Assembly (NCBI GenBank): GCA_009691855.1
Contig: SIAI01000013.1
Span: 30,281 to 94,280, forward strand
Origin: Planctomycetota bacterium
GTDB lineage: Bacteria; Planctomycetota; UBA1135; GCA-002686595
Direction: 5' to 3'
Length of the DNA: 64,000 bases
Positions 1 through 64,000 of the stretch are shown in pieces; position 1 is the first letter of the stretch; each line of letters opens with the position of its first letter. The notes below the pieces were generated by a model that was not told where the DNA came from, did not search any database, and saw only the letters and a program-made list of their open reading frames with translations. Position numbers and translations under genes: made by a program.

Positions 1-2920
1 CGCCGTGGTAGGTCGGTGGGCCGCCGACGAAGTCGCCGTAGGCGTCGAGCGCGGCCGAATCGAAGGGCGCGTTGCCGGCGCCGAACGGCAGCGCGTCGGC
101 GCCGCGGTACTCGATGCGCAGCGAGGTGCCCGCGATCTGCACGCGCGGCTCGACCACCGGCTCGACGAAGCGCGGCGCAACCGTCACCGTGTCGATCCAG
201 ATCGTGACCGCGCGCGAGAGACGCACCACGGTGTCGATCTGCCCGATGTAGAAGGAGTTGTCGGCCACGAGCGGCGTGGGCAAGCCGGGCGGACGCGAGG
301 TCGGGTTGTAGCCGCCGCTGGGCACGAGCTCGAGGTCGGGGTCCTTGATCGCCGGGCGCCCCGACTGATCGATGCCGCCGGTCGAGAAGCTGCGGAAGTT
401 CGGTTGCGCCCAGCCCGGCACCGGCAGCAGGATGTCGAGCGAGTTCAAGCCGAGACTGACGCCCGAGGGATAGCAGCGGATCTCCCACAAGAGCGGCAGG
501 CCGATGCTCGGCACCTGTCCCGAGGCGCCGACCTGACCCTGGCCGATGTCGAAGCCGAGCGGCGGACCGACCTCGATGTCGAGCGGCACGCCGGGGGAGC
601 CCAGGCCGCCCTTGGCGAGGATCGCGGTGTCGCGCCAGGTGAAGGTCGTGAGCGGCGCGTTCGCGCGGTTCCAGGGGAAGGCGAGCAACGGCGTGCCGCG
701 CCCGCTGACCTGCATGTCCGCGGGCCGCACGCGGTAGCCCAGGCCACGCGGGTGGACCACGACCTGCGGCCCACGCGGGTCCACCAGCAGGTTGTCGGTG
801 AACGGCCGCGGGAAGCTGATCAGGCCCGAGCTGCCGTACTTCGGCTGGCCGCCGTTCGCGGTCGATTCGTCCGGCACGAAGGCCGAGTGCCCCATGCGCA
901 TCTCGAACTGCGGGAAGAAGTCGGCGATCAAGGCGCCTCCGAGTGGCGACCAGGAGAGCCCGATCACGTCGATGTTGTGGAAGCTCTCGTCGCGCACGCG
1001 CCAGCCGAAGTCGCAGTGGCGCCACACCGACTGCAGCTTCGAGCCCAGCGCCGACAGCGGCGTCTGCACGCCGTAGGGAAACGTCACCATCAGGCTGGGG
1101 ACGGGGTTCCCACGGTCCGCAGCGTAGGAGGCGAAGGCCGTCGGGCGCGGGCGCAGAATGCCGCCCTGGTCGTCGTAGGTGACTTGCCCGCGCAGGTCGT
1201 TGAACAGCGGCGGATCGAGCTCGTCCGTGCTCTGGAAACGCAGCGCGAAGCCACCGTTGGCGCTGGGCAGCTGGTTCGCGTCGAGCCGGAACCCGGCGCG
1301 GCCGAAGGCGTCGTCGAGCGGTGTGCCCGAGAGGTCGCGCACGCCCGCCAGCCCGGCAACGAGCTCGCAGCGGTAGTCGTCGCCGTCGGTGGTCGAGAAC
1401 GGCAGGCGCGCGAGGAAGCTGAACTCCTGCAGGTTCTGCTCGGCGCGCACCGCGCCCACCACCAGGTCGCGCGCGCTGATGGGCCGGTCGCTCTCCACCC
1501 CACGCAACACGCGGAACGTGTCGAAGGCGCGGAACGTGTCCGGATCCATCGGCTCGCTGAAGCGCACGCTGACGCGTGAGTCGCTGGCGATGCCGTCGAA
1601 GGGCGGCAGGCCCGGTGGCGGGACGAAGGTCAGCCAGCACGCCGGGTGCAGCGCGCCCTCGCGCCGGAAGGGCGTCAACAGGCGCGCGCGGCCGAGCAGC
1701 GCCGCTGGCACGTCCAGCGGCTCGCCGTCAAGGCGCAGCACGCGCACGCCGGCCACGTGCCCGTCGAGGTCGGGCTCGACGGCCTGCGCGCGCACTTCGT
1801 ACAGCTCGCCGCCGAGCTCGAGCGTGTCGCCGACGCGCGGCGCGGCGCGGCACTCGGTCTCGAAGCTGATGCCCAGCACGAAGCCCAGGCCCGCGGGTCC
1901 GAGCGGATCGTCGGCGGCCTCGCCCACCTGCACGTTCCAGCCACCGACCACGCTCGGGCGCGCCAGGTCGAGCAGGAAGCCGGAGTTCGCGTCGGAGGCG
2001 TTGCCGCTGCGGAAGGCGCGCACCATGTCGCGCGTCGCGGCCTCGGTCGGCCCGGAAGGATCCACCGGATGGCCGGCAAGGTTCTGCAGCTGCACGAAGC
2101 GGCCGGTGAACTCGTCGGTGCGCGTGGGGATGTGGAGCGAGCCGTTGGGCTGGTCCGAGCTGCGCGAGCTGGCCGGGAAGCCGCCGGCGTTGATGGGCAC
2201 GAACGTGGGGAGCTCGAGGGCCTCGCGCTCCGAGACCGTGAAGTCGATCAAGACGCGCGTGGAGTGGAACTCGCCGCGCACGACGCCGCCGTGGCTGGGG
2301 TCGAAGACGATGCGCGCGGCCTCGGGCACGATCGGCGGGTAGCCGCTCGTCAGGCGCACGGCCTCGTGCAGGGCTTCGCGCTCCTCCGCTCCGTCGCGCA
2401 GCAGGTCGTCGAAGCGCAGCACCAGCGTCGCGTTGCGCGCGACCAGCGACACCGGCAAGGTGGCGCTGCCGTCGTCCTTCTTGGGCAGCAGGGCAGCCTG
2501 GCTGCGCTGCACGCGCTCGAGCGTGGCGCGGAACTGGGGCGTGTCGTGCGGGTACAGCACGATCAGGCGCGTGTCGTGCGTGATCGGGTGCGTCTCCAAG
2601 CGCAGGTCGGTGCCGTTGGAGAGCTCGTTCTCGCCGACCACCACGTCGCGCAGGACCGGCAGCGGGCTCACCGCGCCGAACGCGTCCACGTCGTGCACGT
2701 CCACCAGGCGGCCGGAGCTGACCTCGAGGAGGTGTAGGCGCGTCGCCTCGCCACTGAAGTGCGGCTCGGCCAGGAAGAACCCGCCCCCCGGCTTCGCCAC
2801 GACCGTCCCGCTGGCTGCCGAGAAGCCCGGAGCGCTCTGCGGGCGTCCGGAGCATGCCCACCCCCCCACGGCAAGGGCCGCGAGGAGCGCGAGCTCATGT
2901 CTCGGCGAACGGATGTGCAA
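1..2920 (-). CDS. Large secreted lipoprotein, Ig-like/extracellular (C-terminus beyond window start)
   Basis: Continuous minus-strand frame with no stop to window edge; likely TTG start; N-terminus LHIRSPRHELALLAALAVGGWACSG has a lipobox-like Cys; segments such as 'IASDSRVSVRFSEPMDPDTFRAF' resemble SbsA-type Ig-like domains. Not in the ORF track because it runs off the edge. Confidence 0.7.
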   Translation of the reverse strand, partial: MHIRSPRHELALLAALAVGGWACSGRPQSAPGFSAASGTVVAKPGGGFFLAEPHFSGEATRLHLLEVSSGRLVDVHDVDAFGAVSPLPVLRDVVVGENELSNGTDLRLETHPITHDTRLIVLYPHDTPQFRATLERVQRSQAALLPKKDDGSATLPVSLVARNATLVLRFDDLLRDGAEEREALHEAVRLTSGYPPIVPEAARIVFDPSHGGVVRGEFHSTRVLIDFTVSEREALELPTFVPINAGGFPASSRSSDQPNGSLHIPTRTDEFTGRFVQLQNLAGHPVDPSGPTEAATRDMVRAFRSGNASDANSGFLLDLARPSVVGGWNVQVGEAADDPLGPAGLGFVLGISFETECRAAPRVGDTLELGGELYEVRAQAVEPDLDGHVAGVRVLRLDGEPLDVPAALLGRARLLTPFRREGALHPACWLTFVPPPGLPPFDGIASDSRVSVRFSEPMDPDTFRAFDTFRVLRGVESDRPISARDLVVGAVRAEQNLQEFSFLARLPFSTTDGDDYRCELVAGLAGVRDLSGTPLDDAFGRAGFRLDANQLPSANGGFALRFQSTDELDPPLFNDLRGQVTYDDQGGILRPRPTAFASYAADRGNPVPSLMVTFPYGVQTPLSALGSKLQSVWRHCDFGWRVRDESFHNIDVIGLSWSPLGGALIADFFPQFEMRMGHSAFVPDESTANGGQPKYGSSGLISFPRPFTDNLLVDPRGPQVVVHPRGLGYRVRPADMQVSGRGTPLLAFPWNRANAPLTTFTWRDTAILAKGGLGSPGVPLDIEVGPPLGFDIGQGQVGASGQVPSIGLPLLWEIRCYPSGVSLGLNSLDILLPVPGWAQPNFRSFSTGGIDQSGRPAIKDPDLELVPSGGYNPTSRPPGLPTPLVADNSFYIGQIDTVVRLSRAVTIWIDTVTVAPRFVEPVVEPRVQIAGTSLRIEYRGADALPFGAGNAPFDSAALDAYGDFVGGPPTYHG

Positions 2921-3255
2921 CGCGGGCCCGACCACAAGGGCGCAGCTGGCCGAATTGTACTAGGCGCGCTCGCGGGGGGCGGTCGCAGCCCCCCTTGAGC
3001 CCCCGGCGACCGGCGGAACTTTCTCCACTTTCCTGCCAACGAACGGCCACAAGCTGCATGGAAGAGGGTGTCCGTACCGCTTGCGGAAACGCAGGGCGCA
3101 AGCGTTCTGGAGGAGCCCCCCAACTCCCCCCTCTCGACGAATTCGTTATCGATGCTTGTCTAGCCTCCTCGCCAGTGGTTTCGCCGCTGGCGAGGAGGCA
3201 TCTTTGTGCTCGCGCTGCCTCAGAGCGGGCCCTGCCCGCAACCCAAACGGAGGAA

Positions 3256-3345
3256 AAGCGCACCGCGGAGAACGCCGAGTAGGCGAACAGGGTGAAACCC
3301 GGGAGGCCCCCGTCCTTCTTCCTCCGCGTCCTCCGCGGTGCGTCT
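3256..3345. repeat. Inverted repeat, arms 3256-3279 and 3322-3345
   Basis: aagcgcaccgcggagaacgccgag versus ctccgcgtcctccgcggtgcgtctt; near-complementary arms around a 42-bp loop. Confidence 0.75.
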
Positions 3346-3446
3346 TGCTCTTCCGGTGCTGAAACGTTCGCGCCAGACGAGGACTTCTGCGAGTACCGCC
3401 TGCCGGATCGCCCCCTTGCGAGTCCACTTGAAGGGGGAGCGGGCGA

Positions 3447-3914
3447 GTGGTCGAGCCGCTCGAGATCCGACTCAAGAAGCGTCGGGCGAGCGCGAAGATC
3501 TGCCTCGCCGACCATGGCCTGCGTGCGAGCTGGCTACAGGAGGTCGTGCCGCTCGTCGCGGACGAGCTCGCCCGTGAGCCGCACCTGACAGGCCTCGCGG
3601 GGCACCTGGCCGAGAGCGTCGCGGGAGCGGCCCTGGCCACGATCTCGCAGCTCGATCTCGCGCACTTCCCCGCCCGCAACGACGAGCCGGAAGTCGACTT
3701 CGTGCTGACGATCGGCACGAAGCGCATCCCGCTCGAGGTCAAGTACCAGCGGAAGATCGAGCCGCTGGCGGATACCGAGGGCTTGCGCCGGTTCATCGAG
3801 CGCAGCCCGAACAACGCGCCCTTCGGCCTCCTGGTGACGCAGACGGACACGGATGTCGTGACCGATCCGCGCATCGTTGCGATGCCGCTGTCGAGCTTGC
3901 TGCTGCTGCGCTAG
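3447..3914 (+). pseudogene. Truncated DUF4143-type ATPase C-terminal domain (remnant)
   Basis: 'KICLADHGLRASWLQE...VDFVLTIGTKRIPLEVKYQ' matches the C-terminal nuclease-like part of AAA/DUF4143 proteins; no N-terminal Walker A/B region upstream. Confidence 0.6.
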
Positions 3915-3923
3915 GCGCTTCGA

Positions 3924-4406
3924 TCAGTCGACGCGCACGTCGTTGTCGCGAAAAAGCTGAGTCCATTCGTCGACGGCACTCGCCGCAATGGCAAGTGCGG
4001 CCACAGGATCTACCTCATCTCGATGAGTGATGAAGTAGTTCCAAGCAACAGTAGTCTCTGCTCCAACCGACAGGACGACGTGTGCACCCGCGATCGTCGC
4101 ATCCTTGAATGGTGACCTCTTGGGGTCGCGAACGAGGTGCTTGGCGAGGTTTGCGACATCCGCGCAGATCTGGATGTTGTCAGTGGTTGGACCATTCTCT
4201 GCGGCGCGGACGATGGTCTCTCGCTTCTCTTTCGGAATGGACTCGTCCTTCTTGATCCAGTCCTTCAGCGACCAGCACGCGTTGAAGAACGCGTAGAGGT
4301 CGTCGAGGTACTTGTCCTGTTGCCGATTCTGGTCCTGGATCCCGACGAGCCAACGACGCGTGCGTTGGAGCTGCTCCAGATACGGCGGGATGCCCCAATC
4401 GAGCAT
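3924..4406 (-). CDS. Hypothetical helical protein, HEPN-like ('LKDWIKKD...ICADVANLAKHL')
   Basis: 160-aa ORF from ATG at 4406; start overlaps yqeY stop (TGATG); lower local GC. Confidence 0.7.
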   Translation of the reverse strand: MLDWGIPPYLEQLQRTRRWLVGIQDQNRQQDKYLDDLYAFFNACWSLKDWIKKDESIPKEKRETIVRAAENGPTTDNIQICADVANLAKHLVRDPKRSPFKDATIAGAHVVLSVGAETTVAWNYFITHRDEVDPVAALAIAASAVDEWTQLFRDNDVRVD

Positions 4407-4854
4407 CAGGTGAGCAGCTCGCCGGCGATCCTCTGCACGAGCGAGCCCGCGACCTTGCCCTTGTGCTCGGCGAGGACGGCCTTCATCACCTGGCCGAGGT
4501 CCTTCTTCGAGGTGACGCCGAGCTTGGCGATCGCCTGCTGCACGAGCGCGCGCGTGGCGTCCTCGGGCAGCATCTTGGGCAGGTAGCGCTGGAGCACGCC
4601 GATCTCGGCGCGCTCCTTGTCGGCCAGGTCCTTGCGCGCGGCGGCGTCGAACTGCGTGACCGAGTCCTCGCGGCTCTTGACGCATTTATGCAGGACGGCG
4701 AGCTCTTCCTCGGGCTTCAGATCACGCGCGAGGTCGAGCTCCTTCTTCTTCAGGTCGGCGATGGCCAGGCGCAAGGTATCGCGCGTGAGCGTGTCGCCGG
4801 ACTTCATCGCGGCCTTCATGTCGTCCTGCAGCTTGGCGAGCAGCGTGGGCAGGC

Positions 4855-4858
<4 letters not shown>
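4406..4858 (-). CDS. yqeY: GatB/YqeY domain-containing protein
   Basis: MSLPTLLAKLQDDMKAAMKSGDTLTRDTLRLAIADLKKKE...; ATGA overlap with gyrA stop. Confidence 0.9.
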
Positions 4859-7488
<2,630 letters not shown>

Positions 7489-7754
7489 CGCTGGGCTGGC
7501 GTCGTCGGAAGCTGGGTCGGAGGCGCGGAGCGAGCGGTCGATGGGGCTCCGCGGGTGGCGTGGCCGGGGGTCGCAGGACTCGCTTCGAGGACCCTCTCCA
7601 GCCGGCCGAACGGGGCGGCATTATCCCCCGAAACGGGGCCCGAATCCATGCTGGGATGGGCCTAGAGGTCGATTCCTCGGCACCTTTGTGGCTCGGAGGG
7701 GCCGCGCGCTCCGGTGCGGGCCATGCAAAGTCGATCGCTAAGCTCGCTCGGCCC

Positions 7755-8234
7755 ATGAGCACCGCTCCCTCGCCGCTCGCCCAGGCCCTCGGGCGCATCC
7801 CCACCGGGCTCTACGTCGTCACCACCCTCGCCGACGGCCGGCCACTCGGCTTCGTGGGCTCGTTCCTGATGCAGGTCGGCTTCGCGCCGCCCTGCGTGTG
7901 CGTGGCGGTCGCCAGCGGGCGCGAGCACCTCGCGGCGATCCGCGCCCAGGGACGCTTCGCGGTCTCGGTGCTCGACGGCGCCAGCCAGAACCTGATGGGC
8001 GCGTTCTTCAAGCGCTACGAGCCGGGGACCTCGCCCTTCGACGCGCTCGAGCACCGGCTCTCGCCGAACGGCTTGGCGCTGCTCACCGGCGCGCTGGCCT
8101 GGTTCGAGTGCAAGGTGAGCGGCGAACACGCCAGCGGCGACCACGTGGTCGTGTTCGGCACGGTCGAGCACGGCGAGTGCCTGCGCAGCGGCGAGCCCGC
8201 GATCCACCTGCGCAAGAACGGGCTCGGCTATTGA
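7755..8234 (+). CDS. Flavin reductase-like domain protein
   Basis: ALGRIPTGLYVVTTLADGRPLGFVGSFLMQVGFAPPCVCVAV... typical flavin reductase/FMN-binding fold. Confidence 0.85.
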   Translation: MSTAPSPLAQALGRIPTGLYVVTTLADGRPLGFVGSFLMQVGFAPPCVCVAVASGREHLAAIRAQGRFAVSVLDGASQNLMGAFFKRYEPGTSPFDALEHRLSPNGLALLTGALAWFECKVSGEHASGDHVVVFGTVEHGECLRSGEPAIHLRKNGLGY

Positions 8235-9439
8235 TGGCCGGTCCGCGCACGAAGCGCGCGCTGCGGATCGTGTTCCTGGCGGGCCTGTCGCTGCTCGCCG
8301 CCGGACTCCTGTTCGAGGGCGTGCTGCGCTTCCTCTTGTTCTCCGACGCGAGCCTGGCGCAGCGCGCCGGCGCGCGCTTCCGCCGCTCCGAGCTCTACGC
8401 CAGCGTGCGCAGCGGACGCGACTACTGGAAGCTCGAGGCGCTGTTCGCGCGCGGCAAGCCGCCCGACCCGCACACGCCGCCCTTCGACGCGCGCTTCGGC
8501 TGGCTCAAGGCCGAGATCGATCCCGACACGCTGCGCCACGCCGACGAGGCCGCGCTCGGCGCGCGCCGGCCCGTGCTCTTGTACGGCGATTCCTACGCGG
8601 CGTGCCTGCTGGAGGAGGGCGACTGCTGGCAGCAGCTGCTCGAGCACTCCGAGCTCGGCGCAGAGTTCGCGCTGCTCAACTACGGCGTGCCCGGCTTCGG
8701 CCTCGATCAGGCGTACCTCTTGTTGCGCGCCACGCACGGGCTGTACGCCGAGCGCGCGCCCGTGGTCGTGATCGGCATCCTGGTGGACGACGACCTCGAT
8801 CGCTGCTACCTGCATCTGCGCGACATCCCGCGGCCGTACTTCACGCTGGCGGGCGCGGAGCTCGCGCTGCACCCGCCGGAGGGCACGACACGCTTCGAGC
8901 ACGTCGAGCGCGATCCGCCCGCGATCACGAGCTACGCCTGGCGCTTCTTCCTGACGCAGTCGGGCCTGGTCAAGCCCTGGAACATCCCCGGGTGGATCGG
9001 CGAGGGCGCGCACGTCGAGGAGAAGCAGGAACTCGCCACGCGCCTGCTGACCGCGATCGAGCAGGAGCTCGTGGGCGTGCCGCACTTCTACCTCCTGTTC
9101 CACAGCAAGAAGTCCGCCGCCACGCCGCGGCCCTTCCTGTGGCAGGAGCCGCTGCTGTACGACGAGTTCCGCACGCGTGGGCTGTCGTTCGTGTCCTCCA
9201 AGCGCGCGCTGATCGACGACCTGCTGGCCACCAAGACCCCGCTGGCCGAGTACTTCAACAAGCAGGGCTGGGGCATCAACCACTACAACGGGCGCGGCAA
9301 CGCGGTCGTGTTCGCGGCCCTGCGCGCGGGCCTGGAGGGTCGCTACGAACCCTACGAGTACCTGCGCGGCGTGAAGGGCGCGAGCGCCACGATCCCGCGC
9401 AAGATCCGCGAGGCGCTCCAGGCCGACGAGGGCGAGTGA
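8234..9439 (+). CDS. Membrane-anchored SGNH/GDSL hydrolase-like protein
   Basis: N-terminal TM; 'VLLYGDSYAACLLEEGDCWQQLLE'; start overlaps previous stop (TGATG). Confidence 0.7.
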   Translation: MAGPRTKRALRIVFLAGLSLLAAGLLFEGVLRFLLFSDASLAQRAGARFRRSELYASVRSGRDYWKLEALFARGKPPDPHTPPFDARFGWLKAEIDPDTLRHADEAALGARRPVLLYGDSYAACLLEEGDCWQQLLEHSELGAEFALLNYGVPGFGLDQAYLLLRATHGLYAERAPVVVIGILVDDDLDRCYLHLRDIPRPYFTLAGAELALHPPEGTTRFEHVERDPPAITSYAWRFFLTQSGLVKPWNIPGWIGEGAHVEEKQELATRLLTAIEQELVGVPHFYLLFHSKKSAATPRPFLWQEPLLYDEFRTRGLSFVSSKRALIDDLLATKTPLAEYFNKQGWGINHYNGRGNAVVFAALRAGLEGRYEPYEYLRGVKGASATIPRKIREALQADEGE

Positions 9440-9488
9440 GGGGCGCGTCGCGCGGATCCGTGCACGTCTCCCGCTAGACTGAGCGCCC

Positions 9489-10049
9489 ATGAGCTCACGG
9501 AGTTTGCTCGCGCTGGCCGCGTCGTTCCTGCTCGCGTGCTCCAGCACGACCACGATCGAGCAGTGGGAGCCGGTGGACGCGACGCGTTTCGTGGCCGAAG
9601 ACGGCTCGTTCTCGCTCGAGCTGCCGGAGGGCTGGCGGCGCTCGGGGCAGTTGCTCACGCGCGACGGGGCCGAGCTGCAGGCGATCACCTTCAACGCCGG
9701 CGACGTGATGGACCCCTCGCAGGCCCTCGATCCGTCCTCGTCCGAGCTGCTGGCGGCGATGGAGGACACCCTGGCGAGCCAGCCGGGCGTCAAGGTGCTC
9801 GAACTCGGCGCGGCCACGCTCGACAGCCTGGCCGGCTTTCGCATGCACTTCACGCATGAACCGCCCGTGGACCCGGCGGCCCCGCAGGCCGGCCCGCCGC
9901 CGAAGCGTGAGGCGCTGCTGTACGCCGCTATCGACGGCAGCACGCTGTACGCGCTGTCTTTCGAGGCCGCCGACGGCGTGCGCTTCGCGCTCGATCTGGC
10001 GGTGTTCGAGCGGCTGGTGGCGAGCTTCCGGCGCGGCGCCGGAAGCTGA
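9489..10049 (+). CDS. Putative lipoprotein of unknown function
   Basis: MSSRSLLALAASFLLACSST lipobox. Confidence 0.7.
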   Translation: MSSRSLLALAASFLLACSSTTTIEQWEPVDATRFVAEDGSFSLELPEGWRRSGQLLTRDGAELQAITFNAGDVMDPSQALDPSSSELLAAMEDTLASQPGVKVLELGAATLDSLAGFRMHFTHEPPVDPAAPQAGPPPKREALLYAAIDGSTLYALSFEAADGVRFALDLAVFERLVASFRRGAGS

Positions 10050-10128
10050 AAGAGGCGGGCGCCACCCGCGCACGCACGCTACCGCTAGGATCGGCGCGTC
10101 TTTCCCGCGACCCTTTCGAGGAGCCCCC

Positions 10129-12564
10129 TTGTCTGAGCGGTTCGGCCTGCTGTCCCTGCTCGTCTGCGTCTCCCCCGCCATCGTCCTTCCGGCCGCCGCC
10201 CAGGCCTCCGCGCGCGGGCCCGCCCAGGCGTCGGAGGTGCGCGAGCTGCGCGTGCCCGGCAAGCGCTCGGTGGGCCGCGTCTGGAACGAGCGCGCACCGA
10301 GCGGAGAGCTCGTGCCGCACTTCAGCGTCAGCACGGACGGCGAGCACTTCAGCAGCGCGCAGGCCACCGACTACGGCCTGCGCCTGCGCTTCGCGCGTTT
10401 CGATCCGCGCACGGCCGCGAGCGCCGTCACGAGCGCCGTGCCGGCAACGCTGCGCGCCTCCGTCGGCAATCAGTTGTTCATCGTGCAGTGCTGGACCCAG
10501 GTGCTGGCCGACTGGCGCGAGGCGCTGCGCGAGGCTGGAGCCGAGGTGCATCTCTTCCTGCCCAACCATGCCGAGGTCGTGAGCCTGGACGCGGCCGCCC
10601 GGGTGCGCGTCGCGGCGCTGCCCTTCGTGCGCGCGCTCACGCCGTTCCATCCGGCCTACAAACTCGAGGAGGAGCTGCTGGCGGGCTTGGGCGAGGGCCG
10701 CAGCGGGCCGATCACGGTGAACCTCCTGACGCTGCGCCGCGGTGGCCAGGCGCCGGTCGTGAGCTGGATCGAGGCCAACGGCGGCACGATCGAGCACGTC
10801 TCCGAACCCACGTACCTCATGAGCGCCACGCTCGACTTCCAGCGCCTGCCCGCCCTCGCTGCGCTGGACGAAGTGCAGTGGATCGACCGCTGGTTCGCGC
10901 CCGCGGCCGACATGAACCACGCGCGCCAGCTGCACGGCGCGGACTACGTCGAGGCCACCTACGGCCTGACCGGCCAGGGCGTGCGCGTCGAGGTGATGGA
11001 CGGGGGCTTCGACACGACCCACCCCGACATGCAGGACTTCCTGATCCACAACAACAACTCGCCCGTCGAGCACGGCACCTGCACCTCGGGCATCGTGGTC
11101 GGCAAGGGCCTGGGCAACGTGAACGCGCGCGGCGCGGCGCCGGACGCGTTCCTGGTCGTGGCCGACTACGACTTCGCCTACGCCGGCGGCAGCCGCTACA
11201 GCCACACCGGACAGCTGGTGAACCCCGCGCTCGCCTACAAGTGCGTGCTGCAGTCGAACAGCTGGGGCAGCGGGTTGACGACGGCCTACAACTCGAGCTC
11301 GCAGAACATGGATCTGATCCTGTTCGACCACGCGCGCATCAGCATCTGCCAGTCGCAGAGCAACAACGGCGACCGCAACTCGCGGCCCGAGGCCTGGGCC
11401 AAGAACATCATCTCCGTCGGGGCCGTGCTCCACCGCAACACCACGACGATGGTGGACGACGACTGGGCCGGTTTCGCCAGCATCGGTCCCGCCGCGGACG
11501 GACGCATCAAGCCCGACGTGGCCAGCTTCTACGACAGCATCCTGTGCCCCGACATGGTCGGTGTGGCCGGCTACTCCACCACCAACTACTACACCGACTT
11601 CGGCGGCACGAGCGGGGCGACGCCGATCGTGGCCGGACACCTGGCGCTGATCTACCAGATGTGGAACCAGGGCCTGTTCGGCAACGCGCACCCGGGTGCG
11701 ACGGTGTTCGAGAACGCGCCCTACAACACGACCGCCAAGGCGCTGCTGATCAACGGTGCCAAGCAGTGGACGTTCAACGGCGCCGCGCACGACCTCACGC
11801 GCGTGCACCAGGGTTGGGGCGCAGCCAACCTCGAGCGTCTGGTGACGACGCCGATCTTTGTGGTGGACGAGGCCGACGTGCTCGCCAACCTGCAATCGAA
11901 GAGCTACGTGCTGGTGGTCGTCCCCGGCGAAGCCCAGCTGCACGCGACGCTGGTCTACCGCGATCCGCCGGGCACGACCTCGGCCAGCCAGCACCGCATC
12001 AACGATCTCGACCTCGTGCTCACCTCGCCCTCGAACGTCGTGTACGGCGGCAACAACGGCTTGCTCGCCAACATGTTCAGCCCGCCCGGCGGCAGCGCCG
12101 ACACGAAGAACACGGTCGAGAACGTGCTGCTGCAGACGCCCGAGGTCGGTCCCTGGACGGTGACGGTCACCGCGACGGACGTGAACCAGGACACGCACCT
12201 CGAAACGCCCGCCGAGGACGTGGACTTCGCGCTCGTCGTCACCGGCGCCGAGCTGCCCACCACGCCGCCCGCGGCGCCCAGCCACCTGCGCGGGCGCGCC
12301 TCCTCGCACCGCGCAGGGCTCTCCTTCCAGGACGAGTCCTTCGACGAGCAGGGCTTCGAGCTCGAGCGCTCCCCCGACGGCCTCGTCTTCGCCCCGCTGG
12401 TCACGCTCGCCGCTGGCGACGACGCGCACGACGACATCGGCCTCACGCCGGGCACGAGCTACTTCTATCGCCTGCGCGCCTTCAACGCCTTCGGCGTCTC
12501 GGCCTGGTCGAACGCGATCGAGGTCAAGACCACGAAGAGCGACGTCTCCGCCGGCCCGCCGTAG
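10129..12564 (+). CDS. Subtilisin-like S8 serine peptidase with C-terminal fibronectin type III-like domain
   Basis: Catalytic triad motifs VMDGGFDTTHPD, EHGTCTSGIV, GGTSGATPIVAG; TTG start with GAGGAG upstream. Confidence 0.9.
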   Translation: MSERFGLLSLLVCVSPAIVLPAAAQASARGPAQASEVRELRVPGKRSVGRVWNERAPSGELVPHFSVSTDGEHFSSAQATDYGLRLRFARFDPRTAASAVTSAVPATLRASVGNQLFIVQCWTQVLADWREALREAGAEVHLFLPNHAEVVSLDAAARVRVAALPFVRALTPFHPAYKLEEELLAGLGEGRSGPITVNLLTLRRGGQAPVVSWIEANGGTIEHVSEPTYLMSATLDFQRLPALAALDEVQWIDRWFAPAADMNHARQLHGADYVEATYGLTGQGVRVEVMDGGFDTTHPDMQDFLIHNNNSPVEHGTCTSGIVVGKGLGNVNARGAAPDAFLVVADYDFAYAGGSRYSHTGQLVNPALAYKCVLQSNSWGSGLTTAYNSSSQNMDLILFDHARISICQSQSNNGDRNSRPEAWAKNIISVGAVLHRNTTTMVDDDWAGFASIGPAADGRIKPDVASFYDSILCPDMVGVAGYSTTNYYTDFGGTSGATPIVAGHLALIYQMWNQGLFGNAHPGATVFENAPYNTTAKALLINGAKQWTFNGAAHDLTRVHQGWGAANLERLVTTPIFVVDEADVLANLQSKSYVLVVVPGEAQLHATLVYRDPPGTTSASQHRINDLDLVLTSPSNVVYGGNNGLLANMFSPPGGSADTKNTVENVLLQTPEVGPWTVTVTATDVNQDTHLETPAEDVDFALVVTGAELPTTPPAAPSHLRGRASSHRAGLSFQDESFDEQGFELERSPDGLVFAPLVTLAAGDDAHDDIGLTPGTSYFYRLRAFNAFGVSAWSNAIEVKTTKSDVSAGPP

Positions 12565-12587
12565 GCCATGTCGTAAGCTCCGGCGGC

Positions 12588-13835
12588 ATGCTCGCCCTCG
12601 TCGCCACGCTCACCCTCGTCTTCGCAACGCAGGACAAAGGCCCATCGGCCGAACAGCAGAAGGCGCTGCTCGAGGCGTACTTCGCCGCCAGCGCGACCAC
12701 GCCCCAAGGGCTCGCCGAGCGCAAACGCGTGCTGGCGGAATTCGCGCTCGTGCCGGCGACGCCGGCGGCCGTGGCCGCGACGCAGAAGGCGGTGCAGAAG
12801 CTCTGGGAGAAAGGCCGCGAGCTCGACAAGTCGAACGGCCAGGCCTTCTTCTGGGAGCAGGAGAAGAAAGGCCTCTACATCGTCGGCGGCAACGTCAAGA
12901 AGCCCAAGGCGCTCGCCATCTGCATGCACGGCGGCGGCGCGGGCTCGGGCGACGCGTGGAGCGCGCAGGGTGGCTACGACCCCGCGCTCAAGGGCCTCGA
13001 CTGGCTGGCCATCTATCCCGAGGTGCTCGAGAAGACCGAGCACGGCTGGACCGACGCCGGCACCGAGGAGTGGGTGCTCGAGCTGCTGGAGTGCGCGCGG
13101 CGCACGTGGAAGATCGACGCGAACAAGGTCTTCCTGTGCGGGCACTCGATGGGCGGCTACGGCAGCTGGACGCTCGGCGCGCACCACGCCGACCAGCTCG
13201 CCGCCGTCGCGCCCTCGGCCGGCGCGCCGACGCCCTACATGAACCGCGAGGGCAAGTTCACCGGCGTCTCCGCCGGCATCATCCCGAACCTGCGCAATCT
13301 CCCGATCCGCATCTACCAGAGCGACGACGACCCGCAGGTGCCGCCCGAGGCGAACCGCGTGGCCGCGCAGCAGTTGAAGGAAGCCAAGGAGCGCTGGGGC
13401 GGCTTCGACTACGAGTACTGGGAAGTGCCCGGCCGCCAGCACACCGAACCACCCGGCGGCTACGAGGCGCACCTCGCGAAGATCGCCAAGCTCACGCGCA
13501 CCACGCACCCCGACACGGTCGTGTGGCAGCCGACGCTCGCGTGGAAGCAGCAGTCGTACTGGCTGTACTGGGACGAGCCCGTGAAGGAAGCGCTGGTTGT
13601 CGCCAAGGCCGACAAGAAGACCAACACCGTGCACGTGACCTGCGACAAGAGCACGCGCGGGTTGTACGTGCTCGTCGACGAGAAGCTGCTCGACCCGAAG
13701 AAGGAGCTCGTGGTGTTCCTCGGCGACAAGGAGCTCTTCCGCGGCCTCCCGCAACCGTCGCTCGGCGTTGTCGTGGCCACCGGCGCGCGCGGCGACACGG
13801 AGCTCGCGTACTCGGCGCGGATCCCGCTGTTCTGA
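12588..13835 (+). CDS. Secreted alpha/beta hydrolase (PHB-depolymerase/esterase-like)
   Basis: 'CMHGGGAGSGDAW', nucleophile elbow GHSMGGYGSW, signal peptide. Confidence 0.8.
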   Translation: MLALVATLTLVFATQDKGPSAEQQKALLEAYFAASATTPQGLAERKRVLAEFALVPATPAAVAATQKAVQKLWEKGRELDKSNGQAFFWEQEKKGLYIVGGNVKKPKALAICMHGGGAGSGDAWSAQGGYDPALKGLDWLAIYPEVLEKTEHGWTDAGTEEWVLELLECARRTWKIDANKVFLCGHSMGGYGSWTLGAHHADQLAAVAPSAGAPTPYMNREGKFTGVSAGIIPNLRNLPIRIYQSDDDPQVPPEANRVAAQQLKEAKERWGGFDYEYWEVPGRQHTEPPGGYEAHLAKIAKLTRTTHPDTVVWQPTLAWKQQSYWLYWDEPVKEALVVAKADKKTNTVHVTCDKSTRGLYVLVDEKLLDPKKELVVFLGDKELFRGLPQPSLGVVVATGARGDTELAYSARIPLF

Positions 13836-13967
13836 GGCAGGCTGCGCGGCCTCGGTCGCTGCGCGCTCGGCCGGCCCCAAGGCGCAGTCATTTCGCGTAA
13901 CCTCGCGCCTACCGGTTCCTATCCGGCGTTGAGGTCCCACTCGCGTCCCTGTCCTTGCGGAGGTCCC

Positions 13968-15608
13968 ATGGTCGTTCGTCGCTTCGCGCGCTCGTTCTTG
14001 CCGTACTGGCTGGCTCTGTCGGCGGGAACCGTCCACGCCCAGGTCGGCGCGGTCACGCGCTCGCAGAAGATCAACGACGTCTCCGGCGGCTTCACCGGCG
14101 TGCTGAGCGACGACGGCTACTTCGGATGGTCGCTGGCGGCGCTCGGCGACCTGAACGGCGACGGGGTGCCCGACCTCGCGGTCAGCAACCATCAGGACGA
14201 CGACGGCGGGCCCGATCGCGGAGCGCTCTGGATCCTGTTCCTCGACGCGACGGGCCACGTCAGCGCGAGCCAGAAGATCAGCCAGACGCAGGGCGGGTTC
14301 GCGGGTGCGCTCTCCGACGGCGCGCTCTTCGGGCGCGAGCTCGCGGCGCTCGGCGACCTCGACGGAGACGGTAGGAGCGAGCTGGTCGCGACCGCCGGAG
14401 GTCCGAACAGGCTGTGGGTGTTGTTCCTGAACGCCGACGGGACCGTGCGCAGCCAGCGCGAGCTCCTGTTCTCCGCTCCGGCCTTCCAGCCGCCCACCTT
14501 CCCGCGCACTTTCAACGACGGCGGCATGGCCTCGGTCGGCGACACCGACGGAGACGGAATCGGCGACCTCGTGCTGGGCGCGCCGCTCGACGACGACGGC
14601 CCCGGCTTCGACGTGGGCGCGCTGTGGATCCTGCGCCTGAACGCCGACGGCAGCGCGAAGTCGACGCAGAAGATCAGCCAAACGGAGGGCGGCTTCACCG
14701 GCGCCCTGACGGTGGAAGAGCACTTCGGCGAGCGCCTCGGCGTGGTCGGCGACCTCGACGGCGACGGCAACGTCGAGCTCGGCGTGGCCGGCGATCCGTT
14801 TCAGACCTGGCTCCTCTTCCTTGACGCGAACGAGCACGTGCGCGAGACGCACGAGATCGACATCGGCGGCGGGCTCCTGCGCGCGCTCGGCCGGCTGGGC
14901 GTCTTCTACAACACGGACTGGACCGGGATCGGCGACCTGGACGGCGATGGCTTCGCCGAGGTCGCGCTCGCCACGCCGGGGCATCGCAACGCCCAGGGAA
15001 TCTACACGGGCGCGGTCACGGTCGGTTCCTTCCGCGCCGACGGCACGATGCTGAAGGGCGTGCTGCTCTCCAGCGATCACGGCGGCCTCGGCCCGCTGCC
15101 CGCGGACACCTACTTCGGTCGGGGAATCGCGCCGCTCGGCGACCTCGATGGCGACGGCACGACCGAGCTCGCGGTGGGCGCGGTGGCCGACTCGGACGCC
15201 GGTTCGGACCGCGGCGCGGTCTGGATCCTCTTCCCGCGCGGCAGCGCCGTGCGCAACGGCGCGGGCGGCAATCCGCTCGCGCTCACGCAGCTCGCCGAGC
15301 CCACGCTCGGCGGAACGTGGACCACCACGCTCGACTGCAGCGCGCACGCGAGCGGCCTCGCGCTCCTGCTGGGTTCGGACCGCCCACTCGCCGGCGTGTT
15401 CCTGCCGCAGGGCGAGCTGCTGATCGACTCCAGCGCCGTGCGCTTGTTCCACAGCATCCTGCCGCACACGGGCGGCACGGCGACGTTCCAGCAGGCCGTG
15501 CCGAACTCCTTCGGGCTATTGAACCTGCAGCTCTTCGTCCAGGGCCTGAGCACGGGCGCGCCCGGCGCACGCCTCTCCAACGCGCTCGACGTCGTGGTCG
15601 GCTACTGA
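13968..15608 (+). CDS. FG-GAP repeat secreted protein
   Basis: Multiple 'ALGDLNGDGVPDLAV'-type repeats; signal peptide ...SAGTVHAQ. Confidence 0.88.
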   Translation: MVVRRFARSFLPYWLALSAGTVHAQVGAVTRSQKINDVSGGFTGVLSDDGYFGWSLAALGDLNGDGVPDLAVSNHQDDDGGPDRGALWILFLDATGHVSASQKISQTQGGFAGALSDGALFGRELAALGDLDGDGRSELVATAGGPNRLWVLFLNADGTVRSQRELLFSAPAFQPPTFPRTFNDGGMASVGDTDGDGIGDLVLGAPLDDDGPGFDVGALWILRLNADGSAKSTQKISQTEGGFTGALTVEEHFGERLGVVGDLDGDGNVELGVAGDPFQTWLLFLDANEHVRETHEIDIGGGLLRALGRLGVFYNTDWTGIGDLDGDGFAEVALATPGHRNAQGIYTGAVTVGSFRADGTMLKGVLLSSDHGGLGPLPADTYFGRGIAPLGDLDGDGTTELAVGAVADSDAGSDRGAVWILFPRGSAVRNGAGGNPLALTQLAEPTLGGTWTTTLDCSAHASGLALLLGSDRPLAGVFLPQGELLIDSSAVRLFHSILPHTGGTATFQQAVPNSFGLLNLQLFVQGLSTGAPGARLSNALDVVVGY

Positions 15609-15650
15609 GCCACCTCGCACGCTGGCGGCGGATCCGGGCACAATGAGTCC

Positions 15651-15950
15651 GTGTCCGGCACCGTAGTCGAGAGCAAACCGCGCAACTCCACCCAGCTCGC
15701 TCCGCGCTGGAAGGTGATCGTGCACGACGATCCGGTGACGACCTTCGACTTCGTGCTCGGCGTGCTGCGGCGCGTGTTCGCGAAGCCACCGGGCGAGGCG
15801 CGGCGCATCACGCGCGAGGCGCACGACACGGGCTCGGCGCTGGTGGACGTGCTGGCGCTCGAACAGGCCGAGTTCCGCCGCGATCAGGCGCACTCGCTGG
15901 CGCGCGCGGAGGGCTTTCCGCTGACCTTGACGCTCGAGCCGGCGGATTGA
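15651..15950 (+). CDS. clpS: ATP-dependent Clp protease adaptor ClpS
   Basis: 'WKVIVHDDPVTTFDFVLGVLRRVF...EAHDTGSALVDVLALEQAEFRRDQ'; GTG start. Confidence 0.88.
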   Translation: MSGTVVESKPRNSTQLAPRWKVIVHDDPVTTFDFVLGVLRRVFAKPPGEARRITREAHDTGSALVDVLALEQAEFRRDQAHSLARAEGFPLTLTLEPAD

Positions 15951-15974
15951 GCTGAAGGGAGCGGGTCGAAAGGC

Positions 15975-16706
15975 TCACGCAGCTCGACGGCGGCCCGGCA
16001 GCAGATAGGGCACGCTGCGCTGGTAGCGCGCGAAGTCCTCGCCGTACTGGCGCAGGTAGCGGCGCTCCTTGTGCCGCGGCCCGAGCACGCAGTAGGTGGT
16101 CCAGATCGTCGCCAGCAGCAGCCGGTCGGGCGTCCACACCGGCCCGGTCCACAGCGTGAGCGCGAAGCCGAGGTAGATCGGCTGGCGGCAGACCGCGAAC
16201 AGGCCCGCCTGCGGCAGGGGCGGGAAGTTCACGCGTCCATCGCGCCACAGAGCAGTCCAGCCGATCCAACCCGTCTGCAACCCGAGGCCGCCGTCGCGCA
16301 AGGCTAGCCCGAGGAACAGCCAAGCGCCGAAGAAGAGCACGGTCGAGGCCACGAGCCACGCGCCCTGCGGTTGCCACCACACGATCCCGCTCGGCGACCA
16401 CAGGAGGAACGTGACCAGGATCTGCAGCGCAGCGCTCCAGGCGTAGGTCGTGGGCGCCAAGCGCGCGCCATGGCGCCCGAAGAGCCGCGCCATCCCGGCC
16501 CGCCCGCGCGCGGTGAGCAGGAACGAGTGCAGCAACGGGAACTGCAGCGCGAGCAGCGCGTTCGCGGCCAGCGCCGCGGCACCACGCAGCGTCCCGCGAC
16601 CGAAGGCGAGCCCGTCGTACAGCGCCAGGAACATCGCCGAAACGGCCACCAGGAAGGTGAGGTGCGTCGTCAGGCCGATGCCAAGCGCCAGCGCGCGGCG
16701 GCGCAA
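15975..16706 (-). CDS. Integral membrane protein, NnrU/isoprenylcysteine methyltransferase-like
   Basis: Multiple TMs and C-terminal 'VCRQPIYLGFALTLW...GPRHKERRYLRQYGEDFARYQRSVPYLLP'; start approximate (TTG). Confidence 0.7.
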   Translation of the reverse strand: MRRRALALGIGLTTHLTFLVAVSAMFLALYDGLAFGRGTLRGAAALAANALLALQFPLLHSFLLTARGRAGMARLFGRHGARLAPTTYAWSAALQILVTFLLWSPSGIVWWQPQGAWLVASTVLFFGAWLFLGLALRDGGLGLQTGWIGWTALWRDGRVNFPPLPQAGLFAVCRQPIYLGFALTLWTGPVWTPDRLLLATIWTTYCVLGPRHKERRYLRQYGEDFARYQRSVPYLLPGRRRAA

Positions 16707-16862
16707 GGAAGGAAGGAGGCCCGCGACGTCTGCTGAGCGCGTGAGCGAGAATCCCGCGCCGCTCCGGCGCGGGCGTTCTTGCTCACTCTCGAACCCCCTG
16801 GGCGCGAGTTCCTCGCTGCCCCCAAGACCTCGAAGCTCGCCGTGATTGGATTGTTGCTCACA

Positions 16863-16912
16863 CTCTGAGCCGCTTGCCCGCCGCAGGCGGGCCTGGTGCG
16901 GAAAGAACAAGC
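16863..16912. repeat. Dispersed intergenic repeat copy 1
   Basis: ctctgagccgcttgcccgccgcaggcgggcctggtgcggaaagaacaagc; 47/50 identical to 63868-63917. Confidence 0.85.
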
Positions 16913-16978
16913 AACGGCTCGTCAGGCCCGAGTCGGGCGAGCGTTCTGAACCGCTTGTTCCTTGGAAGCTCGTCTCCG

Positions 16979-17416
16979 TCATTGCACCTCGGCGCGCTCG
17001 AAGACCAGACTCCCCTCGGCGCCCGTGAGGCGCAGCACTTCCCGCAGGGGCGCGACGCGCGACGCCACCTCGGCTTGGGCCGCTTCGGCGTCCTCGCCGA
17101 GCTGCAACAGGCCGTCGGCGGCGAGGGTCCAGGTGCCGGAGAGCACCTGATAGGTCGGTGGCGGACCGCTGAAGAGCGCGGCCCCGCTGAAGCGACCGTC
17201 GGCGTCGATCCAGTAGGAGATGTCCATCAGCACCGCCGCGGCGGGCCCCTGGATGCGGCGCACGCGCCAGTGGCCGGCGAGCTCCGCGGCCGTGGCCGGA
17301 TGCCACGCGAGGCCCGCGAACTCGTCCGCGACCACGCGGTCCTTGGCGGAGATCACCGTGGAGGCACAGCTCGCGGCGCAGGTGAGCGCGGCGAGCGCGA
17401 GCAGGCGGGTGAGCAC
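16979..17416 (-). CDS. Putative lipoprotein
   Basis: VLTRLLALAALTCAASCAS lipobox; GTG start just past the YceI-like gene stop. Confidence 0.65.
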   Translation of the reverse strand: MLTRLLALAALTCAASCASTVISAKDRVVADEFAGLAWHPATAAELAGHWRVRRIQGPAAAVLMDISYWIDADGRFSGAALFSGPPPTYQVLSGTWTLAADGLLQLGEDAEAAQAEVASRVAPLREVLRLTGAEGSLVFERAEVQ

Positions 17417-17418
17417 GC

Positions 17419-18588
17419 TCAGTCCCCCGAGCGCGGGTTCGCGCGCAGCCGCAGGGACAGCCAGACCTTGACGTCCTTCTCCATCGTGATCAGCCCGAGC
17501 TTGTTCGGCACGGGCACCTCGAAGGTCTCGAGGTCCAGCATCATCTCGCCCTCGACGCACAGGCGTCGCGCGTCGTCGAGCGAGAGCTTCACCGGCATGG
17601 AGACCTCGTGCGTCTTGCCGCGGATCGTCATGCGGCCGTGGGCCGTGCCCGCACCGCGCTGGGCGGCCACATCGATCGCGCCCGGCTCGAAGCGCGTGAG
17701 CTCGAACTCGATCGTCGGATGGTCGGCGACGGCCAGGTGCTCGCGCATGGCCTCGTCGCGGTCCTCATCGCCGCTCGCCAGCTTGGCCGCCTGCACCGTC
17801 AGACGCGCGCGCGGCTTCTCGCCCGGCTTGGAGAGGTCGGCCTCGAGCTCGCCCTCGAGCGCCGAGGTGACACCTGAGAAGTCGTGCAGGGTCGTCTTGG
17901 CGTCGAAGCCGACGCGCGAGAGCGCGGGCAGGACGCTCCAGGTGCGGCGCTCGTCGAAGCGAAAGTCGTCGGAGGGCAGCTGGAAGGCGAGGAAGCTCTT
18001 CTTCTTCGCCGGAGCAGTCGGGGCGCTCGCGAGCGGCGCGGGCGTCGGCACGACCTCGGGCGCGGCGACGGTAAGCAGCTCGGCGGCCGGTGCCTCGGCC
18101 TGAACAGCAAGCTCGCTCTCGAGCGGCGCGCTGGCCACGAGCTCCGTGGTGGAAGGGGGGACGAACTGGGTTGCGGGGTGGGCAGCTAGCGACGCGTCGA
18201 GCGCGTCGAAGCGCTGTTCCAGCCGCCGCAGGAGGCCGGCCAGTTCGTCCGCGGAGGAGGGGGAAAGGGTCGTCCGCGAGCCGGCCTCGTCTCGCAACGC
18301 GGCCACCTGGAGTTCGATGGCAGCCGCGTGTTCGTCTTGCTTCGCCGCGAGTTCGTCGTGCAGCGCCTGCAAGCTCTCGCCGAAGCCCTTGGCCAGGGCG
18401 CGCACGTCCTGGTGCAGCGCGCCGACCTCGTCGGCCAGGGAAAGGAGCTCGCTGGGCGGCTGCGCCGGACGCTCTGCGTCGGCGGAGGTGATCGTGATGC
18501 GCTTGGCGACGTTCATCCAGGCGATGAGGCCGAGCCCCGTCCAGGCCAGGAGAGCCACAGCGCCCGCGGTGGCGAGCAGGCGTTTCAC
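17419..18588 (-). CDS. Membrane-anchored YceI-family protein with coiled-coil N-terminus
   Basis: N-terminal TM; C-terminal 'TTLHDFSGVTSALEGELEADLSKP...GRMTIRGKTHEVSMPVKLS' typical YceI. Confidence 0.8.
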   Translation of the reverse strand: MKRLLATAGAVALLAWTGLGLIAWMNVAKRITITSADAERPAQPPSELLSLADEVGALHQDVRALAKGFGESLQALHDELAAKQDEHAAAIELQVAALRDEAGSRTTLSPSSADELAGLLRRLEQRFDALDASLAAHPATQFVPPSTTELVASAPLESELAVQAEAPAAELLTVAAPEVVPTPAPLASAPTAPAKKKSFLAFQLPSDDFRFDERRTWSVLPALSRVGFDAKTTLHDFSGVTSALEGELEADLSKPGEKPRARLTVQAAKLASGDEDRDEAMREHLAVADHPTIEFELTRFEPGAIDVAAQRGAGTAHGRMTIRGKTHEVSMPVKLSLDDARRLCVEGEMMLDLETFEVPVPNKLGLITMEKDVKVWLSLRLRANPRSGD

Positions 18589-18773
18589 GCCGCGCAGCTT
18601 GGCAAGTGCCGGGCCACTCGCGCCACCTCGCGGAGGGGGTTCGCGGGCGCGGGAGCCGTTTCATTTCTCCACGGCCCCGTTTCCAATCCCGCCGGATTGC
18701 AGGCCGGCCATCGGACTCGCCCCTCGCACTCCGGCGTAGGCATCAGGCATGCTCTGCGCTCCCCACCGCGCTC

Positions 18774-20753
18774 GTGCGATTCCCGTCGGACCTCCCGCGC
18801 CTCCTCGCGCTGCTCCTCGTCTGCGCCTGGGCGGCCACGCGGGCGGCGAAGCTCGAGCTCGACGTCGACAACCGCGCCATGCGCTCCCAGGGCACGCCCG
18901 AGGCGCGCGCCGAAGAATTGCGCGAGGCGAGCTTCGGCCGCGATGCGACCCTGGTGTTGCTGCTGACGCCGGAGGCCGGCTCCACGGACAACGACGAGGC
19001 GGCGGACAGCTGGGTCGCAGCGCTGCGCACGCGGCCCGAGGTGCGCGGCGTGACCGAGCTCGCCCAGGCCCGCGAAGGCGAGCGCTTGCTCGCGCTCACG
19101 CTGGGCGCTGACGAGACGGGCGGCTTCGGCGCTGCGCTGGCCGCGCTCACGGAGCACGCCGAAGCCAGCCGCCCGCCGGCGACGCACCTCTCCATCTCCG
19201 GCGTCCCGGCGGCCGAGGCCGCCATCGCCGAGGCGCTGCACGCCGAGCAGACGCGCGTCGTGCCGCTGGTGGGCCTGGTGTTGCTCGTACTGCTGTGGGT
19301 TTTCTACCGCAGCCTCGCCCTGGCCCTGGGCTCGATCCTCCCGGCGCTGTGCGGAATCGCGTTGACCGGTGCGCTGCAGCAGGCCCTGGGCTACGCCGTC
19401 GATCCGGTCACCTCGCTGCTGCCGCCGGTGCTGCTGGTGGTGGGCGTGGCGGCGTCCGTGCACCTGGTGGAGTCGTATCTCGAGGAACGGCGCAAGGACC
19501 AGGATCCGGTGCAGGCTTCGCAGAGCGCGTGGCGCCATATCCTCGTCCCAGGCCTCGGTTGCGCGGCGACGACCGTGATCGGCTTCCTCACGTTGCTCAC
19601 GAGTCCGATGCCCGCGGTGCAGCGCTTCGGGCTGCTCTCGGCCGCCGGCACGCTGTTCACCGCGCTGATAGCGTTCACCTTCATGCCGCCTTGGCTGCGG
19701 CTCTTCGCGCGCGCGCCGCGCCTCGTGCAGCGCTCGGCGGGTGAGGGCCCGTGGCCGCGCTGGTCGGCGCCCATCGCGCGAGCGCTGGCCCGCGCCGCGC
19801 CGCTGACCGCGCTCGCCGCACTCGTGGTCGCGCTCGTCTTCGGCTGGGCCTGGACGCGCATCCGCGTGGACACGGATCCGCTCGGCATCCTGCCGGCGAG
19901 CCACCCCTTCCGCCTCGCGACCGACGAGATCGGCGCGCGCCTGGGCGGCACGGAGACGTTCGAGCTCTTGCTCGAAGCGCCCACGCCGCCGCTCGTCGGC
20001 TTCAAGTTGCTCGAGCTGCAGACGAAGCTCCTCGGCCTCGACGGCATCGTCGGCCCCGCCGGACCGCCGCGCCACGCCGCGGACGGCACGGCGCTGCTCG
20101 CGAGCCTGCTACGTCCCTCGGGTACGACCGCGCGCGAGGAGCTGTTCTCCGCCGCCGAAGGCCTCGCTCACCAGCTCGGCTGGGCAGAGGTGCACGCCAC
20201 GGGTCTGGCGGTGCGCATCGCCCGCGATTCCGGAGCGCTGGCGCGCGGCGAGGCCTGGGGCATGCTCGCCTCGCTGCTGACGCTCGTGCCGTGCGTGCTG
20301 ATCCTGCGCTCGGTGCGGCTCACGCTGGTGGGCCTGCTCGCCAACGCGCTGCCGTGTCTGTTGCTGCACGGCGGACTGGCCCTCGCCGGCCGGCCGCTGT
20401 CGGTGGCTTCGGCCATGATCGGCTCGGTGATCCTGGGCCTGGTCGTGGACGACGCTATCTTCTTCCTGCACGGCTATGGCGAGCAGCGCGGCCGAAGCTC
20501 GATGCGCCTGGCCGTGGCGCGCACGCTGCGCACGCGCGCCCAGGCGATGACGGTGACGACGCTGGTGCTGGCGCTGGGCTTCTTGACGGGCCTCGCCGGC
20601 GTGCTCACGACCACGCGCGAGTTCAGCGTGCTCGCCGCCGGCTCGATCCTCGCCGCCTGGGCCGCGAACGTGTTCCTGATCCCCTCGTTCCTGCTCTTCG
20701 CGCGCTGGCTGCGGGCAACGCGCAAGCGCCGTGTATCGCAGGGCGCCCTGTGA
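18774..20753 (+). CDS. RND/MMPL-family transporter
   Basis: GTG start; two TM blocks with duplicated architecture; 'LVVGVAASVHLVESYLEE', 'ILGLVVDDAIFFLHGY'. Confidence 0.85.
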   Translation: MRFPSDLPRLLALLLVCAWAATRAAKLELDVDNRAMRSQGTPEARAEELREASFGRDATLVLLLTPEAGSTDNDEAADSWVAALRTRPEVRGVTELAQAREGERLLALTLGADETGGFGAALAALTEHAEASRPPATHLSISGVPAAEAAIAEALHAEQTRVVPLVGLVLLVLLWVFYRSLALALGSILPALCGIALTGALQQALGYAVDPVTSLLPPVLLVVGVAASVHLVESYLEERRKDQDPVQASQSAWRHILVPGLGCAATTVIGFLTLLTSPMPAVQRFGLLSAAGTLFTALIAFTFMPPWLRLFARAPRLVQRSAGEGPWPRWSAPIARALARAAPLTALAALVVALVFGWAWTRIRVDTDPLGILPASHPFRLATDEIGARLGGTETFELLLEAPTPPLVGFKLLELQTKLLGLDGIVGPAGPPRHAADGTALLASLLRPSGTTAREELFSAAEGLAHQLGWAEVHATGLAVRIARDSGALARGEAWGMLASLLTLVPCVLILRSVRLTLVGLLANALPCLLLHGGLALAGRPLSVASAMIGSVILGLVVDDAIFFLHGYGEQRGRSSMRLAVARTLRTRAQAMTVTTLVLALGFLTGLAGVLTTTREFSVLAAGSILAAWAANVFLIPSFLLFARWLRATRKRRVSQGAL

Positions 20754-22287
20754 CAGAATCCCGCCCCTTGGAACGCTCCGTCCCCTTTCCGCTGCGGCGC
20801 AAATTGGGCCTGTTCGCGTTGGGCCTCGTGCTCCTGCTCGCGGCCGCGTCCGTGGTGGGCATTCTGCAGCTGGCCGCGATCCGCACCGACGCCAAGCGCC
20901 TGCTGGAGGAATCGCGCGAGCTGGCCCTGGCCCACGACCTGGACGCGCACTTCGAGTCGATCGGCATCCTGCTGAAGCTCGTGGACGCCGACATCCAGGG
21001 CTCGCTGGCGCGCGAGTACCTGCAGATGCAGATGCGCGACATGTACCAGTTCTTGCGCGAGCTGGACGCGGGTCCCCAAGGCGAGATCGATCCCTCGCGC
21101 GCCAGTCACCAGGCAGAGGAACGACAGCTGACCGCGATGCTTCGCGAGCGTTTGAAGGCGCTCGAAGAACACGTCAAGGTCGCGCGCTCCGCCGTGACCG
21201 ACGTCGACCGCGCCAGCGTCCAGGACATGGCGGCCCAGGGCAAGGAGCTCGAGAACGAGGGCCTGGAGGAGGCCGAGCACGCCCATCGCGACCTCGAGAA
21301 ACGCTCGCAGCACGCGCTGACCATCATGCTGGCCACGGTGGGCGTGGCCATCGTGGGTCTGCTGGCGACGCTGTGGTTCGTGCTGCGCACCGTCGTGCAG
21401 CCGCTGCGGCTCCTCAAGGAGCGCGCCGACGCCGTGGGCCAGGGCGACTTCACCCCGCGCGCGCGCATCCACAGCCAGGATGAGCTCGGCGACTTCGCGC
21501 GCGCCTTCGACGACATGGCGCAGAAGGTCGCGGCCACCCAGGTCGCGCTCCAGGACCGCGTGGCGACCAAGACGCGCGAGCTGGCCCGCGCCGCACGCTA
21601 CGCCGACCTGGGCGTGCTGGCGGCGGGCATCGCGCACGAGATCAACAACCCGCTGGCCACCATCGCCACCTGCGCCGAGGGCATGCAACGGCGCATGGAC
21701 CGCGGCACGCTCGAGCGCGGCCAGGAGACCGAGTACTTCCGCACCATCGCCTCCGAGGCCTACCGCGCGCGCGACATCACCCAGCGTCTGCTGAGTCTGG
21801 CGCGGCCCGAGCCAGGACCGGCCACGCGCGTCGTGCTGGCCACGCTGCTGGCCGAGTTGCAGCGCGTGACCAAGCACCAGCTCGAGCGCCGCAGCGTGAA
21901 GCTGGAGGTCGAGTCCGCGCCCGCGCTCGCGGTGCGCGGCAACTCGGGCGAGCTCTTGCAGGCCCTGGTCAACCTGGTGCTGAACGCGCGCGACGCCAGC
22001 CCGGCCGGAAAGTCCGTGCGCATCGCCGCCCGACGCGAGGGCAGCGCGGCGGTGATCGACGTCGACGACGAGGGCGGTGGCGTGCCGCCCGAGCTGGTCG
22101 AGCGCATCTTCGAGCCGTTCTTCACCACCAAGCAACCGGGCGAGGGCACGGGCCTGGGCCTGTCGCTGGTGGCCGCGATCGTCGAGGGCCACGGCGGCAC
22201 GATCACCGTCGGGCCCGCGCCCTCCGGTGGCGCGCGCTTCCGCGTGCGCATCCCGCTCGACTCGCCGCACTGGACGGAGGTCATGAC

Positions 22288-22291
<4 letters not shown>
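20750..22291 (+). CDS. Sensor histidine kinase with HAMP domain
   Basis: HAMP; H-box 'GIAHEINNPLATI'; N/G boxes 'NLVLNARDA', 'GTGLGLSLV'; start overlaps RND stop. Confidence 0.93.
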
Positions 22292-23640
<1,349 letters not shown>

Positions 23641-23925
23641 GGGCGCGCAGGCCGCAGGTCGGGCTCCATTGCGTTGCCTCGTGAGCCGCAGCAAGTTGCG
23701 GGCAGTGAACGTGCTCGTCACGCGCAGATGAGCTGGTGTCCCTTCCCCGCAGTAGCGCCCTGGCGTGAGAATGAACCCGCCGCGTGGTACGCACGCGGGC
23801 CCGGCCTCCCCCCGAGACGCCTGCGTGCATGTCTTTCCGCGTGTCGACCGAGCTGCGCGCGAGGGTTCGAGCGGCCGATGTGTTGACGAATTTCGGGCCT
23901 GCGGCGAGAATCGAGGCCTGACAGG

Positions 23926-25380
23926 GTGCGCAACCTGTCCACCGCGGCCTTGCAACCCCTGACGATCCCCGTGCTGCTGATCACGCTGGCCGGAGCGACG
24001 GTCTGCGCTGCGACGGCGAGCGCGGCCCAGGGCAGCACGCGGGGGGCGAATGCGCCGCTGCGCGGCAAGGACGTCGGCGTGAGCCTTGCTCAGGGGCCCA
24101 ACGTGCTCGTGATCCTCGGCGACGATTTCAACTGGACCGATTTCGACAGCGTCCCGACCCCGAACCTGGATCAACTCGCCACGCAGGGCATGACCTTCGC
24201 TCGTGCCTACGCCATGCCAGTGTGCTCACCCACGCGCGCCGCCCTGCTCTTCGGGCGCTACCCACGCCGCGACGGCATCGGCGACATCGTCACGCTCGAA
24301 CCGCCCGGGCCGGACAATCCGACGCCGTCCCTGGACCTCTTCTCACTGCCCGAGTGCCTGCGCGCCCATCCGGACGGTGACTACCGCAGTGCCATCTTCG
24401 GCAAGTGGCACCTGGGCTCGAACGTGTTCTACGACGGCGATCCCGCCCCCGACTTCGGTCCCTACGACTGGGGTGCGATCACGCCGCGCCTGCATGGTTT
24501 CGACAGCTGGTACGGCTCGATGGGCAACCTGCGCGACTACTCGTCCTGGACGAGCGTCGTGAACGGCGCCTACGTGCCGAGCACCGAGTACGCAGAGCGC
24601 TTCGTGCTCGACAAGTTCCTGAGCTGGTGGCACACACCGCGGGGACCGAAGTTCGCCTACGTGGCCTTCCACAACGCGCACGCCAACTACCACGCTCCGC
24701 CGCCGGACCTGCTGCCGCCCGGTTACCCGACGCCAGTCGGCGCACGCCAGGAGTTCGAGGCCATGATCGTCAGCCTCGACCTGATGATCGGGCGCATGCT
24801 GGCCGAGGTCGACTTGACGAACACCTACGTGTTCTTCCTCAGCGACAACGGCTCGCCGCTCGGCGTCTCGATCGACGACTGCCCGCCGCGCCCGAGCGAG
24901 CCCTTCACGCCTTTCGAGTGCGGCAAGCACACGGTCTTCGAGCCCGGCGTGCGCGTGCCCATGATCGTGGCCGGCCCGGACGTCGTACCGGGCAGCGAGA
25001 GCCAGGCGCTGGTGTCCTGCGTCGACCTGATGGCCACGGTGTGTGAGCTGGTCGGAGTGCCCTCGCTGGGTGAGGACTCGGTCAGCTTCCGGCCCAGCCT
25101 GCTCGACCCGACCTTCTCTGCTCGGCGCATGCTGTTCACCGAGATCTTCGGCGAGTTCCCGCTGTTCATCGGCGGGAACGCGATGAAGTTCGAATCGGCG
25201 GCCATCGGACAACGCTACAAGCTGCGGCGCATCAACGGCGTCGAGACGCTCTACGACCTCGCCCTCGATCCGCGCGAAGCCGCGCCCATCTCGGTGAACG
25301 ACCCGGCCTTCGCGAGTCAGGTGGCGGAGCTGCGCGCGGTGCTCGACGATCCGCTGGAGCGCAGCCTGCAGACGCGCTGA
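23926..25380 (+). CDS. Secreted sulfatase (type I, CxPxR)
   Basis: 'NVLVILGDDFNWTDFDSVPTPNLDQLATQGMTF...VCSPTRAALLFGRYPRR', 'GKWHLG'. Confidence 0.9.
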   Translation: MRNLSTAALQPLTIPVLLITLAGATVCAATASAAQGSTRGANAPLRGKDVGVSLAQGPNVLVILGDDFNWTDFDSVPTPNLDQLATQGMTFARAYAMPVCSPTRAALLFGRYPRRDGIGDIVTLEPPGPDNPTPSLDLFSLPECLRAHPDGDYRSAIFGKWHLGSNVFYDGDPAPDFGPYDWGAITPRLHGFDSWYGSMGNLRDYSSWTSVVNGAYVPSTEYAERFVLDKFLSWWHTPRGPKFAYVAFHNAHANYHAPPPDLLPPGYPTPVGARQEFEAMIVSLDLMIGRMLAEVDLTNTYVFFLSDNGSPLGVSIDDCPPRPSEPFTPFECGKHTVFEPGVRVPMIVAGPDVVPGSESQALVSCVDLMATVCELVGVPSLGEDSVSFRPSLLDPTFSARRMLFTEIFGEFPLFIGGNAMKFESAAIGQRYKLRRINGVETLYDLALDPREAAPISVNDPAFASQVAELRAVLDDPLERSLQTR

Positions 25381-25397
25381 GCGGGTGAGCCAGGGGG

Positions 25398-25416
25398 CCG
25401 CGCCGCTGCGGCGCGG
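25398..25416. terminator. Bidirectional terminator-like hairpin between convergent genes
   Basis: ccgcgccg-ctg-cggcgcgg between sulfatase stop and dps stop. Confidence 0.6.
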
Positions 25417-25417
25417 T

Positions 25418-25912
25418 TCAGGCCTTGCCCTCGGCGTGTGCCTCGACGAACCACGGGTGCTTGTCCGTGTTGCGCGAGATCTCGGTGAAGAGGTCGGGGG
25501 TGTCGGCGTCGCCGAGCGAGGCTGCGAGCTCGATGCCCGCGCGGATCTGTGCCCCGAAGGCGGCCAGCGCGCGCGACAGCGCCCCGACGTGCTCGTCGCC
25601 GCTCACGGCCTCGAGCGGGTATTCCGCCAGCGCGCGCGCCTTCCCCGCCAGGCGCACGCTGCCGCGCGCGGTGCCGCCCAGCTGCACGGCGCGCTCGGCC
25701 AGCTCGTCCACGGCCTCCTCGGCCATCTCCGCGACCTCGTCGAACAGCTGGTGCAGCGCGTAGAAGCGCGGCCCCTTCAGGTTCCAGTGCGCCTGCTTCG
25801 CCTGGTACTGCAGGTCGATCGCGCTGGCCAGGCGCTCGTTCAAGAGTTCGCCCAGCTGGGCGCGGCTCTTCGAGGGCAGATCGTTCTTGGTGGCGTGGAG
25901 CTTCTCGGCCAT
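25418..25912 (-). CDS. dps: Dps-family DNA starvation/stationary-phase protection protein
   Basis: 'ASAIDLQYQAKQAHWNLKGPRFYALHQLFDEVAEMAEEAVDELAERAVQLGG'. Confidence 0.92.
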   Translation of the reverse strand: MAEKLHATKNDLPSKSRAQLGELLNERLASAIDLQYQAKQAHWNLKGPRFYALHQLFDEVAEMAEEAVDELAERAVQLGGTARGSVRLAGKARALAEYPLEAVSGDEHVGALSRALAAFGAQIRAGIELAASLGDADTPDLFTEISRNTDKHPWFVEAHAEGKA

Positions 25913-26127
25913 GGTTGGATCCTCGCTGAGGGCGCGCAGGCTACCCGCGCGACGCTCCGACTTGACGCCTGCGCGGACCTCGGGCGAGAATCCGTGCGCG
26001 GTGCCGAGGGGTGTCGCGGCCCGAAGAAAGAGCGACGCTCACCCTCCACGCGATCCACGGGGCTCGTCGGCGAACTCCATGGTGGCTGCAGCAGTCGGGC
26101 GCGCAGCGAGGACCAAAGGAGCATTCC

Positions 26128-26724
26128 GTGACCGAATCCCGCACGCCATCCCGTACGCCCGCGACGATCTCCGCTTGCCGCGCCGAGGCGCGGCGCCTGC
26201 TCGACCACCTGCGCGGCGTCGATCCCGAACGCGTGCGCGCCGCGGCTGAGCGCTTCGCCCGCCTGCGCTCGTTCGCCACCGCTGTCGCTGGCCTGCTGTC
26301 CGCGCGCGAGCGCGTGCGGCTCAAGCACGCCCTGGCCGTGGTGGCCGAAGAGAACGGCGCCTCCTCGTGGCCGGAGCTCAAGCGCCGGCTCGAGGCGCGC
26401 GCCGCCAGCGCGGCCCTGCCGCCGTTCCACGCTCCGCGCCTAGAGAGCCTGCTCAACCGCTGGTTCACGAGTCACGCCGAGGCGCGCGCCTCGTTGCAGG
26501 AACTCGGCGGCTACCTCTTGCCCTTCCGCGAGCAGTGCTTCGTGACCGAGGCAGAGGGCATCCGCGCGCTCGGGCTCGAGCCCGAGGACCCCGACTGGAA
26601 GGCGATCGGCTTCGACCTCGTGCGCCCGCTCGACGCCGCGGCGCACGCGCGTCTGTGTGCCAAGCGGCGCGCGGCGCTGGCGCAGGGCATCGGCGTGCCG
26701 CGGGAACCGCGGAGGAGCGCATGA
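26128..26724 (+). CDS. Hypothetical protein
   Basis: GTG start with aaagga upstream; overlaps next gene start. Confidence 0.65.
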   Translation: MTESRTPSRTPATISACRAEARRLLDHLRGVDPERVRAAAERFARLRSFATAVAGLLSARERVRLKHALAVVAEENGASSWPELKRRLEARAASAALPPFHAPRLESLLNRWFTSHAEARASLQELGGYLLPFREQCFVTEAEGIRALGLEPEDPDWKAIGFDLVRPLDAAAHARLCAKRRAALAQGIGVPREPRRSA

Positions 26725-27203
26725 AACCCGACACATTCACGCCCGGTCCGCAGACGGTGATCCCGTACCTGATGGTGCGTGGTGCGCCGGCCGCGCTCAC
26801 CTTCTACGCCGCGGCCTTCGGCGCGCGCGAGCGCGTGCGCATGGCGCTCGCCGACGGGCGCATCGGCCACGCCGAATTCGAGCTGTGCGGCAACCTGGTG
26901 TGGCTGGCGGACGAGGCCCCGGAGATCGACTGCCCCGGCCCGCAGACGCTGGGCGGCGCCGGGGCGATGCTGTTCGTCTATTGCTCCGACGTGGATGCGC
27001 TGTGCGCGCGAGCCGTGGCCACGGGCTGCGTCGTGCTGCGTCCGCTGGCCGACCAGTTCTGGGGCGATCGCACGGTCACGCTGCGCGACCCCTTCGGCCA
27101 CGTGTGGACCTTCGCCACGCGCAAGCTGCAGCTCACGCTCGAGGAGGCGCAGGCGCGGGCCGCGAACCCGCAGGTCTGGCAGGACCCGACGGACTCGGGA
27201 TAG
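26721..27203 (+). CDS. VOC/PhnB-like glyoxalase-fold protein
   Basis: 'TVIPYLMVRGAPAALTFYAAAFGARERVRM...LRDPFGHVWTFATR'. Confidence 0.88.
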   Translation: MKPDTFTPGPQTVIPYLMVRGAPAALTFYAAAFGARERVRMALADGRIGHAEFELCGNLVWLADEAPEIDCPGPQTLGGAGAMLFVYCSDVDALCARAVATGCVVLRPLADQFWGDRTVTLRDPFGHVWTFATRKLQLTLEEAQARAANPQVWQDPTDSG

Positions 27204-27375
27204 CAGCCTGTCGGAGTAGTCCCGTCGCCAGGCAAAGCGTTCTGCGGCCAGGCAAGGAGCGCGACGGAAAGACAGCGGAGGTGGCCTTCCTGGCCACCGA
27301 GCATGGCTTTCCTGGCGCGACGCTGCATCGGCGCAGAGCGCGAAGCGCCGGCAGGGACTACCCCGACAGGCTGCT
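27202..27375. mobile_element. MITE-like element with ~22-bp terminal inverted repeats
   Basis: agcagcctgtcggagtagtccc at left and reverse complement of agcagcctgtcggggtagtccc at right (21/22); no transposase inside. Confidence 0.6.
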
Positions 27376-27568
27376 CGGGCCAAGCGCTGCGCGCCGCGTC
27401 GCCCGCTCCAGGCGGCGCGGCTGGGCAGGTTATCGATGTACGGGGTTTCTCGCGAAAACTGCGGGCTCTGCGCTGCGTGCGCGCGCGACGAAAACTCGCG
27501 CGCAGCACCTTGACGGTTTCCTCGCGCGCGCTTCTCCTGTGCTCACCGATCACGGAGAGGAGGGGAGC

Positions 27569-28180
27569 ATGTTCTTCCGAGTGGAATGGGATCAGCTTCT
27601 GCTGGACGCGCGCGGTGGCGATGCGCTGGCGCTCGGGCGTTTGCTCGAGGCCGCGGGCGCAGATCTGCAAGCCGCGGCCGCGGGCGTGGTCGGGCACAAG
27701 GTCCAGGAGCGCCTGCCGGTCGAGGACGTGTACGCCGAATCGTTGCTGGCGGTGGCCAAGGACTTCGGCTCGCTGCGCGCGACGAACTACGTCGGCTTCC
27801 GCTACTGGTTCGCCTCGATCGCGCGCAACAGCGTGCGTCGTGCGCTGCGGCGCGAGCGCAGCCATGCGCCGTTGCAGCCCGTCGAAGACACCCAGCTCGA
27901 AAACCAGAAGGCCGAGGACACGGCGCAGAACCTGCCGCGCGAGAGCCTGCTCTTCGTGCGCAACGCGTTGAACCACATGCCGCGCAGCCAGCAGCTGGCA
28001 TACGTGCTGCGCGAGGGTCTCGGGCTCTCCTGGCGCACGATCGGCTTCGCGCTCGAGCGCCGCGGCCTGGCGGCGGCGCGCCTGGTTCACTATCGCGCGG
28101 CGCAGCGCGTGCAGATGCTCGGCGGAGCGCGCCTGGGCCTGCGCGCAGTGCCCGTCATCGTGACGTGTGCGCGAGCGTGA
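27569..28180 (+). CDS. Sigma-70-family (ECF-like) RNA polymerase sigma factor
   Basis: GGAGAGGAGG upstream; region 2-like 'PVEDVYAESLLAVAKDF...YWFASIARNSVRRALRRERS' and region 4-like C-terminal helix-turn-helix. Confidence 0.7.
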   Translation: MFFRVEWDQLLLDARGGDALALGRLLEAAGADLQAAAAGVVGHKVQERLPVEDVYAESLLAVAKDFGSLRATNYVGFRYWFASIARNSVRRALRRERSHAPLQPVEDTQLENQKAEDTAQNLPRESLLFVRNALNHMPRSQQLAYVLREGLGLSWRTIGFALERRGLAAARLVHYRAAQRVQMLGGARLGLRAVPVIVTCARA

Positions 28181-28303
28181 AGCGCTGCTCACGGAGGCCT
28201 TGGACAGCGGCGGGTTCTGGAGTGAGATCTTCGACCCGACGCCGCGCGAACGGGCTGGCTCGAGTCCGTCAACACGGCCGACGCGCCCGCTGCTGAGCGC
28301 GCC

Positions 28304-29455
28304 TCAGACGTGGGTGCGCATCCACGTCGCGAGGCGCTCGGCCACCTCGGGCGGCGTCTCGCTCGGGCGCGGGAGCTTGCGGTTCGTGCGCGGCTCGGTG
28401 CGCACGTGCAGGAACGCAGGACCGCCGGCGCGCTCGCGGCCGGCGCGCCCAACGGCCTCGGTCAGCGCGCCCGCGCTGGCCACGCGGCGCACGTCCGGAT
28501 AGCCGCAGGCAAGCGCCACCCCGGCGAGGTCCACGGCCGGCGCCACGGTCGCCTGCGCGCCAGTCGAGTCGTGCACGCCGTTGTCGAGCAGCACATGCAC
28601 CAGATTCGGCGGCGCCTCGTGGCCGACGATCGCCAGCGCGCCGAGATGCATCAACAGTGCCCCGTCGCCGTCCAGCACGACCACGCGCCGCTGCGGCTGC
28701 GTCAGCGCAAGGCCGAGCGCGAAGCTCGAGGCGCAACCCATCGAGCCCACCATGTAGAGCTGGTTCGGCCGATCCCCGACGGCGTACAGCGCGCGGCCGG
28801 TGTAGCCGGTGGTGGCGACGACCACGTCCGAGCCCGAGACGCCGGCCACCAGCGCACGCATCGTCGCGTCGGGATCGAGGCGCGCGCCGAGGCTGCCGCG
28901 CACGCTGCCGGAGGAAAGGCGCTCGCGCGTTCGGTGCTTGCCGGTCGCCGCGGCCTCGATCGCGTTCTTCTGCACGATGAAGGCGTAAGGGAGACGCTGC
29001 TCGGCCATGTAGGCCTGCGCGCGCGCCAGCGCCGCTTCGAGCGCGGAGGCGTCGCTCGGGAAGAGCTCCCAGGGGATCTTCATCAGCTCCAGCAGCCGCG
29101 GCGTGATCTCGCCCATCACCTCGTGCTGCGGCTCGTCGGGTTCACCCTCCGGCTCGCCGCGCCAGGTCGTGACCACCAGCACCGGCAGGCGAAACGAGTA
29201 GGTCAGCGAGGTCAGCGGATTGACCGCGTTGCCGAGGCCCGAGTTCTGGAACATCACGACCGACTCGCGCCCGCCGAGCCGCGCCCCGGCCGCGATCGCG
29301 ACCGCCTCGCCCTCGTTCGCCGCGCCGACGTAGCGGATGTCCTTCGAGTCGATGACCGCGTCGATCAGCGGCGTCAGGTACGAGCACGGCACGCCCGTGA
29401 AGAGGCCGAAGCCGGCGCGGTGGAAGAGCTGGACGACCTCGTCGGCGCGGATCAT
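28304..29455 (-). CDS. Phosphonopyruvate decarboxylase (TPP-dependent)
   Basis: 'FGLFTGVPCSYLTPLIDAVIDSKDIRYVGAANEGEAVAIAAGARLGG...TTGYTGRALYAVGDRPNQLYMVGSMGCASSFALGLAL...VLDGDGALLMHLGAL'. Confidence 0.85.
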   Translation of the reverse strand: MIRADEVVQLFHRAGFGLFTGVPCSYLTPLIDAVIDSKDIRYVGAANEGEAVAIAAGARLGGRESVVMFQNSGLGNAVNPLTSLTYSFRLPVLVVTTWRGEPEGEPDEPQHEVMGEITPRLLELMKIPWELFPSDASALEAALARAQAYMAEQRLPYAFIVQKNAIEAAATGKHRTRERLSSGSVRGSLGARLDPDATMRALVAGVSGSDVVVATTGYTGRALYAVGDRPNQLYMVGSMGCASSFALGLALTQPQRRVVVLDGDGALLMHLGALAIVGHEAPPNLVHVLLDNGVHDSTGAQATVAPAVDLAGVALACGYPDVRRVASAGALTEAVGRAGRERAGGPAFLHVRTEPRTNRKLPRPSETPPEVAERLATWMRTHV

Positions 29456-29511
29456 GTCGCGCGGATTGTGCCGAGTGCGCGAGGGCGAAGACAGGGCGGG
29501 CGCGCCGCGCT

Positions 29512-29775
29512 TCAGTCGTCCGCTAGCTCGCGCGCGATCCGGTAGAGCTCTTCTGGATCGTCCGCGTAGAGCTCGGTGAAGGCGCAGCGACCGCAAACGC
29601 GCGCGCGCAGGGAGTGGCGCGACGTGCCCTTGAAGAACCATGCACTGGGCTTGCGGAAGATGGCCAGGCAGACCTCACCGAAGGGTCTGGTTTCCCGTGC
29701 GCTCTGGCGAGTGCTGACCCGAACTCCCGAGACGATCTCTTCGGCTCCACACGGCCTGCAGGCTCGGTCGCTCAT
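29512..29775 (-). CDS. Small hypothetical protein with two Cys pairs (zinc-ribbon-like)
   Basis: MSDRACRPCGAEE...VCGRCAF. Confidence 0.55.
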   Translation of the reverse strand: MSDRACRPCGAEEIVSGVRVSTRQSARETRPFGEVCLAIFRKPSAWFFKGTSRHSLRARVCGRCAFTELYADDPEELYRIARELADD

Positions 29776-29820
29776 GGAGCGGCGCCTACGCCCGAGCCGC
29801 GCGCGATTCATCGTCCTCTT

Positions 29821-31095
29821 TCACGCGCGCCCGAGATCCTGCGCCGCCTCGAGCGCGAAGCGTGCCTTCTCGTTCGCGCCCTTCTCGAGGCGGCGGAAGG
29901 TCGAGCCCGCGCGGTTGACGAGCTCGGCGGCGGTGAAGGCGGCGAGGCGCGCGGCGCTCGGCGGCGTGCCGCCGGTGGAGCGATAGCCCTCCAGCAGGGG
30001 CCCGAGCGCGCGCTCGAGGTCCGCGCGCTCGTGCTCGACGATCCAGTCGGCCGCCCAGCAGGCGAAGTCGAAGGCCGGATCGCCTGCGCCGAGGACGTCG
30101 AGGTCCATCAAGAGCCAGCGTCCGTCGGCGTGCTTCACCACTTGATCGGGATGGAAGTCGCCGTGCAGGAACACGAGCCGCTCGGGCGCGGGGTGCGCCT
30201 TGGCGCGCGGGAGCTGGGCGAGCGCGGCATCGCCGGCAAAGAGCTCGTCGAGGTCGCCGGGGATGCCGGTCGCGACCTTGCGCAGCCCGGCCGGAGCGGC
30301 GAGAGCGTGCAGGCGCGCGAGCTGGGCGCCGGCCTCGTGCGCGTGGGTGAACGAGTCGGGCGCGAAGCTCTCCAGCGCGAGCCACGGCTCGAGCAGGAAG
30401 CCCTGGCGCAGGTTCGTGCCCGCGATCGGCGGGACGAGCTCGCCGCCGCCGGCCTGGGCCAGGGCCGTGCGCGCCGCGACCACGCGCGCGGCCTCGGGCG
30501 GCGGCAGTGCGCGCGCGGCCAGCGCGAGCTTCGGACGTTCCTCCGTGCGCAGACGCAGGTCGATGCGGTAGACCGCGCGGCGCTCGGGCTTGTAGCGCAG
30601 CAGCGTGTACTCGCTCTTGCGCTTCTTGATCGAGCCCGCGGGCGCCAGAGCGCTGCGCACGACGAGTTCGCCCAGCTTCTTCTTGTCGAGCAGCACCGGC
30701 AGCCCGCGCAGCACGCGGTCCGCCGCCGGCACCCACAGGGACAGCGCCTGCTCGGCCAGCAGCGCGCGCGGCTTCAGGCGCGGGCACAGCTCTTCCAGGT
30801 TCTCCTCGTTGCGCGGTTTGAAGGTCAGCGTGCGGTCCTTGCCGTCCACGTAGCGCTTGGCCACCACCGGCTCCTCGCTGCCATCGGCGAAGCTCAGCAT
30901 GAAGACCGAGGTGATCGAGACGCCCGGCTTCCAGCGCGCGTAGTCCCAGCGCGCCGAGACCAGCGCGGGCGCCTCGGGGCGCAGCAGGTGCGCTCGTACG
31001 AGCGCGCACAGCTCCTCCACCGCCGGCGGTCGCAGGCGGGCCTCACCGGCGCGTGCCGGCAGGTCGAGGTCGCGTTCCCGTTCGCGCAGAGCCAT
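29821..31095 (-). CDS. Aminoglycoside-phosphotransferase-fold kinase
   Basis: 'LVFLHGDFHPDQVVKHADGRWLLMDLDVLGAGDPAFDFACWAADW'. Confidence 0.8.
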   Translation of the reverse strand: MALRERERDLDLPARAGEARLRPPAVEELCALVRAHLLRPEAPALVSARWDYARWKPGVSITSVFMLSFADGSEEPVVAKRYVDGKDRTLTFKPRNEENLEELCPRLKPRALLAEQALSLWVPAADRVLRGLPVLLDKKKLGELVVRSALAPAGSIKKRKSEYTLLRYKPERRAVYRIDLRLRTEERPKLALAARALPPPEAARVVAARTALAQAGGGELVPPIAGTNLRQGFLLEPWLALESFAPDSFTHAHEAGAQLARLHALAAPAGLRKVATGIPGDLDELFAGDAALAQLPRAKAHPAPERLVFLHGDFHPDQVVKHADGRWLLMDLDVLGAGDPAFDFACWAADWIVEHERADLERALGPLLEGYRSTGGTPPSAARLAAFTAAELVNRAGSTFRRLEKGANEKARFALEAAQDLGRA

Positions 31096-31128
31096 CGCGC
31101 GCAGTCTAGCGGAGCGCGCGCGCTCGGC

Positions 31129-32895
31129 TCACGGCCCGTAGGCGGCGACCGGCATCTTCAGCACGAAGGCGTAGAAGCGGAAGCGCTCGTCGAAGGCCGT
31201 GCCGACCAGCACCGAGCCGTCCGCCGAGGCCGCGAGGACGTTGTCGAGCGTCACGCCGGCGGGGAGCACGGCGCCGCTGGCCACGGCGAGCGCGCTCAGG
31301 TCGCGCATGCCCTGCGCGGCCGTCCACACGAACACGGTCGGCGGATCGAAGAACCCCGGCGAGGCCTTGCCGAAGATCAAGCGAGCGTCGGCGCTGATCG
31401 CGTTGGGGAAGGTCTGACCACCGGGCAGCGCACCGGGGAGCAAGCCGAGCGGCACGACGCCCTCGGCCTCGGTCCAGGTGAAGCCCTCGAGGTTCCAGAT
31501 GCCCGCCACGCGCGTGCCATCGGCGCTCACCGAGAGCACTTCGCCCGGCGCGTCGACGGGGAACACGCCGCCGGGCAGCAGGAAGGCGTCGCCGTTCGCG
31601 CGCCAGATCGCGGGCCAGCGATCCACCAGATCCGTCTGCGCGAAGCCGACCACGGTCGAACCGTCGTCCGCGATCTTGGTGGCGCGGTTGGTGGGCGGAT
31701 TCGGGCTGCCGGGGAAGCTCGCGCCGAGGAGTTGCAGCGGCACGAGCCCGCTCGCGCTCGTCCAGCGGAAGGCCACGCCGTTGCACTCGTTCCACAGCAT
31801 GCCGACGGCGACCGAGCCGTCCGCGCTGAGGTCCCACCCCGCACCCTGATCCGGCCCGCAGCCGTTCGGGTACACGTTGCCGAGGTCGAGCCAGCCGCCG
31901 GCCTGCATCCACAGACCGGCTTCGTTCGGATCGCCGTGGATCGCGCTCACGCGCTTCGTGGCCGAGATGCCGGTCGGGAAAGCGCGGGCAGGTGAGCCGA
32001 CGAAGGTCTTCAGCGTGAGCGTGTCGCTCGCCGTGTCGTAGAAGTACGTGGCGCCCGCGCTCGAGCCCTGGTCGAAGAGCAGCGCGGTGCCGCCGTCGGG
32101 GGTCACGTCCACGCTGACGAGGTCACGCACGAAGACGATGCTGGCCGAGCTCTCGCGGCGCAGCAGCAGGTTGTCGATCGCGCCGGAACCACGCATCTGG
32201 ATGCGCATCTGACTCACACCCGTGACGCCACCCAGATCCACCTCGGCCACGCCGTTGTCGCCCGTGGCCGGAACCGCGAACGTGCCGAGTACGCTGCCGT
32301 CGCGACCGAAGTAGGTGATCAGCGGCGGCAGCTCGCCCGCCTCGACGTCGAGGATCGTGATCCCGTGGATCGTCACCGTTCCCAACGCCGCGAAGTCGAA
32401 CAGCAGCGTCGCGTTCGTCGTCGCCGCGGCGTTCAGGTCGTCCGGGCTGTTGACGAAGCCGTCGCCGTCCCAGTCGACCAGGTTCTCGGCGATGATCAGG
32501 ACCTTGCCCTGCGACTCGTCGTTCTGGAACGGACCGGAAGCGCCGCCCACGCCGAAGCCCGGACCTCCGAAGTTCATGTGCGGCGTGCCGAGGTCCCAGT
32601 CCCCGCCCGTGGGGAAGGTCGTGTCGAAGACCAGCGCGGCGTTGGCGGCCGCGCCGAGGAACGGGTTGTAGCCGCGCAGCGCGATCGGACCGGAGCCGCC
32701 CGAGGCGAACACCTCCGACAGCACCTGCCCAGCCCGGAACTCCTCGAAGTCGAGGCGCTCGAGCGGCGGTGTACCGAGCCGGGTGGGTCGCGCGCTGGCG
32801 CGCAGTCCGCTGCGCGGGATGCTCTGTGCGACGAGCAAGGAGGAGACGGCGACGAGCGTGGCGACGATCCGGGCGGGGCGGGCAGTGCCGTTCAA
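31129..32895 (-). CDS. Secreted HAF-repeat protein
   Basis: Repeats like 'LSADGSVAVGMLWNECNGVAFRWTSASGLVPLQLLG'; signal peptide; probable TTG start. Confidence 0.75.
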   Translation of the reverse strand: MNGTARPARIVATLVAVSSLLVAQSIPRSGLRASARPTRLGTPPLERLDFEEFRAGQVLSEVFASGGSGPIALRGYNPFLGAAANAALVFDTTFPTGGDWDLGTPHMNFGGPGFGVGGASGPFQNDESQGKVLIIAENLVDWDGDGFVNSPDDLNAAATTNATLLFDFAALGTVTIHGITILDVEAGELPPLITYFGRDGSVLGTFAVPATGDNGVAEVDLGGVTGVSQMRIQMRGSGAIDNLLLRRESSASIVFVRDLVSVDVTPDGGTALLFDQGSSAGATYFYDTASDTLTLKTFVGSPARAFPTGISATKRVSAIHGDPNEAGLWMQAGGWLDLGNVYPNGCGPDQGAGWDLSADGSVAVGMLWNECNGVAFRWTSASGLVPLQLLGASFPGSPNPPTNRATKIADDGSTVVGFAQTDLVDRWPAIWRANGDAFLLPGGVFPVDAPGEVLSVSADGTRVAGIWNLEGFTWTEAEGVVPLGLLPGALPGGQTFPNAISADARLIFGKASPGFFDPPTVFVWTAAQGMRDLSALAVASGAVLPAGVTLDNVLAASADGSVLVGTAFDERFRFYAFVLKMPVAAYGP

Positions 32896-33055
32896 GATGG
32901 GATCCGGGGGCAAGGACGAAAGCAGGCGGGTCGAGGACTCGCGGCCGAGGGTAGCACCGATCCACGGGCGCCGGCAGATGCGCGCGGCCTCGAGCGCAGC
33001 GGTCGCGCAGCGTGCGCGCTGTCGTGGACGGAAGCTCGCCGACGCTCGAGCGTCC

Positions 33056-33694
33056 TCAGCGCTCCGGCGACGCGAGGAGCGCGCGCACGAGGTCGCGCAG
33101 CTCGCCCGACGCCTCGTGGCCCTGCGGCTCGGCGCGCCCTCCGGGTCTCCGCGGCAAGCGCCGGGTCGCGACCAGGAGTTGCCAATCGTGCGGGTCGTGC
33201 GCATCGATCCACGCCACCGGAACGCCGCGCAACACGGCCTCCTCCAGCGTCTGTTCGGTGCCGCCGGCCTTGCCCTCGCGCTCGCCGTCCCAGACCGCGA
33301 TCAGGAGATCGGACGCGTCCACGATCCACTGGCCACAGCGGCCGTACGCGCCGGCCTCGTCCCGGCGATCGCCGTCGAGCTCGAGGCACGGCCGGCCGTC
33401 GACGAGCCTACGGAAACTCTCCAGCGAGCGCTCCTCGAGCGCCGTGCCGGGCGCGAAGTCCCTCTCGTACTCCGCCCGCGCGAACGGCAGGACGCAACGC
33501 AGCTCGTAGCCGCGCTCGACGGCCGCCTGCGCGAAGATCCGATCCACACCCTCGGCGAGCGGCGAGATTGCGCCCGGCGACGGCGCGGATCCCTGCGCGC
33601 TCTCGTCCCGGATCGCGTCCAGGATCCCGCCGATCACGCGCTCCAGCCGGCCGAGGTCGGCCGAGCGCAGGCGATCGGGCCGGTGGCCGATCAC
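33056..33694 (-). CDS. SLOG/LOG-like Rossmann nucleotide-binding protein (N-terminus probably extends upstream to ~33745)
   Basis: 'KLCVGVIGHRPDRL...ISPLAEGVDRIFAQAAVERGYELRCVLPFARAEYERDF...DASDLLIAVWDGEREGKAGGTEQTLEEAVLRGVPVAWID'. Confidence 0.6.
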   Translation of the reverse strand: MIGHRPDRLRSADLGRLERVIGGILDAIRDESAQGSAPSPGAISPLAEGVDRIFAQAAVERGYELRCVLPFARAEYERDFAPGTALEERSLESFRRLVDGRPCLELDGDRRDEAGAYGRCGQWIVDASDLLIAVWDGEREGKAGGTEQTLEEAVLRGVPVAWIDAHDPHDWQLLVATRRLPRRPGGRAEPQGHEASGELRDLVRALLASPER

Positions 33695-33813
33695 GCCGAC
33701 GCAGAGTTTCCGCGCGCGGCCGGGGGTCGTGGGGTCGAGCGGGATGGAGCTCCTCCGTGATCGGTGCGCATCCTAGCGAGCGCGGAATCCTCCTCGGGCC
33801 CCGCCTCGAGTAC

Positions 33814-34302
33814 TCACGGCAGCTGCGCCACGCTGAGCACGTTCCCGTCCGGGTCCTTGAACCACGCCACGCGCGCGCCGTCGGCGAAGGTCATGATCCC
33901 GCGCTCGTCCTGACCCGGGAAGCCGAAGCGCTCGCAGCTCACCCCCGCCGACTCCAGGCGCGTGACCGAGGCCTCGACGTCGGCCACGTTCCAGCCGAGC
34001 ACGGTGTACGGCCGCGGCTCGTGGGTCGAGCCCTTCTGCACGCGCAGCATGCGCCCGTCGGCCTCGAGCACGAGCGCGAACGCGTCCTCGCCCACGAAGC
34101 GGAAGCCGAGCCGGTCCACGAAGAACGCGCGGCAGCGGGCCGCGTCCTTCGTGACCAGGAAGCCGACCATCTCGGCAGGATTGAGGACGGTAGGGTGGAG
34201 GACGGTAGGGTGCGGATTCATGCTGGCCATGCTCGTCTCGCGGGTCAGGGAAGAGCAACCCGCCAGGCACGCCAGGGACAGCGTGAGGATCGTCGTGCGC
34301 AT
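33814..34302 (-). CDS. VOC/glyoxalase-domain protein with lipoprotein signal peptide
   Basis: MRTTILTLSLACLAGCSS followed by a VOC domain 'MVGFLVTKDAARCRAFFVDRLGFRFV...DGARVAWFKDPDGNVLSVAQ'. Confidence 0.8.
   Translation of the reverse strand: MRTTILTLSLACLAGCSSLTRETSMASMNPHPTVLHPTVLNPAEMVGFLVTKDAARCRAFFVDRLGFRFVGEDAFALVLEADGRMLRVQKGSTHEPRPYTVLGWNVADVEASVTRLESAGVSCERFGFPGQDERGIMTFADGARVAWFKDPDGNVLSVAQLP
34183..34212. repeat. Perfect 15-bp tandem repeat, two units
   Basis: gaggacggtagggtg x2, in frame, encodes the repeated HPTVL in the lipoprotein linker. Confidence 0.9.
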
Positions 34303-34380
34303 CGCCTGCTCCGGATCGCCGGGGACGAGGAGGAGCTTCGCGCCCCGCCCGCGCGTGCGCTCCCGCTAAGCTGCCAGCCG

Positions 34381-35151
34381 ATGTCGCGAACCGGACAGCC
34401 ACGAACCGGACAGGGCCGAGCGCCGCAGCGGCCCGTGGCCGTCTTCGCCCTCGATTTCGCGCAGGGCGCGAGCACCGGCCTGCACGCGCACCCCTTCGGC
34501 CAGCTCGTGCACGCCGCCGCGGGCGTGATGCGCGTCGTCACCGCGGACGGCACCTTCGTCGTTCCTCCAGGACGAGCCGTGTGGATCCCGCCCGCGCTCG
34601 AGCACGAGGTGTGGATGGTCTCCTCGGTCGCGATGCGCACGGTGTACGTCGTGCCCGAGGCGCTGCCCGCGGCGCCGAGCACGGCCGCCGTGGTCGAGGT
34701 GACGCCGCTCCTCGGCGAGCTGATCCTCGAAGCGCTGCGCCGGCCGCGGCCCTATCCGCTGGGCGGAGCGGACGAGCGCCTGTTCCGCGTGCTGCTCGAC
34801 AACGTCTCGTTCCAGAGTGTGGTGCCGCTGCACCTGCCGAGCCCGACGAGCGTGCACCTCGTCGCCCTCGCCACGCGCCTGCAGCGCGACCCGGCCGACA
34901 AGCGCACCCTGGCCGAGTGGGCCGAGACCACCGGCCAGAGCGCGCGCACTCTGGCGCGCACCTTTCGCCGCGAGACGGGCCTCTCGTTCGGCGCCTGGCG
35001 CGCGCAGCTGCGCTTGATGCGCGCGCTGGAGCTGCTGGCGCGCAAGCGCTCGGTCACCGAGGTCGCCCACGCGCTGCGCTACGAGAGCACGAGCGCCTTC
35101 ATCCAGGCGTTCCGGCGCCACCTGGGGACGACGCCGGCGAAGTACTTCTGA
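34381..35151 (+). CDS. AraC-family transcriptional regulator with cupin N-terminus
   Basis: Cupin 'HAHPFGQLVHAAAGVMRVVT'; HTH 'SARTLARTFRRETGLSFGAWRAQLRLMRALELLA...FIQAFRRHLGTTPAKYF'. Confidence 0.92.
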   Translation: MSRTGQPRTGQGRAPQRPVAVFALDFAQGASTGLHAHPFGQLVHAAAGVMRVVTADGTFVVPPGRAVWIPPALEHEVWMVSSVAMRTVYVVPEALPAAPSTAAVVEVTPLLGELILEALRRPRPYPLGGADERLFRVLLDNVSFQSVVPLHLPSPTSVHLVALATRLQRDPADKRTLAEWAETTGQSARTLARTFRRETGLSFGAWRAQLRLMRALELLARKRSVTEVAHALRYESTSAFIQAFRRHLGTTPAKYF

Positions 35152-35232
35152 GCACGCTCTGCACGCTACCCGGACGTGTTCGCGGTTCCTTTCATGCCCG
35201 CTCGTCGTTCGAGGTTCACGCGCGAAGCCTCA

Positions 35233-36234
35233 TCAGCGTCCGGAGGCCGGACCGCAGGGCATACGCGAGAGCTCCGTAACGATCCAGCCGGGCTGCTCTC
35301 CCTCGACGCGCTCGATGCCGAAGGCCGCGCACACGCCCTCCTCAGGAAAGCGCAGCTCGAAACGCCGCTCCGTCATCGCGAGCACCGCGCTGTGCGCGCG
35401 GACGTCGTCCACGAGCCCTGGTTGCGTCGCCTTGTCCCGAGATGAGTAATCCGTGGGCCTGTTCATGGTCCAGACGACTTCCCAGTCGGCGTCCACGAGC
35501 TGGAAGACGGCGCCCAGCTGGGAAGGATCTCGATCGAAATCCGCGCGCCACCACTGGACGAGCACGAGTGGAGTCCCCGGTACGGCGGACGCGTACAGCA
35601 CGAAGGGCATGAACTCGTCGGCGTGGAGCAACATGCGTGGATCCTCGCGCGCGAGGGCCTTGCCCGTGGCGAGTTCATAGGTCCACCACTCCTCGGCCGC
35701 GCGACTTCCGGGCACACGCTGCACGCGCATGACGACGCGCGACGGCGAGGCTGCGAGGAAGAACGCGCCTGCCCCCGTGGGAATCGGTTGGCGCGCATCC
35801 GGATGGGGATCGACCTGTCGCGCATGCTGTTCGTCCAGCCGCACCTCGCCGGTGGGAGAGAGGATCACGAGGTGGAGGCTCCCGCCCTCCTGGGCTCCCA
35901 GTCCGGCCCCAGAGTATGCGTAGCCGGCCACGTCCCCTTCTTCGGAGACACTCGCCTCCCGCAGCGCGAACGGAAGGGTCTTGCCCCACACGGGGGCGCC
36001 CTCCTTCTTCATGGCGTAGCGCGCCTTGCCTGTGCCCTCCAGATTCGAGGGGTAGACAGAGAGGCTCCACTCACCCGAAGAGGACGTGTAGGTCTTCGTG
36101 GACAGCTGCGGCAGAGCGGACGGCTCCCCTCCGAAGGTGGGCGACACGACGGCCCCGAGCAGCTGTAGCGCAAGCACGTGAGCAGCTCTCCGGAGCTTCA
36201 GCCTGGAGAGAATCGATGCCCCTTCGCACTTCAT
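35233..36234 (-). CDS. Hypothetical secreted protein
   Basis: 333-aa ORF with N-terminal hydrophobic segment. Confidence 0.65.
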   Translation of the reverse strand: MKCEGASILSRLKLRRAAHVLALQLLGAVVSPTFGGEPSALPQLSTKTYTSSSGEWSLSVYPSNLEGTGKARYAMKKEGAPVWGKTLPFALREASVSEEGDVAGYAYSGAGLGAQEGGSLHLVILSPTGEVRLDEQHARQVDPHPDARQPIPTGAGAFFLAASPSRVVMRVQRVPGSRAAEEWWTYELATGKALAREDPRMLLHADEFMPFVLYASAVPGTPLVLVQWWRADFDRDPSQLGAVFQLVDADWEVVWTMNRPTDYSSRDKATQPGLVDDVRAHSAVLAMTERRFELRFPEEGVCAAFGIERVEGEQPGWIVTELSRMPCGPASGR

Positions 36235-36452
36235 CGCTTTCTACGTCCATTGGAATCCCGGTGGTACTCGACGATCGAGGTGCGAACCCGCGGGGTGACG
36301 CATAACCACGAGCGTTGCATGCCCGACTCCAGGTGAACTCCAGTGTACGGCCCGGAGCTGCGGGGCGGAGTCGTTCCGCGAAGGACCTCCTGGGCTGCGG
36401 GCACTCGTCCGCGCTACCGTTCTTCTCTCCCGACACGAAACGAGGTCCGACT

Positions 36453-38447
36453 TTGATCCAAGGCTCCCGCATCCACGACCTGTCCATCGAATGGCTCGAG
36501 GCCGACGGCCTGGGCGGCTTCGCCATGGGCACGGCAAGCGGCATCCGCACGCGGCGCTACCACGGGCTCCTCTGCGTCGCGCGCACGCCGCCCACCGGAC
36601 GCGTGCTGCTGGTGAGCGCGGTCGAGGCCTGGGTCGATGCGGGGCGCGGGCCGCGCGCGTTGAGCTCGCACCATTACCTGCCGGCCGTGACGCATCCCGA
36701 TGGGGCCTCGCGCCTCCTGTCGTTCACCTGCGAGCCGTTTCCGACGTGGACGTACGAGCTCGAGGACGAACTGCGCGTCGTGCACGAGCTGTTCGTGTCG
36801 CGCGGGTCGGCGCAGGTCGTGCAGCGCTGGCGCCTCGAAGGCGCGCCGAGGCCGGCGAAGCTCACCTTGCGGCCGCTGCTCGCCGCGCGCGACGTGCACA
36901 CGCTGCGGCGCGAGAGCGTGGAGCTCGCGCTCACGAGCTCGATCGACGGGGGGTGCGTGCGCTGGAAGCCCGACGTTGCGCTGCCGGGCATCGTCGCGCA
37001 CACGAGCGGCGTGTTCCGCGCCGAGCCGCAGTGGTACCGCGACTTCCTCTATCTCGAGGAGCGCGCGCGCGGCTACGACTTCGTCGAGGACCTGGCCTCG
37101 CCCGGGTTCTTCGAGCACGACCTCGGGAGCGGGGAGGCCGCGCTCGTGCTGAGCGCGGAAGGCGTGGGCGCCTCCACCTCGGCCGTGCCGGGCAACGCGC
37201 CGGTCGGGAGCTCCGTGGCGGAGCTCTTCGAGCGCGAGCGCGCGCGACGCGCGACGGCGACGCCGCTCGAGCGCGCGGCCGACAGCTACCTCGTGAAGCG
37301 CGGTGCAGGGCGCTCGCTCATCGCCGGCTATCCGTGGTTCACCGACTGGGGCCGCGACACGTTCCTGGCGCTGCGCGGCCTCTTGCTGGCGCGCGGCAAG
37401 ACCGCCGAGGCGGCCGAGATCCTGCTGGCCTGGGCCGAGCACGTGTCCGAGGGCATGCTGCCGAACCGTTTCCCCGACCAGAGCCCTGGTCCGGACAAGA
37501 AAGAAGAGCCCGAGTACAACTCGGTGGACGCCTCGCTGTGGTTCGTGGTGGCGGTCGAGGAGACGCTGGCGGCGCACAAGTCGCTGGCGCGCGCCGAGCG
37601 CGCGGTGCTCGAGCGCGCGGCGCTCGAGATCCTCGCCGGCTACGCGGGCGGTACGCGCTTCGGCATCCACGCCGACGTCGATGGCCTGCTCGCCTGCGGC
37701 GCGCCCGGGCTACAGCTCACCTGGATGGACGCCAAGGTGGATGGCCAGGTGATGACGCCGCGCACCGGCAAGCCGGTCGAGATCCAGGCGCTGTGGATCC
37801 AGGCCTTGTCCTTCGGCGCGCGCTTCGAGAAGCGCTTCCGCGCGCTCGTCGAGAAGGCCAGCGCGGGCTTCGAGCCGCGCTTCTGGAACGACACCGTTGG
37901 CTACCTGAACGACGTGGTCGACTGCGAGCACGTGCGCGGCACGGCCGACACCTCGCTGCGGCCGAATCAAGTGCTGGCCATCGGCGGGCTCGCGCGCACG
38001 CTGGTGTCCGACGCACATGCGCGACGCGTGCTCGACGTGGTCGAGCGCGAGCTGTGGACGCCGCTCGGCTTGCGCACGTTGCCGAGCTGGGATCCGCGCT
38101 ACCAAGGCCGCTACGCGGGCAGTCCCTACGAACGCGACCGCGCCTACCACCAGGGCACGGTCTGGCCGTGGCTCCTCGGCCCGTTCGTCGAGGCCTGGGT
38201 GCGCCAGCAGGGTTCGAGCGCGGAGGCGAAGCGCATGGCGCGCGCGCGCTTCGTCGCGCCGCTGCTCGCGCATCTCGCCGAGGCCGGCCTGGGCCACGTC
38301 AGCGAGGTCGCCGACGGCGACGCGCCGCACGTGCCGGGCGGCTGTCCGTTCCAGGCCTGGTCGCTGGGCGAGCTCCTGCGCCTCGAGCGCGTGGTGCTCG
38401 CGGCGCCGAGCCTCTCCGAACTGATAAACGTGCGTCCTGGTTCCTGA
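36453..38447 (+). CDS. Glycogen debranching enzyme (amylo-alpha-1,6-glucosidase family)
   Basis: 'EWLEADGLGGFAMGTASGIRTRRYHGLL', 'AGYPWFTDWGRDTFLALRGLLL', 'YNSVDASLWFV'; likely TTG start. Confidence 0.9.
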   Translation: MIQGSRIHDLSIEWLEADGLGGFAMGTASGIRTRRYHGLLCVARTPPTGRVLLVSAVEAWVDAGRGPRALSSHHYLPAVTHPDGASRLLSFTCEPFPTWTYELEDELRVVHELFVSRGSAQVVQRWRLEGAPRPAKLTLRPLLAARDVHTLRRESVELALTSSIDGGCVRWKPDVALPGIVAHTSGVFRAEPQWYRDFLYLEERARGYDFVEDLASPGFFEHDLGSGEAALVLSAEGVGASTSAVPGNAPVGSSVAELFERERARRATATPLERAADSYLVKRGAGRSLIAGYPWFTDWGRDTFLALRGLLLARGKTAEAAEILLAWAEHVSEGMLPNRFPDQSPGPDKKEEPEYNSVDASLWFVVAVEETLAAHKSLARAERAVLERAALEILAGYAGGTRFGIHADVDGLLACGAPGLQLTWMDAKVDGQVMTPRTGKPVEIQALWIQALSFGARFEKRFRALVEKASAGFEPRFWNDTVGYLNDVVDCEHVRGTADTSLRPNQVLAIGGLARTLVSDAHARRVLDVVERELWTPLGLRTLPSWDPRYQGRYAGSPYERDRAYHQGTVWPWLLGPFVEAWVRQQGSSAEAKRMARARFVAPLLAHLAEAGLGHVSEVADGDAPHVPGGCPFQAWSLGELLRLERVVLAAPSLSELINVRPGS

Positions 38448-38501
38448 GTTGCCGATCCTGTGCCGCCTCAGGACTCCGTGAGATGAGCGCGGCCGGAGAC
38501 G

Positions 38502-38529
38502 ATGCCCGGCGATGGACGTCGCCGGGCAT
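38502..38529. terminator. Hairpin between convergent genes
   Basis: atgcccggcga-tggacg-tcgccgggcat, perfect 11-bp stem. Confidence 0.65.
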
Positions 38530-38594
38530 GCGTCCTGCAGCGGCGACTTCGAAGACCGCGCTCGCTGCTTCGTTCTCGCCGGATTCTCCTGCCG

Positions 38595-39932
38595 TCAGTG
38601 CCTCTTGAGCCGGTCGAAGTAGAGGATGGAGCCCGCAGAACCGGGGGATGGACTGGTGGTCCCGAAGATCACGCCCCCCTGCGTGACGGTGTAGGCCGGA
38701 TCGAAGTAGACCTCCAACCGGTCGCCGGCGTAGTTGATCTGAGCCCCGTACTGCGGAGCTCGAGGAGCCAGTCGCTGGAACAGCGCCTGGCAGATGATCG
38801 GGCCATCCGTCTGGAAGTTCAGGTCGGCCGCCGAGATCTGCTCTCGCAGGATGCCCACGTCCGTGACGATTCCGCCGGTGAAGAGCGCCGGCTGGCCGCC
38901 GGAATCGAAGGGCACGAACACGTCCGTGAAGAGCACGCGGCCACCCTGGACGTGTGGCCCCCATAATTCGAGCTCCGCCTGGCCGGTCTGCCGGGGTCTG
39001 ACGGTGACGATGCTCTTCGGACTCAGATCGACGATCTTCAGCGTCGAAGGGTCGAAGTCCGCGAACGCGGGAAGGCCGTCGGCCTGCAGTGCATTCAGGA
39101 GGATCGAGCGCAGGGATGGCGCCGGAGTGAACGGCGGTACTTGGGCGTCGGTGGTCTGCCCGTCTTCTCCCGCGATGACGATTCTCAGGAGCTCGGGGAG
39201 CAGATTCGTGCTGTCGCCCAGCTTCAGCTCGAGGGATTCCCGGAGTTCCCTGCTCTCGACGGACCCAGCACACCCGGGGGTCGGCGAGGTGGTTCCGAAG
39301 AGGATCCCGCCCTGCGTGACGGTGTAGGCTGGGTCGAAGTAGACCTCCAGCCGGTCGCCGGCGTAGTTGATCTGAGCCCCGTACTGTGGAGCTCGCGGAG
39401 CCAGGCGCTGGAACAGTGCCTGGCAGATGATGGGGCCGTCCGTCTGGAAGTTGAGCTCCTGGGCGGAGACTTGCACCGACAGCTGGCCCACGTCCGTCAC
39501 GATCCCCGCGGAGAAGATCGCCGGCTGCAGGTTGGAATCGAACGGATCGAAGTGGGCATTGACGTAACCCACCTCCCCGTGGCCGCAGGTGCTGTGGCGC
39601 AGGGTGTCCAGAATCTCACCGGTGTCGCTCGTCTCGAACTTGACCGTGTCCTTCTTGGTCAAGCCCAGGATCGTCAGGGACGAGCCGATCGGACCGTCGT
39701 CGATCACCGCGTACCCCGCCCCTGCCAGCGCCGCCTTGATCAGGTCGCGCTTCGTCGACGCCGAAGCCATGGGCGGGATCCCGACCGAGATCACTTGGTT
39801 GCGCAGGGTCGCCTTCACGGTCCCAGGGACCGTATTGCTGGAAGGGCTCACCTTCAGCGTGACGCTGTCGATCGAGCCTCGTGCAAGACCTGCCAGCACT
39901 CCCAGCGCCAGCAGAACTGCGAGCGGTTTCAT
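38595..39932 (-). CDS. Secreted hypothetical protein with a strong internal duplication
   Basis: Two copies of 'LNFQTDGPIICQALFQRLAPRAPQYGAQINYAGDRLEVYFDPAYTVTQGG.xFGTTSPxPG'; signal peptide MKPLAVLLALGVLAGLARG. Confidence 0.8.
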   Translation of the reverse strand: MKPLAVLLALGVLAGLARGSIDSVTLKVSPSSNTVPGTVKATLRNQVISVGIPPMASASTKRDLIKAALAGAGYAVIDDGPIGSSLTILGLTKKDTVKFETSDTGEILDTLRHSTCGHGEVGYVNAHFDPFDSNLQPAIFSAGIVTDVGQLSVQVSAQELNFQTDGPIICQALFQRLAPRAPQYGAQINYAGDRLEVYFDPAYTVTQGGILFGTTSPTPGCAGSVESRELRESLELKLGDSTNLLPELLRIVIAGEDGQTTDAQVPPFTPAPSLRSILLNALQADGLPAFADFDPSTLKIVDLSPKSIVTVRPRQTGQAELELWGPHVQGGRVLFTDVFVPFDSGGQPALFTGGIVTDVGILREQISAADLNFQTDGPIICQALFQRLAPRAPQYGAQINYAGDRLEVYFDPAYTVTQGGVIFGTTSPSPGSAGSILYFDRLKRH

Positions 39933-40191
39933 GGTTCCTCCTAGCCCGGTCATCAGCGTCCAGGTCACGATGAACCTCGCGCATCCCGCCGGGCCGGCTG
40001 TTGGACAGAGATGGATGCGCCGCTCGAAGCGGCCCTACCGGGACGAACGGCGAAGAGTCAGTGTCCGCGTCGGCGGATCTCCTGTCAATGCGATGGGGGC
40101 CTCGGCGCGGCGGTGGGACGAATGCCCCGGCTGTTGAGCCGGATTGGTCTGGGCGCCCCAGAAACCGAGCGCTTCGGTGCCCCGAGCTCTC

Positions 40192-40962
40192 ATGTCGCTG
40201 CTGCGCCGCCACTGGCCCGAGTACCTGATCGAAGCCACCCTGGTCGGGCTCTTCATGCTTTCGGCGAGCTCGTTCGCGCTCTTGCTCGAGCATCCCGGCT
40301 CGCCGCTGCGCGCCGCGCTCACGGACGCCTTCCTGCGCCGCGCGCTGATGGGTTGCGCCATGGGCCTGACGGCGATCGCGCTGGTTTACTCGCCGTTCGG
40401 GCAGCGCTCGGGTGCGCACATGAACCCGGCCGTGACGCTCACCTTCCTGCATCTGGGCAAGGTGAGCGCGGGCGACGCCGCCGGCTACGTCATGGCGCAG
40501 TTCGCGGGCGGCGCCGCGGGCATGGGCCTGGCGGCGCTGCTCTACGGACGGCTGCTGGCGGATCCGCACGTCGATTACGTGGTCACGCGTCCGGGCGAGC
40601 ACGGCGTGGGCGTGGCCTTCGCGGCCGAGCTGGTGATCTCGTTCGTGCTCTTGGCGGTCGTGCTGCGCGTGTCGAGCGCGCCGCGGAGCGCGAGCTACAC
40701 GGGCCTGTGCGCCGGTACGCTGGTGGCGCTGTACATCACCTTCGAGGCCCCGCTCTCCGGCATGAGCATGAAGCCCGCGCGCAGCTTCGGCTCGGCGCTG
40801 AGCGCGCGTGACTGGATGAGCTACTGGATCTACTTGGCCGCACCCGTCGCGGGCATGGGCCTGGCCGCCTTCGTTCACACGCGCGCGCCACTCGCCGTGC
40901 GCTGTGCCAAGCTGCACCACGACAATCCGCGCCGCTGCATCTTCTGCGGCGCCAACAGCTGA
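40192..40962 (+). CDS. MIP/aquaporin family channel
   Basis: 'SGAHMNPAVTLTF' first NPA; second half 'SGMSMKPARSFG'; 6 TM-like segments. Confidence 0.88.
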   Translation: MSLLRRHWPEYLIEATLVGLFMLSASSFALLLEHPGSPLRAALTDAFLRRALMGCAMGLTAIALVYSPFGQRSGAHMNPAVTLTFLHLGKVSAGDAAGYVMAQFAGGAAGMGLAALLYGRLLADPHVDYVVTRPGEHGVGVAFAAELVISFVLLAVVLRVSSAPRSASYTGLCAGTLVALYITFEAPLSGMSMKPARSFGSALSARDWMSYWIYLAAPVAGMGLAAFVHTRAPLAVRCAKLHHDNPRRCIFCGANS

Positions 40963-40969
40963 GAGCCCC

Positions 40970-43708
40970 ATGAGCACGAAACCGACCGTCGAAGCGCGAC
41001 GCCTGGCTGAGGACAGCACGCGCGAGCAGAACTGGAAGCGCTGGGGCCCGTACCTCTCCGAGCGTCAGTGGGGCACGGTGCGCGAGGACTACTCGCCGGA
41101 CGGTTCTGCCTGGCACTACTTCCCCCACGAGCACGCGCGCTCGCGCGCCTATCGCTGGGGCGAGGACGGGCTGTTCGGGCTCACCGACCGCCAGTGCCGC
41201 TTGTGCTTCTCGTTCGCGCTGTGGAACGGCAAGGACCCGATCTTGAAAGAGCGCCTGTTCGGCTTGACCGGCCCGCAGGGCAACCACGGCGAGGACGTGA
41301 AGGAGCTCTACTACTACGTCGATGCCACGCCGACGCACTCCTACGCGCGCGCGCTGTACAAGTACCCGCAGCGTGAGTTCCCCTACCAGGCGCTGATCCA
41401 GGAGAACGGCAAGCGCGCCAAGACCGAGCCCGAGTACGAGCTCGCCGACACCGGCGCCTTCGACGAAGGGCGCTACTTCGACGTGCAGGTCGAGTACGCC
41501 AAGAGGTCGCCCGAGGACATCCTCGTGCGCGTCACGGTCTCGAACCGCGGTCCAGGGGAGGCCGAGCTCGTGCTGCTGCCCACGCTGTGGTTCCGCAACC
41601 ACTGGAGCTGGGGCCGCGCCAGCGAAGAGCACGGCCCCAAACCCGTGCTGCGCGCCACCGGCGCCGGCGAGCTGATCGCCGAGCACGAGGAGCTCGGCAG
41701 CTACCAGTTCTTCGCCGAAGCTGCGGCGGGCGGCGCGCGGCCCGAGCTCCTGTTCACCGACAACGAGACCAACGTCGAGCGCCTGTGGGGCTCGCCCAAC
41801 CCCACGCCCTACGTCAAGGACGCCTTCCACGACTACGTGATCCAAGGCCGCAGGGAGGCCGTGAACCCCGCGCGCACGGGCACGAAGGCCGCGGCGCTCT
41901 ACCGCCTGCATCTGGGTGCGGGCAAGAGTGCGGTCGTGAACCTGCGCCTGGCGGCGAGCGACGTGCTCCCGGCCAAGCCCTTCGGACGCGACTTCGACGA
42001 GGTCTTCCGCGCGCGCGTGGCCGAGGCCGACGAGTTCTACTCCGAGCGCATCCCCGCCGCGCTCTCGAGTGCCGAGCGCGCCGTCGCGCGTCAGGCCTAC
42101 GCCGGCCTCCTGTGGTCGAAGCAGTTCTACCACTACATCGTGCCGCACTGGCTCGAGGGCGATCCCTCGCAGCCCGCGCCGCCCGACGAACGCAAGAGCG
42201 GGCGCAACGCCGACTGGTCGCACCTCTACAACCGCGACGTCCTGTCGATGCCCGACAAGTGGGAGTACCCCTGGTACGCGGCCTGGGACCTCGCCTTCCA
42301 CATGCTGCCCTTCGCGCGCCTCGACGCGGACTTCGCCAAGCACCAGCTCGAGCTCTTCCTGCGCGAGTGGTACATGCACCCGAACGGTCAGATCCCGGCC
42401 TACGAGTGGGCGCTCTCCGACGTGAACCCGCCGGTACACGCCTGGGCCGCGTGGCGCGTGTACAAGAAGTCCGGCAAGGCCGGCGCGCGCGACATCGGCT
42501 TCCTGAAGCGCGTCTTCCACAAGTTGCTCCTGAACTTCAACTGGTGGGTGAACCGCAAGGACAAGAGCGGCAAGCACATCTTCGCCGGCGGCTTCCTCGG
42601 GCTCGACAACATCGGCGTGTTCGACCGCTCGGCGCCGCTGCCCTCGGGCGGCACGCTGGACCAGGCCGACGGCACGGCGTGGATGGCGTTCTACTGCGGC
42701 ACGATGCTGTCGATCGCGCTCGAGCTCGCCAAGCACGACCGCACCTACGAGGACCTGGCCTCGAAGTTCTTCGAGCACTACGTGTCGATCGTCGATGCGA
42801 TGAACACGCTCGGCGGCACGGGCCTGTGGGACGAGCAGGACGGCTTCTACTACGACGAGATGCACATCGGCGACCAGACGATCCCGCTGCGTGTGCGCTC
42901 GCTGGTCGGCGTGATCCCGCTGCTGGCGGTCGAGATCCTGGAGAAGGAGACGATCGACGCCCTGCCGGGCTTCAAGAAGCGCATGCAGTGGTTCATCGAG
43001 AACCGCGCGGACCTCGCCAAGCACATCGGCTACTTCGAGTGCCGCAACTGCCACGACCACCAGCTGCTCTCAATTCCCTCGCGTGCGCGCCTGGAGCGCG
43101 TGCTGGCCTACCTCCTGGACGAGAAGGAGTTCCTCTCGCCCTTCGGCATCCGCTCGCTGTCGCGCGTGCACGAGGGCAAGCCCTATGTGCTGACGCTCGA
43201 GGGCCGCGAGTACCGCGTCGACTATGCTCCGGGGGAGGGCGACACCGCGCTCTTCGGCGGCAACTCCAACTGGCGCGGGCCGGTGTGGTTCCCGATCAAC
43301 TTCCTGCTGGTCGAAGCGCTGGAACGCTACGCCCACTTCTACGGCGACAGCCTGGAGGTCGAGTGCCCCACCGGCTCGGGCACGCGCATGACGCTGCACG
43401 AGATCGCGCGCGAGCTCGCCACGCGCCTGTCACGCCTGTTCCTGCCCGACGCGAGCGGCGCGCGCCCCTGCCACGGCGGCGACGCGCGCTACAAGGACGA
43501 CCCGCATTGGAAGGAGCTCGTGTTGTTCCACGAGTACTTCCACGCCGAGACCGGCCGCGGCGTCGGCGCGAGCCACCAGACCGGCTGGACGGCGCTCGTG
43601 GCGAGCCTGCTCGAAGGTCTGGCGCGCGAGCGAGAGCTGTCGGTGGGCAGCCAGGCACCGGAGCGCAGCGGGCGCGCGAGCGAAGATGCGCTCAGCGTCC
43701 GCGGCTGA
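40970..43708 (+). CDS. GH63-family glucosidase-like protein
   Basis: 'NWKRWGPYLSERQWGTVREDYSPDGSAWHYFPHEHARSRAYRWGEDGLFG...NGKDPILKERLFGLTGPQGNHGEDVKE'. Confidence 0.88.
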   Translation: MSTKPTVEARRLAEDSTREQNWKRWGPYLSERQWGTVREDYSPDGSAWHYFPHEHARSRAYRWGEDGLFGLTDRQCRLCFSFALWNGKDPILKERLFGLTGPQGNHGEDVKELYYYVDATPTHSYARALYKYPQREFPYQALIQENGKRAKTEPEYELADTGAFDEGRYFDVQVEYAKRSPEDILVRVTVSNRGPGEAELVLLPTLWFRNHWSWGRASEEHGPKPVLRATGAGELIAEHEELGSYQFFAEAAAGGARPELLFTDNETNVERLWGSPNPTPYVKDAFHDYVIQGRREAVNPARTGTKAAALYRLHLGAGKSAVVNLRLAASDVLPAKPFGRDFDEVFRARVAEADEFYSERIPAALSSAERAVARQAYAGLLWSKQFYHYIVPHWLEGDPSQPAPPDERKSGRNADWSHLYNRDVLSMPDKWEYPWYAAWDLAFHMLPFARLDADFAKHQLELFLREWYMHPNGQIPAYEWALSDVNPPVHAWAAWRVYKKSGKAGARDIGFLKRVFHKLLLNFNWWVNRKDKSGKHIFAGGFLGLDNIGVFDRSAPLPSGGTLDQADGTAWMAFYCGTMLSIALELAKHDRTYEDLASKFFEHYVSIVDAMNTLGGTGLWDEQDGFYYDEMHIGDQTIPLRVRSLVGVIPLLAVEILEKETIDALPGFKKRMQWFIENRADLAKHIGYFECRNCHDHQLLSIPSRARLERVLAYLLDEKEFLSPFGIRSLSRVHEGKPYVLTLEGREYRVDYAPGEGDTALFGGNSNWRGPVWFPINFLLVEALERYAHFYGDSLEVECPTGSGTRMTLHEIARELATRLSRLFLPDASGARPCHGGDARYKDDPHWKELVLFHEYFHAETGRGVGASHQTGWTALVASLLEGLARERELSVGSQAPERSGRASEDALSVRG

Positions 43709-43852
43709 GCCCGAAGGGCTGAGGGTGCGTGAGACTTCGGATCCCTGGCGCCTACGCCGAGGGCAGGACGTGAGTGGTTGCATGGGCAGACTTGCTTGCC
43801 CAGCTCACCCGAGTCAAATAGACGGCAAGCGCAATCGTCGTCGTCCGCAACC

Positions 43853-45277
43853 ATGGCACCCACGGACCCTAGCCCCCACCGGATCCCGCCGAACATCCTC
43901 GTGATCGTTCTGGATGACGTGGGCGTGGACAAGCTCAGCCTCTTCGACGCCGGCCAGGTGGCGCCTCCCTACGCGCGCACGCCGCGCATGGATGCCTTGG
44001 CCGAGAGCGGCATGAGGTTCACGAGCGTCCATGCCAACCCGATTTGCAGCCCGACGCGGGCGTGCATCCAGACCGGCCGCTATCCCTTCCGTACGGGCAT
44101 GGGCGGTAATGCGGAGGTTTATCTGCTGCCCGACTCCGAGGTGTTGCTCGCCAAGCTCCTGAAGGAGGGCTTGCCGCCCCAGCAGGCCTACACCTGCGGC
44201 GCCTTCGGCAAGTGGCACCTGACACCCTCGGACCTGTCCAACGAAGCGTATCGGACGCACGCGGTTCGCCATGGCTACAACCGCTTCTTCGGAACCTTGA
44301 GCAACACGTCCGACCACTTCAATTGGACGAAGGTGGAATACAACCAAGGGTGGGCCAACGCGAACCTCGTCGCGATCTCGAATCATTGGAGCGCGGACGT
44401 GGTGCGCGCGGATGCGGCGAGCTGGGTCAACTCCAGGACGTTCAACCGCCCCTACTTCGCCTACGTCGCCTTCAACCCACCGCACGACAAGTTCCAGGTG
44501 CCCGCCTTCCAGACGCAGGACGGTCGGCCCCTGCTGTCAACGGACACGCGCGCCGAACTCGCGGGTGCGCAGCCCGGGGACGAGCCCATGAACCCGTTCC
44601 AGCGCGAGCTCTTCTATCGCGCGGGCATCGAGGCCGTGGACGCCGAGATCGGCTACTTGCTGGACGACATCCAGCAGCGGCTGGAGCACACGATGGTCTT
44701 CGTCGTGGGCGACAACGGAACGCCGCTGCGCGTGATCACGCCCCCGCACGACACGAATCACGGCAAGACGACCTTTTTTCAGCACGGGATTCGCGTGCCC
44801 ATGATCGCGTCGGGCCCGCTGGTCCGTAGGCCGATTCCGCCCGGCGGTCATGTGTGTCCGGCCCTGGTCGATACCGTGGACATCTGGAGCACGATCGCGG
44901 CGATCTCGGGAGCGCGTCTGAATCCTGCACCTGAAGTCAACGGCGTCAGCTTCCTCCCTCTGCTCAAGAATCCGTCGGCGAGCGGAGCGCGAGCCTGGTC
45001 GTTCTCACAGCTCTTTGGGCCCGCCGGGCCCTACTCCTCGGTCGTGGGCGTTTCCAATCACGGACGCAGCCTCACCGACGGGACCTACAAGTACATCCGC
45101 ACGGTCACCGATCACGTGCTCGGTGATCCGACCATCCAGTACATCCATCAGCTCTACCGCGTGGCGGACGATCCCGAGGAGGCCTACGACTTCATCGTGA
45201 ACGGGCTGACGCCCGAGGCCGCCACCGCCAACGAGTACCTGAGCGAGCAGATGGACGTTCTCAGCGAGCTGACGTAG
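43853..45277 (+). CDS. Sulfatase (type I, CxPxR), no obvious signal peptide from this start
   Basis: 'NILVIVLDDVGVDKLSLF...ICSPTRACIQTGRYPFRTGMG', 'FGKWHLT'. Confidence 0.88.
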   Translation: MAPTDPSPHRIPPNILVIVLDDVGVDKLSLFDAGQVAPPYARTPRMDALAESGMRFTSVHANPICSPTRACIQTGRYPFRTGMGGNAEVYLLPDSEVLLAKLLKEGLPPQQAYTCGAFGKWHLTPSDLSNEAYRTHAVRHGYNRFFGTLSNTSDHFNWTKVEYNQGWANANLVAISNHWSADVVRADAASWVNSRTFNRPYFAYVAFNPPHDKFQVPAFQTQDGRPLLSTDTRAELAGAQPGDEPMNPFQRELFYRAGIEAVDAEIGYLLDDIQQRLEHTMVFVVGDNGTPLRVITPPHDTNHGKTTFFQHGIRVPMIASGPLVRRPIPPGGHVCPALVDTVDIWSTIAAISGARLNPAPEVNGVSFLPLLKNPSASGARAWSFSQLFGPAGPYSSVVGVSNHGRSLTDGTYKYIRTVTDHVLGDPTIQYIHQLYRVADDPEEAYDFIVNGLTPEAATANEYLSEQMDVLSELT

Positions 45278-45316
45278 GCGCTGGCGGAGTCCCGCATCCA
45301 ACGCAACCCGACGCGC

Positions 45317-46834
45317 ATGACTCCTGGAGAGAAGCGACTCGTCGCGCTGCTCGCGAGCTCGACCCTGACGCTGCTCGCGGCGTGCGTGTTCCTCGTGCTG
45401 CGGCTGCGCGCCACTCCGGTCGCCTTCGACACGAACGCCGCGCTGGCCGACCCGGAGCTACGCAACGCCGTCGTGCAGCGCCTGGCCACGCAGGCGACCG
45501 CCATCTGGGACTCGCACAACGATCCCGAGGTCGGGCGCATGCTCCAACCCAACCTGCGCGAGGTGCAGGCCACCGGAGTGCCGACGAGCACGAACGTCTA
45601 CGGCCTGCGCGAGCGTCCCTTCGAGCTACCCAAGCCGCCCGGCACGCTGCGCGTCGTGATCCTGGGCGATTCGTTCGTGCAGGGCTTCGGCGTGCTGGAG
45701 GCGCAGCGCATGGGCGTCTTGCTCGAACGCTATCTCACCGAGCACGCCACCGGCTTCAGCGGCCGCATCGAGTGCCTGCACATCGGCGTCGGCGGCTGGA
45801 ACGCCGTCAACGAGTGTGCCTACCTGCGGCGCATGCTGAGCGAGCTGGCGCCCGACCTCGTGCTGCACGTGCTCGTCACCAACGACCTCGACGACGAGTG
45901 CGGCGTGCGCGGCTTCGGCGCGCTGTCGGCCTTCGCGCCGCTCGTCAGCGCACGCACCGACGCCATGGTGTACCACGCGTATCCCACGCGCTTCTCCTCG
46001 CCGCTGAACACGAACTACCTGCTCGAGGCGGCCGATTTCGAGAGTCGCCAGCGCTACGAAGAGCTCGCCGAGGCGCTCGGACGCCTCGCGCTCTGCGTGC
46101 GCCGCTCGGGAGCACGCTACGTGGCCGTTGCGCAATGGTCCGGGATGAGCGCGCGCCTGTGGAGCTTCCTCGAGCCCCATCTCCCGCGCGAGGAGTACGC
46201 CCCGCTTCCGACGCGCCTGATGACAGACCCCGACCTGCGCCTGGGTCCGACCGACGCGCACTGGAGCGTGACCGGACACGAACAGGTCGCGCGCCTGTTC
46301 TTCGCGCTGATCCGCGGGCGCGGGCTGCTGCCCCAGCTCGCGCTCACGCCCTGGCCGGAGGTCGAGGAAACGGCGCTGAAAGAGCTCGAGGCGGCCTGGC
46401 GGGAGGCGACCCGCAAGCAGCGCAAGCCGGTGTGGATGCCCGTGAAGGAGGCCGTGTCACGCCTCGAGCCGGCGCACTTCACCGACCTCGAGTGGCGCCA
46501 CGTCTACACCGGCCTCGACGATCAGGCGCGGGTCTCGCCCTTCGCCTCGTTCTACCTGGCGCCGGGCGAGCTGCAGTACCTGGTGCTGCGCGGGCGCGCC
46601 TTCGCGCGGCCCGAGCTCGCCGGAGCGCGCGTCCAGGTCAGCGTCGAGGGCCAGCCGCTGGGCGAGCACGAACTCGTGCCGGGCGAGCCCTTCGAGCTGC
46701 GCCTGCCGCTGCCGGCCGACCTGCGCCGCGACGGCGGCATCAACGTGCGCCTGGAGACGAACGATTACGTCTACGCCAACGCCGACCGGCAGCACTGCGT
46801 GAGCTTCCAGCTCGACCTGCTGGCGCTGGAGTGA
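45317..46834 (+). CDS. Membrane-anchored SGNH hydrolase-like protein with C-terminal accessory domain
   Basis: 'LRVVILGDSFVQGFGVLEAQRMGVLLE'; 'DAHWSVTGHEQVARLF'. Confidence 0.78.
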   Translation: MTPGEKRLVALLASSTLTLLAACVFLVLRLRATPVAFDTNAALADPELRNAVVQRLATQATAIWDSHNDPEVGRMLQPNLREVQATGVPTSTNVYGLRERPFELPKPPGTLRVVILGDSFVQGFGVLEAQRMGVLLERYLTEHATGFSGRIECLHIGVGGWNAVNECAYLRRMLSELAPDLVLHVLVTNDLDDECGVRGFGALSAFAPLVSARTDAMVYHAYPTRFSSPLNTNYLLEAADFESRQRYEELAEALGRLALCVRRSGARYVAVAQWSGMSARLWSFLEPHLPREEYAPLPTRLMTDPDLRLGPTDAHWSVTGHEQVARLFFALIRGRGLLPQLALTPWPEVEETALKELEAAWREATRKQRKPVWMPVKEAVSRLEPAHFTDLEWRHVYTGLDDQARVSPFASFYLAPGELQYLVLRGRAFARPELAGARVQVSVEGQPLGEHELVPGEPFELRLPLPADLRRDGGINVRLETNDYVYANADRQHCVSFQLDLLALE

Positions 46835-46939
46835 ACGCGAGGCGGGGCACACCCGCTCGCCATCGTCGAAGCGGGCGCAGTTCGACACACTCGCGGACGC
46901 GCTTCCATTTCTGTCGGCAGAGGGGGCGCACCCGAAGAG

Positions 46940-46976
46940 CCGTGATCCGGCCCGACGTCACTCTTCCGGATCACGG
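46940..46976. terminator. Hairpin at the 3' ends of convergent genes
   Basis: ccgtgatccgg ... ccggatcacgg perfect 11-bp arms with 15-nt loop; overlaps end of the minus-strand CDS. Confidence 0.55.
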
Positions 46977-48298
46977 GCCTGCAGCCGGACCTGGAAGGCC
47001 TCGTACAGCGTCACGGAATCCACGGCCCCCAGGAGAGAAGCACCCTCGTACAGCTTGCGCACGTTGTGACGGACGACATCGAAAGCGTCCGCGCGCACGT
47101 TCTCGAGCACCCAGGCGTCCTGCTGCTCGTGGCTCACCGCGATCACTCCGCCCGGGCTGACCGCCGGGTCGGGGATCCAGTCGATCTCCTCCTTGCGCAG
47201 GACCTCCAGCACTTCCTCGGCGTCGCCACGGATGCGCGGGTCGTCGACGAGCTGCGCGTTGCCCGCCCCGACGATCAGGCGCAGGGCCGTGCCGCCTTTC
47301 GCCTTCGCGGCGGCCAGGAAGCCGGCCGTCGAGGTCTTCCCGTCGACCGCGTGCTTGAGCCAGTCCGTGCGACCCCCATTCGGGCTGATGATCTGGACCT
47401 CCTCGAGCTGCAAGGCTCTGCGCTCGTCGGTGAGGATGCGGCCCTCTTTCGCGAGCCGCACCAGCAGCTCGGTGTGATAGCGATCGATCGCCGCGCCGCG
47501 CTCGAGGTTCTGGCGCACGAACTCGGGGATCCGGTCCGGAGCCAGGGCCGGATCGAAGACGAAGCAGCGCGCCCCGCGCCGCGCGAGGAAGCCCAGCAGC
47601 GGCAGACCGACCTTGCCCGCACCGATCACGAGCACGCTGAGACCCTCCAGGATCGGCGGGCACTCCGGCGAGAGGACCTCGAGCGCGCTGAGCTCCGGAC
47701 CGCGCACGAGTCTGGTGGTGAGAGCCGCCTGGTAGATGGCGGCGAGCACTCCGATCGCAGTCGGATCTCCGGTGTCCACGGCGCAACCCAGCCCGACCGT
47801 GAAGTGCGTGCTGCGCGCGATCCAGCGCAGCTCGCCCTTGCCGACGCCCTGGTCCTCGGAGGCGAAGTACTCCCCCCGCAGGTGCTCCACCAGCAGTCCG
47901 TGGCAGATCAGGCGCGCAGGCGTGAGCTCCTGGCCGGGCCCGCTCGTGAGGATCACTCCCTTGCCTCCTTGCCAACCGAAGGCGGTCCTGCGGTTCGCCC
48001 AGCGTGGATCCTGGATGCGCAGCTCGCGTTCCGCTCTCTGCAGGAGGCGGTTTTTGGAGAGCATGGCTTGGGCCAGCCGCGAGGATTCGGATTCGGCCTG
48101 GCGAACGCCTCGCTCGGGATCGGCAGACGGCTCCTGGATCCAACGCGTTCCACCCAGCGCCGGCCAGTCGGAACGGCTGGGGCTCCGGCAAACAGCCACG
48201 CAAGAGAAGGCGCCTGCGGCGCTGCTCCTCCCTTCCCACAGCTCGACCCCAGGAGCGTCGGGCAACTCGATCGGGCCGGAGATCTGGAAGTCCTTCAT
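46958..48298 (-). CDS. Divergent Glu/Leu/Phe/Val (ELFV) dehydrogenase-like protein
   Basis: 'LGGTRWI', 'MLSKN', 'GGKGVI', 'SEDQG', 'GDPTAIGVL', Rossmann 'VLVIGAGKVGLPLLGFLARRGARCFVFDP', 'LIVGAGNAQLVDD...IDWIPDPAVSPGGVI'. Confidence 0.75.
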   Translation of the reverse strand: MKDFQISGPIELPDAPGVELWEGRSSAAGAFSCVAVCRSPSRSDWPALGGTRWIQEPSADPERGVRQAESESSRLAQAMLSKNRLLQRAERELRIQDPRWANRRTAFGWQGGKGVILTSGPGQELTPARLICHGLLVEHLRGEYFASEDQGVGKGELRWIARSTHFTVGLGCAVDTGDPTAIGVLAAIYQAALTTRLVRGPELSALEVLSPECPPILEGLSVLVIGAGKVGLPLLGFLARRGARCFVFDPALAPDRIPEFVRQNLERGAAIDRYHTELLVRLAKEGRILTDERRALQLEEVQIISPNGGRTDWLKHAVDGKTSTAGFLAAAKAKGGTALRLIVGAGNAQLVDDPRIRGDAEEVLEVLRKEEIDWIPDPAVSPGGVIAVSHEQQDAWVLENVRADAFDVVRHNVRKLYEGASLLGAVDSVTLYEAFQVRLQARDPEE

Positions 48299-48314
48299 GG
48301 TGGGTTCCCGATGG

Positions 48315-49610
48315 TCATGCGCCTGCAGGAGAAGTCGGTGATTGCGCCTCGGAGTCACCCGCGCGCTCGGCCACCCGAGACGAGGGAGGAGCTACGAGGC
48401 CCTTCGCGCGGGGCGCGGGTTGGACCTCTCGCACGGGCTCGGCGGCCGTAGGCGCCTGCAGGTCGGCCACCAGTTTCACCAGCCGCGGGAAGTACTCCGA
48501 CAAGCGGGGCGAGACTTCATCGACCCAGCGGAGCTCGAAGTAGTCGGAGCACTGGCGGGCGACCTTCTCGCTGCAAAGGAAGCAGATGGCCTCGATCGCC
48601 GGATCCATCGGCGCGAGGGGATCCCGGTCGTAGCGCACGAGGTTGACGGTCTTCGCCGCATCGCTCATCCAGACGCCGAAATTCCCGCTCCAACCGTTGC
48701 CGATGGCGTCCTGGAAGTCCTTGGGCGCGTTCGCGAAGTGGTTCGCATAATCGTCGCGGCCTACCTCGAGGACCCGCGCCTGCATGCGCTCGCCGGCCGC
48801 GTCGCTCGCGGCCTGATAGCGACGGAAAAGCAACTCGAGAGCGCCAGCGAGGCCCGGCTCGGACCGCAGCACGCTCATGTCGGGCACGATGAACAGCCGC
48901 TTCACGCGAAACCCGCTGCTCTTCGCGGCCTTGACCTGCTTGTTCAGGTATGCGCTCGAGCCCTGCTGGAAGCCGAGGTGATCCGCCGACCAGACGACCG
49001 CGTTGGTGATCGTCTTGAACTCGCCGTTTGCGCCCATCAGGGAATCGAGCATCTCGCTCCAGCGGCTGGAGAACTGATTGGCCGGGGAACGAACCTCCAG
49101 CTGATAGCGGTGTTCCTCCGCCAGGAGCCTCATTGCCTCCTCCGTGTCGTGCAGGAGGCGCTGGGCAAAGAGGATCTCGATGTCCTTGTCGAAGCCGGTC
49201 CCGGCGGCGTGCTTGACGACGCCGGCGTAGTGATCGATCACGCGCGTCATGCTGCCGTGTGCCCTCAGATTGGCCTGACCCGTGTCGAACAGCCGCCCCA
49301 TCCTCTCCTCGTACCGCGACAGGACGTCGTCTCGGTCATGCTCGTAACGGCTGATCAGAGCGGCGACCTCCTCCTTCGAACTGGCAAAACCCTCCTTGCG
49401 ATCCTGGTCGCTCAGCAGGATTCGCTTCTCGATCTCGATCTGCTGCCCGAGGACGCCGCCGAGCCCGGCCAAGAGGATGGACCACAGGGCAAGCTGCCAG
49501 CCGTCCAGGTTCGTCTTGTTCAGGAGCAGCTCCAAGATGAGCAGGACCACGGGCGGGGCGACGACCAGTGCGATTCTGAGGCTGATCTCGGCGGTGGATC
49601 GGCGAGTCAT
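48315..49610 (-). CDS. Membrane protein with coiled-coil and putative degenerate PLD-like cytosolic domain
   Basis: Two N-terminal hydrophobic helices; central coiled coil; C-terminal 'YLNKQVKAAKSSGFRVKRLFIVPD...NFGVWMSDAAKTVNLVRYD...'; 16-nt gap to the downstream dehydrogenase. Confidence 0.65.
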   Translation of the reverse strand: MTRRSTAEISLRIALVVAPPVVLLILELLLNKTNLDGWQLALWSILLAGLGGVLGQQIEIEKRILLSDQDRKEGFASSKEEVAALISRYEHDRDDVLSRYEERMGRLFDTGQANLRAHGSMTRVIDHYAGVVKHAAGTGFDKDIEILFAQRLLHDTEEAMRLLAEEHRYQLEVRSPANQFSSRWSEMLDSLMGANGEFKTITNAVVWSADHLGFQQGSSAYLNKQVKAAKSSGFRVKRLFIVPDMSVLRSEPGLAGALELLFRRYQAASDAAGERMQARVLEVGRDDYANHFANAPKDFQDAIGNGWSGNFGVWMSDAAKTVNLVRYDRDPLAPMDPAIEAICFLCSEKVARQCSDYFELRWVDEVSPRLSEYFPRLVKLVADLQAPTAAEPVREVQPAPRAKGLVAPPSSRVAERAGDSEAQSPTSPAGA

Positions 49611-49860
49611 GGGGCGCTGGGGGCAGAACCGTTGATGGGGCAGGTCTTCTTCATGCAAGGGGAACGGCGCATCGCGCCGGCCACCGCCATCCATCTATCC
49701 CAGTCAAGCCGAGGAAACGCAGTTGTTCCCTTCCGTGGGTCTTCGCGGGTGGAGAACATCCCGTCCGATGGCGGCGGGCTATTCTGGGCATGGCCATGGG
49801 TCCTTCGCGCTCGATCGGATCCCGAGCTGCTCGCGCACCAAGCCGTCGCGCGGCGCCTAG

Positions 49861-50807
49861 CGCGGCTCGCCGTGCTCGCGCTGGCGCTGCGGGCGGGCGG
49901 CGGGCACGCGACCGAGGTGGGAGCTCGAACCGGTCGAGCTCGTCCTGCAGGACGTTGCGCTCTCTATCGACGGCGTGCTGCTCGACCGAACCGGCGGACT
50001 CGCCGCGGGCTGGCGCATGGCGCTCTTGGACGGCACGCCGGCCTACTCGGACGACCACCGGCCCTTCACGACCAAAGAGCTCGCCTCGGGCGCGAGCTCA
50101 CACCTCGAACTCGGCGCCGACGGCGCCTTCTCCTTCCGCGGTCTGAAGGAGGGACGCGCGTATCGAGTGCGGGGCTGGAACCAGAAGACCCTCGAACAGG
50201 ACGTGAGTGAGCAGATGCTGGCTGGCACGCGCGGCTACGTGCGGCGCGTCCCGGACGAGCCCTGGCGTGCGCGCGTCGAGGGAGTCGTGGTCGGCCTGGA
50301 CGGATTCCCTCTGGCGGACGTCACCTGTCGCTTGAGCATGAACGAGTACAAGAGCGAGAGCGGAACGTGGATGACCTCGGGGCAAACGTGGTGACCGACG
50401 GGCTCGGACACTTCGCCTTCGTCGACGTGCCCCCGGTCGAGCTCTTCATCCGCTTCAAGGGCCTCGGCACCGACCAGCAGCTCGTTCTGCCGACCGATGA
50501 TCCCGGCTGCGGGCTGCGCGTGGAGCTGGTGCGCAGCGGCACGTTCGTGCTGGAACGCGACGGCGCCGGCCGGGCCGCGGACACGCTGCGCGTCCTCGAC
50601 GGCGACGAGCAACGCCTGCCGATCGAACTCGACCGCGGTCCGGGACGCACGAGCAACCCGCGCGACGTGCCCGTGCCGGCCTCCGGCGAGGTGCGCGGAC
50701 GGGTCAGCGAGCTCGCTCGTTGGCTCGTGCTCTACGCGGGCGAGCGCGAGCTCGGCCGGCTGCCGCTCGTCGTGCGCTTCGGCGAGGACGCGCGCCTGCG
50801 CTGGTGA
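49861..50807 (+). pseudogene. Frameshifted secreted protein with carboxypeptidase-regulatory-like domain
   Basis: Frame ending '...GVVVGLDGFPLADVTCRLSMNEYKSESGTWMTSGQTW*' continues in another frame as 'VVTDGLGHFAFVDVPPVELFIRFKG...RLRW*'. Confidence 0.65.
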
Positions 50808-51013
50808 AGAAGCGCTGAAGAGCGCGGGGTAAGAAGGCTGTCAGCGCCGGCCCCGGTTACGAAACCCGAGCCCGAAGAAGGAATAGAGGAAGGGAACGCG
50901 TTCTCGTCGGGCCCCGTCGAACCCTGCTCGCAAAGTTTGACGTCGGCAAACGAGACGCCGTACTTCCTCTCCTCGACATACACTCGGAAGCGCCGGTGGC
51001 AGGCCGGCAGTCC

Positions 51014-51931
51014 ATGCAACGGCGGACCGGCAGGCTGCGTCAATTCGTTCTGCGTTCGAGCGCCCTGGTCGCGCTCGGCTGGCTGGCGTCGGGCGCGTTT
51101 ACGGCCTGGAAGCTCACGGATCGTCCGAATCCACTGCGCGCGGAGCGCCAGCCGACCTGGCTGCGGGCCGAGGACGTGCGCCTGAAGACGCGCGATGGCG
51201 AGGAGCTCGGCGCCTGGTTCGATCCGGGCGCGCCTGGGAAGCCGGTGGTGCTCTTCTTCCACGGCATGGGCGGCTCGCGCTCGTCGCTGGCGCTCTCGGC
51301 CCAGCGCGTGTCGATGGAGGGCGATGGCTACCTCGCCGTGTCGCTGCGTTCCTTTGGTGACTCGAGCGGCGGAGCGCTGGACTTCGGCTGGAGCTCGCGC
51401 GCGGACGTGCTGGCGGCGGTCGAGTTCGTCGAGGCGCACAAGCCTGGCGCGCCGTTGATCGTCGTCGGCCAGTCGCTGGGCGCGGCCGCGGCCATCTTCG
51501 CCGCACCCGAGCTGGGCCGGCGCGTGAGCGGCTACGTGCTCGAGGGTCCGTATCGAGACCTCGAGAAGGCCTGCCACGACCGCTTGGATCGGCAGCTCTT
51601 CGCCCCCTTCGCCTCGCTGGCGTTCCTCGGGTTGCGTCTGTGGGCGCCGTGCTTCCTGCCGACCGCACTCGACGCCGTGCGGCCGATCGACCAGGTCGGA
51701 CGCTTCTCCGCGGGCGTCCCCGTGCTGTTCGTGGCCGGGGCCTACGATGAGCAGGCCCCCGTCGAGGACGTGCGCTTCCTGACCGAGACCTGCAGCGCCG
51801 ACGCCGAGCTCGCCGTGCTCGATGCGCACGATCACCGGGACCTGTGGGCGCTGGACGAGCGCCACTGGGAGCTGTGGAGCGGCTTCCTGGCCCGCGTCGA
51901 GCACGCGGGCAACGCGGGCGTGCCCTATTGA
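51014..51931 (+). CDS. Alpha/beta hydrolase, membrane-anchored
   Basis: 'VVLFFHGMGGSRSSLALSAQ', 'GQSLGAAAAIFAAPEL'; N-terminal TM. Confidence 0.85.
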   Translation: MQRRTGRLRQFVLRSSALVALGWLASGAFTAWKLTDRPNPLRAERQPTWLRAEDVRLKTRDGEELGAWFDPGAPGKPVVLFFHGMGGSRSSLALSAQRVSMEGDGYLAVSLRSFGDSSGGALDFGWSSRADVLAAVEFVEAHKPGAPLIVVGQSLGAAAAIFAAPELGRRVSGYVLEGPYRDLEKACHDRLDRQLFAPFASLAFLGLRLWAPCFLPTALDAVRPIDQVGRFSAGVPVLFVAGAYDEQAPVEDVRFLTETCSADAELAVLDAHDHRDLWALDERHWELWSGFLARVEHAGNAGVPY

Positions 51932-51974
51932 GCGGCTGTGCGCGCGACCTGTCGCCCCCTATCCTGCGCGCGTG

Positions 51975-52754
51975 ATGCGTGCACTGCTCCTGTGCGTCGG
52001 CCTGCTGATCGGCTGCCGCGCAGCGCCGGCCTGGGAGCCGATCGGCGGCTTCGAGCTGGTGCCAATCCAGCTCTCGCTGTCGAGCGAGCTCTCGCCGCAC
52101 GAGCTCCAGCAGCGCGTCGCCAGAGCGCACGCCAAGCTCGACACGATCGCCGACTACACCGCCGTGCTCGAGACGCGCGAGCGCATCGAGGACGACCTCT
52201 ATCCACGCCGCGTGATGCGCCTGAAGGTGCGCCACCGGCCCTTCGGCGTGGCCATCGAGACCGACGAGCCCGCCAACGAGAAGGGCCAGCGTGTTTGGTA
52301 CTCCGTGGCCTGGAACCACGGCGAGATGCTGGCCGAGACGCCGGGCTTCGTGGGCTCGCTGGTCGGGCGGCTGTCGCTCGATCCCGAGGGCGATCTGGCG
52401 CTCGAGAACCGCCGCCATCCGATCACCGACATCGGCCTCCTGCGCCTGGTCGAGCAGGCCGAGGAGTCGCTCTTCGCGCCCCGGCCCGCCACGAGCCGGA
52501 TCGCGCGCGTGCGCGGCTTCGCGGCCGATCTCGGCGGGCGTCCGGCGCAGATGTGCGAGGTCGCGGTGCCGCGCGAGCTGCCCGACTCGGCGCTGCTCTA
52601 TCGCTTTGGCTTCGACGACGAGAGCGGGTTGCTTGTCTACTACGGTCTGGCGGAGCTGATGCCCGACGGTCCGGCGCTGATCGAGGAGTACCTGTACCGC
52701 GACGTTCACCTCGCGGCCGGCCTCGGCGACGCGGACTTCCGCCCGCCGCAATGA
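51975..52754 (+). CDS. Lipoprotein, DUF1571-like
   Basis: MRALLLCVGLLIGCRA lipobox; 'KLDTIADYTAVLETRERIEDDLYPRRVMRLKVRHRPFGVAIE'. Confidence 0.7.
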   Translation: MRALLLCVGLLIGCRAAPAWEPIGGFELVPIQLSLSSELSPHELQQRVARAHAKLDTIADYTAVLETRERIEDDLYPRRVMRLKVRHRPFGVAIETDEPANEKGQRVWYSVAWNHGEMLAETPGFVGSLVGRLSLDPEGDLALENRRHPITDIGLLRLVEQAEESLFAPRPATSRIARVRGFAADLGGRPAQMCEVAVPRELPDSALLYRFGFDDESGLLVYYGLAELMPDGPALIEEYLYRDVHLAAGLGDADFRPPQ

Positions 52755-52761
52755 GCGCGCG

Positions 52762-54924
52762 CTACTCCGCCGACGCGCCGAGCGCCGGCTTCTCGCGCGG
52801 CCAACCCTTGTTGCGCTGGTAGGCCTTCACATCGGCCGGTGCCGGCGCGCCGCCGAGCCAGCGGTGGAACCAGTCGAGGTGCGCGTTGTAGTAGAAGGCC
52901 ATCTCGCGCCAGCTCGGCCAATGCCCCGAGTTCGGGTACACGACCAGACGCGAGGGCACGCTCCTCTTCTGCAGCGCGGTGAAGTAGCCGAGGCTCTGCG
53001 TGTACGGGCAGCGGTAGTCGAGCTCGCCGGTGATCACCAGCGCGGGCGTCTTGAAGTTCGCGACGTAGCTCGAGGGCGACCAGCGCGCGTAGGTCTCCGC
53101 GTCTTTCCACGGCAGACCGAGGTCGTGCTCGGGGAACCACAGCTCCTCCGTCGCGCCGTGGAACGAGTCGAGGTCGTAGATGCCCATCATCGCTGCCTGA
53201 CAGGCGAAGCGGTCGGTCTGGCCCTGCATCCACATCATCATGTAGCCACCGAAGGACCAGCCCATCGCGCCCATGCGCTGCTTGTCCACGAAGGGCAGCT
53301 TCTCGAGCTCGTCGGTGACCTTCATCAGGTCGCGGTACACGCGTCCACCGTAGTCGCCGCGGATCGCGTCGCAGAACGCCTGGCCGTAGCCGTTCGAGCC
53401 GGTCGGGTTGGCGAAGGCGACGACGTAGCCCGCGCCCGGGTAGACCTGCCAGTCGCCGCGGAAGGCGTCGGTCCACTGCTGCTGCGGGCCGCCGTGCACG
53501 TTCAGGATGAGCGGGTAGGTCTTGGCCGGATCGAAGCCGTGGGGCTTCACCAGGAAGACGTGCAGCTTGTTGCCGTCCTCGCCATCGACCCACAGCTCCT
53601 CGGCGGGACGGATGTCGACCTCGGCCTCGAGCGCGTCGTTGAAGTGCGTGAGCTGTCGCGGCGCACCGCCGCGCGTGTCGGCGGCATAGAGCTCGTGCGG
53701 ATCGCCGACCGAGCGCGCGGCGTAGACGAGTCCCGCGCCGCCGTCCGTCAGCTCCCAGTGGTCGATCTGCGCGTGCGCGTGGACCTGCACGGGCTCGCCA
53801 CCCGCGAGCGCGAGGCGGTAGATCGGGTTCCGGCCCTTCACGTCGGCGTTGAAGAACAGCTCGTCGTTTCCGTTCCAGGTGAGCTCGCCGATCCAGTCGT
53901 CGAAGTGTTCACGGCTGGTGAGGTAGCGCACCTCGTTCGTCTGGCGGTCGAGCACCGCCAGACGCCGCAGGTCGGATTCGTAGGCGGGTGTCGCCTGGCT
54001 CACGAAGGCGAGGTGGCGGCCGTCGGGCGAGTACAGCGGCGCGCCATCCCAGCCGTCGTTGGCGTCGGTGAGGTTGCGCGGGTTCGTCACGTCGCCGTCG
54101 AGCGGCACGACCCACAGGTCCGCGTTGGTGGATTCGGCTTGCTTGGCGTCGTGGTTGGAGACGAAGCACAGCTCCTTGCCATCGGGCGAAAAGGCGTAGC
54201 CGCGCTCGCCGCCGAGCGAGAAGGTCGGCGCGTCGAAGGGGCCGGGCGTGAGGTCCTTCAGCACGTCGCCGCTCGCCGCGTCGACCAAGAGCACGTGCGT
54301 CACGCGCCCGTCGCGCCAGCTCGTCCAGTGGCGGTAGAGCAGCTCGTCGGCGACGTGCACGCTGAGCTTGCCCTCGGGCTCGACGTTCTTCGCGGCGTCG
54401 ATGCCGGCCTCGGGGTAGACGTCGGCGCTCACCGCCAGGAACTTGCCGTCGCTCGTGTACACCGGATCGGCGACGCCGGTCGGGAAGCTCGTCAACTGGC
54501 GCGGCTCGCCGCCGTCGATCGGCATCACGTAGAGCTGGTTCGCGCCGGCGCGGTTCGAGCTGAACAGGATCGCGTTCCCGTCGGGCGTGAATTGCGGCGC
54601 GGTGTCGAGGTGCTTCCCCTGCGTCATCTGGCGCGCGTTCGCGCCGTCCGCGTCCACCAGCCAGATCTCGCTCCAGCTCGTGTCGCCGGGCAGGTCGTAG
54701 CGACGGACCTGGAAGGCGATCCGCGCGCCGTCCGGGCTCAGGCTCGGGCTGCCGACCTGCTGCACGCGGTAGAAGTCGGCGAGCTCGAAGGCGCGCTTGC
54801 CGTGGGCGGAGGCGGCGCGCGGCGCGACGGCGAGCGTGGGCGCCGCGCGAGCGTCCGGCGCGTCCACGGCGGCGCAGGCGCAGACGAGCGGAAAGAGGCA
54901 CAGCGCAGCGATCAGGAGCTTCAT
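52762..54924 (-). CDS. S9-family prolyl oligopeptidase
   Basis: WD/TolB-like propeller followed by 'LILNVHGGPQQQWTDAF' and 'MGAMGWSFGGYMMMW'. Confidence 0.93.
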   Translation of the reverse strand: MKLLIAALCLFPLVCACAAVDAPDARAAPTLAVAPRAASAHGKRAFELADFYRVQQVGSPSLSPDGARIAFQVRRYDLPGDTSWSEIWLVDADGANARQMTQGKHLDTAPQFTPDGNAILFSSNRAGANQLYVMPIDGGEPRQLTSFPTGVADPVYTSDGKFLAVSADVYPEAGIDAAKNVEPEGKLSVHVADELLYRHWTSWRDGRVTHVLLVDAASGDVLKDLTPGPFDAPTFSLGGERGYAFSPDGKELCFVSNHDAKQAESTNADLWVVPLDGDVTNPRNLTDANDGWDGAPLYSPDGRHLAFVSQATPAYESDLRRLAVLDRQTNEVRYLTSREHFDDWIGELTWNGNDELFFNADVKGRNPIYRLALAGGEPVQVHAHAQIDHWELTDGGAGLVYAARSVGDPHELYAADTRGGAPRQLTHFNDALEAEVDIRPAEELWVDGEDGNKLHVFLVKPHGFDPAKTYPLILNVHGGPQQQWTDAFRGDWQVYPGAGYVVAFANPTGSNGYGQAFCDAIRGDYGGRVYRDLMKVTDELEKLPFVDKQRMGAMGWSFGGYMMMWMQGQTDRFACQAAMMGIYDLDSFHGATEELWFPEHDLGLPWKDAETYARWSPSSYVANFKTPALVITGELDYRCPYTQSLGYFTALQKRSVPSRLVVYPNSGHWPSWREMAFYYNAHLDWFHRWLGGAPAPADVKAYQRNKGWPREKPALGASAE

Positions 54925-55019
54925 CAGTGGATCCTCGGTTCGAGTCGGGGAGCCTAGCACGGCCCCGCGGCAGCTCGCAGCGCGCTAACCTCGTCCGAAC
55001 CGCTACCCAAGGAGTCCCC

Positions 55020-55535
55020 ATGTCGCGCGCCCACACCCGTCACCGTCGTCACGAACCTGAACAGCGCCGCGCCCTGGTGCGCATGCTCGAGGGCGGCGCC
55101 GCGCACGCGCCGCTGGCCGAGGCGTTGCGCTCCATGCCGAGCGCGCTCCGCGGCTTGAAGCCGCGCGGCGCAGCGCACACTCCCTGGGAACTGCTCGAGC
55201 ACCTGCGCATCGCGCAGCGCGACATCCTGGACTTCAGCGCCGATCCCGAGCATCCCTCGCCGCCCTGGCCGGAGGGCTACTGGCCGACGAGCGCGAGGCC
55301 GCCTGACGCGCACGCCTGGGAGCGCAGCGTGCGTGCCTTTCTCGCCGACCTGAAGGCGCTGCGGGCGATCGCCGGCGACCTCGAGCGCGACCTCGCCGCG
55401 CCGATCCCCGCTACGACCACGACCTGGCTGGGGCAGATCGCGCTGGTGGCTAACCACAACTCCTACCACCTCGGGCAGCTCTTCCTGCTGCGGCGGATGC
55501 TCGAGGCCCAGCGCAGGAAGGGCAAGAAAGCTTGA
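55020..55535 (+). CDS. DinB-family protein
   Basis: 'TPWELLEHLRIAQRDILDFS...LVANHNSYHLGQLFLLRRML'; aaggag RBS. Confidence 0.85.
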   Translation: MSRAHTRHRRHEPEQRRALVRMLEGGAAHAPLAEALRSMPSALRGLKPRGAAHTPWELLEHLRIAQRDILDFSADPEHPSPPWPEGYWPTSARPPDAHAWERSVRAFLADLKALRAIAGDLERDLAAPIPATTTTWLGQIALVANHNSYHLGQLFLLRRMLEAQRRKGKKA

Positions 55536-55766
55536 GCGGCCCCGAAAACAGCTCCGGCCGGTTCGATGCCTTGCGCATCGCCCCGGCCGAGCCATTGGTC
55601 ACCCTGATTTCACCCTGTCCCGCGTGCGGCGCAGGCCCGCGCGCGGGGAGCTCGTCGTCGGAAGGTCAATCTCTGACTCGCTCACCCTGATGAACGTGCC
55701 TTGCCGTCGAGCTGCCAGATCTTTCTGAAAAATTCTCGCGCGGTGGGCGCGGCGAGTTCGGCGGGC

Positions 55767-57377
55767 TCAGGGTTCGATCGCTTCCAGCGCTTCCTGCCAG
55801 TAGCGCTGCAGGTCCTCGGGGCGCGTCGCGCCCTCCTCCAGGGCCTCGATGAGCGGCTCGAACTGCCTTCCGCCCCGCAGGCGGGCGAGTTCGAGCCACT
55901 GCAGAGCCGCCTTGACGTTGCCGCGCTTCCAGGCGTCCAGGGCGCGGACGCCCAGGTCGCCGACCCCGCGCTTCTCGGCCGGAATCCCCGCCGCGCGCTG
56001 AGCCAGACGGGCGAGCTCCTCGTCGACGCCGGGAGCGGCGGCGCGTGCGGCGGCGGCCTCGAAGTTCCCCAGGCGCAGGTCGGCGATCAGCCAGTCCTTG
56101 TCCCAGGCTCGCGCCAGGTCGCGGACCTGCAGCAGGGCGGCCACGGCGAACAGCGCGAAACCAAGCTTGCGCCAGCGCGCCAGCTTCAGCTTGAGCCGGA
56201 TCCCGACCAGCGGGTCGCGCTCGGCCGCCTGCAGGAAGGTCACGCGGTCCTTGGTCGAGAAGTGACGCCAGGACGAGCGCGCGTGGGCGTGGGCGCCGGT
56301 GACGAGCTCGAGCGCGCGGATGAGCGAGGCGCTCTCGCCCACCACGCGCAGGCTCTCGAGGTCGGCCTCGAGCTCGAAGCGCCGCGAAAGGTAACCGAAG
56401 GCGAGGTACCACAGGCCCACGACCGTCACCAGGATCACTCCGCCCCACAGCGGGTCGCTGACCTCGAAGTGCACGACCAATTGCTGCGCGCCGAGGAAGA
56501 AGCCCAGCGCGAAGGCGCCGAACACCGCCGCGTGCGCGCGGCGCGCGTGCCCCATCTCGTGCGCGAAGACGGCCGCGAGCTCGCGCGGACCGAGCTGCGC
56601 CAGCAACTGGTCCGAGAAGAACACGAAGCGCGAGCGTGCGCTGAAGCCGACGATGGCCGCGTTGGACATCTGCTGGCCGGTGTTCCACACCAGTAGTTCG
56701 CGATAGCGAAAGCCCGCCGTGCGCGCGACGTCCTCGAGCATGCGCCGCGCCCAGCCGCGCTCGATCGGCGCGGTGTCCCACGCGTAGCGCAGGAAGAACG
56801 GCATCGTGTACAGGAACAGCGCCAAGAGGCCCGTGGCCACGATTCCACCCAGCAGACCGACCTCTTCGAGGCGCACGCGCCACTCGGGCGAGCGCGCCAC
56901 CTGCGTCGAGCCGCACAGGAACACGCACAACGGCAGCAACGCCGACAGGAACATCCGCAGCTGGAACGGACGCACCTTGCCGGCGCTGTCGGGCGAGAAC
57001 GCCAGCGCGCGCGCACGCGCGTCGATCGTCGCCAGCTGGTAGACGAGGAACGGCGCCAGCGGCGCGAGCAGCGCCACGCCCGGCCAGTCCTCCACCGAAG
57101 CCGTGGCGAAACCCCAGCGCTCCAGACTCGTGAGCCAGCCGCAGGCGCCGATGGCCACCGCCTGCAGCAGGACCGGCGCGATCGACAGCAAGCGCTCCAG
57201 CACCACGCCGATGCGGAAGCGTCCCGCCAGCAACGCGCGCCGTGCAAACCAGCCGAGCATATAGGGCGCCAGCACGAGGCTCGGCACGACCCACGGCAGC
57301 TCGCTCGTGTTCACCCAGCCGAGGTCGCTCAGAGCGAGGGTGCCCAGCGCGAACAGGATGGGGAAGATGTAGCTCAC
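55767..57377 (-). CDS. M48-family metallopeptidase, multi-pass membrane protein
   Basis: HEXXH in 'LAAVFAHEMGHARRAH'; multiple TMs. Confidence 0.88.
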   Translation of the reverse strand: MSYIFPILFALGTLALSDLGWVNTSELPWVVPSLVLAPYMLGWFARRALLAGRFRIGVVLERLLSIAPVLLQAVAIGACGWLTSLERWGFATASVEDWPGVALLAPLAPFLVYQLATIDARARALAFSPDSAGKVRPFQLRMFLSALLPLCVFLCGSTQVARSPEWRVRLEEVGLLGGIVATGLLALFLYTMPFFLRYAWDTAPIERGWARRMLEDVARTAGFRYRELLVWNTGQQMSNAAIVGFSARSRFVFFSDQLLAQLGPRELAAVFAHEMGHARRAHAAVFGAFALGFFLGAQQLVVHFEVSDPLWGGVILVTVVGLWYLAFGYLSRRFELEADLESLRVVGESASLIRALELVTGAHAHARSSWRHFSTKDRVTFLQAAERDPLVGIRLKLKLARWRKLGFALFAVAALLQVRDLARAWDKDWLIADLRLGNFEAAAARAAAPGVDEELARLAQRAAGIPAEKRGVGDLGVRALDAWKRGNVKAALQWLELARLRGGRQFEPLIEALEEGATRPEDLQRYWQEALEAIEP

Positions 57378-58147
57378 GCCTGTGTGAGGGCTTCGACGGG
57401 TCCGGCCAGGAAAAGCACGCCCGAACCGTCCCAGTCAACCTGCAAGCGCCCGCCGCGCATCCCGACCTCGACCGGCGAGTGTGCGCGCCCGTGTACCAGC
57501 GCCGCCACGGCCGAAGCGCCCGCGCCCGTCCCGCACGCTGCCGTCTCGCCCACGCCACGCTCCCAGGTGCGCACCAGCAGGCGTCTGCCGGCGAGCTCGA
57601 CGAAGGACACGTTCGTGCGGCCAGGGAAGCGCGCGTGACATTCCAGCGCCGCGCCGAGCGCGGACACCGGCGCGCGGCCGACATCGGGCACGAACAGGAT
57701 GCAGTGCGGATTGCCCATGTCGACCAGCGTGGCGCGGAGCTCCTGTCCGTCGTGCGCGAGCACGGCCTCGCGCTCGATCACGCGCGGCACGCCGAGCTCG
57801 GCGCGCGCGGCGACGATCTCGTTCCCGCGGCGCAGGCAGTGCACGCGCCGCGCGCCGGCGTCGGTCTCGATCACCAGCGAGTCGTGCGCGTGCTCGCTCT
57901 CGACCGCCCAGCGCGCCAGCGCACGCAGGCCGTTGCCGCAGGCCTCGGCGCGGCTGCCGTCCTTGTTGAAGACCAGCATGCGGCAGTCACCGCCCGCGCT
58001 CGGGCGTGCGCCGAGCAAGAGGCCGTCGAGCCCGAAACGGTCGCAGGTCAAGCGCGCGAGCTGCGCGGGGTCCGCAGGCATGTGCTCGAACGCATCCAGC
58101 ACGGCGAAGCGGTTGCCGGCCGCCGAATAGAGGCGCACGTCAGCCAC
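57374..58147 (-). CDS. dapF: Diaminopimelate epimerase
   Basis: 'NKDGSRAEACGNGLRALARW', 'TAACGTGAGASAVAAL'; overlaps both neighbours. Confidence 0.92.
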   Translation of the reverse strand: MADVRLYSAAGNRFAVLDAFEHMPADPAQLARLTCDRFGLDGLLLGARPSAGGDCRMLVFNKDGSRAEACGNGLRALARWAVESEHAHDSLVIETDAGARRVHCLRRGNEIVAARAELGVPRVIEREAVLAHDGQELRATLVDMGNPHCILFVPDVGRAPVSALGAALECHARFPGRTNVSFVELAGRRLLVRTWERGVGETAACGTGAGASAVAALVHGRAHSPVEVGMRGGRLQVDWDGSGVLFLAGPVEALTQA

Positions 58148-59015
58148 GGATCTTCTGCGTGTTCTTGAAGTGCAGCTTGGCGACGCGTCCCAGCTGCTCG
58201 CGCCCGTGCAGCTTCACGAACTCGCGCGCCGAGCGATCGGTGGGCTCGCCGGCGCCCTTGTGCAGCTCGACCGCGAACTCCTCCGAGAGCTGCCGCAGGC
58301 CCTCGAGGAACAGGTTGCGCGCGACGACCGAGGCCGCGGCCACGACCGGCTCGCGTTCGGCGCGCGTGCGCTGATGGAGCTCGAGATCCAGCCCGCGCAG
58401 CCGATCGGCGATCAGCTTGTCGTCGGCGAACTTGTCCACCAACACCATCACGCCGGGCTGGTGGAGCTTCTTGATGCAGCGCGCGTGCAGCTCCGCCAGC
58501 AGCGGATTCAGGCTGCCGAAGCGCGGGTGCTCGACGTTGTAGTCGGCGGGCAGCAGCACCTCCGCTGCGCAGGCGTAGCGCTGCTCCAGCGCCGGCGCCA
58601 GGACGTGCACGCGCTCGTCCGAGAGCGTCTTCGAATCGGCGACGCCGGAGCGCGCGAGCTCGGCGCGCTCGCGCGCGTCCGCGCGCACGGCCACCACCAC
58701 CAGCGGGCCGAAGTAGTCGCCCTTGCCGGCCTCGTCGCTGCCGATCAGCGTGGCCTGGCCGACCTCGAGCGCTCCGGCGGGTTCGGCCGGAGCGCGCGCG
58801 TCCTCGCCGAGGTAGCGCGTGGCGAAGAGCTGCACCTCGCTGCCCTGCACGACGAGCTTGCCCGAGCGGTAGAGCGTGGCGATCACACCCTGACCCTTGA
58901 CGCTGAAGCGCGTGTGCTCCACCGAGCGCTGCTCGAAGTCCCCGCCCTCGAGCTCGCGCGCGAGGCGCTCCTGCGCGGTCGGCGCGAGCTGGACGACGAG
59001 AGTCTCCTGCGGCAT
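58140..59015 (-). CDS. rnhC: Ribonuclease HIII
   Basis: 'LIGSDEAGKGDYFGPLVVVAV' plus N-terminal TBP-like substrate-binding domain. Confidence 0.92.
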   Translation of the reverse strand: MPQETLVVQLAPTAQERLARELEGGDFEQRSVEHTRFSVKGQGVIATLYRSGKLVVQGSEVQLFATRYLGEDARAPAEPAGALEVGQATLIGSDEAGKGDYFGPLVVVAVRADARERAELARSGVADSKTLSDERVHVLAPALEQRYACAAEVLLPADYNVEHPRFGSLNPLLAELHARCIKKLHQPGVMVLVDKFADDKLIADRLRGLDLELHQRTRAEREPVVAAASVVARNLFLEGLRQLSEEFAVELHKGAGEPTDRSAREFVKLHGREQLGRVAKLHFKNTQKIRG

Positions 59016-59067
59016 GCGCACCGATTCTACGATCCGCGCAGGCGCCGCGGCGGCGCGCGTCAGGCGT

Positions 59068-60648
59068 TCACGGCGCGAGGCGCTCCGACACGAGCTCGAT
59101 GCGCGCTCCGCGCGAGGCCGCGAAGCCACCGATCGCGTCGGGATCCGGCACGAAGGCCTGCACGTAGCGCGGCAGACCGATCAGGGCTACGGTGCCCGGC
59201 AGCGGCATCTGGAAGGTCGCCACACCCTGGCCCGCACCGCCGGCGGAGAGCGGGCGCGCGAGCACCTGGAACTGCGTCGGCGCGACGTGCAGTGGGATGC
59301 CGTGGAAGGTCGTCCCGCTCGCGCTCTGCGCCGCACCGATCATCAGGAACGCGGTCGAGCCGCCCAAGGCGTTGCCCAAGCCGAGCTTGAAGTCCGGGCT
59401 GCCGAGGATCGCGGGCACGTGACTGACGAGCTCGGGCAGGAAGCCGCCCGTCCCCGGCCAAGCCTGGCCGTACTGGTTCGAGCCCACCGGCTCGACCTCG
59501 CTGTGCAGCGTCGGGCGATCGAAGGGCGGATCGCGGCGCAGCACGCGCTCGTCGGTCAGGCCGTTGCCGAGGAACGCCAGCACGGCGCGGCGCTCACCCG
59601 CCGTCAAGGGACTCGGGAAGAAGCGTTGATTCTCGTAGTGGGTCACGACCTCGTCGAGATTGGCGAAGAAGCCGCTGCTGGTCAGGCGCCGTTGCAACCC
59701 CACATTGCGCAGGGTGGGGATCTTCACGTTGCGCTGGTGGCCGGGGACGTTGATCGTCGCCAGAAGTCCGCTGCTGAACAGCCCGTTCGAGACGGTATGG
59801 CACTGCGAGCAGTTGCCCTGGATCTGGAAGATCGTGAAGCCCGTCGTCTGCAGCGGTGTCATCGTGCTGAGGTCGTAGGGCGTGTGGTTGGGGACCAGGG
59901 TGCGCTCGTAGGAAGCGATGGCCATCGCGAAGCGCTCGCGCGTGATGCCCGGGCTGCCGAAGGCGCGCTGGAAGAGGTCGCCGTAGGTCGCGCCGACGAT
60001 GAAATCGGCCAGCGGTTGCGGCAGGTCGCGCGCCAGGTCGAGCGGCCGGATCCGCTCCAGCTTGGCCACGACCTCCGACCACGGGCGCGCGTCGTGCCCC
60101 ATCTCGATCGGCGACACCGGCGGGAACACCGCCTGGCTCTCGAGCGCGGCCAAGGCGGGCAGGACGACCTGCCCGGCTTCGTCGCGGAAGATCTGCCCGG
60201 CGCGCTTGTCCCAGAACACCGCGTCGAAGAAGGCGGCCCCGAAAACCGTGGGCGCGTTACGGTTCGTCGCTTGGCGGGCGATGCCGAAGGCCGGATCCCG
60301 CAGGTAGGCGCCGGTGGGATCCTGGCGCACCATCCCCGGTGAGCCGAACTCGTCGTCCGCCGTGAAGAACTGGTGGTCGTTGCCCGGCTGACGCGTGCCG
60401 GCATGGATGTCGGCTCCGCCCGCCTCGGGCAAGTGGCAAGTGGCGCAGGCCATGGTGCCGTCCGACGACACCTGCTCCTCGAAGAACAGCGCCTTGCCGA
60501 GCAGCACCTTGTCCGGGGTCAGCGGGTTCCCGGGCGGAACAGCGACGCTCGGAAAGCTGCCGATGGTCTGGGCGGAGACGCTCGCGGCGAAAAATGCCAC
60601 GCCGACGAGACGGGAGAGCGAGGACAGACGGGGGGCTCGGAGCTTCAA
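59068..60648 (-). CDS. Di-heme cytochrome c peroxidase/MauG-family protein
   Basis: Two CxxCH motifs (CATCH, CSQCH); signal peptide. Confidence 0.9.
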   Translation of the reverse strand: MKLRAPRLSSLSRLVGVAFFAASVSAQTIGSFPSVAVPPGNPLTPDKVLLGKALFFEEQVSSDGTMACATCHLPEAGGADIHAGTRQPGNDHQFFTADDEFGSPGMVRQDPTGAYLRDPAFGIARQATNRNAPTVFGAAFFDAVFWDKRAGQIFRDEAGQVVLPALAALESQAVFPPVSPIEMGHDARPWSEVVAKLERIRPLDLARDLPQPLADFIVGATYGDLFQRAFGSPGITRERFAMAIASYERTLVPNHTPYDLSTMTPLQTTGFTIFQIQGNCSQCHTVSNGLFSSGLLATINVPGHQRNVKIPTLRNVGLQRRLTSSGFFANLDEVVTHYENQRFFPSPLTAGERRAVLAFLGNGLTDERVLRRDPPFDRPTLHSEVEPVGSNQYGQAWPGTGGFLPELVSHVPAILGSPDFKLGLGNALGGSTAFLMIGAAQSASGTTFHGIPLHVAPTQFQVLARPLSAGGAGQGVATFQMPLPGTVALIGLPRYVQAFVPDPDAIGGFAASRGARIELVSERLAP

Positions 60649-60827
60649 GACTCACTTCCTTTCGGGACCAGACGCGTGGGACGACGCGCGCTCGACGGGA
60701 GGACGGCGACGGCCAGCAAGCGCGGGACCACGGGCCCGATTTGGCGCCGGGCCCCAGCGCTCGAGGTTGCCAGCGGGAGGCATGGGCGGGAGACTTGGGG
60801 CCCGCACAACGTCCTCAGGAGCCCACG

Positions 60828-62209
<1,382 letters not shown>

Positions 62210-62213
<4 letters not shown>

Positions 62214-63520
62214 CCGCGACAGTGCCGGCGCCCGCCTGGCCGGCGCGCCGCAAGGCCATCCTCGCGCTCACGCTCTCGACCGCGGGTCTGCTTTCCCTGC
62301 TAGCGCTCTTTTTCTGGCTGCGCTCGACGCCACCTCCCACTCCGCCGCCAGCGAACAGCCCGGCGTCGGGCCAGGATCCGACCGGCTACCGTCCGGCCTG
62401 GCAGATGACGAAGGCCACGCTGGCTTCGCGCGATCGCTTGCCGGCGGTGATGGCGCTGGTGGTGAGCGGCTGGGGCCTGTGCCTGGCGTTCCTGCTCACC
62501 GTGCGCACGACGCGCACGCGCCTCAAGCTCCCGCTCGCGCTGCTCGTCTGGTGGTTCGCCGTCGAGCTCTTCGCCGCGCCGCACTGGATCGACCTCTTCG
62601 GCCTGTGGCAGCTGGCGATCATCCGCGACGTCGATCACCGTCCGAACGGCCCCGGCGGTCAGTTCAACGAGGATTCCCTGCGCTGGACGCGCCCACCGGC
62701 GGAGTTCCACGCCGAGGGCACCAACCTCCTGTTCCTGGGCGACTCCTTCGCCTTCGGTGCGCTGGTCCTGCCCACCAAGGCCTTCCCTTCGGTGGTCCAG
62801 GCGCGCCTGAAGGAGCGCTTCCGCGGCGCGGACGTGAAGGTCGCCAACTTCGCCTGGGTGAGCTCGTGCCCGTTCCTCAGCCTGCGGCGCCTGCGCGAGC
62901 TCGGCGAGAAGTACGCGCCCGACATCGTCGTCGAGTGCCTCGACATGACGGACTTCTTCGACGACGTCGTGACCGAGAACATGCTGCCCCGCCGCGGCAT
63001 GTACGCACTCTACGACGTCCTGCCCTTGACGCTGCGTGTGTGGCACGCGCTGGCGCCGGACTCCTACGTGCGCGTGCTCTCGTGGACGGTCGGCGGGATG
63101 CCCGAGCAGCGCTTCTTCCACTCGCTGCAACCGCTGGAGCAGAGTCGGCGCTTCCTCGAGCCGCTGCTCGGACACCTGCGCGAGACCGAGGCCTGGGCGC
63201 ACGAGCACGGCGCCGAGTTCGTCGTGTTCGTGTTGCCGCGCTCATATCAGTACAGCGGCCGTGAGTGCCCGCAGAACTGGGAGAAGGACATGTACGTGCC
63301 GCTCGGCCCGTATGCGCTCGAGGCCTTCCGCTGGTTCGACGAGATCCGTCCCGAGGTGGACTTCCCGATCGTGTCGCTGCTCGAGACCTTCCAGCAGAAC
63401 CAAGAGTTCCCGACCTGCATGGACGACGATCCGCACTGGAACACGACCGGGCATCGCGTGGCGGCCGAGGCGGTGCTGCAGACGCTCCTGCCGCTGGTCG
63501 AGGGGCGTCTGGCGCGCTGA
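62210..63520 (+). CDS. Membrane-anchored SGNH hydrolase-like protein
   Basis: 'NLLFLGDSFAFGALVLPTKAFPSVVQARL'; start overlaps CBS stop. Confidence 0.75.
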
Positions 63521-63531
63521 GCTACTAGGTT

Positions 63532-63562
63532 CGAGAATCCGCGCGCCGCGCGCGGATTCTCG
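63532..63562. terminator. Long hairpin after the SGNH gene
   Basis: cgagaatccgcgcg-ccg-cgcgcggattctcg, perfect 14-bp stem with additional flanking ctact/agtag complementarity. Confidence 0.7.
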
Positions 63563-63867
63563 GAAGTAGTAGCTCCGGCGCCGCCGGCGCCGCGCCGCTC
63601 ATCAAGCGGCGAGGAGGGGGAGGCCGCGTGTCGCGCCTGGCCTGGAGGAGGAGTCGCGGGGGAGGGTCTGCCGCCCCCGCCAACAAGAACTCAGCACGGG
63701 CGCATGAGGTCTCATTGGGTTGCGGGCTGCAGCCCGCGCTGAGAGCGCGTTGGAAAATCCCACTGCCGACCTGCAGCGCAGCGATTCGTCGGCAAGAGCC
63801 CGCTCCTAAAGGGCGAAAACACTCCTTCGAAAACCGGGCCCGCAGGGGTCTGGGATTTTCCGACAGC

Positions 63868-63917
63868 CTCTGAGCCGCTTGCCCGCCGCAGGCGGGCCTG
63901 GTCAGGAAAGAACAGGC
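63868..63917. repeat. Dispersed intergenic repeat copy 2
   Basis: ctctgagccgcttgcccgccgcaggcgggcctggtcaggaaagaacaggc; 47/50 match to 16863-16912. Confidence 0.85.
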
Positions 63918-64000
63918 TGCCCAGGTCCGCTGAGCTTCTATTCGTCGGCCGCCTGCACGGCGAGCAAGACTCCTGGAGTGGCGGAAAGCGCAGCGCGGAG

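Follow-up and report, generated by a model that had tools for sequence, protein, structure and literature searches.

A divergent ELFV-type amino-acid dehydrogenase gene and an orphan membrane-protein gene closely spaced on one strand in a Planctomycetota bacterium

Among described enzymes, the closest counterparts of the dehydrogenase studied here are LeuDH, PheDH, and TrpDH/ScyB of the ELFV (Glu/Leu/Phe/Val) dehydrogenase superfamily, with which it shares the overall alignment, the GGTR motif, two lysines, the catalytic Asp, a GxGxxG fold with its Asp, and a PD....GG loop. In contrast to these enzymes, it carries about 90 extra internal residues, including a 19-residue insert between the two lysines, has a Ser for a near-invariant Asn, falls below the curated ScyB cut-off, has no ELFV match in Pfam, and is only 24–29% identical to each of 22 LeuDH-type relatives (these are 32–79% identical among themselves). 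The gene lies beside one for a membrane-anchored protein that had been likened to degenerate phospholipase D (PLD)-like sensors, and searches of the literature returned no such pair of dehydrogenase and membrane protein. Here, we describe the two genes, their distribution, and the explanations that may account for their proximity.

Both genes are on the minus strand of the window (the whole 64,000-nt stretch of DNA that was analysed), where the 431-aa membrane gene (49610–48315) is upstream of the 446-aa dehydrogenase gene (48298–46958) and 16 nt separate the stop codon of the former from the ATG of the latter. Two long plus-strand ORFs (47066–48451 and 48342–50210) overlie the pair, but codon-position GC (GC3 of 0.86 and 0.85 for the two minus-strand genes) and codon usage prefer the minus-strand frames. 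Hence, the same-strand pair with 16-nt spacing that the first-pass annotation described is borne out by ORF coordinates, codon-position GC, and codon usage alike. The nearest flanking genes, a GDSL-family gene (45317–46834) and an ORF at 49975, are on the opposite (plus) strand, and because the same-strand gap is short and the neighbours are opposed, a single transcript is suggested. The two-gene operon claimed earlier is thus plausible from the gap, though it gains no comparative support, as no ortholog was found; promoter-like or terminator-like sites above chance were not seen. Overall, the two genes are probably co-transcribed, while their joint function stays at the level of a fair hypothesis.

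The membership of the 446-aa protein in the ELFV superfamily, also proposed in the first-pass annotation, is carried by several searches. A profile of the 22 LeuDH-type relatives (20 encoded in genomes of the phylum, that of the window included, and two on plasmids), built without the window dehydrogenase, matched it at E = 5e-25 (73.9 bits), whereas 500 shuffles produced no entry at E ≤ 10, and the alignment covers its full length. Solved leucine dehydrogenases matched at E = 4.3e-6 (7vid) and weaker, and the NCBIfam match to ScyB was weak (3.7e-9; 36 bits against a curated cut-off of 600 bits), such a cut-off being the mark of a named subfamily, not of the superfamily. Judged from its sequence, we regard the assignment of this divergent protein to the ELFV superfamily as solid. 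The same genome encodes two ordinary ELFV proteins elsewhere, one glutamate-dehydrogenase-like and one LeuDH-like, so the window gene would be a third, divergent, and extra specialised copy.

Aligned with the 22 relatives, the protein retains the motifs that had been read from it by eye. These include the GGTR motif (48143–48154; its G, G, and R invariant in all 22), SKN (48050–48058), aligned within ExxRLAxAMxxKN and equivalent to LeuDH Lys68 (K in 22/22), GGKG (47957–47968), equivalent to the catalytic Lys80 (K in 22/22), and SEDQG (47846–47860), equivalent to the catalytic Asp115 (D in 22/22). The dinucleotide-binding loop GAGKVG (47606–47623) has invariant glycines, the Asp of FVFD (residue 249) occupies a position that is D in 19 and E in three relatives, the Thr150 equivalent is kept, and GAGNAQL (47249–47269) corresponds to the GxANNQL motif of LeuDH, its N being invariant. 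Other positions are changed: the first Gly of GGGK is replaced by Gln, SPY is absent before the TA.GV motif, and PDPAVSPGG (47147–47173) stands in place of PDYVINAGG, which puts a Ser where 21 of the relatives have Asn and one (L013) likewise has Ser. As this NAGG-loop position varies at low frequency, its Asn does not decide ELFV membership. Separately, five of the relatives (L002, L005, L007, L011, and L013) make up a second ELFV subgroup with an [NS][AS]GALI-type loop instead of NAGG[IV]I.

The insertion of ~15–20 aa noted earlier between the lysine motifs measures 19 alignment columns, within the region RLLQRAERELRIQDPRWANRR (47987–48049), and occurs in none of the 22 relatives. It is one of seven or so internal insertions that make up the extra length; the long terminal extensions that had also been described are not there, the termini being normal. 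As neither lysine nor the catalytic Asp has been lost, the dehydrogenase is likely still catalytic; the changed NAGG loop and the insertions would fit a protein without catalysis equally well. If it is active, the ELFV superfamily gains a version with an insertion between its active-site lysines, which would be useful for asking how the active-site pocket tolerates change.

The membrane protein begins with a hydrophobic hairpin (49440–49580) in a Kyte-Doolittle (KD) scan, made of a strong segment at about residues 6–33 (KD up to 2.4) and a second, weaker one at about residues 38–57 (KD < 1.6). Of the two transmembrane helices claimed for it, the first is thus well marked and the second is weak, so that the hairpin as a whole is likely but not strong. 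The charges around it, by inspection, make it most likely that the N-terminus and the soluble part are cytoplasmic. A charged helical and probably coiled-coil stretch follows (49257–49439), modelled as helix at low confidence, and then a C-terminal domain of unassigned fold (48456–49028). Single-sequence AF2 prediction gave a mean pLDDT of 38 for the whole protein and 34 for the C-terminal part, and searches of family libraries, the PDB, and the genome sets returned no relative.

It is this C-terminal domain that had been compared with PLD-like proteins, and the comparison is unsupported. Its likeness to PLDc_2 (PF13091) lies only in the pattern of strands and helices, judged by eye, whereas the protein has no PLD-family match in Pfam, NCBIfam, PADLOC, PHROGs, or the PDB and no HKD motif (HxKxxxxD), although degenerate PLD-like members can also be without that motif. 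Against a PLDc_2 alignment drawn from related genomes, hhalign scored the domain at 15.6, inside the range of 200 shuffles (median 12.6, 95% 17.3, maximum 24.0), in a low-power comparison that sets one sequence against the profile of one family; the local alignment spans 39 columns at 13% identity.

Orthologs were sought in whole genomes of 61 relatives, 154 members of the order and class, and 367 members of another class, and across the phylum in 392 genomes for the dehydrogenase and 343 for the membrane protein, and neither gene had an ortholog in any of these sets. The one same-genus genome (77% complete) has neither gene; it carries an ortholog of the GDSL-family gene (63% identity) and then other genes than those in the window. 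In tblastn searches of plasmids and phages, the membrane protein had no match, and the dehydrogenase had ordinary ELFV matches only, e.g., an Ensifer plasmid match at 84% coverage (L023) that is an ordinary LeuDH-type gene and not an ortholog. Weak C-terminal matches (E of 0.002–1) were likewise rejected as homologs, with scores that are chance-like and a best match that reads through two TAG codons. Pattern scans of viral and GTDB sequences with both proteins, including motif-steered queries with purpose-made variant rows, returned nothing, and since such scans reach close relatives only, distant homologs may exist in other phyla. With no ortholog of either protein found, a conserved partnership cannot be shown, and none of the other searched genomes was found to have the pair, which leaves a joint role as a guess, if a plausible one.

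How, then, might the pair be explained? We tentatively propose, at somewhat less than even confidence, a lineage-restricted transcription unit that joins an ELFV dehydrogenase of non-standard substrate to a membrane-hairpin protein that may tether or regulate it. Both genes would be carried on one transcript, the membrane gene first and the dehydrogenase second. The dehydrogenase would probably be a soluble NAD-dependent enzyme that catalyses the oxidative deamination of an L-amino acid or imino acid, or the reverse, with the usual Lys/Lys/Asp chemistry and a non-standard substrate, the latter being proposed from the changes to the substrate loop and its greater length; the Asn-to-Ser change and the insertions fall around the active-site loops. 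The upstream product would be anchored by its hairpin with the soluble part most likely in the cytoplasm, and contact between the two proteins, physical or functional, is a guess only. We give equal confidence to the rival view that the two are unrelated neighbours, a diverged paralog of the ELFV family having come to sit 16 nt from the gene of an orphan membrane protein by coincidence; the failure to find an ortholog of either gene in the sampled genomes and the different gene content of the same-genus genome beyond the GDSL-family ortholog would fit such a chance arrangement, but the short same-strand gap and the opposite-strand neighbours suggest one transcript.

Other readings give the pair a more specific role. 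Loss of catalysis, leaving a dehydrogenase-like protein that binds NAD or an amino acid as a sensor for the membrane partner, would accommodate the Asn-to-Ser change in the NAGG loop, the SPY missing before TA.GV, and the several internal insertions, but we consider it unlikely, for the protein retains its two lysines together with the catalytic Asp, and the Ser recurs in a relative. Quite unlikely, in our view, is a new kind of module tethered to the membrane, where a partner of new fold acts with a specialised ELFV dehydrogenase to make or sense an amino acid or the NAD(H) state. The signalling, stress, or conflict role floated in the first-pass annotation drew no positive evidence, and a signalling or defence role of the pair is speculation. 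A module for defence or conflict would cast the dehydrogenase as the effector or signal enzyme and its partner as a degenerate PLD-like membrane sensor, and it could draw on the patchy distribution and on a membrane protein adjoining an enzyme; nevertheless, PADLOC gave no match, the PLD assignment is unsupported, the annotated neighbours include no defence or mobility gene, and the 64,000 nt hold no tRNA gene, which together make such a module very unlikely. For the tentatively proposed transcription unit, the two-gene module matters only if a protein-protein link is shown, and nothing here shows one.

The wider neighbourhood is ordinary. On one flank, the plus strand encodes a GH63/MGH1-like glycoside hydrolase, a sulfatase, and the GDSL-type protein; on the other, an alpha/beta hydrolase and a DUF1571 protein are encoded on the plus strand and an S9 peptidase on the minus strand. 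The GDSL-type family is multicopy in this genome and has many copies in relatives. Two plus-strand ORFs beyond the membrane gene (49975–50394 and 50367–50807), neither with a Pfam match, overlap each other and by eye look like one gene with a frameshift near 50370, which a sequencing error or a broken gene would explain.
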